Origin: Exobasidium rhododendri | Lineage: Eukaryota > Basidiomycota > Exobasidiomycetes > Exobasidiales > Exobasidiaceae | Reading direction: 5' to 3' | Length of the DNA: 64,000 nucleotides | Assembly (NCBI GenBank): GCA_026210745.1 | Contig: CP110630.1 | Coordinates: forward strand, 3,534,001 to 3,598,000 | Shown: one piece after another, positions 1 through 64,000 of the stretch | Layout of the letters: every line of letters begins with the position of its first letter | Numbering within the stretch: the first letter of the stretch is position 1 | Position numbers and translations under genes: made by a program | The notes under the pieces: generated by a model | What the model saw: only the letters and a program-made list of their open reading frames with translations | Databases searched by the model: none | What the model was told of the DNA's origin: nothing

Positions 1-551
1 CTCGTACATTGTTGACGATGCCCTGAGCTTGTTCGCCCTTTTCTTGTGGCTGTGATGTGAGACGAAGCGGTTAAAAACTAGGTCAGTCCTACTGTTGTCC
101 CCTCCTTGTTACGATCGCTTGTCTAAAAAGGTACTCACCTTGATGTACTCATTGGCGCTTTGCAATGCAGAGCCTACTAGTGCTCGAGCGCTCTCGCCGA
201 GCTCGGCAAGAGAGTGCTGCGCTGCCTGGGCCTGAGCTTGTCCCTCCTTGGCACCGCTATCAGCGATATCGCTGGCAGTCTTGCTGGCATCGTCTACCTT
301 TGCTGCAGCATCGCTGTTCTTGGCACTTCCGAGGAGACTGGAGGCTTGTTGTCTGCAGATAGGTGCACGACATAGTGGTCAGATACGCATTCCTTTGCAT
401 CCTCATCTCCCCGGTTCACTCACTGTGCATATGCCAACGTGTCAGAGACGAGATTGGTGCCCTGCTCGACTAGAGAGTGACCTGTCTTTTGAGCATCGGT
501 AGCGACCTGGTCGACCTTCTTTTCGGCGTTTTGCTTATCAGCGGTAGACAT
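1..551 (-). CDS. small Ala/Gln-rich LEA-like protein, 3' end cut by window
   Basis: Three exons are readable on the minus strand: 551-424, 352-139 and 49-1, where the gene runs off the window. Phases match at both junctions (donors GTGAGTG and GTGAGTA). The start is the ATG at 551-549. The protein begins MSTADKQNAEKKVDQVATDA and is built almost wholly of Ala, Gln, Ser, Asp and Lys in a helical, charged pattern, with no membrane segment and no cysteine. This composition resembles late-embryogenesis-abundant or stress-type amphipathic helix proteins, and small fungal stress proteins of that kind are common. No catalytic motif is visible, so the function is unknown. The third exon (PQEKGEQAQGIVNN) fits the composition, which supports the acceptor at 50; an alternative acceptor near 77 is less convincing. 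Confidence 0.6.
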
Positions 552-1049
552 TATATGAGGATAAGAGAAGGAGGTAGGTGTGTGTGTAAGTCTGCTTTGA
601 AAGGGGGGATTTTGCAAGAATTTTGCAAGAGTATGTAGTTGGGAAGATAGGAAGACGATGAAAAATTGGCGACAATAAGATTCGATAACCCAAGGCCAGG
701 GATGGGGAAACTTTCAACATGGATTCAACATCCTCTCCTTTCAGGCAGCAGGCGGTGCAGCTCAGGGTCAGTGCGAGAATATGACGCAATCACGCAGTTT
801 TTGAAAGTAAAGGGGGCCTGCGCCGTCAGCGAGAAGCTTCTCTCGACGCGCTGCAACCTGGAGAGGCGGACCTGTACTGCTAAGAGAGATGTTGTGAACG
901 TCTGTTTTATTTTCCTATCATTACTCGCTTTATGCTGACGCTGGAAGGGTGGACTACTGTAGTATCTTGTGTACAATATCGTATCTATTCTATTCGTAGG
1001 ATCGCAAGAAAAACTCTAAATAAAGTATGCATCCCTGTTGATTCTTCAT
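552..1049. other. intergenic: 5' region of the LEA-like gene and 3' region of the MTAP gene
   Basis: No coding segment with family resemblance was found here. It must hold the promoter of the minus-strand gene starting at 551 and the 3' UTR of the phosphorylase gene ending at 1050. Short open frames on both strands have no recognisable composition. Confidence 0.5.
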
Positions 1050-2096
1050 CTATTGCGGGAACCAAGGAAGAACAAAACGCAGGCTGTCCTTCGCGATGGT
1101 GGGAATCACTTCAGTCTTCGTCATGACGGAGAACTTCATGCTATCTTTGATTCCCTTGAACGCTTTTGAATCATCTTCCATGGCTTCATGCACGGGCTCC
1201 AAGAGCGCGGCAAGGACTTTATGAGAGTTGGAGACGTTTGCTTGCAACGATTTCATCACTTCGGCCACATCGACCGCTCCTTCGCTGGGTCGCCATGCAT
1301 CGTAATCGGTTGATGTTGCAATAATGACATAAGACAGTTCTGCCTCTCTTGCCAATTTTGCTTCTGGCAAGGCAGACATGTTGATAATATCACCGCCGTA
1401 GCCTCTATACATGAGACTTTCTGCTCGGGTGGAGAATTGAGGTCCTTCCATTGCAACGAGTGTCTTGCTCCCGTGTACTTTGGCCTCGGGTGCTGACTTA
1501 GACAGTGTCTCCCTGACAATGCCTTCCACGAGAGGTCTGATGTTTTCGTCGAAAGGGTCTCCGAACGTTGCGTGGGCGACTACACCAGACTGATTGCCTT
1601 CTCCAAAGAAGGTGGCTCTTCTTACTCCCTTTGTTCGGTCGATGATCTGACTGGGAACGACAAAATCTTTGGGTGCTATTTCTTCTCGTAAGGATCCTAC
1701 TGCGGTGAATGCAATGATGCACCGAGCTCCAATATGCTTGAGTGCCGAGACATTAGCCAAGGAAGGTACCGACGAAGGTGGTATCGAGTGCGTCAGGCCA
1801 TGTCTGGCGAGGAAAGCCACATGAACGCCTTTACTAGTCTTGGCGATCGTTATGGGAGACGAGGGAGGTCCCCAAGGCTGCAAACAAGATCTCTGTCATT
1901 GAACAGCAGCGGGAAAGGTGCACCCTGAATGCTACGCAATGGTTGGACTCACTGTCATCGGGTTGAGCTCTGCCACTACCTCCAGCCCCTCCAGCTTGTA
2001 AAGTCCACTGCCACCTATGACACCCACGCGAACATCAGGTCCAGACCAGGTGGGAGAAGTTGCAAAATTTGTCGTTGCTGCATTCGGGACGTACAT
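1050..2096 (-). CDS. MEU1: S-methyl-5'-thioadenosine phosphorylase
   Basis: Two exons, 2096-1953 and 1877-1050, joined in phase 0, give 323 aa. The ATG at 2096-2094 is the first in frame; the frame is open further upstream but has no ATG. The PNP/MTAP phosphorylase signatures are clear: VGVIGGSGLYKLEGLEV near residue 25, FLARHG, AVGSLREEIAPKDFV, IDRTKG, VAMEGPQFSTRAES, and GDIINMSALPEAKLAREAELSY followed by STDYDAW. The Asp of the TDYD motif fits the adenine-binding residue of the MTAP family. The enzyme splits methylthioadenosine from polyamine synthesis into adenine and methylthioribose-1-phosphate, the first step of methionine salvage. The C-terminus has about 25 residues beyond the conserved core (ending VLPWFPQ). 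It is divergent from SGF29 across 437 bp. Confidence 0.93.
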
Positions 2097-2533
2097 GTTG
2101 GAGGTGCTGACTGGATGTCCTGAGGAGGGGCGGGATGATTTCCCAACGTGTGCAGAGGGACTCAAAAGTGATGGATGGTGGCCTACAAAATAGGCGCAAT
2201 GAACCGCGCTAGTTCCCCGTCGTATGCATCAAAAGAAAACGTGCTTTCATTTAAGACTTGCTCCACTCCTTTCGTGTGTGTGTGCGTGTACTGTGCCTGC
2301 CTTTGTTTGTGTCCGATCTGCCGCCGTATCACTTGAACTCAGCGCTCGTTTTCCACGAAAAACAGAGGCTTTACTCTCCTCTTGGCACACGCAATCAATC
2401 TCGGAGGCTTTGTTTTGGAAAAGGTGCTTGTCGAATCTCGACTGGTAGCGCTTTCCGCTCTTCCGGAGTAAACGTACGCTCTTACCACTCTGGGCCAGTC
2501 CCGTACAGGCGCATACAACACGATCCCTCTATC
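2097..2533. promoter_or_regulatory. divergent promoter region MTAP / SGF29
   Basis: The 437-bp space between two genes transcribed away from each other must contain both promoters. It has pyrimidine-rich and TG-rich stretches (for example around 2270-2300), but no specific site is called. Confidence 0.5.
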
Positions 2534-4054
2534 ATGACGTCTCGAGTTCGCAAGGATCGAGGACCTCCCGCTGAGTCAGAAGGTGAGTATGACGCGCATA
2601 CTACCGGCAACACAGTGCAGAGGGGGACTGATCAAAAGGACAACAGAGCAACAACTTTGGCAGAGCGTTCGAACAGATTTGAATGCGCTGCACAAGTTTG
2701 AGATAAGTTCCGAGCAAAACCTGTCGGGACTGGAGAACGCGAGGAGGAAATACATAGAAGAGCACAACAAGGACGAAGACGGTAGCGTCAATATCGACGA
2801 AGCCACCAGGGCCGCCTTGATCGTTGCATATCGACGCTTAGATAAGGCCTACGAAGAAGAGCTAAAGTGAGTCGAGCTGGATTCTATCTGTATCAGAGAC
2901 GATCGCCTTCTCATGAGTTGTTTCTTCATTAGAGAGATATACATAGCATCGGAAAAGCTTGAACTTCTCGTGGCCGTTCGGGATGATCCTGATGCAGGTG
3001 AGTGTGGGTCGTGCTAGCACAGTGATATCCTAAATGTTCACACGAGTCTACCTCTCCCAAAGAAGTCTTGTCGAAACGGAAAAAGCGCCATACGGACGCA
3101 CCTTTCTTCGGAGCCAATTCGATTTCACCACCCTTGCAAAGTGTTTCTGTAAAGGAGCGCAATATTACACCTACCGTCACTCGAGAAGAAAGCAGCAACA
3201 CAAGCAGCTCTTTGCTGCCACCTGTTCTTGACAAGGAAAAGAAGAGATCCAATAGCAAGTCGAACGTCGTGGCGGGCAACGCTGCGCCAACTCTACAACG
3301 CCGCAGTACTCTGACCTCGAAAGATCCCCAGGCAACGGCCTTTAGTAATGCGGTAGCCAGCAATACCAGCAGTAGCAGCATCAAAGATACCGCCAAGGAC
3401 AACCTCGTAGCAGCTCTGAATACTTCTTCAAGTTACATCGATCCAGCCCGAGCAAGAAGGGAAGTTTTGGCTGCTCAGCTACCCCTCCAAAGAGGTCGAA
3501 AAGTTGCATTCCGACAGCCTAGTAAGAACAAAGTGGGGCCAGGCGCAGCCAATGTCTCCAACATGACTTCAAGAAGTGCGACGTCTGCAAACGCTGCTTC
3601 TTCCATCCCTCCAACATCCCTCTCCTCTCAAGGTGTCACAATTCAGAGTGGACTTGCTGTTCCCGATGACGAAGGCGAGACATGGATTATGGCAACAATC
3701 ACCGACTGTATCAACAACGATCGGAATCGGTATGTTGTTCAAGATGCAGAGGATACAGTCATGCCGACTTATAACACCACACTGAAGGCGATCGTACCAC
3801 TACCGGAAAGCCTGTCGACCTTACCTCTGGACGACTACAAGGTAGGCACGCAAGTCATGGGCCTTTACCCAGACACCAGTTGCTTCTACCAAGCCATTGT
3901 AAGGGGAGGCGGACCAGGAGTGACTGGCAAAATCACAGCAAAGATGCAGCGCAGAGCAGACGAAATCCTTAACACACCGTACCGCTTAGAGTTCGAAGAC
4001 GACGGAGGGGCCATTCAGAACGTCCCTGCCTGTCTAGTGGTAGAGAGGCCGTGA
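2534..4054 (+). CDS. SGF29: SAGA-associated factor 29 (double Tudor histone reader)
   Basis: Four exons, 2534-2582, 2647-2866, 2933-2997 and 3063-4054, join in phase to give 441 aa. The N-terminal ~100 residues are charged and helical (EEQQLWQSVRTDLNALHKFE onward), as in the coiled-coil part of SGF29. The middle is Ser/Thr/Asn-rich and probably disordered. The last ~140 residues form the SGF29 C-terminal domain: ETWIMATITDC, RYVVQDAED, VGTQVMGLYPDTSCFYQAIV, and YRLEFEDDGG. The aromatic and acidic residues of the YPDTSCFY and FEDD segments match the tandem-Tudor pocket that reads H3K4me2/3 in known SGF29 proteins. The likely role is recruitment of SAGA/ADA acetyltransferase to active promoters in the nucleus. 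It is larger than yeast Sgf29 because of the disordered linker. Confidence 0.9.
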
Positions 4055-4254
4055 ACAGCTAAGATCTCGAGAGAATTAGAAACGGCTCCACCATCTCCTG
4101 TACATTACGACTGTCCCACCTAAACACTGGAATTCCTATCAAAGTTTACATTTTACACAGACTGCGAGGGCTGATGATGATTTCGTACAAGTACATTATT
4201 GCTATATGCTGTTTGTCTGCTTGGGACTTCTGTGTCTTTGTGCGACTCTTTCTT

Positions 4255-6093
4255 TTAATTGCGCAGGTTGCGTCGATCGATGAAGTCGCGAACGGGAGAG
4301 ACACCCGCTAGAGATACAAACATCATTCTCTTCAAGACGTCATGCCAGAGTAGCACTCCCATCTTGTCTGCATACTCACGCACCAGCTCAAAGTCGGCAC
4401 CAGTGTGAAAGTCAGAGTGCAGCACCCCTGTCAGAAGGAGCCCAAAGATGAGCATAGGACGGGTGGAAGTGATGCACGCTCCCATCTGACTCTGCTCACC
4501 TTCATCCGCTTGCAAGCGGTTCTTTTCACGCTCCCACAGGCGAATTTGATCCGTCACAGTAACAGGCAGCAAGGGTGTCTACCAGATGTGAAAAGGAAGA
4601 TTGAGTCGTCTGTGAACAAGACACAGCTGTCGCAAACAATCACTCACATTCTTGTACATCTGAGGATGAGCGTGATGTGTAAGATACATGATAATCTGGA
4701 TTAAGAAAGAGTTCAATCAAGGGTGAAACTTTTGGCTTGGTACGAAGCAGCAATCGGGAGTACTCACCTGCTCTGCACCAATGCCGTTCTTGAGTGCTTC
4801 CTTGACACTGTCTCGAGTGATTATCCCTGTCACTAGGTTGGGAAATTTAGAACGAATGTTGACAAACAGACTCAAGACATCGATGCGAAGCTTATTATCT
4901 GAGAGGAACAGAGAAATGGAGCTTCAGTTTTGCACGCATCCTTGCTTTGTTACATCCGGTCAGAACTCACTTGTGTATGCGTAAATCTTGTAATTAGTCT
5001 CCAGGATTACGAACCCCTTCTCTTCCTCTGTATCTTTGTTAGTTCCCATGAGAGGCATTTGACTTGAGTTCGTCAACGTCGTCACCAGCCGAGTCGGATA
5101 GAAGTTTGCACTTTTATCGTTTCGTTGGTAGACCAGCCCTAGATCTCGAAAGAAGATGAGCATCTCCCGCTGAGACTGCGTTAGGGAGGCAATATCGTAA
5201 TCTTGACCAAGCGTAGCCGAGCTCAGGGTAAAGAGAAACGTCAAGTGTTCGACAATGTCGGCAGTGTTGCTGTCCCTTGTATTGTCCATTGACGATTCCG
5301 AAAGAGTCATCAGATAGGTATGAAGCAGGAGCCATAATTGGGCTGAGACGTCTTCCAGCAGAAACTGGAATCCATTGGAAGTAATTGACATGTTTGCCAG
5401 TCCTTCTGCTGTGCCTGCTCTCTTCTTTGGTGTATGATCAAAGGAGGAACTGTGAATTTCCTCTTCTGGCTGCATCAGGCCTGCTGTGCGTAGCAAGTAC
5501 AGGACAGGTCGACTTGGCGTACGTACGTTCGCTGAAGCTACCATGTACAGCAGAATCGATTCCCAGCTCTGCAGAGCAAATTCATCCAACTGCCTCGCTG
5601 TCAGTCGTGACTCTGCTTCATTGTCACTTGGTACCCCGAATGACTTGTGATTACCACCACCGATCAGAGCTCTACGGAGTGATTTTGTCCAGATTGCGTT
5701 CAAGTATACAATTCCGTTTTGCTCTCTTGTAATCTTGAGTCGACCCAGCACCTCTTTTGCCTCCTCTAGACCACGCACTGAGCGACTCCGCTTTCCATTG
5801 ACTATGCTCTTTTGTGAGGGCTCGTCCACGGAAGTTACACTATTCTTCGTCAGCAATGCAGCCACGTCTGTACTTGCTAGCTGAGGCGGGTCTGGCAAGA
5901 ATAGGAGGGTGAGGATGAGATGCCTAGCAAGGGGCGGAACCAGTCGAAAGATGGACAGTGCATTGGATGGGTAGGAATATAATCGCAAAAGTGTCTGATT
6001 CGGTAATGTCAGAAGATGAGACAGGATCGACGGAGCTCCATCCGACTGCTCCGAGGTGTTGATCCTTGCCAAACCAATGCCATCCTCGCTCAT
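4255..6093 (-). CDS. TFB2: TFIIH subunit TFB2 (p52)
   Basis: Four exons, 6093-4971, 4898-4768, 4695-4648 and 4578-4255, keep one frame of 541 aa. The start is the ATG at 6093; the frame is open slightly upstream but without ATG. The N-terminal Tfb2 pattern is visible (LTLPNQTLLRLYSYPSNALS, then a hydrophobic LARHLILTLLFL). Further in come the ALQSWESILLYMV segment, the FLLEDVSAQLWLLLHTYL segment and the CSN-like helical core. The small C-terminal domain contains HHAHPQM, VTVTDQIRLWEREKNR and a closing KRMMFVSLAGVSPVRDF, which in p52 binds p8/Tfb5. TFB2 anchors and stimulates the XPB/Ssl2 translocase in transcription initiation and nucleotide-excision repair. Length is close to the usual ~460-520 aa. 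Confidence 0.92.
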
Positions 6094-6354
6094 TTCCAAT
6101 CGCCAATCTACGGCGTCGAAAGGGCGGATCTGTCAAGTGAAGCGCCAAATCAAAACTGAGGACCGTCGTCACTTTCTTAGAGGAATCTTCCCTCGCCCGC
6201 GTGCACGATTTGGACCCCCGCGACGTCGACTTTCTCTTGGCGTGTATCGCACAAATGCATACGTAAAGGGGAGTGGGATGTGGAGTAGGCCAAGCCCTGA
6301 ATGCATCTTCTCGACTTGCAACACGATACAATCTAGCCTTGCATTTTCTAAGAT

Positions 6355-7346
6355 ATGCAACTCCTTCGATCGACAAAAACCTCACTACGATACAGCCTCA
6401 CTCTATTACTGTTCACCGCTTCACCCCTTCTCTCTTTAAGCAGCGTTGCAGCAGCAGCAAGTAGCCCGTCTCAGCGTACATTTACAACAAGCTCGAAAAT
6501 GGCGAATGAAGGAGGAGGAGCAGGCAGCTACGTGGCAGGAGACTTGACCGCTCAAACAACCACGAGAATACAAGATGCTTTTGATCTTTTTGGTGCAAAG
6601 CCATCGCATTCGATCTTTCAAAGGAGTTGGTCTCCTGATGCAATCTTTGAAGACCCAATCTGCTTTGCTACCGGCGAGAGGCAGTACAAGGCACAGTGGT
6701 GGGGTATGCCCGCTGCTTTCAGCAAGTCCGAGCTTCTTAGCTGGCACGTTGAGAAGGATGATCCGCAAGAGATTCGCTATGTGAGAAGAGGTCGTCATGG
6801 AGGGTGAAACTTAATTTGTCGATGGGGGCTGAAACATTTCCTCCACACATACTGCAGGTTCAGAAGCAGCGTTATACAGTCAAGGGATTGGGCTTGAAGA
6901 AGGAGATGTTGGTGAGTTTGCTCCGTTACCTTCAATAGGCACTGATCTAAATCTGCTGAGCGAACCGAATCCTTGTCTTTCCAGTCGACTGTCGTCATGA
7001 AACTCGATCAGCACGGCAGGATCATCCACTTCCAGGATCGTTGGGACGGTAAAGACATGCCCACCAATGTTGTGGCCATGGTGAGTGTGTCTCATTCTTC
7101 CCTTTTCTTTCTCCTCCGAGCGAGAAAATTTCAGCACAGCGATCTGACATCAATCTCCAACAACGCCAGACTCTGAGACGTTTGAATGCAGTAAGTGCTG
7201 GCTTCGTTCGAGCTAGTATAGTGTCTAGCAGCCCTTATCTACGAAATTTTTTACACTTCTTCCACTCTTCACAGCTCGTCATGCCATACCTCATTACCGT
7301 TCCGTCTTCCAGCGCGAAGGAAGTGGGCGGCCGCAAAGAATTATGA
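6355..7346 (+). CDS. SnoaL/NTF2-like protein with N-terminal targeting sequence
   Basis: Five exons, 6355-6780, 6858-6911, 6985-7080, 7170-7190 and 7275-7346, join in phase 0 throughout to give 222 aa. Residues ~8-35 are strongly hydrophobic after two basic residues (LLRSTKTSLRYSLTLLLFTA), so the product probably enters the secretory pathway or mitochondria. An alternative start at Met-49 (6499) would remove this. The body carries a pattern typical of fungal NTF2-like/SnoaL proteins: FDLFGAKPSHSIFQRSWSPD, AIFEDPICFATGERQYKAQW, then VVMKLDQHGRIIHFQDRWDG and LRRLNA. The fold suggests a small-molecule pocket, but substrate and role are unknown. The chain ends GGRKEL, which loosely resembles an ER-retrieval tail. 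One exon is only 21 nt. Confidence 0.75.
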
Positions 7347-7550
7347 ATGGTATAAATGCTATATATGTACATTTTTGCCTGTATACAGTACATGACAACT
7401 TGGACGTATTACTCTACAGCACCCCCTTACTCTTTTTGTCGCGGAAAAACGCTCCTAATGCTGCGATCGAGGGTCCGAAAGTCTCGTACCGCTTCACTGA
7501 TGGTCGAATCCCTGTAACGTCGTGAAAGAAAGAAGGAAAGAAATCAGATG

Positions 7551-10300
7551 TCAGCTTGTTTGCTGCTTTCTACATTGCAGTAGACGTTCTCGGGAATATT
7601 CACATGCTGGGAGTCGATTCTGAATATCGGCGCGACCGTAACGCAGGTCGAGTAGGATCAAGGCTGCAAAGTCTGACTCATGTCGAATCGCCCTGCCGAT
7701 AGATTGATTCACGGCCTTCATACACAAGTTGATGTACAGTTCTTGCCCCGGATCTGTGGTACTGCCTACCTTCTTTGATGACTCATTGGCAGAAGCGCCG
7801 CCGTCATTCTTGCTCAACACTCGGACGTACTTCATCCTTTCCATCAACTCAGGACTGGTGCTGTTCGCAAAGGGCATGCCCACCATGATCACCGCTCTTG
7901 CCAATCGATCGGAGAAATTGATCCCTTCTGACAACTTGGCCCCGACCACGGCAAATAGGATTGCACCCCCAGTATTATTCGAGTTTGCCAAAGTGTACTC
8001 TCGCAGTACACTGTCGACTTCAGAAGCGAGCTTTGGTTCGTAGAAGACTGCCTTCTTGGAAGCGATTCGTTGCACACCTTGACTGACTCTCCATCGCAGT
8101 GTAAGGGCGTCCAGAAACGCATATGATGGCAAGAAGACGACGACACCGTGAGGAACGACACTGCAGTAACTTGCTATACAATTCGTCAGCTCGTCCAGCA
8201 TCTCCTTGTCACTTCTTGCGTCGAATTTAAATTGCAAATCACTCCCCCGTGGTCCCTTTGAGATGACAGCGGTCAGTAAATTTTCCGGAGGGATGACGTG
8301 GTTGCAGGAGAAGTGGGTTAATTGATCAGTCGTCAGGGTGGGGAACAGTTGATTGGTGAAGTCGGATATCGGCTCCATAGTGCCGCCTGCAAGGATGATG
8401 GACCTTGCTTGGCCGACGAGATCGCTGAAGACGTCTGCCGGATTCAGAAGCTGATATTTGAGTGTCAGGGATTGAGTGAAACCTGTACTAGTATTCTCAT
8501 CCCTGGTCAAGGCGAGAAAGACTCGGCCGTCGTCACTTCTATTGGCGAGGGAGAGGAGGAACGCCTCTATGGAATGCATTGCGGACAGAGCGCTCTGTGT
8601 CATTCTAGTACTCGATACGTTCGCCTCTCTACATTCCTTGCTCTTCTTCTCTGCATAACCTGCCACTTTGCGAGCGATTTGACTCTCTTTCAGCCAGTGT
8701 TCCAAGTCTACGAGGTTGATTTGATCGGTATTCCCACCCATCCTTCGTACCAAGTCGATTCCTGTGATGATTTCTTCGACATTCTTGCTGCCCTCCAACT
8801 TCTTCTCCTGCTCCTTGCACTCATCGTGGAGCCTGTCCAAGAGCTTGGAGAGTTTCTTCAGATTGACTTCGTTGCTTCCTTTCAGTTTTGTCGAGAACCG
8901 CCCAAGGTACTCGTTTATCTGATGCTGAGCTTGCTTGACCTGTGCAGACGTGATGATTACGGTATGGATGGACAAGATTGTGTCAATGAGATTATGCGCC
9001 TCGTCTATTATGATGATGCTCTCCTTCAAGTCGATGTTCAACGACGTTCGAGCATTGGCTTGTAGGAGCAGATTGTACGGTAAAGTAATGAGCTGAGCTT
9101 GTCGAGCGCTGCTCCTTGCGCCAAAATAAGGGCAGATGTGTTGATCTCTTCCCAACTCGACAATGTCTTCGATGTCTCGCACCTTGGTGAAGACCTTGTC
9201 GCGAAAGTCTAGCAAGCGAGCTTCACCGCTACTGTCCGGCAAAGGGAGGTACTGGCATCGCTTTGCTTTCTTCGTTGCTGACTCGGATCCTTGCTTCATC
9301 AGTTCCACGCATCTCTCGTTCATTGCTTCCATTCCCGCCCTCTGCCCCAGTTCTTGCACGGAGGGATTGATACACATCTGCTTTCGACTGCCAAGACTGA
9401 CACTCCTTGTGTTCATCTTCATCGTGCGCCCGTCTTGCTGTATAGCCTTGACCTCGATGTCCTTTCCAAAAGAGGTTTTCTTAAGCTCGGAGATGAATTG
9501 GGAAAGCTGGGAGTGCGTTCGACTAGCATAGATAACCTTTGGACTCGTCTCGGGCTCGACGTCTTCGTCTTCCTCTCCATCTTGACCCTTCCGAGTAGCG
9601 TAGTACGGCTTGCGTTGCTTTTCTTTGCTTGCGATGGGCTTCATCTGCTCCATCAGAGCTCTCACTGCTGGCGACAGATACGCAGAATCGCCTCCTTGTG
9701 CAAGGGAATCTTCCACTGGATCCTGTACGAGATAGTCACTGTCAGAGTCTTCATCAGTGTCTCGTATTGCCTTATTTACACTAGACTTCGAGCGCTTATT
9801 TGCATTCGACGAAGTACCTTCTGCGGCCTTCAACCGTTTCCGTGCACTCCTGATCCTCTCTTGAAGGTCTTCTTCGCGTCGGAGTAATTCTTCTCGCCTT
9901 TTCTTTATGTCGTGTACTACCACCCAGTCTGGATCATCGCCGATCTTTGTGTTCTCGTTGCCCTGCATCTCCCTCTCTGAGTGCGACGTTAGCCAGGTGA
10001 AAGCAGCACATATGAGACTGAGCGATTTTCCCTACTAAGAGGAAAGATAGTAGCCCATAAGTCGAACGTTGTGCAGAGCCAGATCACCCCTCTTTCCCCA
10101 CTTACAGTGCCTGTTGGACTTTCAAAAAGACCGACTTTACCTTCCTCTATCGTTCGAAAGATTGCCTGCATCAGATCGATCTGAATGAGATAGGCTTCCG
10201 GGAACGGAAAGCTGAACGCTCGAGAAACCGCTCTGAGGCCCTCTCGATCGCCTTTCCGTACTGGCACATTCACCAAAGTGGCAAGAGACTGTGCCTCCAT
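7551..10300 (-). CDS. CHL1: CHL1/DDX11-family Fe-S DNA helicase
   Basis: Two exons, 10300-10106 and 10031-7551, join in phase 0 to give 891 aa. The intron falls inside the Walker A motif: ESPTGT is in exon 1 and GKSLSLICAAF in exon 2. Other XPD-superfamily signatures are VIYASRTHSQLSQF (motif Ia), four Fe-S-type cysteines between CINPSVQE and HICPYFGAR, IIIIDEAHNLIDTI (motif II, DEAH) near residue 405, GGTMEPISDF (motif III), and VNQSIGRAIRHESDFAALIL (motif VI) near 840. The acidic N-terminal insert with RKRLKAAEG and DEDSDSDYLV is typical of CHL1 rather than XPD, RTEL1 or FANCJ. Yeast Chl1 and human DDX11 act in sister-chromatid cohesion and replication. It shares a 590-bp divergent promoter with the Polo kinase gene. 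Confidence 0.95.
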
Positions 10301-10890
10301 CGCTCATGGCTCAGCCAATATTCTACGGTAGTAAAGGCAGTGTGAGCTGACGTAACGAGCGAAGCCACTCAAGGCTAGCACAAGGCGAGGAGCATGACTC
10401 TTCGTTGCGACTCCAACTCCAACTTCTGAAGATGAGAGCGGCCTGGCACGTGTGGAGACGCGTCTATGGCTGCCTGTCGTGTTGCGGATTTTCCTCAACT
10501 GCCTTGCAACTCTCGGCGGAAGGGAAATGGGGAAGGACAGTACGTAGATTCTCAGGTGGCTTGGAATTTAGATCTTTTCGGCTGTCAACCGTTCGCTGAT
10601 TTCACCCTCCCCTTCTCTCATCAACATCTTCTTCTTCTTCTTCTTCTTCTACAGACTTTCCCAAGCTACCTCTATCGCCGTTTGTGCCTACCGGAGTACG
10701 CTTTAGTGCCGCCTGCTCCCTACGACAAGCTTCATCAGCATCACCTGCACTCGGCGTTTTTCTCTTCATTTCTGTCCGGTGTTATTGGAGGGAAGGAAGC
10801 TGTCCCTCTTGTTACGACCTTTTGAGTGCAACCAGTACCATCTTAGTGTGACACGCCCTTCGCTTCCCAACCAACACACACACCTCGACA
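10301..10890. promoter_or_regulatory. divergent promoter region CHL1 / Polo kinase
   Basis: A 590-bp space between two genes read in opposite directions. It contains a CACGTG hexamer at 10447-10452 and a perfect CTT run at about 10627-10650, close to pyrimidine-rich leader DNA of the kinase gene. Short open frames here have no family resemblance. Sites are assigned by inspection only. Confidence 0.5.
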
Positions 10891-13800
10891 ATGACGACAA
10901 TGGCAGGCTACGGTCAGCCTCTAGGAGCGCTACCTGCCATCAATGCAGGCCCTTCCATTCGACAAAACAGCGGTAGCAGCAAGTCACCGGTCAAGCAGAG
11001 AAAGCAAGAGCCAATAGCAGCTGCCCGACAAATCCCACAGGTCAAACCCGCTAAAGCTCCTACCTCATCGTCTCCAAGTAAGAAGAAGATTACTAATATG
11101 AAGTCCAGGTTGCCAGAAGTGGGCCCTACGATCAGAGATATCGAGAACGGTGTAGTCCATATCACTGGCAAGATGCTCGGTCAGGTGAGTTGGAGTGCTT
11201 CTCTCACCGAGGAAAGTATTCGTGTTCCACTGACTCACGAGCGTCGTCTTCTGTCCAGGGTGGGTTTGCGAAAGTGTACCAGGTGCAAGGCTCGGATGGA
11301 AAGCCAATGGCATTCAAGGCGATACTGAAAGAGGCACTCCTCAACCAACGCAAGAACCGGCAAAAGGTGCGTGAGGTCTTACTGCAGGTGTGATGCTGCT
11401 TATTGACGTTTGCTACGCCTTCTACCGCCTACTAGGTCTTGGCAGAGATCCTCATCCATCGATCCCTCTCACACGCTAACATCGTCAAGTTTTACGACCT
11501 CTTCCAAGATGAGTCCAACATATACTTTAAGCTAGAGCTATGCTCGAATGGCAGCATGAACGACATGGTTCGAGCGAGAGGTCGATGCCTAGATGAAGAA
11601 GCACGATTCTACATGGTGCAACTGCTAGCTGGGTGCAAGTACATGCACAACAATCACGTCATTCACCGAGATTTGAAGCTCGGGAACATCATGCTGGACG
11701 CCGATATGAATATCAAGATTGGTGACTTTGGTTTGGCAGCCTTGTTGAAGGATCCAGAGGAGAGGAAAAAGACGCTATGTGGGACGCCGAACTACATTGC
11801 TCCGGAGATTCTGTACGAAAGCAATGGAACTGGACATAGCTTCGAAGTGGATGTCTGGTCTGTTGGTGTCATCTTGTACACACTCTTGATCGGCAAGCCA
11901 CCGTTTCAGACGACGTCCGTTCCTGCCATCTACGAAAAGATTCGCAAGAATGACTATAGTATTCCCGAGTACATTCACCCGGCTGCTACCGACCTGATCA
12001 AGAGAATCCTCACACACGATCCTTCTGCCCGACCTACTCTGGTGCAGATAATGCATCATCCTTGGTTCACCTGTGGCCCGATCCCACTCTTTATCCCTTC
12101 GACCGGTACGAAGATGGTCCCACACTTGACTCTTCCTCGAACAGAAGCTGAATCGAAGCGGAACCTACAGACGGTCAAGGAGCTTTCTGGATGGAGGGAC
12201 GATGCCGATGATGAGATTGAAGACGAGGACGAAGAAGACGGCGTGCATCAGTCTGCCAAAGAGAAGCGAAAAGTGCAAGAAAAAGCAGAAGAAGAGAGGG
12301 AGAGGATGGACTACGAATTTGAGAAGGCCATACAGCCTGGTAGCTCACTAGCTGATTTCCTGCAGATGGGTCGAGCTGCTCTGGTAAAGGCACCAGCTCA
12401 GACGAGCGCGCCACTACGATCGAGGCCAAGTACTGGCCTAGCTAGACAATTGAGCGCGCTGTCCATCAGTCGACAACATCAGGGCATCAGTCCGCTTACG
12501 ACGACCAAAGGCGGAGGAGTCGACGATGGCATGAATGGAGGAGAGCACAACGACAAAGAGAATATCCAGCAACAGCCTGCATCTAGGATGCTACCCCCAT
12601 CAACGACATCTGCAAGACTGCGATCGGAATCGAATGGGATCGAGGAAAGACGAATGCTCGGACAAAAGGCAAGATTGGTGGCGGCAATGTCTACATCGAG
12701 CAATCTGGGCAGCCTGAACAGCAGCAGCAGCACTAAGCTGAACCGTCGTGCAGAGGAGACGAGTGCCACCACCAGCAGCACAATTCCTCTCTCCTCCTCC
12801 TCCTCCTCCAATAACAAGAAGTCGGAATCCATCTCGAGCATGGATGTCATGATCCACTACCTAGGACAAGCCATCGAGTGTTATCAGTCTAGGATGGAGT
12901 TTATCCCGCTCGACGCGCAAGGCAAGGAAGTGCACTTGCTCCAGTCGACTCATGTGGATGATGCGGAGAATGCCATCCGTGAGAGACCCGTTGATCCGAC
13001 GCCGTACATTGTCTGCTGGATGGACGAGATGGACAAGTATGGTTTGGGGTACGCTTTGAGTGACGGTACCGTTGGTGCTTACCTGAAGGACGACTCCAGT
13101 ATTACAGCAAACGCGCTGCGTAGTCACTTTGACCACATCAGCAAGGCAAAGGTGACTCGCTCTATCAAGGAGTTTGGCGGCACCGTCACCACCACCACGC
13201 CACAACGAAGGGAGAACTTTGTCATTCCGACTGCACAGTCTTCTGAGTCTGCTGCCCCATCCATGCCCAAGGAGGTGCTTCGCAAATTCAAGGTCTTGTC
13301 CTACTTTGAGGAGAAGATCTCGTCTCGGTTAGGAGGCTTCGACGTGGGAAAGTCGAACCTCGACGGCAACACCGTGACGGGCATGCCGTTTGTCTGGAAA
13401 TGGTACCGATGCTTGCAGGCGATTGTGTTCCGTCTCAGTACGGGCACGATCCAATTCAACTTTTACGATCACACCAAAGTGTTCTTGAGTCAGGAAGGGC
13501 TGGTCATCTCGGCAATCGTCACGGACAAAACGGGAGAAGCACAACCTATCCGGTCATGGTCTTTAACCGAATTCTTTTCCATTGCTGACAAGACTCGATC
13601 TCAACGCGAACAAGATGCACAGTCGAACCTGGCCCTTACAACGCATGAAGAGAGAAAGACTGTTCGACTGCTCGTTTCGAAGGTGCGATATGCTCGCGAA
13701 ACGTTGATCAAGATCTCCACCAAAGACTCTAGCTCGGCCAGTATAGCTTCTAGCAACCCGGCTTCAGCGTCTGTGGCCGCCACCAGGTCTTCAAAAGCGA

Positions 13801-13934
13801 CCACAACAAGTACGGCCACTTCCCTTGCTCTTACCGGCAGTAGTGCTAGCTTGGCATCCCTTGGCACGCAGATGGCTCGGTCCGGTAGCGGTCAAAGTAT
13901 CGGCAGTACAAAGTCAACCGGCGTCCGTCGATAG
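10891..13934 (+). CDS. PLK1: Polo-like kinase (Cdc5/Plo1/PLK1 family)
   Basis: Three exons, 10891-11184, 11259-11366 and 11436-13934, join in phase 0 to give 966 aa. The first intron splits the glycine loop (GKMLGQ then GGFAKVYQV). The kinase domain spans about residues 85-345, with AFKAILKEAL (catalytic Lys), IHRDLKLGN (~210), GDFGLAALL (~230) and an activation loop KKTLCGTPNYIAPE whose Thr matches the Polo activating site. Residues ~380-600 are disordered, with acidic and Ser-rich runs. Two polo boxes follow (~605-690 and ~765-845): VCWMDEMDKYGLGYALSDGT carries the conserved Trp, and FNFYDHTKVFLS carries the His/Lys pair that holds phospho-Ser/Thr ligands. The ~90-residue Ser/Ala/Thr tail is longer than in most Polo kinases. 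Its role is mitotic entry, spindle function and cytokinesis. Confidence 0.96.
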
Positions 13935-14412
13935 ACACGTTCACCTTTGCCAACGTCCATGCACGCCTTCGCCTATCTTTCCATCACTCTATCCCTTTAG
14001 TCTCCCCACATTCTTGCAAACCATTCACCTTCTCCCCACCCATATTCCGCCCATCTGCCCATCATAGCTTCCTTTATGCTCTTGTTGTCTCCATCTCTTG
14101 TCCCCTCTCCTCTCTTTCCCTCATCATCATCATAATCATCATAATCATCATAATCATCACCATTCGAAAGGACCAGATTAATCCAACACGCGTTCACAGT
14201 AGCGCGAACTTCTCAGATGCAATTATCTAAGCTTTAAATAGACGCGTCCACCCGTACGATACGTGAGGCTGAATATATATGATCTTCTGCTGAGCGGTTT
14301 TTTAGGAGGGCGAGGCATACACGCACACCCTTCCCTTTCATCACTTTGTCTTCCCGGCACTGCAGGCGCATTTCCTTTGCTGTCCTACTAGCTTTTAAGG
14401 GGAGGTACTAGA
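13935..14412 (+). promoter_or_regulatory. intergenic: 3' region of Polo kinase gene and RAD16 promoter
   Basis: No gene is seen in these 478 bp. A CAT/AAT-type microsatellite lies at 14121-14163. TA-rich motifs follow near 14236 and 14273, and a pyrimidine-rich leader precedes the RAD16 start. Confidence 0.5.
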
Positions 14413-17400
14413 ATGGTGCGTCCAGTTCGATCGACTCGATCACGAGCCTCGATGAATGAAGGCCCGATCATCATCAAAGACGATGACCTTGATGACGACG
14501 ACACACCCTCGCCGTTCAAGAGTCACGAACATTCTGGGGTGACTTCCGGTTTGAATACCCCTGCAACGAGCATCTCAGAAGGCGATACTTCGAAGGTGTC
14601 CGCAAGAAGCTCTGCCCTCTTTCTTGAAATGGACAGATGTCTTGATGGTGGATCAGACGTGGTACCATCGTCGAAATTGTCGAATGGCAGAGTGGCAAAA
14701 AGGGAGGACGATGAAGGCGAAGACGCAGAATCGCCGCCACTGAAGAGAAAGAGATTAGCTACCAAGACTCTCGTTGCCAAGAAGCAAGAAGCTGAAGAGA
14801 AAGACGAAAGAGAGGATACACTACCTATAAAGCGGACTTCCCGCGTGAATCGTAGAGTCAAAAGAGAGCAGGACAGCATAGATCCAGAGGAGAAGAAGAC
14901 CATACTAGAGGACTCCATCGTACACCTGGGGGGTGCATCCGACAGCAAAACAACAAGCAGAGGCAAAGGGAAGGGGAAGGTCAGAAATGTAGTCAAAGAA
15001 GAGGCGGTGGCTCGATTGCCACCACTTAAGAACAAGGGCAAGGGCAAGGCAGTGGAAGCAGAGACAAGCTTCAACTATGAGGACTTTGCCATGGATACCG
15101 ACGATGAGTTGGCTGCAGTTAGAAAGGTCGAAGGTACTGCTGAGAAGTACAATGACGAAGCGGAAGAGTCTGACATACAAGACGTGGACAGCGCCTTCTC
15201 TGAGCTGTCAGAGGAAAGTCTCTCCGACTGGGAGGAAAGCAATACGCGAGCTCCAAGAAGGCAAAAGAGGCGTCCTGCTGGCGTCAGCTTCCTCGAATCC
15301 GACATTTCATCATTCGACGAGGCTGAATCGGATGGCGAGTCCGATGGCAGCAGTGCAACGGAAGATGTACCTTTGGCCCAGCTGGCCGGCTCGAGCGCAG
15401 GAGGCGCAGCTGCTGAAGCTGCTCACGGGAGCATGCAGGAAGACGCACAGTACGAGACGGCAAAGCAGCGTGCAAAGAGAATCAAGAGAGAATTGAGAGA
15501 GCAGAGGGCCAATGCAAGAGCAGGACGAACAGGTCGAGCGCGAAGAGTGAAGAAGAAGTCGCAGTATGAAAAGAATAAAGATGTGTTGGTGTCTCATCAT
15601 CCTGAGCTGAAATCTGTCTGGGAGAATCTTAGAGCGACTCCAAGTCAAAGTTTTATCAAGGCGGATCAACCGGTGGGTCTAAGTATCAAGCTATTGCCAT
15701 TTCAACTAGAAGGCCTGAACTGGTTGATCAAGCAAGAAAAGTCGATTTGGAAAGGAGGTGCATTGGCTGATGAAATGGGAATGGGCAAGACGATTCAGAT
15801 TATCAGTCTGCTTCTGTCTGACCGGAAGAAGCCGAACCTGGTCATTGCCCCCACGGTTGCCATTCTTCAGTGGCGTAATGAAATTGAAAAGTACACGGAA
15901 GGTTTCAAGGTGATTGTCTGGCACGGTGCGAATCGATCGTCGGACACGGAAGAATTGCGAAAGGCAGACGTAGTCTTGGCCAGCTATGGAGTATTAGAGA
16001 GCTCGTTCCGGAAGCAAGTCTCAGGCTTTAAGCGCAAGGGTAATTTGGTCAAGGAGAAGAGTGCCATACACTCGATTGCATGGCACCGAGTCGTGCTAGA
16101 CGAAGCGCACAACATAAAGGAAAGATCCACGAACACAGCAAAAGGAGCATTTGAATTGAAAAGCTCGTTCCGATGGTGCCTTTCTGGTACACCTCTGCAA
16201 AATCGAGTAGGTGAATTGTACAGCATGATTCGTTTCTTGGGAGGCGATCCATTCGCCTTCTACTACTGCAAGCGATGTCCTTGTAAGTCATTACACTGGC
16301 AATTCAAAGATCGCAGAACTTGTGACAAGTGTGGACATACGCCTATGCATCACACTTGCTACTGGAACAATGAAATCTTGAAGCCCATTCAAAAGTTCGG
16401 TACTACCTTAGGAGAGGGCAAGGACGCATTCGAGAGACTTCGATTGCTGTTGGACCGTGTTATGCTGCGAAGAACAAAATTGGAACGAGCGGACGACATG
16501 GGCTTGCCACCCAGAACAGTCGTCGTTCGGCGAGACATGTTCAACGAAGAGGAGGAAGATCTCTACGAGTCGTTGTACAGTGCTACCACTCGTAAGTTCT
16601 CCACGTACCTGGATCAAGGTACGGTCTTGAACAACTACTCCAACATCTTCACCCTCTTGACACGCATGCGCCAATTGGCGTGTCACCCTGACTTGGTCCT
16701 GCGCTCCAAGACGGGCATCACTGCCAATTTGTTGGGGAATGATCAAGGTTCGATTCATGTTTGCCGAATCTGCCAGGACGAAGCAGAAGATGCTATCATG
16801 TCGAAGTGTCGTCACATCTTTTGTCGTGAATGTGTTCGACAGTGGGTCGGAGATGGTATCGTAGAAGCTGGGGAGACGGCACCGGAGTGTCCATACTGCC
16901 ACGCCACTCTGACGATCGATTTGGAAGGCGAAACCCTTGAGCCAGCAAGAGGGGGACAAGAATCCGGCCGCCAAGGAATTTTGTCCAAACTAGACATGAA
17001 CAAATGGAGATCTAGTTCCAAGATTGAGGCGTTGCTCGAAGAGCTGAACCAAGTGAAATCGGAAGACAAGACGATCAAAAGTCTGGTATTTTCTCAATTC
17101 GTGAACTTTCTAGATTTGATCGCCTTTCGCTTAACGAGAGCAGGCTTCACCATCTGTCGTCTAGAGGGAAACATGTCACCAGAGGCCAGGAACAAGACGA
17201 TCAATCATTTTATGAACAATCCAGGCGTGACGGTGTTTTTGGTTTCGCTCAAAGCAGGCGGAGTAGCCTTGAATCTAACAGAGGCCTCTCGTGTCTTTTT
17301 GATGGATCCTGCTTGGAATCCTTCGGTGGAAACGCAAGCGATGGATCGGATACATCGATTGGGACAACATCGGCCGATTGTTGTGAAGCGATTCGTCATT

Positions 17401-17535
17401 GAGAACAGCATCGAAGATCGAATCATTGATCTGCAGTACAAGAAGCTGGCCATGATCGAAGCGGCAATCGGAAAGGATGATTCGGCCATGGGAAGACTGA
17501 GCGTGTCGGATATGAACTTCTTGTTCCGTCTTTAG
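14413..17535 (+). CDS. RAD16: RAD16-type SNF2 ATPase with RING finger
   Basis: A single exon encodes 1040 aa. The first 390 residues are charged and disordered with several basic patches. The SNF2 ATPase begins near residue 415: LLPFQLEGLNWLIKQEKS, GGALADEMGMGKTIQIISLL (Walker A, ~453), VLDEAHNIKE (DEAH, ~562), and LSGTPLQNRVGELYSMIRFL. A Cys-rich insert (CKRCPCKSLHWQF, CDKCGH, HHTCYWN) sits between the SNF2 lobes, as in RAD16. A C3HC4 RING follows at ~783-830 (CRICQDEAEDAI, CRHIFCRECVRQW, CPYCHATL). The C-terminal helicase lobe has LVFSQFVNFLD and MDRIHRLGQHRPIVVKRF. In yeast, Rad16 with Rad7 performs global-genome nucleotide-excision repair and has E3 ligase activity. Domain order and length fit RAD16 better than RAD5, since no HIRAN domain is seen. 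Confidence 0.96.
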   Translation: MVRPVRSTRSRASMNEGPIIIKDDDLDDDDTPSPFKSHEHSGVTSGLNTPATSISEGDTSKVSARSSALFLEMDRCLDGGSDVVPSSKLSNGRVAKREDDEGEDAESPPLKRKRLATKTLVAKKQEAEEKDEREDTLPIKRTSRVNRRVKREQDSIDPEEKKTILEDSIVHLGGASDSKTTSRGKGKGKVRNVVKEEAVARLPPLKNKGKGKAVEAETSFNYEDFAMDTDDELAAVRKVEGTAEKYNDEAEESDIQDVDSAFSELSEESLSDWEESNTRAPRRQKRRPAGVSFLESDISSFDEAESDGESDGSSATEDVPLAQLAGSSAGGAAAEAAHGSMQEDAQYETAKQRAKRIKRELREQRANARAGRTGRARRVKKKSQYEKNKDVLVSHHPELKSVWENLRATPSQSFIKADQPVGLSIKLLPFQLEGLNWLIKQEKSIWKGGALADEMGMGKTIQIISLLLSDRKKPNLVIAPTVAILQWRNEIEKYTEGFKVIVWHGANRSSDTEELRKADVVLASYGVLESSFRKQVSGFKRKGNLVKEKSAIHSIAWHRVVLDEAHNIKERSTNTAKGAFELKSSFRWCLSGTPLQNRVGELYSMIRFLGGDPFAFYYCKRCPCKSLHWQFKDRRTCDKCGHTPMHHTCYWNNEILKPIQKFGTTLGEGKDAFERLRLLLDRVMLRRTKLERADDMGLPPRTVVVRRDMFNEEEEDLYESLYSATTRKFSTYLDQGTVLNNYSNIFTLLTRMRQLACHPDLVLRSKTGITANLLGNDQGSIHVCRICQDEAEDAIMSKCRHIFCRECVRQWVGDGIVEAGETAPECPYCHATLTIDLEGETLEPARGGQESGRQGILSKLDMNKWRSSSKIEALLEELNQVKSEDKTIKSLVFSQFVNFLDLIAFRLTRAGFTICRLEGNMSPEARNKTINHFMNNPGVTVFLVSLKAGGVALNLTEASRVFLMDPAWNPSVETQAMDRIHRLGQHRPIVVKRFVIENSIEDRIIDLQYKKLAMIEAAIGKDDSAMGRLSVSDMNFLFRL

Positions 17536-17889
17536 AGACTCATACCGCCTACCACTTGCTATTCTCTCTACCTACGAGAGCATCTCTTAACATCATCTGG
17601 ATGCCACCACGATACTTCTTTGACTTTCAACGTCACGCTCCATCACACTTGTATTTACTCAACTTGACATATATATATCGAACAAGAAAGCACATCTCTC
17701 GAAGTGAGCTTTCTCTGGCTGTGTTCACATCGTTGTGTATACGTACTGCTTCTTAGACGTCTGGCCACGCGAGGTCAGATTGGGCCATTTCTTAGTTCAC
17801 TTTAAAATTACGATCAGACGCGCCGCGAGAGAATTTAGATTTGGTGTTGCTCTCGACTACTACTTCTCGCTCCGTTCTGGCCATTTAGA
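17536..17889 (+). promoter_or_regulatory. intergenic: RAD16 3' region and NSE3 promoter
   Basis: A 354-bp space between two genes on the same strand. A TATATATAT run lies at about 17668-17676. Nothing coding was recognised. Confidence 0.45.
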
Positions 17890-19633
17890 ATGCCTACCTT
17901 CAGCAGACGCTCGAGCAGACACTCCCTGGCCAGAGATTCGAAGCCGGTCACTCAAGGAAACAGCTCACGGCGCTCTGATCGAAGAAACAATGTAGAGGAG
18001 GAGGAAGAAGAGGAAGAGGAATCAGGACGTTCAAGCAAACGACGAAGGCATCAGGCAACAAGCGGAGGCAACTCAAGGTCACGCCATCGAGATTCCTCAC
18101 CTGAGGAAGAAGAAGAAGCAGAGGGTCATGTAGAAGAAGACGAAGAAGAAGAAGAAGAAGAAGCGCTTGAAGCCGACGAAGAAGACGAGGAAGAAGCGGG
18201 TGGCGGAGTGGATGCCGGTCTCTGGGGACTGCATACAGTCGAAATTAAGAAGATCAAAGTGACTCAAACAGCCAGAAACGCAATGCAACAGATGGGGAAG
18301 GAGGTACGTAGAGATGCTGCATGGTGTAGGGATGGTGTAGCCTTGGAATTGGTCTTGTCTACATGCTCACAATAACTACACTTTTGACCATGCGTTCAGG
18401 ATGTCAAACGCAAAGCGAATGATTTGGCTCGACTGGCTCTCTTCTGTGAGCTGAACCGAGTCACTTTGAAACGGGAGGATATAAGAAAGAAGAGTGAGTC
18501 TGCCAGTCGTTCAGTAGTAGAGAAACATCGAGCTAAGTCCACCGACCCTCACAGTTCTGGACGACAAGTATAGCTCGAAAGCGTTTCCCATCATATTTAA
18601 TCGAGCGCAAAAGGTACTAGCGTTCACGTTTGGATACGAAATGGTAGAACTTCGAGCTAGGGGAACAGACAATGAGCAGATTGCAAGCGCCGTGCAGAGT
18701 CAGAGAGCGCAGGTGGAAGGCGAACAGGACGAAGATGGACAAGTGAGAGGTAAGTCCTTGCAGTATCATAATCATTGGTCAAGCCCTCTTCTGACAAGGC
18801 TGTATGAAACACGGCAGCTGGTACCTTGTCCAAGACGTACATTATACGCTCTCTACTTCCTGCAAAATTGATCGCTAAGATGGCGGCCCCTAACTCGAGC
18901 CTCCAAGCGATTGTTAGCGACGACAAGGAGACGGTCAACGGAAAGGCATTCGACGCGAAAGGGGTCATGCTGGATTGGCATAGATCGGGATCCGAGCTGG
19001 GAAGTATGGGCTTGCTATTCTTCATCTTGAGCATCATCTTGCTCAATGGCAGATCGATTCCAGACGGTGAGTTAGCGCAATTACTACTCGAAATTGAATC
19101 TATCTAACCTCCTCACCATCGCCTTCACTTTCGCATCTTCAGATCTTCTTCGTTCATACCTTCGACGCATGTCACTCGATCCACACAAAACGCTACCGGC
19201 CGCGCTGCAGTCCGACTCGAGCAAAGATGCCACCGAAGGAGGCACGACCTTGGACGACTTTTTGCAAACGTCAATCAAGCAGTCATACCTGGAGTGCACC
19301 AAAGTAGGAGCGGGAGGTCAAGGTGCCATGTCAATGGATCCCAGCGGCAATGCGACAAAGCGAGTCCAAGTCAAAGGCCGGAAGACAAGGGGTGGTGGTG
19401 GTGGTGGCGGCGGCGGCGATGAGAATGACAAATCGACCGAGGACTTTGAATGGAGATGGGGAGCAAGGGCCGAAAGTGAAATCACAGAAAAGGCTGTAGC
19501 AGAGTTTGTCGCTGAGATCTATCTTGTCTCGGAGGAGCAAGGAAACGGAGAAAGTCAGAGTAGCCGGGCAAAGAAGCAAGAGAATCTGATCAAGCATATT
19601 GAGAATGCCGCTGGTTCGCAGCTGATCGCATGA
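17890..19633 (+). CDS. NSE3: NSE3/MAGE-domain subunit of the SMC5-SMC6 complex
   Basis: Five exons, 17890-18303, 18400-18493, 18555-18749, 18818-19066 and 19143-19633, join in phase to give 480 aa. The first ~110 residues are basic then extremely acidic (long Glu runs). The MAGE homology domain follows: DVKRKANDLARLALFCELNR, REDIRKKIL, FNRAQKVLAFTFGYEMVEL, KTYIIRSLLP, then MGLLFFILSIILLNGRSIPD, the most diagnostic MAGE segment, and DLLRSYLRRM. The last winged helix is interrupted by a glycine run near 19390-19415 before EFVAEIYLVSEEQ. NSE3 with NSE1 and NSE4 forms the DNA-binding subcomplex of SMC5/6 in homologous repair. Fungal NSE3 proteins are usually 300-400 aa; the excess is the acidic head and Gly/Ser insert. 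Confidence 0.88.
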
Positions 19634-19739
19634 TCCTTTCGTCCTTCTTCTTTCTGTGAATAAATGTGTACGGGCAGAAGAATCCTGATGCAGGAAAGAA
19701 TAGAGATATGTGTCTCAGGATCTCTTTTCGCCATGTACG

Positions 19740-20053
19740 CTTCTGCCTCTATCAGATCGCATGCTAAATGAATTTAAGACAAAAAGACATAGAGGTGGAA
19801 GAGCTGGCCGTGCGCTCTGGCACAGAATTAAGGCTCAATCCAAGCTCCCTTCTACATTGATGCCTTCATTGGTTCGCTCTGTTTTGTGGTCTGGGTCGAC
19901 ACGCTGATCACGGCATCGACAATACTGCAAGCTATTCGAGTGCAAAAAGCAAAGCTGTCAGAGATGCGAAGAAGCCCTATCAAGGCAGAGAGGACAACTC
20001 TGTATCCCTGGACTGGTATCAAGTCGTGATGGACTTGCTTCGAGCTGGCTACG
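19740..20053 (+). pseudogene. decayed copy of the 38-39 kb two-module gene
   Basis: Reading across frames gives LNEFKTKR, then YIDAFIGSLC, then RHADHGI, then AVRDAKKPYQGREDNSVSLD and VVMDLLRAGYG. The intact gene at 38152-39258 has LENDFKNQ, WIDALLLDMDC, RHSAHGI, AVRKAEKFFKGREDKSISLK and VVVDLLRAGYG in the same order. The frame changes between the YIDA and RHADHGI parts, and a block matching about seven residues (VSLAWII in the intact copy) is missing, so the copy is broken. It ends TACG followed by GTAAGC, exactly where both modules of the intact gene meet a phase-1 donor. No start codon or 5' part is recognisable. Confidence 0.7.
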
Positions 20054-20569
20054 GTAAGCCAAGTGTATGCTACTGCCAGTAATTATCACTCAATCTAATT
20101 CTTCCGTGCAGATTAGAAAGCGCGACTCCGGTCCAGTTTGGCTGATTCCGACAGAAGGTGTAGGCTCGTACGCGTCAGGGCGACGTGTTCCTATAGCTCA
20201 AAGACTCCCCAAATCGCAGGAAAGTACCCCCCCCCAAATGCGCAGCTCTGATGGCACTGATACCTTTCAGGTACGCTTTGCCGAGCACTCATACACTCCA
20301 TAGCTCGTATGCGAGCGTCGTTCCCACGCGCGTGCGAGTGTTGTGGCAATACACGAGCAGGGGATACGATTGGATCCGATGTATATGTGCCGCAAGTGGA
20401 AGACAGACGAATGATACTGATCACGATACGTCTCCCTCAAGTGACATGTGTATCGCGTGTGAAGGAGAGCCATGATCGGAGCTGTGAGCGGCTTTAAAGT
20501 TGGAGTGACTGTACGGAAGATCACTAGTAAAGGAAGCAGAATTCTAAGAAGTTGATGTGCTACGATTTG

Positions 20570-21670
20570 CTGAGGACGGCTTCGGAAAACACCGCCCTTT
20601 TAAGAAAGAGGGACCGTCAGAGAACCGACACCCTCCTTGTCGACCGAAGCAAAGATCGTAGGTGCTAGTGTGAATGTTGTGATTGATTCCATGTCGTGGC
20701 AAATGGGCAGAAGAGAACTTTCCCGTTCCAAGACCATCGCACTTTTCACAATAAAGAGCCGGGGCCTCCATTCCCACGTTAAGCCGGGTCCTCTCTTTCG
20801 CTAGAATATCTATCTGTACTAAGCGACACAGATGAGGTCTATGACGTGGCGAATGGGCAGAGGACTTACTTGTTTCCTTTGTATCATCGCACTTTCCAAA
20901 GAAGGAGGCCCCTGCTCTTTCCCTCCAAGTAATGAGGTGTCGCTCTTTCAAAAAAGGAGGCCCCTGCCCTTCCCTCGAGGTAGTGAGGTGCCGTTTCTTG
21001 CTCTTACCGGCATAGTTGTCGAGACAATACACATTACCAAGTAGTACTGTGAACGCCTCTACCTCATCTATCGATCGTATTCGACATGTCTGACACCGTC
21101 AAGGTACCAAAAAATCAATGCGGTCATCGTTCACTCCTTTCACTTGCTATTCTCAAGCCGTGAGAAGGTCTCTAGCTGAAAGTTGCATGGCCAGTCCCTC
21201 CTGAAAGCGGACCGAGTAGGGTGTGAATTTTCCTCGCCTTGTTTCTTCTGTTCCACAGTCTCTGATCTTTCTGGATTATGCATCTTTGTGAATGATCAGT
21301 GTAGTCCTGTGGTGCCGATGAATAAGTGAAAGGCCGTTTTGGTGTATCGTTGTTACGTGTATCTTTCGCGGCCCATTCGCGCCCTCATCTCGATTAAAGT
21401 TTCACATTATACGGTGCCGTGACAAGGCGGTCTAATCTGATACGTTGCCGCAAGTCTCCGACTGAAAGGGTGAGGGGTGCGGGGCGAGCAAAGAAAAGGG
21501 GAACAATGATGGGATCGAGAATAGCAAGCAAGTATCACTACAACATTTTTAGTAATTATAGGCGAGTGAGAACTCCGCTTTTACAAAAAGAGCAGGGACC
21601 TCTTTTTTCATGCGACGGACAAAGGAGAACTAATTACTCTGCCTGTTTGCCGCATCGTTTACTTGAATGA
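20570..21670. repeat. diverged direct and inverted repeat family
   Basis: Copy A (20691-20775) and copy B (20841-20920) share an ATGWCGTGGCRAATGGGCAG start and an ATCGCACTTTYCA block, about 150 bp apart. A third copy, about 21580-21660, is inverted: its reverse complement gives CGGCAAACAGGCAGAG, then CTCCTTTGTC and a GAGGTCCCTGCTCTTTT end matching copy B. Inside copy B a 52-bp unit is doubled: AAGGAGGCCCCTGC occurs at 20902 and at 20954. The minus strand stays open across copies A and B (20544-21032, 162 codons). Its translation repeats a GxxFxxKCDxxxxTxxxSSAHxPRH-like pattern, also seen in weaker form in the inverted copy. This may be a remnant of a repeat-coding gene or a mobile element; no terminal repeats or transposase were seen. 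Confidence 0.65.
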
Positions 21671-22037
21671 ACATCGACCAGAGTGGGCTGCTACACTTGG
21701 CGAGAGCAATGGAGAGCAGAAGTCTCGTTTGTAGAATTGCAGTGGACAAAGGTGAGAGTCTTCCTCTCCTTAATTGCCGTGTCACTTACTTGACGGCCTC
21801 TCGTAATCGAATGTTAATCGTAGAGACGCCTTTGTTCGACTGCAGGTCCGCTTCACAAGAGGAAGAGACGGATAAAGCTGTAAAACAGTATATCGCAAGT
21901 ATGTTCGTTTAACATCCACTCTTGTTGTCTTGCAGCGCCTGTCCTTGACTCAATACTTGCAACCTAGCATTTCCTTCGATACACACTCCATCTGTAACTC
22001 CTTCCTCTCTATAATCTTTGCACACGAAAGAGCTAAG

Positions 22038-25000
22038 ATGATAATTGAGAAGAGACCGGAGGTGGCAAGGCGAGGTGTCCGTATCATAGCGCCTAGAAGA
22101 GTCAGCGTGTGAGTCGCTCTCTGTGCTCAGTTGAATTGAGATCTTTCCATTATTGACATCTCATCTCCTTAGGGATGGCTATCTCTACAATCTGTCAGAT
22201 TCGGGAGAAGACTCACACGACAGTGAAGATGAACGACGCGACATGCGCTTCATTGCTGAACAAAAGAGATTAGGAAGAACCATTGAAAGACGTCCGCGCA
22301 TATGGAAAGGTGGCCATGATGCGTATTTATCTTCCAAAGATCTGAAGCTCAAGACTGCTATCCCTGAAGTTGCGGAATTCTTCGTAGGACCCATCAAAGT
22401 TAAAGGAAGGGAGAAAGGATGGACGACGTCGACTTTTAGATATATCCTAGTCCTAGGTCCTCTTATATCTGATGTTCGTACATTTTCTGATTTCCGTACA
22501 TTCTCTGATAGTCAACTTTACCGGCTCAACGACCCAGAAGTCAGAGGAAATAATGGTTCGTCGACTACCAGGCTTAAGATTTTTAGCTTGTGGTACATAC
22601 GATGTCGGCTATCTTCTGCTTCTGAAGCTGCAGAGAAAATCGGCGAGGTGGAATCTGCAGATGAGACTTGCGAAGATCTTCCTCAGATCGAGGATGAAGG
22701 TGAAACGCTGCATGACTTTCAGGCCATGGCTGAAAAGGACTACAGCATCATCAGGGCTGCCGTAGAAGCAGAACGTGCACTACGGATTAAAGGACCCGGA
22801 GAGGAGCCGCAGTCAGACGACGACGATAGTGACGAAGTGACAGGTGACAGGTGAGTAAAGTCATTCATCTGACCATATTATGCCTAAATATGCTGAAGCT
22901 TTGTTCCCTTGTCAGATTTCACTCCAAGTCTGGCATGTTTTCTGATGTGATGAATCGCACGCTAGGAGAACTAAAGCCAAAGAAGACGGTGAAGGAGGCG
23001 GCGAGATATTTGAAAATCTCGCCCTTATTGCACAAACGGTTACAGGCCATCCCAAACGACGATGCTCGCCGAGCTATGCTCTCAGACATACACACAAATC
23101 GAAGGGACACGGCTCCTTCAAGGGGCACACTGTCCGGTGAAGACGGTCTGGTTCGTGGAGCCATCGAGGCCATCACCGCATACCTTGTGGATAGTCGGCT
23201 TCCAACAACATGCGACTTGATGAAAGAGCTTGCAAAAGACAGATTTGGAGTCGTCTGCAATTTTCAAAAGGGTCTTACGACGGACGGGAGAAAGATCTTG
23301 GATTCTTTGCTGAGAGGCGCTCTACTCGGTTCTGACTTTGACAATGAGGAGAATTTGCTAGATCTCGTATCTGCCGACGAGGGCGGTATCTATGTCGGTT
23401 TTGGTGTGGATAAGGATGGCCAAATCGAGTGGCTGTACGTTGGGAGGAGCTGCGGTCTGCTCTTTCGTAATGCATCACATCAAGCGTACATTCACACACC
23501 AGTAAGCTCACTCTACATGCCATGCTACCACTACCGGAATGCAAAGAAGACATTAGAGGATGGAGGCAAGGTGTTCTACAAGCAAGTCTCTTCATCTCGC
23601 AAGGCCGCTGATCAATTCTTCTGGGAGACAGTGTGGTGCTTTCTTTTGGGCACGTTTCAGCTGGGTAGTAAAGGTGAGGCTCTTTTGCGATGTCGACACG
23701 ATGCTGGTCTCCCTGCATTTAGCTTTATTGGCGTGAATAGTACCGCCTGTTACCAAGCGAGTAATTGGAATGCAATCTTCAATCTGTGGAACCATTCAAA
23801 GGATTACGTCAATCAACTTCAATCTTTGTTGGTAAAGATCTACCAAATTCAAATTGAGGAGAATCTTGCTAACTCCGTCCTCCAGGTAGACATACTGGAG
23901 AGCCAGTTTGACAGGGCACAGATAGCAAAAGATGACTTAGCTAAACAGCTTGCTACCTTGAAGAAGAATTATCTCGATGAAACAAGAAGGCGCATCCTGG
24001 CTGGCACATTAAAGCTTCATCTCGCGATCTTTGTTCGACCTTCTGGTGCTATACAAGCTCTCGCCACCAATTTCCACAACCTTGTGCTTCCGACAGCTGC
24101 TTTACGAAAGCTCTTCCCGGAAATGACGCCGAAAACTGCAGGTTCAGAGCTTGTCACGGTCAAGTTGAACATCTCCGACGAGGCAGATCCTTCCTCAGAC
24201 ATCTTTCTCTGTCGGACGGAGCAATACTTTCATTTGCTAAAGGGTGTCTCTCTCCTTGTCACCAGCAGCAAAGGAATCGAGAGCTATTGGCAGCTTACGA
24301 GGTCAATCTGCAATACGACGTCAAAAGGCAAGCTCGTAGAGTATCTCGAGCCCCTTCTAGATGACAAGAGACGTAGCCTGGCCGCCCAATGTGACAAGAC
24401 GGCTTTATACAGGGAGCTACCTCTCCACATTCGTATGTTAATGAGAGGGGAACTACACTTGTCGCGGATGAAACATCTTGGCACCTCATCGTTCAAGATA
24501 CCCGGCAAGAAGCAAGTGTCGTGCTGTATGCCCTACAATACTGGAGTAGAGGAGCTACATAGCAAATTCCCTCGCTGTGGAGTCTATCTTGCAGTCAATT
24601 TTGATAGCGAATACGGAGTCTATCGGGATATAGCTCAGACAAGGCCAGACTGGACGTCAGAGGAGGTGGAGTTCAGCCAGAAGACTGGAATCAAGATATT
24701 CGGCTTCGATGGTGTGTGGAAGGACATCGAGACACCTTTTCCTTCATTCGGTAGCAGTCAGATGTGGTCACTCGTGAAGGAAGCCTGGAACGCGCTTCAC
24801 CCGCATCGTAAGCCATTGCCAGTCGAACATGACTTGATGAGCAACTTGCGAGACAGCTTGAATGTCACTGACAAGCAGCCTTTGCGTTCAGCCCATATTC
24901 AAGAAGTGGAAAACAGGCTCATCACCAGAGTATTTCCGCAGCAAAAGGAGATATATTACCCGTCGCAAGCACCCGCTGTACCTGGAGAATTCGCCATGTT

Positions 25001-25839
25001 CAAACCGACTCTAGGTATGATAAAGAAAGCCTATTGCAACGAATGGAACAGATGGACTTTCAAAGTGATGGTGTACACTGGTCAGACTGTCCGGCTGCCG
25101 GCTTCACTCGCCGATCGGTGGGGACTTCATGGCTCAGACAAGGAGCATCATTTATGCGCGATTCGGATAAATGGGTACAAGAGGAGCACAGAGGATGTAG
25201 AGGTGTGGTGCAGACTCTTGGATGGAGAGGAATGGACCGAACTTCGATCCGAATTTAAGGAGGACGTCTCTTCGTCGACAAGGGGATTCAATCATATATT
25301 CGTTTCATTCCTCGAAAAGAATCGTGAAAGAGATACATACTCCTCGAGATCAGAAGAGGAGCTGAAGGCGCGACTGGCAAGGTGAGTCGCTTCTCGAGGT
25401 AGCCTTTTCATCTGTGGCTGTAGAAAGCTGAATAGACGGTAATTCAGGAACTACTCGGACTTCTTCCGCGGCAGTGTCGAGATGGCAAACAGTAAGTGTG
25501 ATGTGTATATAGAGCGTCTCGAGAGTCCACTGACATGTCTTCTCTACAGTCTACTCTGGCTTGATATCCTGGCTAGGTCCTCAGAGTTTTCATATTCTGA
25601 GAATTGAAGCGAATAGAAGCGTGGTCGAGAAAGTCTTGGCTAAAATGGGTGTTGTCTATAATGCGCTAGTTGCAGAGAAGCCAGATTCGCCTCCTTCGAC
25701 GGAGCCACCCAGAGCAGGGGGCAGCAATATCAACCGTCAAATCAGTTCGTCAGCAGCGGTGGCCCAATCGACAGTCAATACAAAGAAACATCGCTTGAGC
25801 GATGGAGCGAGTATCCCCGAAAAGCATCGTAGATTATAA
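22038..25839 (+). CDS. large unknown protein with a GIY-YIG-like motif
   Basis: Five exons, 22038-22108, 22173-22850, 22916-25381, 25448-25491 and 25550-25839, join with consistent phase to give 1182 aa. The N-terminal 250 residues are acidic and Ser-rich (LSDSGEDSHDSEDERRD). Near residue 405 the sequence reads GGIYVGFGVDKDGQIEWLYV followed by GRSCGLLFRNASHQ. This matches the GIY, YIG and following Arg elements of GIY-YIG nucleases, and FFWETVW downstream could give the conserved Glu. A helical, coiled-coil-like segment follows (LQVDILESQFDRAQIAKDDL onward). The rest contains aromatic-rich blocks (CMPYNTGVEELHSKFPRCGV, WNALHPHRKPLPVEHDL) and a basic C-terminus. I do not recognise the family; no reverse transcriptase or transposase motif was found. 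Intact exons argue that it is expressed. Confidence 0.7.
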
Positions 25840-26648
25840 TTCTCGTCGGTAAATGTACAATCAGAGCAGTGTAGCGGCAATGAAGAAAGATGGGTACTTG
25901 TCCAAATCCCCCGTGTGACTAATTAGTAAAGCTTACGTGCGATGCCAATGAACGAAATTTGGTCACCAAGGGAAGTGAACTTACTTGATTCGTGATGGTA
26001 TTCCGGCTATTCTTCGTCTAGTTGCTTAGACTCGTAACTAGTCAGTCGTCCTTTCGTAGTAGATAGAAAAAAAGACGATCAAACGATGGAACAGCATATG
26101 AGTCCTGAGACTGTGAAAGGATATTTATAACTTTCCTTTTCGCCCAGACCCACAAATACCACAAGCCAAGCGTAGATAAACTTTCGCAATCCGCTTTCTG
26201 TGTATATGTGCTACTGCCTCAATCAAGTCGCTTGCCGAATAATGATCCGAAGGCGAAGTGACGAAAGAGGGTGAGAGAGCGACCAATGCAGCTCTGGCGC
26301 CTGTGAGAGGGAACCGTGTCAGCTCTGGCCCCTGGAAAGGATCGAAAGCTCAATCGATTATGCTAATAAAAGAATAGGAGAACATTCTTGGAGGTCTCAC
26401 ATACGTCCGTAATTTAGCTCAGTGCGCATACGCAAAGTGCAGGAAATCAGCGCCTTGTCAAATTGGCGGTCTTCCTATCTGAAGCTACGCATACATAAGT
26501 AGGGCACGATAGATACTTGCAGATCAAACGGCGTCGGTCTCCTTCCCTTCACTTCTCACTCAATACTCTCATCCTCCTGCTCCTTAAAATCGTACATCGC
26601 ATTTCTCTTCTGACATTTTTATGCGAAAGTCAATCGACGAGAGCGGCT
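25840..26648. other. intergenic, no gene recognised
   Basis: About 0.8 kb of comparatively AT-rich DNA between the GIY-YIG-like gene and the tRNA region. Open frames are short and without composition typical of the neighbours. Confidence 0.45.
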
Positions 26649-26720
26649 AACGCCTGTACCAAAATGTCGAATTTCGACCGATGGACAACGCCTGTACCAA
26701 AGTGTCGAATTTCAGACCAA
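26649..26720. repeat. 38-bp tandem duplication
   Basis: Two near-identical units begin AACGCCTGTACCAAA at 26649 and again at 26687, each followed by a TGTCGAATTTC block. The second unit abuts the oligo-A tract that is the Pol III terminator of the adjacent tRNA gene on the other strand. Confidence 0.8.
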
Positions 26721-26728
26721 AAAAAAGT

Positions 26729-26832
26729 TGGAGAATTGGGGAATCGAACCCCAGACTTCTTGCATTCTTCGCCACAGGCCAGAGTTTCCTCTAACATGCT
26801 AAGCAAACACGATACCACTTCGTCAATTCCCC
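26729..26832 (-). tRNA. tRNA-Ala(AGC) with a 32-nt intron
   Basis: Read on the minus strand, 26832-26826 (GGGGAAT) pairs with 26736-26730 (ATTCTCC), including a G3:U70 pair, the alanine identity element. The D arm is ACGA/TCGT around AGTGGTA. The anticodon stem is TTTGC/GCAAG around loop TTAGCA+T, giving anticodon AGC. The T arm is TGGGG/CCCCA around TTCGATT, forming a perfect B box, and the variable loop is AAGTC. Stems close only if 26796-26765 is removed as an intron at the standard 37/38 position; the intron edge could shift by a base. The discriminator is A at 26729. A T8 terminator follows on the minus strand (26726-26719). Confidence 0.93.
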
Positions 26833-26954
26833 GAATTAACGATACCTGTTGAAGTAGGTCAATATATATCTTGATACGCTTTTCTTTCCATCCCCACTTC
26901 GAGAGGGTGTCAACATCATTTTCCCTCTTAACTTTTGATCCTATCTCTTTCGCG

Positions 26955-28183
26955 ATGAGCATGTTCGATGTGCATGGTGAGTGCCTTTATCGTGGCGCGA
27001 TTGAAACATAGCACTGATCCCCTTAAATTGAAGACCTCACAAACAAGGTCGACGTAGGATCGCAGGCCGGCACGATGTGGTCGCTCAGCTCTCAGAAGCA
27101 AGGCCATGGCATTCCCGAACTGCGAGACGACGACACGACCAAGCTCTGGCAGTGAGTGTGTCTGAGAGGACTGACGGTGGAGCGGGATACTGACGACGTG
27201 CTCTCTCTCTGAGCAGGAGCGACGGCTTCCTTCCTCACTTTATCAATATCCAATTCGCACAGAGGACGGCCGTGACAGTGAGTCTTACTCCCCGGCCTGA
27301 AGCGTACGACACACTCAAACTCCTTTCCCTTTTAAAGCATGTATCGATCTACACTGACTTCCGACTCGACGACTCGTATACGCCCATCAAAATACGCATT
27401 CTTGCAGGCACACACCACCACGATCTCGTCGAGGTCCGCTCGAGGTGGGTGCAGTCATTTCCTTCTTAAGGAAGGTCAAAAAGGCGTCTTTTAAGGAAGG
27501 TCAAAGCTCACCCACCCTCTCTCTCACCTTGCAGGGAGTTCGTGCAGCCGACAGGCTGGAAGCACTTTGTTATGGATAAGTTCGACAGTAAGACGGAGTC
27601 AGAAGAGAGCAACTCCGATTCCTCGTCCTCCTCGACAAGGTCCGACGACGATCTGTCTGACTCGACGATGGACCCGCCTGATCGGCAAAAGACAAAGCAT
27701 CGTCCCTCGAGTGTGCGCCGGGAAGGGCCTGCTGCAGGAGTTGCAAGCCAGTCGCACTCCTCCTCCTCCTCCCACCTGCCCTTCGGAGTCAGTCGAAAGC
27801 ATGCCCCTATACACGCCTACCTCGTCCAGATCTGCATCATTGCGAATCACGCCGTCGGCAAGGACACGCATATCCGAGGCATCAAGATCTTCGGCCCGCC
27901 CACTGCTCAAAGCAGAGACAAGGCCAAGCGAGACGTCAAGAAGAACAAGGAGTCACGCAGGGTCACTGGATCAAGAGCGGTTCGCCAACGCAAGGAAAAG
28001 GACCTCAAGAAGAGAAAGAGGGCAATGAACGGCCTTGTTCGCTGGGTCCAAGACGAGACGGAGCAGCCTGGTGGGGAGCAAGAAGGCGACGACGACGGCG
28101 GCGGCGAGGTTAGAAGACGACAACTGGGAGGAAGCAGCATCTCCACCACAAGAGGACTCGAATTGCTCTCCACCTTGCGGTGA
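26955..28183 (+). CDS. DOC1: anaphase-promoting complex subunit 10
   Basis: Five exons, 26955-26976, 27034-27151, 27217-27277, 27338-27444 and 27535-28183, join in phase to give 318 aa. The DOC domain is clear: GSQAGTMWSLSSQKQGHGIP, TTKLWQSDGFLPHFINIQF, VSIYTDFRLDDSYTPIKIRI, PTGWKHFVMD, then APIHAYLVQICIIANHAVGK and DTHIRGIKIFGP. APC10 helps the anaphase-promoting complex hold substrates with their degrons. Between PTGWKHFVMDKFD and the HAYLVQ strand lies a Ser/Asp-rich insertion of about 70 residues (~121-190) absent from typical APC10; it stays in frame with its flanks, and the obvious intron-like edges inside it do not preserve the frame. The C-terminal 80 residues are Lys/Arg-rich, longer than usual and without a clear IR tail. 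Confidence 0.92.
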
Positions 28184-28314
28184 TGTATTTGTACTATAAA
28201 TGTATCATAGAATTCGTGCGTTATGTACATCCAAGTCAGTGGCTTTTCACAACCATGATTCCCACTACTTCCTCCGAACGTCTCTGCGCACTTCTGTCGA
28301 GAGAAAGTAACTCT

Positions 28315-28872
28315 CTAGACCTTCTGAAGGTTCCTGTGCAGCTCCGCCTTTGTCTCGGTGACTCTTTCCAGGAGCTTCTCGACGACACTCTCGTTATTCT
28401 TCTTGAAGGCATCGTCGATCACCTTGAGCTTCTCCTGCGTGTCCTTGTCTACTGCTGATTGTGAATTCGTCTGTGACCCCTCGTACTGTCACCAGAGAGT
28501 AAAGAGGTGATCAGCTGACATGCCTTCCCTCCCCACCCCTCCCCTCCCACAGCAAGTCACGCACCTCCTTCTGTGAATCCTGAAACTCTTTCTCCTTGCT
28601 CGCTTTGATCTCCTCTATTTCCTTTGCCGCTTCTGATCGAGCATCTTTGAGCTTCTGTGTTCGGTCTGATATGTATTGTGTTGGCGTCACACAAAAAAGG
28701 CTCTTCGTGCAGAACACCTGGAACACTCACAAGTACGAGCCTTTTGGACAATCTTGGCTGCCTCCTTCTCCGCCTCTAGCAAGGTCTGGATGCCCTGGGA
28801 TTGTTGCGCGGCCTGCAAGACGATGTCAGAGACTATACTTTATGCAAGGACGACCTCGTCTCCACTCACCAT
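28315..28872 (-). CDS. VMA10: V-type ATPase subunit G
   Basis: Four exons, 28872-28870 (the ATG alone), 28812-28731, 28665-28565 and 28485-28315, give 118 aa. The product reads M, then AAQQSQGIQTLLEAEKEAAK, VQKARTYRTQKLKDARSEA, EIKASKEKEFQDSQKEYEG and ends HRNLQKV. This is the V-ATPase G signature: an N-terminal GIQ-LL-AE-EA helix followed by a long charged coiled coil, at the usual ~115 aa. Subunit G pairs with subunit E as a peripheral stalk of the V1 sector of the vacuolar proton pump. The three-base first coding exon is supported by correct donor and acceptor sites and by the family's own N-terminus. It is divergent from PTA1 across 362 bp with a CACGTG at 28991-28996. Confidence 0.94.
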
Positions 28873-29234
28873 GTTCTTCTGTGAATGCGTACTAGATACA
28901 GGATGGTGCTCAACGTCGACAATGAAGCGATTAGGGGGGGGGGGCGCATCAATCCTCGACAAACCCCCGATTGTGTGTAGACAGTGTCATCACGTGCAAG
29001 AGCTACAAGCGCGCAGGAGGACTCTTTCTGTGTCGGAAGCATCCATCATTTCATCCTCCAACGTTATTTAGCCACGCCATACCACATCACGGGTGTGGTG
29101 CCCCTCTACCGTTCTCCACACCGGAAGTTTGCTATCCTTGTTGCGTGCCAGGGAGAGCTCGAGAGCTGCCGCTGCCACAGTAGAGCTGACAACAACGGGC
29201 AGATCGGGTAGTGCTGCGGGATCGAGTGAAAGAC
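28873..29234. promoter_or_regulatory. divergent promoter region VMA10 / PTA1
   Basis: A 362-bp intergenic region between genes read apart. It contains a 9-bp G run near 28937 and a CACGTG hexamer at 28991-28996, 119 bp upstream of the VMA10 start. No coding segment is seen. Confidence 0.5.
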
Positions 29235-32200
29235 ATGTCGAGCCCTCCTGATGCGTTGTCTCTCTTGACTGCCGCTCTGTCGGCTTCCGACGTATCCACA
29301 GAAGCTGCTCATCTAACTATGCTGTATAGAGTGTTTCAATCGCAACCCGGAAATCTACAGCCCCTGTTTCCGTCTCTTGTCACTCTACTCAGTCGAGCGG
29401 GCGAGAGCCTCAAAAAGTGGATCGTTGATGTGATTGACCTGGCTTTCTGTCGACCGACTCTGGGTCCACAAGGCAAGGCGAGCTGTGAGTAGAGATAGCG
29501 AGAAGCGCCCTCTAGAAAGAGTCCCTCACTCACACTATATTGCGTCTTTTAGTGGCCGTCCTCATGCCCGAACCTCTCTTGGCACTTTTGAACGAGGGAG
29601 ATTTGCGCTACGCGAAGGTGGCCATTGCTGCATTTGCAAGCATATATCAGCCACTGTTCAGGCTAGTCTGCATGGATCGAAGTCAGGGAAAGCTGTGGCA
29701 AGCAATCGAGTCGGTAAAGAAGAGAATTGTTCAGCTATTCGAGGTGGAAGGTCACATGGGTGTCAAATTAGCAGCAATCAAGGCGTATCAGAAGATCATA
29801 CTGGTGCAGACTCGACCAGGGGATGCGAGGTCAGGATCAGGGAGCAAGATGTCCAACGAGTTTCACGTCGGTCACATCGCACCCGATCACACGTTTCTTC
29901 GAGTTGCTCCCCTCGAGGCAGAGGCTACCGAGAGACTGACTCAAGTCGTGACTGTCATCTTTACCAGTTCCAGTCCAGACATGGTCATGGCATCGATGAA
30001 CTCGCTGGCGACCCTTGCCAAATTTCGACAGAGCTTGAGTCCTATTGTGTTTGAGGCCTTGATTAGCTGGACACCGGCAGCACTCGCCTCTGTCTCATAC
30101 ACACTTGTACGAAGCGTAGAAAAGACTCTGCGCTTATTGTATCTTCACTTTCACCCTAGTCGCAATTCATGGGCAGGGGCGTACGCTTCACAGATCATCG
30201 AGGCCGTTGAATCTCAAAACATGCGAGTTGAATCTGCCGCTCGAGAAGAAGAGCAGAAGAGGGAAAAGGAAGCCACAGCAAAGAGGCAGAAGATCGGCGA
30301 AGAGATCAGTGGAGCTTCCACCTCAACGTCACAGAAGCGGAAAAGGGTTCGATTTGCAGCAGAGGATGAAGAGCAAGCAGCACCAAGCCAGCAAGCTTCA
30401 ACTTCATCTGTCGCTCCCACCTCCAAAGGTCAAGTTGCAGGGAGTTTGCCGGCTAACATCGTGGAAGGTCAGAGGTCAGCAAGCGCCTTCCGCAACTCGT
30501 CGAACGTTGCAGAGGAGGAGAATCCAATGGCCGCTTTCGATGTGACTACGCTTGCGTTGGATCTAGTGATTGAGCTGATATTGGCCAACCTGCAGGCCTT
30601 GACGGAAGAAGATCTCCAGAATGCGATATCGAGGACTCGAGTCAATTTAGAGCAGAGCGAAGGAAAGGCGTCCAGCGGCGCGAGTGTGCCACCCATCGCC
30701 TCCCTACCAACCCCAGCAGCAGTACTGCGACCACCACCGCCTCTGCCTCTCCACCCTGGACCTCCTCCGTCCTTTCCCCGTCAAGTGCCCAAAGAGGAGA
30801 CAGGTGGACATATGAACGATGAGGACATGGACGTCGCTCCTCAAGACCCCTTGAACCTCGACGTGGGAGACGAAGAGGTTCTAGACGAGGCAGAAAAGAG
30901 CCTGGAGCAATTAGAAGCAATCGAAGGACTCGAATCGACTTCCGACAACCTGAAATCGTTCTCTTTGAAACCTCCGGGAGAACTGGAAGCAGATGAATGC
31001 AAGGCGTTGATGTGCGCTTCGGTGAACAGAATCTGCGAAAGGGGAGCTATTATGGAAGGAGGCATCAGACAGAGGACACACAATGGTGCCGCAGATGACG
31101 TCGTCGTTCAGTCGCAACTCTGGTCCATGCTCGTGACGAGGCTAGCGACGAGAGGATTCACCAGAAACGTCTGTGAAGACGACAAGGCCTTGGAGGAGAA
31201 TGGTGCGCTCACTTGGAAGACTCAATCTGATCTGATCCGACAAATGATGCTTGATTTCGTCATTGCAGACTTCCCTGATCGAATCGAGTTTGCCGTTCAG
31301 TGGATGGCGGAGGAGTTCTACTGTGAGGTGGAGAGGGAAAAGACGGGAATCGAGTCGCCATCTTTCTACGACGAGTGGCTTCAACGACTCGTCAGTAAAT
31401 TGGGCGTCACGTTGGATGGCAAAGACCGCAGTCTGATGGTGTTCCTGAATAGACTACCGAGGATACCGCACTCCATCTTTGACACGCTGGAGATGTTGTG
31501 CGTAGACAAAGCAAAGATGAGAATAGGGTTTGGCATGCTTCGAGAGCTTGCCATTCAGAGGATCCCCTCCAGAGGCAACATTTGCAGCATACTGCTGAAG
31601 TTGACGAGGAACAAAGAGAAGACTGTACGAAGCGCTGCCATCATCACCGTCAGGAATTGGGTCAGGGCGAATGGAAGTGGGACAAGTGAAGCAGGTTCAG
31701 AGCTGGAAGATATGGTACTAGACGCTGCGAGAGGTGGACTGCGACGACTGACTGTGCGAGAACCGGTCGCAGAGGAAGGTGAGCCTCGCGAGCAAGTCAA
31801 GGAGGAAGCGGACGGCCTTGCATCGACAGCAAAACAAGAGGCATCCGAGGAGGATGTCTCTGCCCAACTTCCCTCTGTCCTCGACGATCCGAGCAAGGAA
31901 GTAGCAGAGCAGAGCGATGTCATTCGTTTGGTGGAGCTGCCGTTTGCACTGTGCGTCCGAGTAGCCAGCATGCTCGATGAAATCTTTGATGCCTTTCCGA
32001 AGATGCCGCCAGTCGTACAGGAAGCCGTCAAGCAAATCATCCACCCACTCATCCAGACGCTAGGCCCAAACAACAGTAAGCTACTCTCTCTCATTCGTCA
32101 GCATCCTCCCGGCTCAGAATCGCTAGCTGTAGCTGTGTTCAGCGTCATGACAGAGAAGCAGAAGAGCAAGAAGGTAGTAGAACTGGTCAAAGAGATGGCA

Positions 32201-32937
32201 GAGGAGAAGAGCGATATAGATCCGAGATTCTTGATCCCCATCTTGCCCGACTTGGTCAAAGCAGAGATCATCAAATACCTGCCCCGGGTAGTGACCATCT
32301 TGTCATCCGAAAAGGCAGAAGACCGAGCGACCATCAAGGCCGTCTTTACGTCGATTGTCACGATGCCAGCGCAAGGGTTCGGAAGTATATCTAGCAACCT
32401 CCCGAGGGTCCGATCGAGTGAGCTGCTCAGTCCCGTCGAGCTGATGAGTCTGCTACATCATGCCGAGAGAGAAATTGGATTGAAGACGACGGCGGAAGCT
32501 ATTCGAATCTGCTTTGGGATGACGGACATTTTCAATCGTGATGTTTTAGGTGCTGTCTTGAATTTGCTCTTGGAGGAGCCCGTCCTGCCCGTCCTGTTCA
32601 TGCGAACAGCGATCATGGCGGTCCGAACGTACAAGAAGCTGTCGTCGTACATTTCCACGATTTTCCTCTCACGACTCATCACGAAGAAGGTGTGGCAACA
32701 ACCCTTGCTTTGGGATGGATTTGTTCTGTGCGCAAAGCAGACAGCGCCAGCCTCTTTCGGTGCTCTGATCCAGCTGCCAAAAGAACAGCTAAGGGACGTC
32801 ATCTCTCGACAACCTGATTTGAAGATCGGTCTGAGAGAGTACCTTATCAAAAAGGCAGGCGGTCATGTGGTGCGACTGAGAAACTTTCTGGATCTGCTGG
32901 GAGAATCAGTGGAGGAGGCAACGGCAGCAGCAGAGGC

Positions 32938-32970
<33 letters not shown>

Positions 32971-33028
32971 GGCGACAGCAAGCAACAGCAATGGCGGGAC
33001 GGGACAAGCCAGCGACGATGTTGCTTAG
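29235..33028 (+). CDS. PTA1: symplekin/Pta1-type mRNA 3'-end processing scaffold
   Basis: Two exons, 29235-29484 and 29553-33028, join in phase to give 1241 aa. The N-terminal ~270 residues are HEAT-like helices with family-typical segments: YRVFQSQPGNLQPLFPSLVT, SLKKWIVDVIDLAF, DLRYAKVAIAAFASIYQPLF and GVKLAAIKAYQKIILVQTRP. A disordered stretch with a basic patch (SQKRKRVRFAAEDEEQ) and a Pro-rich part follow. The C-terminal half resembles the symplekin C-domain (FGMLRELAIQRIPSRGNICS, LNLLLEEPVLPVLFMRTAIM, then VWQQPLLWDGFVLCAKQTAP). Symplekin/Pta1 scaffolds the cleavage and polyadenylation factor in the nucleus. The extreme C-terminus has a polyalanine tract from a GCA repeat at 32924-32970. 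It is longer than yeast Pta1 (about 785 aa) and closer to animal symplekin. Confidence 0.9.
32924..32970 (+). repeat. GCA microsatellite within PTA1 coding sequence
   Basis: Interrupted GCA triplets encode an alanine tract near the C-terminus of the symplekin-like protein. Because the unit is three bases, length change would not break the frame. Confidence 0.85.
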
Positions 33029-33306
33029 AGCCAATCATTCTGGTGGACTGAGCGTGATAGTGACGGCAAGAAGAGAGTCAAAATGTTCTATTAAGATGTA
33101 TTATACTAAGAGGGTACGTCGCAATGAGAGCTTTAATATTTGATGTGTACGAAGGAAGTGGGGGGGGGGGGAAAGAGATGGGAGGTGGGATGTGGGGGGG
33201 GGGAGATACAAGTACGATTTCTTGATGACGACCGTATTTCTCGTGCTGTGAGAACTCAAGAGGATAAGACAAATGAAGAGGGAAAGTGAGAGAAAGTGAG
33301 AAAGCT

Positions 33307-35643
33307 TCAGCTGACAGTAGGCAGGGTCTTGTACCAGTCAATGACGCGGGCATCGGCCATGACCTGTCCGCGGGAAAAGAGTCGAAGGGGAGATTCATGT
33401 CAGTCGGTAATACATTTTGGCCCTGCCACACTCCCCTTCCTCAAGCACCAACGCACCTTGTGGGGATTGAAGTTGAGAACCTGAAGACCTTGCTTCGACA
33501 CCGCTCGAGACAGGGCGACATAAGCCTGCCCCTTTTCAAACACTCTACCTAGATCGATCTTGACGATCGGTATCGTTTGACCTTGTGACTTATGGATCGA
33601 CATTGCCCAGGCAAGGATCAACGGGACCTGCGTTCGGCTGGCCACGATCTCACCGTTCGGTTGTTCGTTCTTCCAGATCTCTGGCTCTGCTACTTGTGTC
33701 CTGAATCGCCCTCCTGTGATCAGGAATCGGACGATCGGGTACTTTGTCGGTTCCACCTTTTCAGGGGAAGAGGAGCGACTTCGTGCCAGTCTCTCCCTCT
33801 TTTCATCCTTTCTTATCTGTTCTTCCAGCTCATCCATTTCCGCCTGCCTCCTATCGTCCAGGCCGCCGGCCCCTCCACCCTGTAGATCCCGACGCTGGGC
33901 GCCACTGCTTCCATTCACCGTGTCCCAGTACCTTCCGTTGAGCTTTGCGTAAATTTCCTCTTCCGTCGTCTTGATCGGGTCAATCTCGTCCCAGTCGATC
34001 CCACAATATTGTCCTTTCAGAAAGTCTTGCCGTGAGAGGAAAGTTAGGACGGTTCCGATACTTCCATTGACCAGCGTCTCATCTATGTTCTTGATTAGCA
34101 TGACTTGACAACCTGCTTTCAGTCGCAGCTTGGCGGGCGCCATGAAGTTGTCCAGCATCTTAGTTCTTTGTTCTCCTTGGATGGTCCCGCCGTCGAGAGA
34201 GTCAAAAGTGTGCGTCTGTTGCGTGATCTTGACTAGCTGCTGTGCGTTGGCTCGCTCTACTTCTTGTCGTGTCGGGTATAGCGCCGTGGCTGGCATCTTT
34301 GACTTCAGCTCCATCTCACTTTGTCCCGTCAACGACTGGAAGACTCGAATTGACTGCTGGCTCAAGGTACCAAATCGCATCTCATTGAGCATGTTGACAA
34401 AGTCTGGAACGGGAGTCAAGATTCTTCCCTCTCAGCGCGATGAACGAATTGACCACCACCCCACAATCAAGAGGCACACTCACCTGGGTCCTTTTGGCGA
34501 AACACCTGCGTAAGACAGATCCTGTCCTCGACGACGGAATTCCAGCAAGTAGCATCAAAGGCATAACGGGTCGACTTGGAGAACTTGTTGACAGGAGGCA
34601 GCTGAAAGAAGTCACCAGTCATGACGACCTGAATGCCTCCGAACGGCTTGGGCGATTTTCGAAGCAGCTGACCACACTTGTCCAGCTTGTCCAAGAAATC
34701 AGGATCCACCATGGAAACTGTGAAGTGACGTGGACATCCCGCGGTAAGCTCATCGCCAAAGGCAGATCAAGAAACTGACTACAGACACACCTTCATCAAT
34801 GACCAGCGCTACTGTCCTCATCCACCGACTGGCTCCCTTTCGATTCTTCTTGATCTTGCTCACGAGAGCCTCGACGGGCTCGATACCCAATCCACATCCT
34901 GCAAAGGAATGCAATGTGACCCCACCAATGTTACACGCCGCAATACCTGTAGAGGCTGTCACTGCTATTGCATCAGGCTTTGTCGAATACTTCTTACGAA
35001 GGTCTTTGATGATCTCTCGAAGCACCACAGACTTTCCCGTTCCTGCACTCCCGGTGAAGAACATATTCTTGCCACCTTGAACTACTCGCTCATGGACGAC
35101 CCGCTGCTCTTTGGAGAGAAAGACTTTGTTGATGGAGGTCTTTGATCCTCCAAATGTATTCATGCCGGACTTGTACAGTTGCGGTGCCTTGACCCCATCC
35201 GCTTTCAATTGCGCTGCGCTCTTTGTGAAGTTGTGCTTGGTTCCTGATTCGCTCGTACCAAATGCCGACGGCAATTTCCTCTTGCTGCCGGATGTCTCTT
35301 GACTATCGATGCTGCTGCCTGTAGGTATGACCAAAGAAAGACATCAGCATCGTCGACATCTCCCTCTGTATCATAAGAGCTCACCCAGCTCTGTGTCACT
35401 GATAGCATGATGCCTCGGATCGAACTTCTTCTCCGGAGAAGGCGTGCCCAAATCGATGGCATTTCCGGCCTCCTTCCCAGAATTTGCATTCAGCCTGCTC
35501 CCTCCAACCTCAAGCAGTAGGGCGCTGTTGAACTTCTTCTTCGCATTCATATTGCCAAGGATGGGAGCAACTTCCAATCCGCTCAAGCTGTCTTGATTAC
35601 CACTCCAAGACCTCTTCAGGTTGCTCAAGCCTGATTGCGACAT
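33307..35643 (-). CDS. PIF1: PIF1-family 5'-3' DNA helicase
   Basis: Five exons, 35643-35385, 35318-34791, 34717-34484, 34403-33457 and 33363-33307, join in phase to give 674 aa. Superfamily 1B helicase motifs are complete: [36 protein letters not shown] (Walker A, ~177), [20 protein letters not shown] (Ia), [19 protein letters not shown] (II), [13 protein letters not shown] (III), [10 protein letters not shown] (IV), [19 protein letters not shown] (V region), and [28 protein letters not shown] (VI). The Asp-Glu of motif II is created across the second intron. PIF1 helicases resolve G-quadruplexes and act in nuclear replication and mitochondrial DNA upkeep. No strong mitochondrial presequence is visible at Met-1 ([13 protein letters not shown]). 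Charged insertions lie between motifs V and VI. It is convergent with PTA1. Confidence 0.95.
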
Positions 35644-36320
35644 GCTGCAGTTGGGTGAGGATTGGCTGTCAGTGCAATACGTCCCCCGTCCTCCCAACCT
35701 GCTCACTCGCTCGCTAACCTTTTATACGCGTGCGTGTTGGTTGCTCTTCTTCCTTCGCCCTGTCTTTCCCCTTCTCGCGACCCGCGCTTGAAAGATTGTT
35801 AGACTCAGGGCCAAAGTAAGGGGAGTATTGAGTTGGGCCGAATGCGCGCGCGATTAAGGTTGTTGATAGAACCGCGACGCGACCCAGCTCTACGTGAGAG
35901 AGAAATTCAGCTGTGTCCAGCTCCGTTTGAGCCTGGTATCGGACACAAGGCGGTAAGACTCCACGTAAACGCTGCACAGAAACTGTCAACGCCTTGCATT
36001 CTGCTTGTAACTGCGATCGAAGATATGCCCCTCAAATCATTCGTCTCTTCTGATAACTATCTCATCGAATTGTCTCTTTTCACCGACCTCAACTCTTAAC
36101 CAAGATTGACGACTTGGACGCGACTTTTTCGAGCACGTGAAAATGACTGGCCACGCGGCACTTCTAACGCAGCAAAATCTGAGAATTTGCTTTACCTAAA
36201 TCTCGGAATCTGCGGCAATTACAGTGCAAGTCAGATTCTTCTCTTCTCTACGTTAATTCATCCCATCACATACACCTCAAGGTCACCGCTGGCTCTCCCG
36301 TTGACTTTCTTTATTCTACG
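35644..36320. promoter_or_regulatory. divergent promoter region PIF1 / RPS20
   Basis: A 677-bp region between divergently read genes. It contains CACGTGA at 36134-36140, 187 bp upstream of the RPS20 start, and a pyrimidine-rich leader. Small open frames around 35.8-36.1 kb are not supported by any family resemblance. Confidence 0.5.
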
Positions 36321-36844
36321 ATGAGCTACGTCGCCAAAGACAAGGACGCTGATGCCAGTGCTCCTGCCCCACAAATCCACAAGATTCGTATCACTTTGAC
36401 CAGCAAGAATGTCAAGAATCTTGAAAAAGGTGCGTGCTGAAACGAAGGTCTTTAGCAATGTCGTGGCCATGCTGACGTTGTAGACCCGTCTCGCTTTTCC
36501 TCCCATTTGCTTCAGTCTGTTCCGACTTGGTCTCTCGATCCAAGGACAAGCAGCTTCGAGTCAAGGGACCCGTCCGTTTGCCCACCAAGGTTCTCTCGCA
36601 CACCACGCGAAAGTCTCCTTGTGGTGAAGGTTCCAAGACCTGGGATCGATACGAATTGCGAATCCACAAGCGATTGATCGACTTGCATTCGCCCAGTGAA
36701 ATTGTCAAGCAAATTGTGAGTTTGCATGGCTAGTCGAATTCTCGAGAGCACGGAAAGAAACTGACTCGTCGGTACTCTTCTCCTCAGACCTCGATTTCGC
36801 TTGAACCTGGTGTAGAAGTCGAAGTCACAATTCTCAGCGCATAG
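36321..36844 (+). CDS. RPS20: 40S ribosomal protein S20 (uS10)
   Basis: Three exons, 36321-36429, 36516-36715 and 36788-36844, join in phase to give 121 aa. Typical eukaryotic uS10 segments are present: [73 protein letters not shown] and [16 protein letters not shown] at the end. It is a component of the small subunit head. The length is the family norm, and introns use GTGCGT and GTGAGT donors. A CACGTGA site lies upstream, as in the two other ribosomal protein genes of the window. Confidence 0.97.
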
Positions 36845-37085
36845 AGAATTGGTGTGTCGCTTATGATTTGTATGATCTTTATTGTGGAGGATAGGTGTAC
36901 ATGATCTTTGCTGCCAATGTTCAATCGTCTATCCTCCTTCTTTGAGAGCCACTTGCCTTGTTCTGTTTGTGTCTCCCACGATGCGTCAGCGCGTCCGTGC
37001 GTGTCTGAAAGTCACTGAGAGAACATTAAGCACAATCTCTAGACAATCACATCCCCTTACCGCAATCCCCCATTCTCCCTTTGCC

Positions 37086-37618
37086 ATGCCTCTCTTCGCT
37101 GTGGCCGACTTCTGCCTCATCCCGATGGGCACGCAGACCACGTCGGTCGGGGTGTACATTGCTGAATGTCAGAGAGTGTTAGAGAAGATGAAGGACGAGG
37201 GGATAAAATATGAGGTGAGGATGACGAAGGGGCGGTGAGGAGGGGCAGGCATGTAGATGGAGAGGCGATAACGTATTCGGATCTCACCGAACCTGGCTTT
37301 GGCTTTACAGATGCACGGATATGGCACCAATCTGGAGGGTCCTTTCCCAGTCGTATCAAGAGCGATTGAAGCGTGTCACGAGGCCGTACACGCAATGGGG
37401 GTCAGTCGATCATAGTACCCACCGAGAGGCAAAACACCGCTTATTCTCCATTCTCTCTCCTCTTTCAGGCACCTCGTATTGCAACTGACATCCGTATCGG
37501 GACAAGGACTGACAAACCAGGTCCAGGCCAAAAGGGAAGGGAGGATTGGGAAGAAGGGTTAGGAGAAAATGAGAGAAAGCGAGAGAGCGTTCGCAGGACA
37601 CTGGCCAAGGATGTGTGA
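37086..37618 (+). CDS. ECM15: MTH1187/ECM15-type thiamine-binding-like protein
   Basis: Three exons, 37086-37214, 37311-37400 and 37469-37618, all phase 0, give 122 aa. The sequence MPLFAVADFCLIPMGTQTTS, VGVYIAECQRVLEK, YEMHGYGTNLEGPF, VVSRAIEACHEAVHAMGAPR and IATDIRIGTRTDK follows the MTH1187/UPF0045 family over its full length. Family members form ferredoxin-like tetramers that can bind thiamine or similar ligands; yeast Ecm15 is a member of unknown role. The last ~30 residues are Glu/Arg-rich and extend beyond the core. The second donor is GTCAGT, a less common form. Confidence 0.88.
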
Positions 37619-38151
37619 TCTATGAGTATCATGGGAGGGGTAGGCGGTGACCAACACACACACACACACACACACACACATCTATATCATGCTTGCATTC
37701 GTCTCAATCATCATTTATACTTATAATCACTCGAACAGCCTTCACACCTCTCCGGACTATATACATACGTTGACAAGAACGCCGAGCAGCGCACTAAAAT
37801 TTAGTCGATCGCTAACGCCTTGTCATGCTTTTTCACCCGCTATCCTTTGTCGTGGCTCAGGTGGACCAGAATCGCGGATTGTGATCGATGACAAAGTCTC
37901 CTGCTTCGCGTACCTCTCTCTTGTTGGTGTGTTTCCATCGTCGTCACTGTGATCGGAATTACTCGAGCGACCAGTTCGGCACGGGAAATGTAGCGGTTCT
38001 TTAAAGTGTACACGAAAGTCATCGTCGCTTTGTCGAACTCGTTTCTTATTCCAAGAGCTGCATTTAGGTGTTCTATTTCTGCACATTGGAAGTGTAGATG
38101 GATGAAAGGTTGGTTGAGAAGGTAGGATTCGGTCAATAAGCGAAGCGTAGA
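37619..38151. other. intergenic between ECM15-like gene and the two-module gene
   Basis: It contains the CA microsatellite at 37655-37680. The part 37.82-38.09 kb is open on the minus strand and could instead be a 3' exon of the two-module gene (a peptide like EIEHLNAALGIRNEFDKATM), if the acceptor near 38089 is used. No other gene is seen. Confidence 0.4.
37655..37680 (+). repeat. CA dinucleotide microsatellite
   Basis: A perfect run of 13 CA units just downstream of the ECM15-like stop codon, in non-coding DNA. Confidence 0.95.
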
Positions 38152-39258
38152 TCACACACACCTCTCGGTCTCCCTGACGTTTAACGTCTTAGGAGGATCT
38201 ACACGAACTGCATATGGAAAGTTGCGTGAATAGCATTCTGCCGTATCGCCGTTTGCAGTACTTACCGTAGCCAGCTCGAAGCAGATCCACCACGACTATA
38301 CACCATTCTTCGGATATAGAGGTGTCCTCTCTGCCTTCAAAGAACTTCTTTGCTTTTTCGATGGCGGCGAGCCATTCCTGTGAAGGGAACTCAGCTCTCT
38401 TGATGCCGTGAGCAGAATGCCGATCAAGGTCACAGAGCTTGACAAATGACGGAGGACATCCACCCACACAGTCCATGTCTAAGAGAAGTGCATCGATCCA
38501 GTTCGATACACCTCTGTACAGTCGAGAAGTAGTATCTTCATCATACACATCGAATGCTTTATGCAGCCGTTGACATGTCCGCTGCAAGCGTTTCTCTTTC
38601 TTGACATTGCTCGAGAAGTGAAGAGTGAGGTAGCTGTGAAGTGACTGAGCGTAGCTAGGCTCCATTCCTGTACAGCCGAAGGTGAGGTGAAATCTAATGT
38701 CACTACCACCCGGCGCCACTCACCGCAGAGAGTCTGAATCAAATCCACCACAACTTTACACCATTTTAGGGAGATGCTCTTGTCCTCTCTGCCTTTGAAG
38801 AACTTCTCCGCCTTTCTGACGGCTATGATCCATGCTAACGAAACATATTCAGTCTTCTTGATGCTGTAATCAGCATTTTGACTCGGATCGCAGAGCGGGG
38901 CAAGCCACAAGGGACATTCACCGATGCATTGTATTTGGAGAAGAATACTGTTAATGGTGCTTGACACTTGTCGGGGGTCTATTCCTTCAAGATACTTCCA
39001 TTGATTTTTGAAATCGTTCTCAAGGCAAATGCATATTCCGAGGGTCTTATCATGCTCGGTGTTGATTGAGAAGCGGCTGGTGAGGTATTCGAAGAGTGAC
39101 TGAGCTCTGGCCGCTTCCATCCTGGGATTAGGACTATCACTCTCTCTGCCATCGTGCTGTGAAGATGATCGTGTGGTCACAAGAGGACTCGGCGTTGGCT
39201 GGTGGAGAGACGAGCTGAGCGCGAGCTCATCGTCCAGAGGTGGGCGTCGATTGTCCAT
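38152..39258 (-). CDS. unknown protein made of two copies of a ~134-residue module
   Basis: Three exons, 39258-38724, 38667-38266 and 38207-38152, join in phase to give about 330 aa. After a Ser/Pro-rich start (residues 1-46), module 1 begins EAARAQSLFEYLTSRFSIN and ends AEKFFKGREDKSISLKWCKV. Module 2 begins EPSYAQSLHSYLTLHFSSN and ends KAKKFFEGREDTSISEEWCI then VVVDLLRAGYG. Shared landmarks are AQSL-YLT-F-S-N, a C-G-CP segment, LCD and FF-GRED-SIS. Each module ends at a phase-1 donor after a Gly codon, so exon 2 (402 nt, phase 1-1) looks like a duplicated exon. No membrane segment or catalytic motif is seen, and I do not recognise the domain. The 3' end is uncertain: a longer last exon from about 38089 is possible. 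A broken third copy lies at 19.7-20.1 kb. Confidence 0.65.
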
Positions 39259-40481
39259 TGAATTGCTGGAAACGATGGCGTTGGCGACAAAGGTTGATAG
39301 CGGTGACGAGGAGGGGCGTTGCCGGTTTTGGAGGCTCTACAAGGTTGTCAATCCTCGGTCAAAACGCACAATGGATCAATTGACTACCTCATGGAACCTA
39401 CGTGTGCATACTTGCAAACCCGGTCGCACTTTGATCAAGGCGTGCTATTTTGCTGCTGCCCTTCTCGCTACGTCTTTCCTCGCCGTTGAGCGGACCGCCG
39501 AGGCACTTTCGCGGCTTTTGGGACAGACGTACGTACAAGTCTACTTCCCCTCGCCTCGCCCCGTTTCTCTTTCTTACTGGGTAAATTAGCAGAAGTAGGC
39601 GCTGCATGACAAGGAGCATGTACGGTCTATTACCAAATCAGATCGTTACTGACCATACAAATATCGTCCAATAACCTTAAAGGCCATCAGAAGTAATCAT
39701 TATTGGGCGAGCCAGAGTCAGAGCATGACCGTAGGCGGAATACTCAGGCTCAACAAGCAACGCCATCGTAAGTATCTAGATACGGCAAGATCTATACATA
39801 GATCCAGATTTGACCGCGTGGCAATGGGGTTTTCTCCGATCTGGCCCCCCCCTGCCTGCCAGAAATTTTTCCCTCGTTTCCTTTTCCCCTTTTTTCCCTC
39901 TTTTCCACCCGTCCGAAACTCTCACCTACCGCTCATCTACGTCCGTGCATGGGGACCGTGCGTTGCTCCATTGCCCACAGTCATTAACGTCCACCCACAC
40001 TAACACCCCCGTCATCACTAGGCAAGCAACACTGCGACGAAGCCGAATCATCGAGACACGCTTTGGCCTACCTCCTCCTCCTCCTCCTCAGGGCAAGAAC
40101 AAGCTCCTACAGTACCACCCAATACACGCTCAAGCACAGGGCAAATCCATCCACGCCCGTTGACAGAGATCGAGCACAATCGCGCTGTTGGTTCCCTTTT
40201 CTCTCTGTTCTGCGGCGCGCTGATAAGTGCCTTTCATCGGATCACACCTATCATCTTCTGCATCTGCCACTCATCGCTGTGAACGAGAATAGCTGGATAT
40301 CAAGGTAGAAACAGAAACATCCCGCGCTCCTCGACGACCTTTCCTCTCAGTCTTTTTTTTTTCTTGGGCAGAAGGTTACTTACTAGTAGTTCGTCGCGTC
40401 GCCATAATCCTAGCACAGGCCACCCACGTATCGTGTCCTGCACAACCGCTACCGGTTGGTGGACAGATCTCACTGCTAATC
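39259..40481. promoter_or_regulatory. 1.2-kb intergenic region upstream of two divergent genes
   Basis: It must hold the promoters of the two-module gene (minus) and the zinc-finger gene (plus), which would be long for this genome and fits a regulated transcription-factor gene. A C/T-rich and CTC-repeat stretch occupies about 39845-40090. A plus-strand frame at 39173-39589 lacks protein-like composition and is not called. Confidence 0.4.
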
Positions 40482-43390
40482 ATGAGCGGTCGACTGCCTC
40501 CCATCTTGCCGCCCCCTCCACAGGCAGCAATAAATACTGCACCTGTTCAGTTTCCTCCTTCCAAGATAAACACAAGCAACAACTCGCTTGGTCCGAATTC
40601 ACCTCTTGGCTCTCCCCGAACGAGTCTGAGCACGTCACATCTGCCTGGCCACCTATCGCCCTATCGTGATTCTGCAACAAGATTCTCCTCCACGCACGGT
40701 GGAACGAATCTGGCTGTGGGTAGCCCTCGAAGTAGTGCCTTAGCTCGAGATGCTGCCTCGTCTTTGCACTACCCAACCAGCGCTTCTCGCCCCACCTCAC
40801 CTTCCCCAGATCAAGAGCAGGAGCAGGAGCAGGAGCGTGGTCAGGAGAGAGCGACGACCAATCTAGACCATGGTGACGTGAAGAAGGCAGTCGGCACTTC
40901 CACTCGCCCCCGCAGAAAGACGAAGCAGGAGATCAAATCGGATCAACTGAAAGCAGAAGAAGAGAATGAAGCACAAGAGGACTTCAAGGGAGCCCGAGGC
41001 GGTGAGTGTATGTTGTTGGATCTGCGCGCGCGCATATCAACAGCACCCAATAAGGCAACGTTACTTTCTTCTGACACTCGACTCCTTCCCGCTGAGCAGC
41101 TGTATCTTCCAATCGACCTATCGGAGATGAGCTCAGACCGGCTTCACCTTCTCGAATGGGTGAAATGTACGCACCTCTACCGCGACGAGGAGAAGTGCGT
41201 GACCAGCAATTTCGCGCCTCTCCGTCCGCGTCCAACAATTGGAAGATGTCTTTGAACCAGAACGGTACCTCTGCTAATCGAGAAAGCTCGCCATGGTATC
41301 AAGAGCAGCGATCTTCTCCTTTTGCATCCAGCGCTGCTCGAGACTTTCCCATGGACCAAGATGGCCCACATTCAGCTGGCGATCAAGCTAGTGGTCTGGC
41401 TGCCATGCTGGCTGCGACCGAGCAGGAGAGAGGTCGCGAGAGTCCCAATCGAAGTGGTAGGGACATTTCAAGAGGCATACACAACCTCGCACCGCCCGAA
41501 AGATTCCCTTCACCGGGCACTTTCTATCAGACGCATCACACGACGTACAATCTGGGAGGAAACGGGGCATCTTCCAACTCGAGAGCAGAGCATCGCATGG
41601 CCGAAGGCTTCTCTAGTGGCTCCCCCTATCGGACACCTGGGCAGCTACCCTATCCAGCGCACAACAGCTTCTCAAGGAGTACGAGCAACGCTGATCCAGG
41701 TGCACCAACAAATTTTGCCATGACATTTCCCACCAGCGGGCGTGCTAGTGGAAGTGGGAACAGTGGGTGGCCTCCGTCACAGAATTTCCCTGAAATGGTT
41801 GGCATTCATGGCAACGATATGCCTATAAACGACTTTGATGACGCCGCAAATGGACAGAGTGCACCTCCTCCTTTTGGAGACTACGACAACTACCAAGAGT
41901 ATAATCCAATGCCATCGACTGACATGATCGCCGCTCCTGGAGGTGTGAGTCACCCGACGACGGCGACGACTGCTTCAGGGAAGAAGTCGGGAAGTGCCAC
42001 GGCCAAGGCCAAGAAGCTGCCCGGATCTAGAGCCGCACAGGAGCAGGCCGCTCAAAAGGCAGCTATGGGCGAGTTCACGGAGAGCGACGCCGGCGGACCC
42101 AAACTGCACAAGTGTGAAAGCTGTGACAAGACGTTCAGCAGACGATCTGATCTAGCGAGACACAAGCGCATTCATACCGGAGAAAGACCTTATCCGTGCG
42201 ACTTTCCCGGCTGCGGAAAGAGCTTCATTCAGCGATCCGCTCTCACCGTGCACTCGAGAGTGCACTCCGGAGAAAGACCTCATCAATGTGAATTTGTCGG
42301 GTGTGGAAAGTGCTTTAGCGATTCTTCTTCCCTGGCAAGACATCGTAGAACGCACTCTGGAAAGCGACCGTATGTATGCAATCATCCGCGCTGTGGCAAA
42401 ATGTTCACGAGAAGAACGACGTTAAATCGTCACGCTCGATGTCATCAGCCAGGGTACGTGAAACCAAAGGGCAAAGGAAAACGTCTTCGAAGAGATGGAG
42501 AAGGCGGCAGTGGCGGCAGCCGGAGTGAAGGGGAGGAAGAAGAAGATGACGACGAAGACGAAGAGGACGATGACGATAGCGAAGAAGAGGGAGGATCTCA
42601 AAGTCAATGGTCTGATGAAGATGGAGCACGATTGCCATTCGTACACGACCCTCAACTCTCTCCTCCACCGCCACTTGCACCTGCCGCCACTGCTCGAACC
42701 AGCACTTCCACCACGGGCAACAACAACAACATTAACAACAACAACAAGCGCACGAGAGGAGGCGGACGCAAACAGCCGTCTGCGCAACAAGTGCAAGATG
42801 ACCTTGCCACTCGCAACAGAAGTAAATCGGATGCAGAAGCAGCCATGACACTAGCTCAAGCGGCAATGATGGCGCAAGGAGCCGGGAGTGGGTCGAATCA
42901 ACTAGAAGAAGAGATGAAGCCCATGGTAGATCCTTCCTTAGAAAACATGACGTTTGAACCTCAAATGTACTCTTCTTCTGATCTGAATTCACCGGCCAAG
43001 GTGCTAGCCGGTCTCAGCGGGCTTCCCCCTTCATCAGGAGCAGCAGAAGCAGCAGCCGTCATGGGCTTGTCTGGAATGGCAAATAGCGGTGCCAATGTAG
43101 CTAGGGAAGATCTGGGAGGTCTAGATGGTCTAAGTAGCGCAGCCATGTTGGCCGTCAGCAATGCCGCTGCTGCCGCCGCCGCCGCTTCGCATCATCAACA
43201 TCATGTCACCTCGACGGCTTTCCCTTCTGTGGCAGCACAAGTTCAAGGGTCCAAGTTGAGCCATTCATCGTCTGCCAACGGAGCTCAGACCAGTCACAGT
43301 CACCACCGTCAAGAAGGAGATACGAGCAATCTCAGCTTGGATCAAGCTCAATTGCTCCTCGATGCCGCCAATGGAGTCTCGTCTGGGTGA
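40482..43390 (+). CDS. C2H2 zinc-finger transcription factor (four fingers)
   Basis: Two exons, 40482-41001 and 41100-43390, join in phase to give 936 aa. Four consecutive C2H2 fingers occupy about residues 510-625: [20 protein letters not shown], then [40 protein letters not shown] and [20 protein letters not shown]. They are joined by TGERPY-, SGERPH- and SGKRPY-type linkers, the hallmark of DNA-binding tandem fingers. A basic patch ([13 protein letters not shown]) and a long acidic run follow, then Asn and Ala runs. The rest is disordered, rich in Ser, Pro, Gln and Gly, including a QE dipeptide repeat near residue 115. It is a nuclear regulator; targets cannot be read from the sequence, and orthology to a named fungal factor is not claimed. 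Confidence 0.9.
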
Positions 43391-43789
43391 TGATGGTCTG
43401 ATGCTCCTGTCTTCTTTTCCACTCTTTTTCGCCGGATCGTCTGATCGTCTGTAATTCTCCACAGAAGTCCTCTGTCCATTGGTACTGATTCGCTCTTCTT
43501 CTCCCCCTTCCCTTTCCCCTTCCCCTTCCCGTTCCCGTTCTGATGTCGTTGATCATCAACCTTTCTTTCTTTCTTTCGCGCCTTTCTCAACCGGATCCTC
43601 TATCACACAGCTCACTCTCTTCTACGATTTGACAATAAGATGTAGATTATGATTAAGCAGGGAGTAAAAGTACACTTTTGGATAAGATTAAGGATGGATA
43701 GTGGAGAGAGAGAATCGAGTAGGCGATAGAAAAGTAAGTGCAAAGGCGCAAGCGGCGCAAGCAGCGTGCAAGGAGTGGCAAAGATGGGA
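43391..43789. other. 3' intergenic region between convergent genes
   Basis: About 0.4 kb of pyrimidine-rich DNA (CCTTTCC-type repeats near 43510-43535, CTTT repeats near 43560-43580) between the stop codons of the zinc-finger and PH-domain genes. No gene is seen. Confidence 0.5.
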
Positions 43790-46700
43790 TTAGATGTCAC
43801 TCGCATCCTGACGCATTATATCGTTCTGTTCTTCTCGTAGCATATCGTCGAATCGAGCACTCGGATTGGGCGACTCGTCTCCAGGCAGTCCAAGGGGTCT
43901 CGCAGGATGAAGTCTGGAAGTTCTCCCAAATGTGTTACCACCTTCACCGTCGGCTAGTGACCTTCTTTGCGCTTCTGCCAAGTCTGCCGCTTCTCGAACC
44001 GAATCGGAAGCAGTAGCAAGAGGATTATTTGCCCCACCTCCACCAACTGCTGTTCCGTCTCTCCTTCTCCTCCTTCTACGTCTTGGCAGGGTGATGAATT
44101 TTGGCATCGGTCTTGCTTCCAAATCCAGAGCAACGTTTGTCGCTGCTTGGAAGGCTTCAATCCAGTCTACGACATGACGATCGTTCCTCGTTTGAAGTAA
44201 GAATTGCTCACCGCCGACACGCACACGTACTACATGCCTCCTTTTCAGGTAGTCAGCCGCCAAGCCAGACTCAGCACCTTGCAGTGAATATGTCTTGACC
44301 AAGACATTTTTGCTGCCAGGATAAATCGTGCCAGTCAAGGCGTTCACAGCTTCCTTGGCAGCACCGTAACCTGAATTGCCGCTACCGCCTCCAAAATGCC
44401 CGTTACCTTGATGAGAGTGAGAGGCCGAGTCCTTACTGCTCATTGTGCCGTTGCTACTGCTTCCGGTCGGTGGGGAAGGACCATCTTCATTCATTGGCTC
44501 CTTGTGGACGTGCACACCATGCAATTCACCCCAAGCACCCTTCACAGCTAGGTTTTCCCCGCTCAAGTCACTCTTGAATACTTTCAGACACGTGCCATGG
44601 AGTACAAAGTACTGCTTTCTCCAACTTCGGTCCTTTGCTTGGACGCCTGGTGAACTGAACTCCATCTTTCGCGGCAGGTATCCCTCGATGTGCACGGCAC
44701 AATGATACGCGGGTAGTATTTCTCTGCCTTCTTCTTCTCTCGGAAAGATCGATTGCATCCCTTCTGGGCGTTGATGGATGACTGCATACGGCGGCGGTTG
44801 GGCACCCACTTCGATCATGGATCTTCTCCTTCGCAATCCACCGGGGGTGGATGTTCCCGTCGCTGGACTCTGCATACCGGACTCGATGATGGGGTCTATC
44901 TTGCACGCCTCTTTCTTGGAAGCATGTAAGGGTGATCGCATCGGTTCCTTTAGGTTCCTCGCAGTGATCGAATTTAGATCGATCAACGACCTGGATTGTT
45001 GTTGGTAGAGGCCCGGTCTGCCTTTCAGATTCGCACTGGACAGCGTTGTCTGATCCAAGGCTCTCACGTCAGCTCCACCTTCCTGCTCTTGGAGCGTCTT
45101 GGGGATGATGGTGGCCTTGTCTTTCTTCGCCTGCAGCAGGAAAGAATTTTGACTTGAAAGTGATGGCGACGGTGAGTTGGGCGTATGAGCGGTAGTCGCT
45201 GTAGAAGTCAATGGCGTAAGCTTCGTTGTAGCATTCGTAGCAGGAGTGGATGAGTTGGCAGTCGGTCTACCACCGTCCACAGCTCGGAATTGCAAAGGAA
45301 TGATGGGCGGTAAAGGTGGCCTTTCACGCATAGACGATCTGGTGCTCGCGGAGGAAGGGGCTCGAGAGCGTGAAATGATGGAGGGAGAAGGTGGTGGCAT
45401 GTCTACATTCGCTTTCGATCCTGAAGCACTTGGAGCTTGACTCGGGCGAATGTTGAAGTAAGACGTATCTAGGAGCGTTTCAGCCAAGCTCTTCGGCGTC
45501 TGACTTAGATTTGACGTCGAGACAGTGGCTGGAGACACAAGCCTCTGCGAGAAAGTGTCTACTGTGGCGGCAACAGTAGAGGCTCTTGGCGTGGAGAAGA
45601 GTCCAGGCGTGTCCGCAGACGACGGTGAGGTAATGTCAAATTGAGTCCAAGAATCTTTGCCGACCGCTGGTCCAGAAGAATTGCTATTGACATCAAGGCC
45701 TGTAGAGGAACGATTCAAAGCAGTAGACACACCAAAGGACGGGGCAGGAGGTAGTTGGATGCCACCAGGCTTTTGACGCTGAAGTTCACCACTGCTCATT
45801 CGAGCGTGACCCAACGCACGACTGCCAATCGGCACAACGCCTCCTCCAGGCACAGGGGCAGGGGTGTGATGTCCGATATTACCGCTTGATTCGTCTACGC
45901 TGCCTTCTGAGCCTGTGTCAGTCTCTGTTCCGCTACCGTCAGCATCACGGTCGTGGTCGTGAGTCTCATCGCCGGTGTCGGTATCGCTCTCTTCCTCCTC
46001 TGCCTGACCCACCACCAAATCAGTACCCCTCCGATCTTCACTACCTCCATCTCCATCATCGCCGTTGCCACCTGCACCTCCCGACGATTCTGCCCCCCCT
46101 ATCCTCATCGAATCAAGTCTCGGCAGATGAGAAAGTCGAGAGGAATAGAATGGTCTTCGACTACTTCCACTGTTCTGCCCATTGAAGTCACCGGCATCTT
46201 GGTTGCGCTCTCTTGTGTCAGATTCGTCATTGTTGGAAGCGGATATGGTGCTTTCATTTTGTTCGTCTGCCGCTCCGATCGACTGATTGCGACCTTTGAT
46301 CTCGTCACTCTCTCTGCCTTTACCCTTTCCTGCTTCTGCTTCTGCTACTGCTTCAAAACACAGTTCTCTTTCGAGGTGTGAGGTAGTGGCGGCGTTCAGA
46401 TCAGAGGACTGTATCCACGACGACGGAGTTGTGGACATGGTCTGGTGGGTCATGGCTGATCCATGCTCAGAAGGTGAAGTGAAAGGCGATTCTCGCTGTT
46501 CCGTTACATCGATGACTTGTGCTGCGTCCGAGTTCACTTGAGGATGGTCAAAGTTGAGGAATAAGGGTGCATATGAATTACTCTCAGTGGTACTAGAGTG
46601 CGCTTGCCTCTGTTCGCCAAGAGCCCCCTCATTCTCCATGGGCGTAACGCGCTGTCGAGAGGCTGAATCTAATGGTGAGTGCGTCCTGGTCGCCGGGACT

Positions 46701-49229
46701 GGTGTACGACTTCGAGATCGATCGTAGGGCGACGTAGACGTGGAAGTGTAGAAGCCTGAAATTCGAGTGCTAGGCCGACTGAGAGCATCATGATGAGAAG
46801 AAGTTTCTGCAATGGAGAAGAAGGAAGTAGAGGAAGAATCTTGACTGCTTCGCCTGGTGGAGCAAGTCGACGCTTGTCGTTCTTCTTGCGATGTGTCCAC
46901 CACCACATCAAATTCCCTCCTCCGACCGGCCTCTCCCTGCCCCTCAAATGCATTCACTGTTTGCACATTGCTCGCCTGAGGTTTCCCGAATGCAGCAGCG
47001 AACAGATGGCTGCCGGTGTCCTCATCACAAGAGATCTCGTCGACATCAGGGGAGATGTTGTCGTGTGACGAGAACGGCGGGGCAATGTCTTCTGCAGCAC
47101 TCAAAATAGACGAAGACTTGCTTGGACGTCGCAACACCTTCTGTAAGAATTGCTTGGCAGAAAAACCCACTTCTGAATATGGCTTATCATGAAGCCCTAC
47201 GCTCCTGTCCTCGTCTGCTGCATCCAGTGTAGTAAGATTCAATTGATCCCTGCTCTTGTTGAACTTGGCAAACACTGAAAAGGTCGAAGGTCTTGGTCCG
47301 TCTTGTGATGGAGCACGGCGGAAAGCCGAAAAGGAGATGCGTGAATGCGTCGACGAGTCAAAATCCGAACTGGGCAAATCAAACCTCTCAACATCTTCGC
47401 TCCTCCTAGATGGAAGAACAGACTCTAGATGCAAGCCTTGACGTTGATCCAAGTGCGAGTCCATGTTGTTCACGTCAATTGTCGATCCTCCAAACTTCAG
47501 CTTGCCTAGCCGATATACCTTTCTCTTTTTGCCGAAGCTATCTGAAGGCGCAGAACCCCTTCGCTGGGAGGCGAAATGGCCAGCACCGACCATCTCTGTA
47601 TCTTCTCGTACTGTATCAGCGAGTGTTTCAAAAGGTCGTGAAGCCGACCTAGAAGGATGAGTGTCCAACGAGGTGCTCTGGGAGAATTCAAAGGAGACGC
47701 GAGACCCACGACGTCCAGTGTTGTCCTGTGAAGTTTGGTCTGTTGGGCTCTCTGATATGCTGCTCGGATTGCGTGCTGACGCTTGTGAGTCGATATTGAC
47801 AGTGGGGAAAGAATATGGTTTCGATTGACGGTGTCCTCTGGTGCTCTCTTCGTGGGCCGATACTGCGCGGTCTAGCAAATCACCATTTCCCCCGACAGCG
47901 GCGTGGTGATGTGTAGCTTGCAGAGAAGAATCGTAGCCGATTGGTGACACCACTACTTCTTCCTCAGTCGAAGGCAGGTGTGATTTTAATTGACCGAGTT
48001 TGTCAGGGATAGAAGAGGGCGCAGGGACAAAGGTCGACTCCGCTTCGGTCGCGCCGAGCTTCACTGATCGCACTGTTGCAAATTGATTTCTAATCTGAAA
48101 AGGCTCCGAATTTCCTGTAGGAACGATAGCAGTAGTGGTGTTGATGAGGAGAGGGAGAAGTGGGAAAGGAGGCAGCAAGGGAGGGCCGGTAAAATAGGGT
48201 GGAGAAGGGGTCAGCTATCGATGAGAAGGTAGAGTCGTCTGCAACAAATCTGTTTCACTTTTTTCTTGTGGACTCACCCGCGAAGCTGCTGCTATCATCA
48301 TCTACTAATGCCGACGAGCCGCCGCCCACTAAAAGGTATGCAGAGTCTGATCTATCGCGCGACAAAGTGGAACCGCTTTCCTGCTTCGGATTTAAATTCC
48401 CGCTTCTCTTATTTGACTCTCCGGGCTCGCGCTCCTCACCCGATGCCAGAGCGTGGTCCCGGTCAGGTGACAGTGCGTTCGTCACGCTGCTCGATCCACT
48501 TTGCTGAATGTACATGTCTAGAGCAGATCGTTCGTTGGATGGAATAGCGGTGGAGATCATTGACCTTGTTGGAATGTCGTCCTTGCTGATGATGTTACAG
48601 TTGGACACAGCATCGATGGAGGGCCGACGACTTCCAATCTGTGAGACGCTCATCCTCCTTAATTTTGCAGCAGCAGCAGCCACCTTTGCCTTGCCCTGGT
48701 TAGCGAACACAGAAGAAGAAGAGGCGGGGGATGAAGACGAGACGTTGACTTGACTGCCGTTCTCCTGACTGACAAAGGGAAACATGGTGTTCGCGCCATC
48801 ACCAAAGGATAGTCCTCGACCTCGCAATGCATCGATTGATCTACGCTGCTTTTGTCGATACTCTGGTGGAGGTGGTGATAAGTCGATGGAGGAGAGTACA
48901 GCAGAGCTAGAAGCGGCGTCCGATGTAGGGCAAGCGTCCTGACCTTCTTTCTCTGCGATTTGATTCTTGTCGAGGTGAGACACGGACCGAAGCATTTGCG
49001 ATCTCTCGCGATCCGTCTGCATCGCTTCGTTCTTCACCACCTTCCTTGCCCAGCCGCCGGTAGTGTTAGTGCTTCCCACGTCCGAGCCTGTGTCAGTTCT
49101 GTTATTCGATCGTGTGGGAGAAAGGTGTCCCCTTGATGGCGATGTTGCGTCGCGGTGTGTACTCGACTCCTTGCTCGATAGGATCCCTCCCGTAGTCACT
49201 ACACCGGACGACGTAGAAGCAATCATCAT
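43790..49229 (-). CDS. very long disordered protein with a C-terminal PH domain
   Basis: Two exons, 49229-48278 and 48114-43790, join in phase (163-nt intron) to give 1758 aa. The first ~1450 residues are low-complexity, rich in Ser, Thr, Asp, Pro and Arg, with many short basic-Ser motifs (RRGSRVSFEF, RRPSIDA, KRKVYRLGKLKF) that look like phosphorylation targets. A PH domain starts near residue 1457: VHIEGYLPRKMEFSSPG, RSWRKQYFVLHGTCLKVFKS, then after a Ser/Gly loop VLVKTYSLQGAESGLAADYL, VVRVRVGGEQFLLQTRNDRH and VVDWIEAFQAATNVALDLEA with the invariant Trp. A polybasic run (LPRRRRRRRR) follows near 1660 and could aid membrane binding. Fungal proteins of this build act at the cortex or in lipid signalling; no exact orthologue is claimed. 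Confidence 0.85.
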
Positions 49230-50638
49230 GGTGCAAGGAAGGAGTGTAAGTGGATATTGTGCAGATTGATTGTTGAGAGGAAAATATTAGGTGAGGCTTC
49301 TGTGATCGGGGACAAGCGCAGGCAGATGGGATGATTCACAGACCGGCGCGGCACAAGGGGAGGGATAGTAACGGGGATCGGGGTTTCCTATAAGCTCACA
49401 GATCTAAGCGTTGCGTTTCCTTGGTTTGTATTCAGATTTGCTTGTGGAGGCTTTTTTTTTCCCGAATTTGCATCTTCCCTCTCCTTTGGTAAGCAACAAG
49501 TTCTTCCTTCCCTCTGTTTCAGTAGCCGCAGGGTGAAGCAGGTCCAAGGGAAGGGGGGGGGGAACAGTCAATAGGACGGCTAGGTAAAAGGGTGCCCCTG
49601 GAATGGCTACGTAGTTGCATTGCACCCTAGAAAGAGTCAGTCAGCAGAAATTCCCTATCATCGCATCACCGCCCCCCCCCCTTTCCTTTTTCTGGCGACG
49701 GAAAAGAAGCTTATAAATGCTACAGTCTGCTACTGTTCAGTAGGTCTATACAATTTTAAAGATTGACTTGACTCTAATTTTCCGGTCTCCGCGTCTTGCC
49801 GCACTTTGATTGTGGTGCTATCACACGCTAACGTGAGGAGGGAAAGGACCGAGAAGGCAAAGATCCCGAGCAAAGGAAATAGGTGAAGCAGTCGTCGCCC
49901 TCACCATCTCCACTGCCGCTCGACGAGCGCACCTTTCGAAATTGCGCAGAACGTCTCCAGCAGCTTCATCTTCTCTGCTCACAGCCCATCCTCGCAAGAT
50001 CATCCCACAAATCCGAAAAACAAATTAGGCGTGAGCAAGAGCGCGCACGCATGAGTATTTCCAGTGATGCCGAGAATCACGTTTGCTTCCAACGAGGGAA
50101 CAAGAGGGCTGCAATTGCCGAGATCTAGTTTGTTTCACGTAGAAGAGAAGTACCTCAGAATTCATTTAGAACCAATATCAGCACGCGCTAGTGCGGTAGT
50201 CTTGGGTCATGAGGGGACGCGCCCGCGCGACACTGCCTCCTTCCTTTCGTGCTCAATGAGATGGAGAAGCCACGCGAAGTGGAAAATTCCTGATTTGCCA
50301 CGTGAGCACAGGTCCCTGCCGCCGCAGCGAACTTTACCCGTATGAAGCGCGTCAAGTTTGGCAAAGCATGGGAAGGCCTCGATAATATCTGTAGTAAGGA
50401 GAAGGTACAGGCTGATCAGACATCTGGACCTTTCCACCCATCGATCAAGTTCAGCCGAAGGTTAGTAGTGATGTGCCAGGATGACGGTGGGAGTTGCGCA
50501 AGGGGGAGACGGTGACCGATCGAGATCATGCTTTTTGCTTGTTGAGAGGGGGTTTTTCGTGTGGAGACAGAGAAGACAACCTAGATATTGAGCAAGTTTG
50601 CTAACATCACCAATACCTATGCCTCTTGTGCAGTCACA
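49230..50638. promoter_or_regulatory. 1.4-kb divergent promoter region PH-protein gene / RPL14
   Basis: It contains homopolymer runs (T8 near 49451, G near 49553, C near 49672) and CACGTGA at 50299-50305, 335 bp upstream of the RPL14 start. Open frames in 49.4-50.4 kb show no family resemblance. It may hold non-coding exons. Confidence 0.4.
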
Positions 50639-51203
50639 ATGTCGAACTCGGAGTCATTCAAGCGTTTTGTCGAAGTCGGTCGAGTCGTTCTCATCAATCA
50701 GGGCGAATTTGCTGGAAAGTTGGCTGTGATCGTGGAGATTATTGATCACAACAAGGTGCGTAGCATCAAGGAACAGACGAGAAAGCGAGTGAATGCTCAT
50801 CTTCTATGATCCCCATTCCGAACAGGCTATCATTGATGGACCTTCCACCGGTGTCCCACGCCAATCGCTACGATACAGATACCTCTCTCTGACACCACAC
50901 GTCGTTCCCAAATTACCTCGAGCGTCCAACACAACCACAGTCAAGAAATACTTTGAGCAATCCGGTGTTACAGAGAAGTGGGCCGCATCAGCGTGGGCAA
51001 AGAAGAGACAGACTGCCAAGCTTCGTAGTGAGATGACAGACTGTGAGTGCTTTCAGCGGCGTCAAGCATGTGAGCGGCCGATTTGGTATCTCTTGCTGAC
51101 CATCTTGCAATGGTATTGATCAGTCGACCGATTCAACGTTATGCTCCTGAAGAAGCAACGTGCACGCATCATCAATAGTCATGCTAAGAAGATCAAGGCT
51201 TAA
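50639..51203 (+). CDS. RPL14: 60S ribosomal protein L14 (eL14)
   Basis: Three exons, 50639-50755, 50826-51042 and 51124-51203, join in phase to give 137 aa. Diagnostic segments are [60 protein letters not shown], then [20 protein letters not shown] and [20 protein letters not shown]. The KOW-like N-terminal part and helical C-terminus are those of eL14, and the length is standard. It is a structural protein of the large subunit. The gene is preceded by CACGTGA, as are the other ribosomal protein genes here. Confidence 0.97.
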
Positions 51204-51636
51204 GAGGAATTGACGTTTACTACGTCGACAGCAACACATGTAGTATTTTTAAAGAAGCACATTACTCGGATTGATTGCACACAGAATCTAATCCATCTAC
51301 CAGAAAGTCTGCCGTTGGAAGGAAAGGACGCCTTTCTTTGACGAGGGGGCGAGTGAATGGGTCAATGGATGATTGGGAAGACTGTTGTGAAATACAATGG
51401 TACTGAAGGAAGGAACGGAGGGATGACAGATGGTACTTGAATAGTACTGTAATGGTGAGATGAGAGGCCTGCGTGATCCGAAGCGTAATGATGAGCGGGT
51501 TGTGATTGCTATGATGCGTCTGCTCGCTCGTTGGGAAGGCGAACGATGAGACTAATGCGCCGGAGAGGTAGTGAAGAGAAACACAAAAAAGGGGAGAGAT
51601 GAGCGCAAGACGGTGAACGGAGAAAATCACCATCAC
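51204..51636. other. 3' intergenic region between RPL14 and CSN1
   Basis: Convergent gene ends. The minus strand stays open for 125 codons (51636-51262) right after the CSN1 stop and ends in a protein-like peptide (FTRPLVKERRPFLPTADFLV), but no splice acceptor gives the right phase convincingly, so it is treated as 3' UTR. Confidence 0.4.
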
Positions 51637-53560
51637 TCACTTGCTCTGGGTTAGGTTCATTCGCATGAGCAGACGCTTCGCTGACGTTGCCCTCTGTTGA
51701 CCCATGCTCAAGGCTTCGTCAAAGAGAGACTGTCGGAAGTCGATCTTGTTGGCATAGTAGACCTGAGGCACGCATCATACCGAACAAGAGAGGGGATCAA
51801 CATGATGAGAAAACAGTCTGTGCCTCTCTCGACCACCGCTTACCTTGTCAATGACGTCGATCTTGCCGTCAATCTCATTGTTTTGAATCAGTGCGATTAG
51901 CTGATCGATCGCTCTCTCTTGACCCTGTTTGCCCGACCATCCCATCGAAGATGCCAATCGGTCGATTCGCAACGAATCAAACGGTTGAAGAAACTGTCGA
52001 AGAGCTCGTCGAGTGATTTGATCCACGAGTGTCGGATAGTGACTCGATAGATGCATATCTAACATACTTCTAGACGCCATCTTCCCAAGCAAGGCCAACG
52101 TCTTTTGGTATTCGCATGCAAGAAACCAGTCGAGAAGAGCTCTCGCTTGACTGTCTGAGTCTAAGATAGCTCCAATGTTAGGCCGATTCAACACAACTTC
52201 CTTTACTTCCTTACGATCCAACACGGCAAGGCTGCAAAGAACGATGTACATGGCGATATCGATTCGGGAAGCCATCTAAAAAGAAGAGGAAAGAATTTCA
52301 TCCATCTTGCAATTTAGCACAGGGAGCTAGAGAGGGTCTCATGATGCACCACAAAGGAAACTCACGTTGGAGAAAGCGTCGCTAGAGCTTAAGTCGACGT
52401 CTAGAAACGCACTCTTCGCCAGGTTGTACTTTGACATGCCCAGGTAGGCGATACCCTGAGCAACATTAAGTCTCGAGCGAATCTCCGCTATCTGTCGCTT
52501 TCCCTGCGCTTCAGCCTCTCGACCAGCAGCGGTAGTAGTAGTACTAAGTTGAGCAGTGGCGGAGGACAGGGAAGCTGATTGATTCGCACCGGCCGAGCCG
52601 CCAGCTCGGAAAAGAGCTCCAATAGCATCTGCGCCCGATGTACTTCCCCCTTTGCTCGGAGGTACTCCAGAACCGCTTCTTCCCAAGGTAGTGGACTTGG
52701 AAGACGAAGACGCTGCTGCAAGAGGATTGTAAGAATCCAAGAGACCTTCTGCTTTCGAGACATATGCGGAGATGGAATGAAACTCTCCCAACTCCAGTGA
52801 CACCTCAATCACGTTGAGACACATCTCCACGACGTGCTCGCTCGTGCTGCAGTGATCTCGGGTCTTGATGTAGTACTTAAGTGCTTCAGTGAGGTTTCCC
52901 ATGGACCGTAAATGATCACCCAGATCACGATGCGTCATCTGAAAAGTAGAAGTGTCAGCATAAAGTGACAAGCACAAAACGACAGCACACATCATGTCTC
53001 CTCCGTGAACGCACTCGTACACTTTCCTTGATCAGATTGTTCTGATAGTGGCGCAATTCAAGGTCCAGCTTTTCTAGTTCGTTTTGGTTGTTCTTTTGAG
53101 ATTTCTCGCACCAGTCCCCGTCGGCTGGCATTCTTTGCTCTTTCGGGAGCAGCGGCTGGCCAGCGTCAGCCGTTGTGTTTCGCAGCATGAGTGCTCGATT
53201 GTACAGGGTGACGTCAGTCGTGCCTGATTTGATGAGCAGGATGGCGGCAGTAGAGCATGGTATTCGTAAAGAAGGACTTCGCGATGCAAGGAAGAGAAGC
53301 CTGTCTATTCTTGTCCTGCCCGTGTATGGTGTGCTAGGAGGGTGGCACGGAAGATGATTCTCCTCAGTAAAGCGCCCGTTGGCATGTCTCTCCTGCTCTC
53401 TCTCGAGCGAAGAAACTCACATGTAAGTCTCCCAATCGAACTCATCGTCTGCTCGCAAATGAACCTGCTGATTTCCGCTCCCTTTCCTCTCTGCATATTG
53501 TGGCGACGTGTCGTCTTCAGCGAGCGTCATGACTTCTTCATCAACGTCGAGAGCGGCCAT
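51637..53560 (-). CDS. CSN1: COP9 signalosome subunit 1
   Basis: Five exons, 53560-53421, 53333-53015, 52938-52366, 52275-51844 and 51762-51637, join in phase to give 529 aa. The family pattern is clear: FDWETYM then TPYTGRTRIDRLLFLASRSP, ELRHYQNNLIKESVRMTHRD, LGDHLRSMGNLTEALKYYIK, CLNVIEVSLELGEFHSISAY, AQGIAYLGMSKYNLAKSAFL, then ASRIDIAMYIVLCSLAVLDR and the PCI domain ending NNEIDGKIDVIDKVYYANKI. The TPR-like repeats and PCI domain scaffold the COP9 signalosome, which removes NEDD8 from cullins. A Ser/Gly/Ala-rich insertion of about 75 residues (SSSSKSTTLGRSGSGVPPSK onward) separates two helical repeats. The C-terminus after RMNLTQSK stops early and could be extended by an unseen exon. Confidence 0.9.
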
Positions 53561-54070
53561 CGCAAAGACAGACTGGGAAATGTGTTGAGGGAAACAAGAA
53601 GTTGCTGACTGGTCGAATGGAGGTGCGACATTTACGCGCACGGCCCGAGGAGGCAAATTAGCTTCAAGACGAAAGCAAATACTTGAATGTGGGCCCCCGT
53701 CTGCTAGCTCCAAAGTGAACGTAGCTGCTTCATCTAGCTCTGTCGAGCCCTTCTGTCACAAGCATGCACTTGTAGGACTCCGGTCACACTCTACGTCCTG
53801 CATCATAAGCGTTTAAGATCCTCTTAATCTGGAGAGCGGTAGCTATTCCTGATCGTCCGACACTTCTACCCACACTGTAGAAACAGTCAAGACAGGAGCA
53901 TCTAAGCCGAGCGATAACATAGCATCGTCTGAGTCTCTACTCATTCCAGCTCTGCAACTCGAGATCCGACGCTCCTGTCGGACATCAAGGTCGTCAAGCG
54001 AAGAAACAACTTCAAAATACAAACGAACGCAACAGCTTTTTCGTAGCGAACCTTCATATACTTCACAAAG
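53561..54070. promoter_or_regulatory. divergent promoter region CSN1 / kelch gene
   Basis: A 510-bp region between divergently read genes. Open frames on the minus strand continue past the CSN1 ATG but lack a further in-frame start. No site is called. Confidence 0.45.
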
Positions 54071-56285
54071 ATGGAGAAAGATGGTGAGTGCTGCTTCGAT
54101 GAAGTGCACAAGCAATCTCGAGCTTCTCAATCTGATCTGGTCTCAACTCACAAAGACTCACATAGCGGGTATGTGGACGAAGGGACATCTCAATCTGCTC
54201 GAATTCCCACGAACGAGGTACTCTTTGAGCGTGAAAAGACCATGGAAAGGCTTGGATCGATTCATGTACTAGGAATGGGCAGGACGGCATCTCAAGACCA
54301 AGAAGCTTCTCGGATTGCCTCAATCGCCTCCAGCGGACATTACTCACTCTCAAATTCCGCTCTTACTGATCAGACCTTCTCACCTGCGATGCGAACGCTT
54401 GAACTTTCCAACTCACCTTCAAGTAATCACCCGCCAGGGGGATCTCAGGTTGCAACTGGAAATCACAGTACAATGAATAGTAGGTCTCACAATCCAAGTC
54501 CGCTTCATCACAAGGACTCGTTTGGGCAACACCATTCGCGGGTACCTCTGCAGGTACGGAGTGCTACTTCGAGTATGCTTGTGAATCCATCAACGAAGAA
54601 GGAACTGCAAGTAGACGAAGAGGTGGAAGTAGTGCAATCGGACTCGGAAAAGATGACAGCACCGACAGCCCTTGTTGACTCTTTGTGGAGTTCAGTGAAG
54701 GAAGGAGATGTAGCTCATAATATTTCGACTCAGACTGCAGCCGATGGTGGTGGACTGATACTTAGCAACATAGCAACGTTGGGCGGACCACTGAGCCCCT
54801 TTGCAAACTCTGCAGGACATCAATCAGCGAGCCAAAGTTCGCCATTGCCTTTGATTTTCTCACAACATCAATCGGGAGAAGGTCGTACATCTGAAGAGGC
54901 CAAGAAAGAGTCGAATCGAGAGCAGCATGCTTTGGTCGCTAGCGAGGAAGATACGGAGAGCAAGGATTCTCGCAAAGTAGACCGCGAAGTGACCCCTCGA
55001 AATGCTGCAGCTCGGCAGACGGTGTCAACCAGAGCGGCGCCAAGCAACGGAGGACCTCCAACAGAAACCAACGCCCCCCTTTCGGAGAGAGTGAAAGGCA
55101 GTGGTAGTACAAGCAACAAAGTTGCCAGCGCTGCGAGACCCATCGTTGCTAACAACACTAGTAGCAAGAGCAGTCGAATAGCTCCCCTACATCGTCCTGG
55201 ACCTCAACTTCCTTCTGCGCCCAACGTTGCCTCTGCCCCACCTCCCGCTATGTACTGGAGTCGAGTACCCGTACATGGAAGCGTTCCTAGAAGAAGCTTT
55301 CGAGCACACACTGCGACTCTATCCGACGAAGTGATGTGGCTCTTTGGTGGATGTGACTCCAAGGGCTGCTTTAGGGAATTGTGGTGTTTTGACACAGAAA
55401 CAATGTGCTGGTCCAAGCCGAAGGTGACGGGTGATCTACCCCCACCGAGAAGAGCACACACTGCTACAATGGTTGACAAGAGGCTGTTTGTCTTTGCAGG
55501 CGGCGATGGACCATACTATTTCAACGACCTCTATGTCTTTGATACTGTCTCCTTGCGTTGGTCAAAACCAGACGTGTTCGGTCAAGCGCCGAGTCCTCGA
55601 AGAGCACATACGAGTAACTTTCACAACGGTCGACTCATCATCTTTGGTGGTGGAAACGGCGTAGGAGCTTTGAACGACGTCTTTTCACTCGACATTGCTG
55701 ATCCTAATCGACTGGAATGGAAGAAGGTAGAGTGCGAGGGAAAAATTCCCATAGGACGAGGATACCACACAAGCAACTTGGTCGATGGTAAATTGATCGT
55801 CATTGGTGGGTCAGATGGTCACATGAGCTTCAACGATATACACATCTTACGTCTAGATACAAGAGTGTGGTATCAAGTGAAAACGGATGAGATCCACAAT
55901 CGACTAGGTCACACAGCGACGCAAGTGGGCTCTTACCTCTTCGTCGTTGGCGGTCACGATAGCCAAACGTACACGTCGGACATTCTGACGCTGAACTTAG
56001 TCAATTTGCAATGGGAGCCTCGGCGAGTGTGTGGTATGAAACCACCGGGTAGAGGCTATCATCAGGCCTGGCTACGGGATAGTCGACTCTTCATCCACGG
56101 TGGCTTCGATGGAAAGGAGATCTATGACGATCTGTACTATGTGGACTTGGCAGCTTGCGCTTACCTGCCTCAGATTACCAGTTTCAGTGTCGAGGTGAGT
56201 GCATACAGGAGATCGGCCAAAGTGCCGCTTTGCCCACCCGTGCTAATGCACTGACTATCTCCTATTCTAGCTCGACGAGGAGTAG
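54071..56285 (+). CDS. kelch-repeat beta-propeller protein
   Basis: Two exons, 54071-56194 and 56271-56285, join in phase 0 to give 712 aa; the last exon is only 15 nt (LDEE-stop). Residues 1-390 are disordered and rich in Ser, Thr and Asn. From about 395 six kelch blades follow: RSFRAHTATLSDEVMWLFGG, then PRRAHTATMVDKRLFVFAGG, PRRAHTSNFHNGRLIIFGGG, GRGYHTSNLVDGKLIVIGGS, NRLGHTATQVGSYLFVVGGH and GRGYHQAWLRDSRLFIHGGF. Each is followed by a DL/DI strand and a W motif, for example NDLYVFDTVSLRWSKP. Such propellers bind protein partners. Fungal relatives include the polarity proteins Tea1/Kel1 and Ral2-like proteins, but no coiled coil or other assigning part is present, so the role is unknown. 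Confidence 0.9.
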
Positions 56286-56631
56286 CGAGTCGGAATAGAC
56301 TGCCTTGCTTTACTTACTGATCTACCGGAAAAGATTGCCTTGCTTTACCTTGTAACAATACTGCGTTGTATACAGTACCTTCCTAATCACAATGCATTCA
56401 ATAAGAAATTAGTCGATTAAAAATCTAGACCCACGTGACGCGCCTAATTATCTTCTTGCCCGCAGTCTGAAGGGAAATCCAAGACGGGCAATTTTGAGAG
56501 CGCAATGGAGGAATGGCCTCCTGGCCTAAGAAGTTTAACTGTTTCCATCATCCCGCTTTGCTGAAGATACCAGTAGGCCTTTCTCATCTTCAGTCTCCTC
56601 ACATCCCGCCCCAAGAACACCAGTAGACACA
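56286..56631 (+). promoter_or_regulatory. intergenic: kelch 3' region and RPL22 promoter
   Basis: A 346-bp space with CACGTGAC at 56432-56439, 195 bp upstream of the RPL22 start, and a short imperfect duplication ATTGCCTTGCTTTACCTT-like near 56334 and 56300. No gene is seen. Confidence 0.5.
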
Positions 56632-57228
56632 ATGGCTGCTACAAAGGTCAAGGCACCCGCCAGTCAAAAATCCGGAAAGGGAGGCAACAAGTTCTTCATT
56701 GACTTCTCGGGACCAGCAAATGATGGAATTCTCGATGCTTCAGCTTTTGAAAAGTACTTGCACGACCACATCAAGGTCGACAACAAGGCTGGACAGTTGG
56801 GTGATGCTATCAAAGTCACAAAGGAAGGTGAGCAGGAAAGAGAGGAAGGTTTAGGCATTGGGAATATTTCCATGTCGAGCTGCAGGCGAACATGAGATCA
56901 AGTGTGCTTAAAATATCCATTGGAACTCCTTGCTTTCTTTCTCCTTTACGATCAGGTGAGGGAAAGATCTGGGTCACCAGCTCTATTCCTCTCTCCAAGC
57001 GATACCTCAAATACCTGTCCAAGCGATTCCTGAAGCGATCTCAGCTTCGAGACTGGCTCCGAGTCGTTGCGACCAGCAAGCAAGGCTTTGAGATTAAGTG
57101 AGTGTCCTGACTTGTGTGAGCGATGTCGATGCCTCTTCATGCTGATTGATCTCTCTTCATCTCTCTACCTTTCTTCCACCTCCAGGTTCTTCAATGTCAG
57201 TGCTGATGCCGATGAAGACGAAGAGTAA
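56632..57228 (+). CDS. RPL22: 60S ribosomal protein L22 (eL22)
   Basis: Three exons, 56632-56827, 56956-57097 and 57186-57228, join in phase to give 126 aa. eL22 segments are KFFIDFSGPANDGILDASAF, EKYLHDHIKVDNKAGQLGDA, then EGEGKIWVTSSIPLSKRYLK and YLSKRFLKRSQLRDWLRVVA, ending KFFNVSADADEDEE with the usual acidic tail. It is a component of the large subunit. Length and intron use are normal for the family in fungi. Confidence 0.97.
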
Positions 57229-57711
57229 ATGCGACGAATTTTAGATTGATGTACTGTAATCTCAAATGCACATTACTGTACTTTCTGCCTGTCATTGTTG
57301 CTGCTGCTCTTCTCTCACAGAGAGGCCTAGACCGTTGCAAGGTGCGTCAGCTTCACATTGTCTTACGTCGGGGAAAGGGTGTCCCCAACGGTAGTACTTG
57401 TTGCCGATGGCCTCTCACGTCGGAGAAGAGAGGATACAGCGAGTGGTAATGTTGATGCACAAGGGAGGCAGTGCTTCTCATTATTTAGTATTAGAAACGA
57501 GCAGGCAAGATCGAGAGGCTTGTCGGTGACAGTCTGCGAGTGCAATGCGTCGAAATTTGGCAGCTTTGGGAAGGCTTCGTCCGTCAGCTACGCTTCGAGA
57601 TGATAAATATTAAAGTTGCACACTCCACATCAGCGGTTCCTGTTCTCTCTCTCTCTTCCCTTTTCCCCATTACTCCGTCACTAAGGACGCCCTAGCCCCC
57701 TTGGCTTCGTC
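57229..57711 (+). other. intergenic, RPL22 3' region and promoter of the next gene
   Basis: A 483-bp space between two plus-strand genes. Small open frames (for example 57358-57603) have no recognisable composition. A CT-rich run near 57640-57665 precedes the next start codon. Confidence 0.45.
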
Positions 57712-59421
57712 ATGACAAGCGGGGAAGACTGGGCAGGGAAGAAGCCGTTTCGCTTCTCTGACGCTGTCTCGGCACTTAGATCGAGCTTTGCAGGACAACA
57801 AGCTGGTACTCAGGCGAGCGATGCAAAGGCGAAAGGAGGCTCGATTCGACAAGTACACCTTGTGCAGCAGACTGATCAGAGCAACTCTGTCAAATTCGAT
57901 CCGGAGGTCTTTCCCGACATCTCATTGGAGCATTTGCGAGATGTTCTGCTGCTAGAAGAGACAGCACAGAAACAAGTGATGGCAGCTCATGAGGAAGCAA
58001 AGCTGAATTGGGATCTGGACGCAAGATTGGTGGGGGGGCAGCGATCAGATAGCAACTTGGGTCTAGCTCGAGTATTCGACTTGCTTGGTCACATCTCCAT
58101 GATACCTGACGGAGGTAGCAGTGACACGAATTCAAAGAGTGTCAACGGTGATGAGAGGACTTACGTCGATGCAGAAGGGAAAGTCGTCGCTGCTCAAGAC
58201 GATGAGGGTGTTGCTTGGGAAGGACTTAACACTCTAGATGCTCCTGACAAAGGCAAGGCTTCGGGAACTCAGAAGGTCTTCCAGCGTCAATACGAGACCC
58301 ATGACCTGCTACGAGCTATCGACAAAAAGGACAGTCAGACGATTCTGATGATTCGAGATGCCAATTTTGATCTGCTACTGGACCTAAATCAAGGTGGTGT
58401 TGGCGCAAGTATGGCCAGCGGTACGATCAACACACCATTGGGCTATTGCATCGGATTGGGAAGTGGTTGGGAAGGGACGGCGATCGTCATTACGGGAGCT
58501 CTGAGCAAATTTGTCAATAATTTGCCAGATGAAGAAGATGAGATCACCGAGTCAAAAGATGGTTCGCAAGCACGGAAGACGAAGCGAATGAGGAGAGAGC
58601 TTGATCCAAGAACGCAGAGTCGCTTGCGAAAGCTACGAACGAGCCTGAAGCTGGCAATAGAGTGAGCAATTTAAGTTTTCATTCCTATAGTAATAGAAGC
58701 CACTCCTATTGACTTTAAATTCACTCCTTCGCAACATTCCAGTCACTCGATTGCCATAGATCAGACTCGTCTCTTGTCAAGCTACCTTCAGGTGCTTCTC
58801 ATGTCGACCGGTCAGACGTTCATTCGAGAAACGATAGATTCAGTACATCAAGCTCTCCTCACACACTTTTCTGGCTCACAGATCTCTTCCACGGGAACGA
58901 TCATGTCGAGCATCGATCCGTTCCAAGTCGCATCTCAGGCTATCACATCTTTCTTCACTGAGTCACTTCGTACGAAATCTCAATCGAAAGATGTCTCTCA
59001 GAGGATCGCTTCCGTTGATGACTTGATAGCGAACTGTATTGGGGACTTCATTCTCATGGCAATCTGGCAAGACGTCAAGCTTCATCGTAAAGAGCTGGCA
59101 AGATTGGAAAAGGATGAACAGAGAGCGCAGACAGAGAGTAAAGCAGAGGACGACGAATTGTTGATTGAGCTACCGACTTGGTCCTTTGCGAGAGACGACA
59201 GGATCACCACCATCTTCAGCGAGAAGATCTGGAATTTGCAGAAGCTGCTCGATCTGATCGAATGGGAAAGCAAGGGACATTGCAGTACCAGTGCAACGAA
59301 GAGCTCAAGGCATCCTCGAATTTGGCACTGTGCAACGGACATCGTGGAGCAATTTGCAGCAGTGAAGAAGAGGCCGAGCTCCAAGGACAGACTTGCTGCA
59401 CTAAACAAAATCATTCATTAG
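57712..59421 (+). CDS. conserved-looking protein of unknown function
   Basis: Two exons, 57712-58661 and 58743-59421, join in phase to give 542 aa. The N-terminus (GKKPFRFSDAVSALRSSFAG) is followed by FPDISLEHLRDVLLLEETAQ. From about 195 comes a helical stretch, QYETHDLLRAIDKKDSQTIL, MIRDANFDLLLD and TPLGYCIGLGSGWEGTAIVI, whose TPLGYCI-type turn recalls a degenerate ankyrin-like repeat. The second half is helical (LLSSYLQVLLMSTGQTFIRE, IANCIGDFILMAIWQDVKLH). No catalytic motif, signal peptide or membrane segment is evident. The even composition, lack of low complexity and precise intron argue for a real conserved gene. I do not recognise the family. Confidence 0.75.
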
Positions 59422-59524
59422 AGATACCCATCGCTCCGTCCGAATCCGATCTATGTATGAGGAATAAAATAATCAATCACTTGCAATCTTATACATGAAG
59501 AAGCATTCCAGTCTATCCAGCAAT

Positions 59525-60276
59525 TTAATTGATACCGAGGAAAGACTTGAGAGGTTCGTAACCGAGATTCAACTGTTGAAATGAAAGGCGAAAGAGAAAT
59601 GCAGGTGTGATTAGTCAGACCAGCGACGGTCGTAGCGACTTCGCCCCCGAGTGCACGACTCACGTTATAGAGACCAGCGAGCGCAGTGACGGCATACGTT
59701 CCAATGATTCCAAATGGACGACCAATTCCCACGGTGTTGTCAGCCACAAGGCCGAACGATCCGTGGGCGACTCGAGCGATGAAGAGGGTACTGAATGCGC
59801 CATGAACCAAAGAAGTGGGAGCACCGTTCAATTCAGCCAAGAAGATCAAGAAGAAAGCGAAAGGTGCCGATTCAATAAAGTTTCCATGGGCTCGAATAGC
59901 CCTCTTTAATTTGGCTTCATCGACGGCGTCGGAAGAAGAAGCTTTGTGGTCGCTTTCACGTACGGAGCCAGCGCCTCCATCTCCGAGCATGACACCAGTC
60001 TTGACCCGAAGAGAAACGACATTGGCAGATAGGTACTAGATAGGCAAAGCAAAAAGAAAGGGTAATGGAAGAGAGGGAGAGGGAGGGGAAACGTAAGAAG
60101 AACGATCATCGTCGTTCATATAAACCTTCGTCAGCGACATACAGTGTAGTAACCCGAGAAGAGGGCAGAGTGGGCCAAGGAGGCAGGGCTAAGTACGAAG
60201 AGTGGCACTGATGTGACGAGTCGAGCACGATCAGCCGAGCATGTCCGCAAGGCGTAGTCGTCTAACGGTACTCACT
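59525..60276 (-). CDS. MAPEG-family membrane protein with start codon split by an intron
   Basis: Exons 60276 (the A of the start codon), 60207-60143, 60035-59664 and 59572-59525 give 161 aa. No ATG in the correct frame lies upstream of PLFVLSPASLAHSALFSGYY; splicing GTGAGT at 60275 to the acceptor at 60208 creates A|TG in frame. The product has MAPEG features: YLSANVVSLRVKTGVMLGDG, then AIRAHGNFIESAPFAFFLIF, LAELNGAPTSLVHGAF and VTALAGLYN, with four hydrophobic helices. The R-A-H-G-N-F-I-E motif is the family hallmark and lies by the glutathione site in active members. Relatives include glutathione S-transferases and YecN-like proteins of unknown substrate; catalysis is not proven here. Confidence 0.82.
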
Positions 60277-60701
60277 TTTTACTATGAATTTAAAAAAGGG
60301 TGTGTGAGTGTGTGGTTGAGTGAGTGAGTAAGTGAAGAGGAACAGAGCGATGAGCGGGGTCTTCTTATCCAGGTGGAGGACGGACGGACGGGCCAGCAAC
60401 GCCTGACAGACTTGTAATGAAATCAATGAAAGGGGGGAAAGTAAAAACGTGTCGTTAGTAGATCTTTGCTAGACGACCAACCAGATAAAAGGCATTTGTA
60501 GAAGGAATCTCAAAAGTGGCAGTGAAGGGACAAATTGTCAAGTATTTCATAGCGCACGGTTCAAGGGCGAGGGCAGCTTTCCACGTCAGACAGACTTGAG
60601 CGAGGGAAAGAGTGTAGGTCAAAGTTGAGCTTCTAGTCAAACGACCGGACCATATACATTTCGCCTTTGTAGCGCTAGAGGCGACAGCAGCAGCAGCATC
60701 G
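60277..60701. promoter_or_regulatory. divergent promoter region MAPEG gene / YOS9
   Basis: A 425-bp region holding the 5' UTR of the MAPEG gene and the YOS9 promoter. It includes a GTGTG/GAGTGA-rich stretch at 60299-60335. Minus-strand frame 60455-60853 overlaps the YOS9 start and is not called. Confidence 0.45.
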
Positions 60702-62519
60702 ATGGTGGTAGTAGCAGGAAAGCCATTCTTCCACGCTGCCGTGCTGATCACTGTCTGCCTCCAGCTGGTATGTGGAGAACGACTAGCTAAGCCTGGATCT
60801 ACACACCCCTCCTTTCCTATGGACGCCTTTGCGAAGCCATCCTTTAAACTCATCTACGACGATGAGAGTCCAATCAGCAATCAGACCGCAATCGAGCTGC
60901 TCCGAACGAGTGACAGCAACGGTTCACAGGGAGGGAAGATGGAAGTGAGCGAATATGGAGCGCATCGACAGTCACAGAGCAGCGAGACGTCAAAGGGATA
61001 CAGTAAGCCGTACTTGCACCGGTCATCGCCATCGACGCTTCATCTCTGCTCTATCTCTCCTCCCAAAAAGGAGTCAGTTACTACACTGCATCTGAATGAG
61101 TCCAACCTTCAGGCTCATCGAAGTCGGATCGTCCAAAACGCTCTCCACCTGCTCTCCCCACTGAAAGATACTTGCCTCTTTCACACCCTCGAATGGTTCA
61201 CCTACTCACTATGTTATGGTGAGGCAATCAAACAATTCCGAGCCCTGCCCGGTACGTCAGGAGGCTTGCTTACACCTGTCATGGATAATACTCAAGATAG
61301 CTACGTGTTGGGCAGGTGGAATGAAGGCATCGAGGTGACCAAGAGTATAGCTCAGCAAGATGAAAAGAGCAAAGAGGAGCCCTCGAACAGAGGGACTGAA
61401 TTGATGGAATTAGTCCACTTTTCATCGCTCGAAGGGACAGACTCCGATAGAGAGAGATCTGAAGGGGAGGGAGGACTGCAATCACAGACTACAGTGGAAG
61501 GAAAGGGTCGATACATTTCACAAATATGGACAGACGGCACTCGATGCATCATCAACAACGAACTGCGAAGTGCAGAGGTACAATTTCATTGCTCCAAGGC
61601 CAGTGCCATCGATCGAATCGTACTGATAAAGGAAGTGACGACATGTAACTATGTGGTCGTGGTCGAAACACCGAAAACATGTCAGGAGCCTGCACTTGCT
61701 CAGGTCGAGGAAGAGATCAGGGAGATTCGTTGTCAACCAATCGTCAGTGATGAAGAGTTGAAGCGCAGAAGTGCCCTTGCAAAAGAGATTGCAGAGGGGG
61801 CTGCACGCGACCCTCCCTCACTTCCAGCAAGTCAGGAGTCAAAGACATTGAACGGAAAGGGGATTCCTAAGATAGATCGGGAGATCTTAAAGACGTCGGT
61901 GGAGAGCATCATGAATCGATTAAGGAGTGCAGCTGGCGAGAGTACGTCTGAATTAGAGGTCATTGTTGGCTGGGATGAGGACGGGAAATTCATCATCCAG
62001 CCAAACATCGCTGAGAAGCAGACAGACGCAGAGAAAGTACTGGGCAGAAGCTCCAGTGAAGGTGAACAGCAGCACGCGGGAGAAGAAGTGAAAGTCGATA
62101 TGAGAAATCAAGAGAAGTGGGATCTGCTTGTGGAGAAGCTGCTTGAGATGGAAGACAAGATGTTTGAGAGTCACGACGCAGACCAGTACTTTCATGCCGA
62201 CAGCGAGACCAACAAGAGGAAACAAGGAGAAGCCGGGAACGAGGAGAAGACGGCGACAGAAGCTGCAAGCAAAGAAAACGAGAATGACAGGGTCGAAGCG
62301 ATCAAAGCTTTGACACCGACCCCTAGCCTTACACCGTCTGACGATCCACCTAGTCGAACCAAGCAAATGGTCCGAGAGACAGAAAGCTTTGCTCAAAAGG
62401 TGGAGCGCTTCTACAAGGCGCAAGAGCTTCAAAAGCACAAGGATCGCGAAGATCGCAAAGGCAAGGAGAAAGCTGCAGCAGCAGCCGCAACAACCGCCAG
62501 AGACAGAGCTGAACTATAA
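60702..62519 (+). CDS. YOS9: ER lectin of the OS-9/Yos9 family
   Basis: A single exon gives 605 aa. A signal peptide is expected at residues 1-25 (HAAVLITVCLQLVCG). The OS-9 N-terminal domain and MRH lectin domain follow (about 115-330): CLFHTLEWFTYSLCYGEAIK with QF, GRWNEG, GRYISQIWTDGTRCI, LRSAEVQFHCSKASAIDRIV, then LIKEVTTCNYVVVVETPKTC. The Gln, Arg, Glu and Tyr expected to bind mannose can be placed in KQF, NELRS, KEV and CNY. Yos9 inspects trimmed N-glycans on misfolded ER proteins and passes them to the Hrd1 ligase. The C-terminal 250 residues are charged and disordered, and the chain ends RDRAEL rather than the HDEL of yeast Yos9. Confidence 0.9.
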   Translation: MVVVAGKPFFHAAVLITVCLQLVCGERLAKPGSTHPSFPMDAFAKPSFKLIYDDESPISNQTAIELLRTSDSNGSQGGKMEVSEYGAHRQSQSSETSKGYSKPYLHRSSPSTLHLCSISPPKKESVTTLHLNESNLQAHRSRIVQNALHLLSPLKDTCLFHTLEWFTYSLCYGEAIKQFRALPGTSGGLLTPVMDNTQDSYVLGRWNEGIEVTKSIAQQDEKSKEEPSNRGTELMELVHFSSLEGTDSDRERSEGEGGLQSQTTVEGKGRYISQIWTDGTRCIINNELRSAEVQFHCSKASAIDRIVLIKEVTTCNYVVVVETPKTCQEPALAQVEEEIREIRCQPIVSDEELKRRSALAKEIAEGAARDPPSLPASQESKTLNGKGIPKIDREILKTSVESIMNRLRSAAGESTSELEVIVGWDEDGKFIIQPNIAEKQTDAEKVLGRSSSEGEQQHAGEEVKVDMRNQEKWDLLVEKLLEMEDKMFESHDADQYFHADSETNKRKQGEAGNEEKTATEAASKENENDRVEAIKALTPTPSLTPSDDPPSRTKQMVRETESFAQKVERFYKAQELQKHKDREDRKGKEKAAAAAATTARDRAEL

Positions 62520-62700
62520 CTCAATGTAATATATACTGCACTACCTTATTAAACCGTTCCTTTTTCCCGTATGATAAGATCTTTCTATTGCAGACCTATC
62601 ACGATCCGGCAATGCGTTTGTGTAGGCGAATGTGTGGGCGGGTTGCGTGTGTCTGTATGATAGTGAACGGAAAGGGCGACAGTGACGCGGACGAGATGAA

Positions 62701-63124
62701 CTACAGGCGAATCCTACTGTATCGCCGATGCACACCCAATTGACATCCACAAAAGCCAACAAAAGCGCCGTAGACGAGGGCGGCAATGTAGCATGTCCTT
62801 CCTACTGCTGCACCATCCTCTGGATCCTCCGTCGATCCCATCAATGCTTCCCAATTGTGTGCTGTAGGTGTATGCATATACGCGAGTTCGCCAGGGTCAG
62901 ATAGTGCCAAATCCCGCTGCGAAACTGCTCTACCTGGGAGCCGGGCGAACTCACAAAAACCGTAGCCAAAGACGGTCAAAATCAGGATGCCCATGATACT
63001 AAGCACCGTGCAGCAGCCAGCTTTCAAAGAAATAAGGCTCACAGTCAGCCATCCCCTTCTGTACAGTATCGATCCGTCGCCGACACTCACCAAGGCCGAC
63101 TGGCACCAGCGGTCTAGTAGCCAT
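62701..63124 (-). CDS. RNase kappa-like / V-ATPase subunit f homologue
   Basis: Three exons, 63124-63091, 63020-62955 and 62861-62701, join in phase to give 86 aa. The first helix is GLAGCCTVLSIMGILILTVF and the second TCYIAALVYGAFVGFCGCQL, with a short loop (HNWEALMGSTEDPEDGAAVG) and a basic tail (GVHRRYSRIRL). Size, the two helices and the G-L-S-x-G-x-L and F-C-x-Q-L motifs match the RNase kappa family, whose yeast member (YPR170W-B) is V-ATPase subunit f in the Vo sector. A membrane subunit role is therefore likelier than RNase activity. A CACGTG at 63232-63237 lies 108 bp upstream. Confidence 0.8.
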
Positions 63125-63436
63125 TCTGTGGGCGTGAAGTCGAAGGACAGGGGGCGTCGATGGCGTGTAGTGAGTGTCCTGGCGGGATGAGTCGAGCGTC
63201 TAATTCCATTCTATTCAACGACGGGTCAAGGCACGTGTCGAGGCTATGGGGCACTTGTCAGATCTGTAACCCTACAAAGCGACAGATCGAGCAAGCTACC
63301 TAGCGAATAAAGTGTTGGTTGCATTAAAGTGCGAGTCCTGTTGCATTTCATCACAGCGCGCCTGACCGCGACCACAACCAAAAGCAGAAAGGAGAAAGGA
63401 GGGGCGGGCGTCTCGGCTGTCACAAGAGCGAAAAAG
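63125..63436. promoter_or_regulatory. divergent promoter region RNase kappa-like gene / right-edge gene
   Basis: A 312-bp space between divergent genes, with CACGTG at 63232-63237. No coding segment is seen. Confidence 0.5.
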
Positions 63437-64000
63437 ATGTCTTCACCGGTACCTTCAGCTTCGGCTGAGGCCCGTATCGAGGAGTTATATAGACAAGATG
63501 TCAATGTGATCCCTCCAAAAGCGGCTAAACGAACAGGCGTGCCTAAATTGCAGTTACCCATGCGTGAGTGACGACGATCTTCTCCGAAATCCCTAAGAGC
63601 TTTCATGCCAATTGACGATTTGGCATGCTATCAGAGTTATCCGCTTCATCATCAGCGTCCTCTTTGTCGTCATCTAATGCCTATTCTCGACCGCCTCCCC
63701 CTAAGCTGAGTCTACAGGCCAGATCGATACCTTCGCACGGCCACGCACCAACACTTCAATTGTCGATTCCAAATAACAACACATTCAATAATCTACATCT
63801 AGAGGCAGATGAAGGCTACGAGGGCTCAGCAGGCACCAGCTCTGTGGCTTTTAAAGCAGATGCCTCTGGTTGGAATGGAAATGTATCGCACCAGAGTATC
63901 TACCCGAATACAGTGCCTTACGGGGGAAGTGGCCAAGCTGCCGATCCATTGGCATTGACCAACGACCTACGAAGAGCGATAGGTGGCCTTTCTGTCGACG
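63437..64000 (+). CDS. N-terminal part of an unidentified gene, cut by window end
   Basis: Exon 1 is 63437-63563; exon 2 starts at 63635 and runs past the window. They join in phase, giving 164 residues so far. The sequence is low-complexity: SSPVPSASAEARIEELYRQD, a basic-then-hydrophobic motif KAAKRTGVPKLQL, PPPPKLSLQARSIPS, then an Asn/Gly/Ser-rich stretch. The KR-x-x-x-x-KLQL pattern resembles a MAP-kinase docking site, as found at the N-terminus of MAP kinase kinases. The catalytic part would lie outside the window, so this is only a suggestion. Confidence 0.6.

Follow-up and report, generated by a model that had tools for sequence, protein, structure and literature searches.

A likely GIY-YIG-type endonuclease gene and its two diverged paralogues in the genome of Exobasidium rhododendri

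The gene described here, from the basidiomycete Exobasidium rhododendri (Exobasidiales), likely encodes a GIY-YIG-type DNA endonuclease and is one of three strongly diverged copies that appear to be ordinary host genes, a reading drawn from sequence comparison to which we assign a probability of about two thirds (0.68). It lies in a stretch of 64,000 nucleotides (hereafter the window) corresponding to positions 3534001-3598000 of contig C1 in the four-contig, 17.6-Mb genome of strain CBS 101457. E. rhododendri CBS101457, a parasite of Rhododendron, is among several Exobasidium species sequenced, according to a 2026 paper (PMC13010171). The three genes are best read as coding for nuclear, lineage-restricted and likely GIY-YIG endonucleases. 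The GIY-YIG assignment proposed in a preliminary description of this DNA gains from motif residues and spacing that are kept in the paralogues (38% and 28% identity) and from a profile comparison that picks out the same segment, but falls short of proof, no curated family matching and the predicted fold being of low confidence.

Searching the genome with exon 3 of the window gene retrieved two diverged relatives on contig C3, referred to here as L006 and L007 (Table 1), and the third copy retrieves the other two reciprocally; the impression of an orphan gene was therefore wrong inside the E. rhododendri genome. Over the whole alignment L006 is 38% and L007 24% identical to the window protein, figures that rise to 56% and 32%, respectively, in the motif domain. 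L007 is annotated as CBS101457_005149, a protein of 743 residues with a differing gene model. The homologous open pieces of L006 adjoin in different frames, with the break at L006 positions 4110-4119 (about C3:4647616), which may reflect either a frameshifted copy or pseudogene or an indel in the assembly. All three copies share intron 2 at the same Arg codon and in the same phase (AG|A, AG|A and AG|G), a position that would fit the duplication of an intron-bearing gene and not retrotransposition. Identities at the first, second and third codon positions are 0.52, 0.56 and 0.34 between the window gene and L006, and 0.37, 0.49 and 0.30 between the window gene and L007, and show selection on the protein sequence. 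The DNA of the window gene has a single match in the genome, with no near-identical or recent copies.

Outside this genome the family seems to have no closer relative, and it is in this sense that we call it likely lineage-restricted. CBS101457_001547 of E. rhododendri was the sole database protein to match the window gene among 5.77 billion proteins, in a search blind near 28% identity; the queries recovered only the own protein of the window gene or only its paralogue, and since one copy used as query missed CBS101457_005149 at 28% identity, relatives that distant escape. Scans of bacterial and archaeal genomes with two short peptide patterns, and of viral contigs with two or six such patterns per scan, yielded no relative, and no description of this family was found in the open-licence PMC literature. 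Because no relative was found outside E. rhododendri by a search of this sensitivity, it is plausible that the window gene is an accessory gene, as had been suggested.

The earlier claim of an intact, spliceable gene was borne out: five open exons, separated by four introns of 58-66 nt that all have GT-AG borders, join into 3549 nt including the stop codon and encode 1182 amino acids on the plus strand (22038-25839). The NCBI model CBS101457_001547 is shorter (1072 residues), ending with exon 3, the frame of which runs into intron 3. We favour the 1182-residue model, without certainty, because a splice donor is present in L006 at the Arg codon corresponding to the end of window exon 3 and because LIHWLG, further downstream in L006, is a weak counterpart of LISWLG in exon 5; LIHWLG was matched in the right order in a search with the C-terminal part only (E 0.05, 26% identity), in which the opposite strand gave a marginally stronger match (E 0.015). 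The N-terminus had been described as acidic, which holds for residues 101-300 (net charge -8, with short acidic runs) but not for residues 1-100 (net +4). Exon 2 also contains an 18-bp tandem repeat of 2.3 copies (22468-22509) that repeats the peptide RTFSD.

Table 1. Features of the window gene, its surroundings and its paralogues (window positions unless a contig is named).
Feature	Position	Strand	Remark
Exon 1	22038..22108	+	Start codon at 22038; start agrees with the NCBI model
Exon 2	22173..22850	+	N-terminal region, weakly conserved, short acidic runs
Intron 2	22851..22915	+	Splits an Arg codon (AG|A), matching the intron place in both paralogues
Exon 3	22916..25381	+	GIY-YIG-like domain, middle region and conserved C-terminal region
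Exon 4	25448..25491	+	Missing from the NCBI model
Exon 5	25550..25839	+	Missing from the NCBI model; LISWLG segment with a weak counterpart downstream in L006
GIY-YIG-like domain of the alignment	23325..23792	+	32 invariant of 145 gapless columns, three copies
GGIY	23382..23393	+	Tyr409, counterpart of the GIY tyrosine
YVGR	23436..23447	+	Tyr424 and Gly426, counterparts of YIG
Arg434 and His438	23466..23480	+	Ten and 14 residues after the YVG tyrosine
Glu487	23625..23627	+	Invariant; candidate metal-binding glutamate
Asn524	23736..23738	+	Invariant; candidate equivalent of the asparagine in GIY-YIG domains
C-terminal region	24390..25381	+	28 invariant columns over three copies; no known family found
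GAA-rich tract	18.1 kb		Between the SNF2 gene and the window gene
51-bp x 2 array	20887-20990		Between the SNF2 gene and the window gene
Two-copy 50-nt repeat (70%)	21617 and 21744		Between the SNF2 gene and the window gene
tRNA-Ala(AGC) gene	26729-26832	-	Rfam tRNA, 49.9 bits; 32-nt intron at position 37-38
Paralogue L006	C3:4646033-4648547		38% and 33% identity to the window gene, in two pieces
Paralogue L007	C3:278215-280719		28% identity (local match); open over 835 codons

According to PMC1564403, the GIY-YIG superfamily is defined by a domain with the short motifs GIY and YIG towards its N-terminal end, a central Arg and a Glu in its C-terminal part, on a fold of three strands with three helices around them. 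The string GGIYVGF reported near residue 405, followed by LYVGRS and an Arg, was confirmed, GGIYVGF starting at residue 406. In all three copies the arrangement is GG-x-Y-x14-YVGR-x6-R-x3-H, then Glu and Asn, with GG[ICL]Y at the GIY position, and the two Tyr, the Gly, the Arg, the Glu and the Asn of the motif are invariant; the spacing of 15 between the tyrosines is longer than usual. We compared this register with 29 PF01541 domains picked for a Y[ITVC]G string irrespective of the residues that follow it: Arg occupies position +10 relative to the YIG tyrosine in every one of them and in the three copies, while position +14 is occupied by His in 23, Tyr in five and Glu in one of the references and by His in the three copies. 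Given 32 invariant columns out of 145, the chance that the four residues named beforehand from one sequence (Tyr, Tyr, Gly and Arg) should all be invariant is 0.002, and it falls to 7.8e-5 for the six residues including Glu and Asn, these two having been chosen after the alignment. Shuffled long ORFs of the window are expected to contain YIG-x7-R-x3-[HY] 0.007 times per 12,564 residues, which we estimate to mean about two chance instances per fungal proteome; a single instance is thus unremarkable, and it is the retention in three diverged copies that is remarkable. The GIY-YIG-like motif of the window gene is more than chance. Glu487 comes after a predicted strand, and the local profile alignments to GIY-YIG domains stop short of it.

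The domain profile built from the three copies scored 22.8 against PF01541 and 23.1 against PF01541 combined with T5orf172 in HH-suite, scores that column shuffles reached in 0 of 200 and 0 of 1000 trials (maxima in the 1000, 21.8 and 20.2); leaving the PF01541 set untrimmed gave 20.7. In global mode the PF01541 score was reached by 3 of 200 shuffles and that of the combined set by none of 200. When 40 segments were slid along the alignment, the eight holding the YVGR-to-Arg stretch scored 21.8-24.0 and the remaining 32 at most 14.1. Single copies gave 17.9 (window gene), 18.7 (L006) and 17.0 (L007) against PF01541, the best of 215 decoy pieces reaching 18.2, 17.8 and 17.5, and 21.6, 14.6 and 16.8 against the combined set, with 16.7 for the best decoy and at least eight decoys above 14.6. 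The HH-suite probabilities are low (at most 21%), and the T5orf172 profile alone gave no signal with the three copies, 36 of 200 shuffles doing as well. The comparison thus backs, as support and not as proof, a GIY-YIG reading of the YVGR-to-Arg segment.

The profile search proposed for GIY-YIG families gave a three-copy profile that beats 1000 of 1000 shuffles but no curated match: Pfam returned no family above cut-off for the window protein, the NCBI model, both paralogues or the domain alone, PF01541 and PF10544 being absent from these at E up to 10, and the three loci were not among the matches when the genome was searched with these two families. No significant family was found in NCBIfam (window exon 3 only), PHROGs or PADLOC, and PDB profile searches returned nothing relevant and no GIY-YIG chain. 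That the protein bears no reverse transcriptase, transposase or LAGLIDADG motif agrees with the Pfam result. We discarded matches to TFIIF-beta (E 0.094) and to a coiled-coil model as below the Pfam cut-off, to BtuF and macrolide phosphotransferase as below those of NCBIfam, and also the PDB matches to BtuF chains (E 0.026 or above).

Single-sequence AlphaFold2 produced a low-confidence model; in the predicted model of the domain (pLDDT 46.6) the order of elements is partly compatible with GIY-YIG and helix 1 is not formed. Structural comparison retrieved GIY-YIG enzymes as five of the 36 entries listed (1yd2, 1yd6, 9u75, 9u7u and 2wsh), at low Z and among unrelated entries whose Z was comparable or higher; GIY-YIG is named in the entry titles of 1yd2 and 1yd6, and 9u75 and 9u7u are presumably enzymes of this type. 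The protein in 2wsh, T4 EndoII, is a GIY-YIG enzyme according to PMC1564403. Foldseek was uninformative; against a viral library it gave an intron-endonuclease or GIY-YIG name for three of 50 among the matches listed, all at E of at least 0.26. Structure prediction of the region thus placed GIY-YIG enzymes among weak matches and left the fold poorly modelled. It could be argued that the motif arose by chance in a lineage-specific family of another fold, with the invariant residues serving a structural role or another activity, and the missing curated match, the low confidence of the models, the single members barely above decoys and the PDB profile search without any GIY-YIG chain would all agree with that. 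We nonetheless hold this explanation to be unlikely, if deserving real weight, against motif positions that are invariant over three strongly diverged copies, a YVG-x7-R-x3-H register identical to that of the reference domains and a profile score reached by none of 1000 shuffles.

The gene had also been placed in a repeat-rich island next to a decayed pseudogene, as a possible derivative of a mobile element. Tandem-repeat rows number 20, partly overlapping, and are scattered across the whole window; the left flank, with one related piece of about 70 residues and a few short repeats, does not make an island. That piece (19861-20079) is a partial gene copy whose translation agrees in 47% of 73 aligned columns with that of 38192-38719 on the minus strand, and may be a pseudogene as described; a tie with the window gene was rejected, since it belongs to another local gene, an unnamed one at 38192-38882 (minus strand) that contains a pair of related stretches, each about 70 residues long. 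The copy runs opposite to that gene, with nucleotide identities of 82% across 93 nt and 69% across 147 nt. Ordinary genes surround the window copy (Tfb2, a DEAD_2 helicase, a polo-type kinase, a SNF2-RING protein, symplekin, a Pif1-type fragment and a kelch protein), and the neighbours of the paralogues include a dynamin-type GED region and a ubiquinol-cytochrome c chaperone gene. No inverted repeats of at least 14 nt occur in 21300-26700, and the four and one short inverted-repeat pairs at the two paralogue regions are not placed as terminal repeats.

A nuclease, or its remnant, captured from a mobile element (a homing endonuclease, a Penelope-like element or a transposon gene) could be imagined, given that mobile elements commonly carry GIY-YIG domains (PMC1564403), that six PF01541 matches fall on the small, probably mitochondrial contig C4 and that part of a different gene is found copied close by. 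We regard such an origin as very improbable, because Pfam detects neither a reverse transcriptase or transposase nor a DNA-binding family of homing endonucleases, inverted repeats are absent from the stretch scanned, only three copies were found, 28-38% identical and none recent, all of them have an intron in common, the window copy sits among ordinary genes including the SNF2 gene and symplekin, and the nearby partial copy belongs to another gene. Mobile-element origin was rejected on inverted repeats, copy number and flanking repeats alike, and the earlier proposal is left unsupported. The family would most likely have arisen by ordinary duplication of an intron-bearing chromosomal host gene.

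If the window protein is a GIY-YIG endonuclease, residues from about 400 to 530 would form the fold and DNA cleavage is predicted to proceed through Tyr409, Tyr424, Arg434 and Glu487. In UvrC and I-TevI a Glu-held divalent metal and a tyrosine-activated water bring about a single-strand cut; similarly, the task of placing and activating water and phosphate would fall to the two tyrosines and the Arg, a single divalent metal would be bound by Glu487, and the activated water would cut one DNA strand. The long C-terminal part that all three copies retain may serve to recognise a partner or the DNA to be cut. Alternatively, the protein could have a GIY-YIG fold that is no longer catalytic and act in DNA binding or as a scaffold; the longer than usual spacings inside the domain would agree with this, but it is hardly credible with the catalytic-type residues kept in all three copies.

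Among known systems, PF01541-type domains (UvrC N-terminal domain, YhbQ-like) share with the window gene GG-x-Y, YVG, Arg at +10 and mostly His at +14, with a candidate counterpart of their Glu further on, whereas the window gene has no Pfam match, 15 residues between the tyrosines and a product that is an 1182-residue eukaryotic protein with a C-terminal region of no known family. The same genome has a PF01541 match at C1:5294339-5294533, which we take to be SLX1, likewise a eukaryotic nuclear GIY-YIG domain; SLX1 is a small protein that carries its GIY-YIG domain at the N-terminus and a zinc finger at the C-terminus, whereas the window protein has the domain in its centre and matches no zinc-finger family. 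The genome also has a single T5orf172 domain (PF10544; C3:1960959-1961333), presumably likewise GIY-YIG-like and in a nuclear-encoded protein, yet the T5orf172 reference profile, as seen above, fits the three copies no better than shuffles and Pfam reports no match. Penelope-like retroelement endonucleases are eukaryotic proteins with a GIY-YIG domain too (PMC1564403). These elements carry a reverse transcriptase upstream of it, and the window protein has no such family. Orthodox GIY-YIG homing endonucleases differ in having NUMOD-type DNA-binding modules after the nuclease domain, for which the window protein gives no Pfam match.

The role of the family is likely that of a host nuclease in DNA processing or DNA defence, neither of which we prefer. 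Going further, we tentatively envisage, as a possibility somewhat short of even odds, a new nuclear GIY-YIG endonuclease family that originated in the Exobasidium lineage, carries a giant C-terminal substrate-recognition region and is missed by current family profiles, its three diverged versions being under selection with intact catalytic residues and acting on the own chromosomes or on invading DNA. To our knowledge, nuclear eukaryotic GIY-YIG enzymes are few, namely SLX1, ankyrin-LEM proteins, T5orf172 proteins and Penelope elements. Should our reading be true, automatic annotation overlooks eukaryotic GIY-YIG nucleases whose sequences have drifted below the family profiles, and the public gene model would be corrected by adding the last two exons. 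Three copies in a single small genome offer a direct experimental handle.

Two further features of the window deserve mention. The tRNA gene noted to the right of the window gene is indeed there by its Rfam match, the default mode of ARAGORN having failed to find it at this place. Further along, an ORF on the minus strand (33400-34431) matches the Pif1 2B and UvrD-type helicase C-terminal domains and represents a piece of a Pif1-type helicase.
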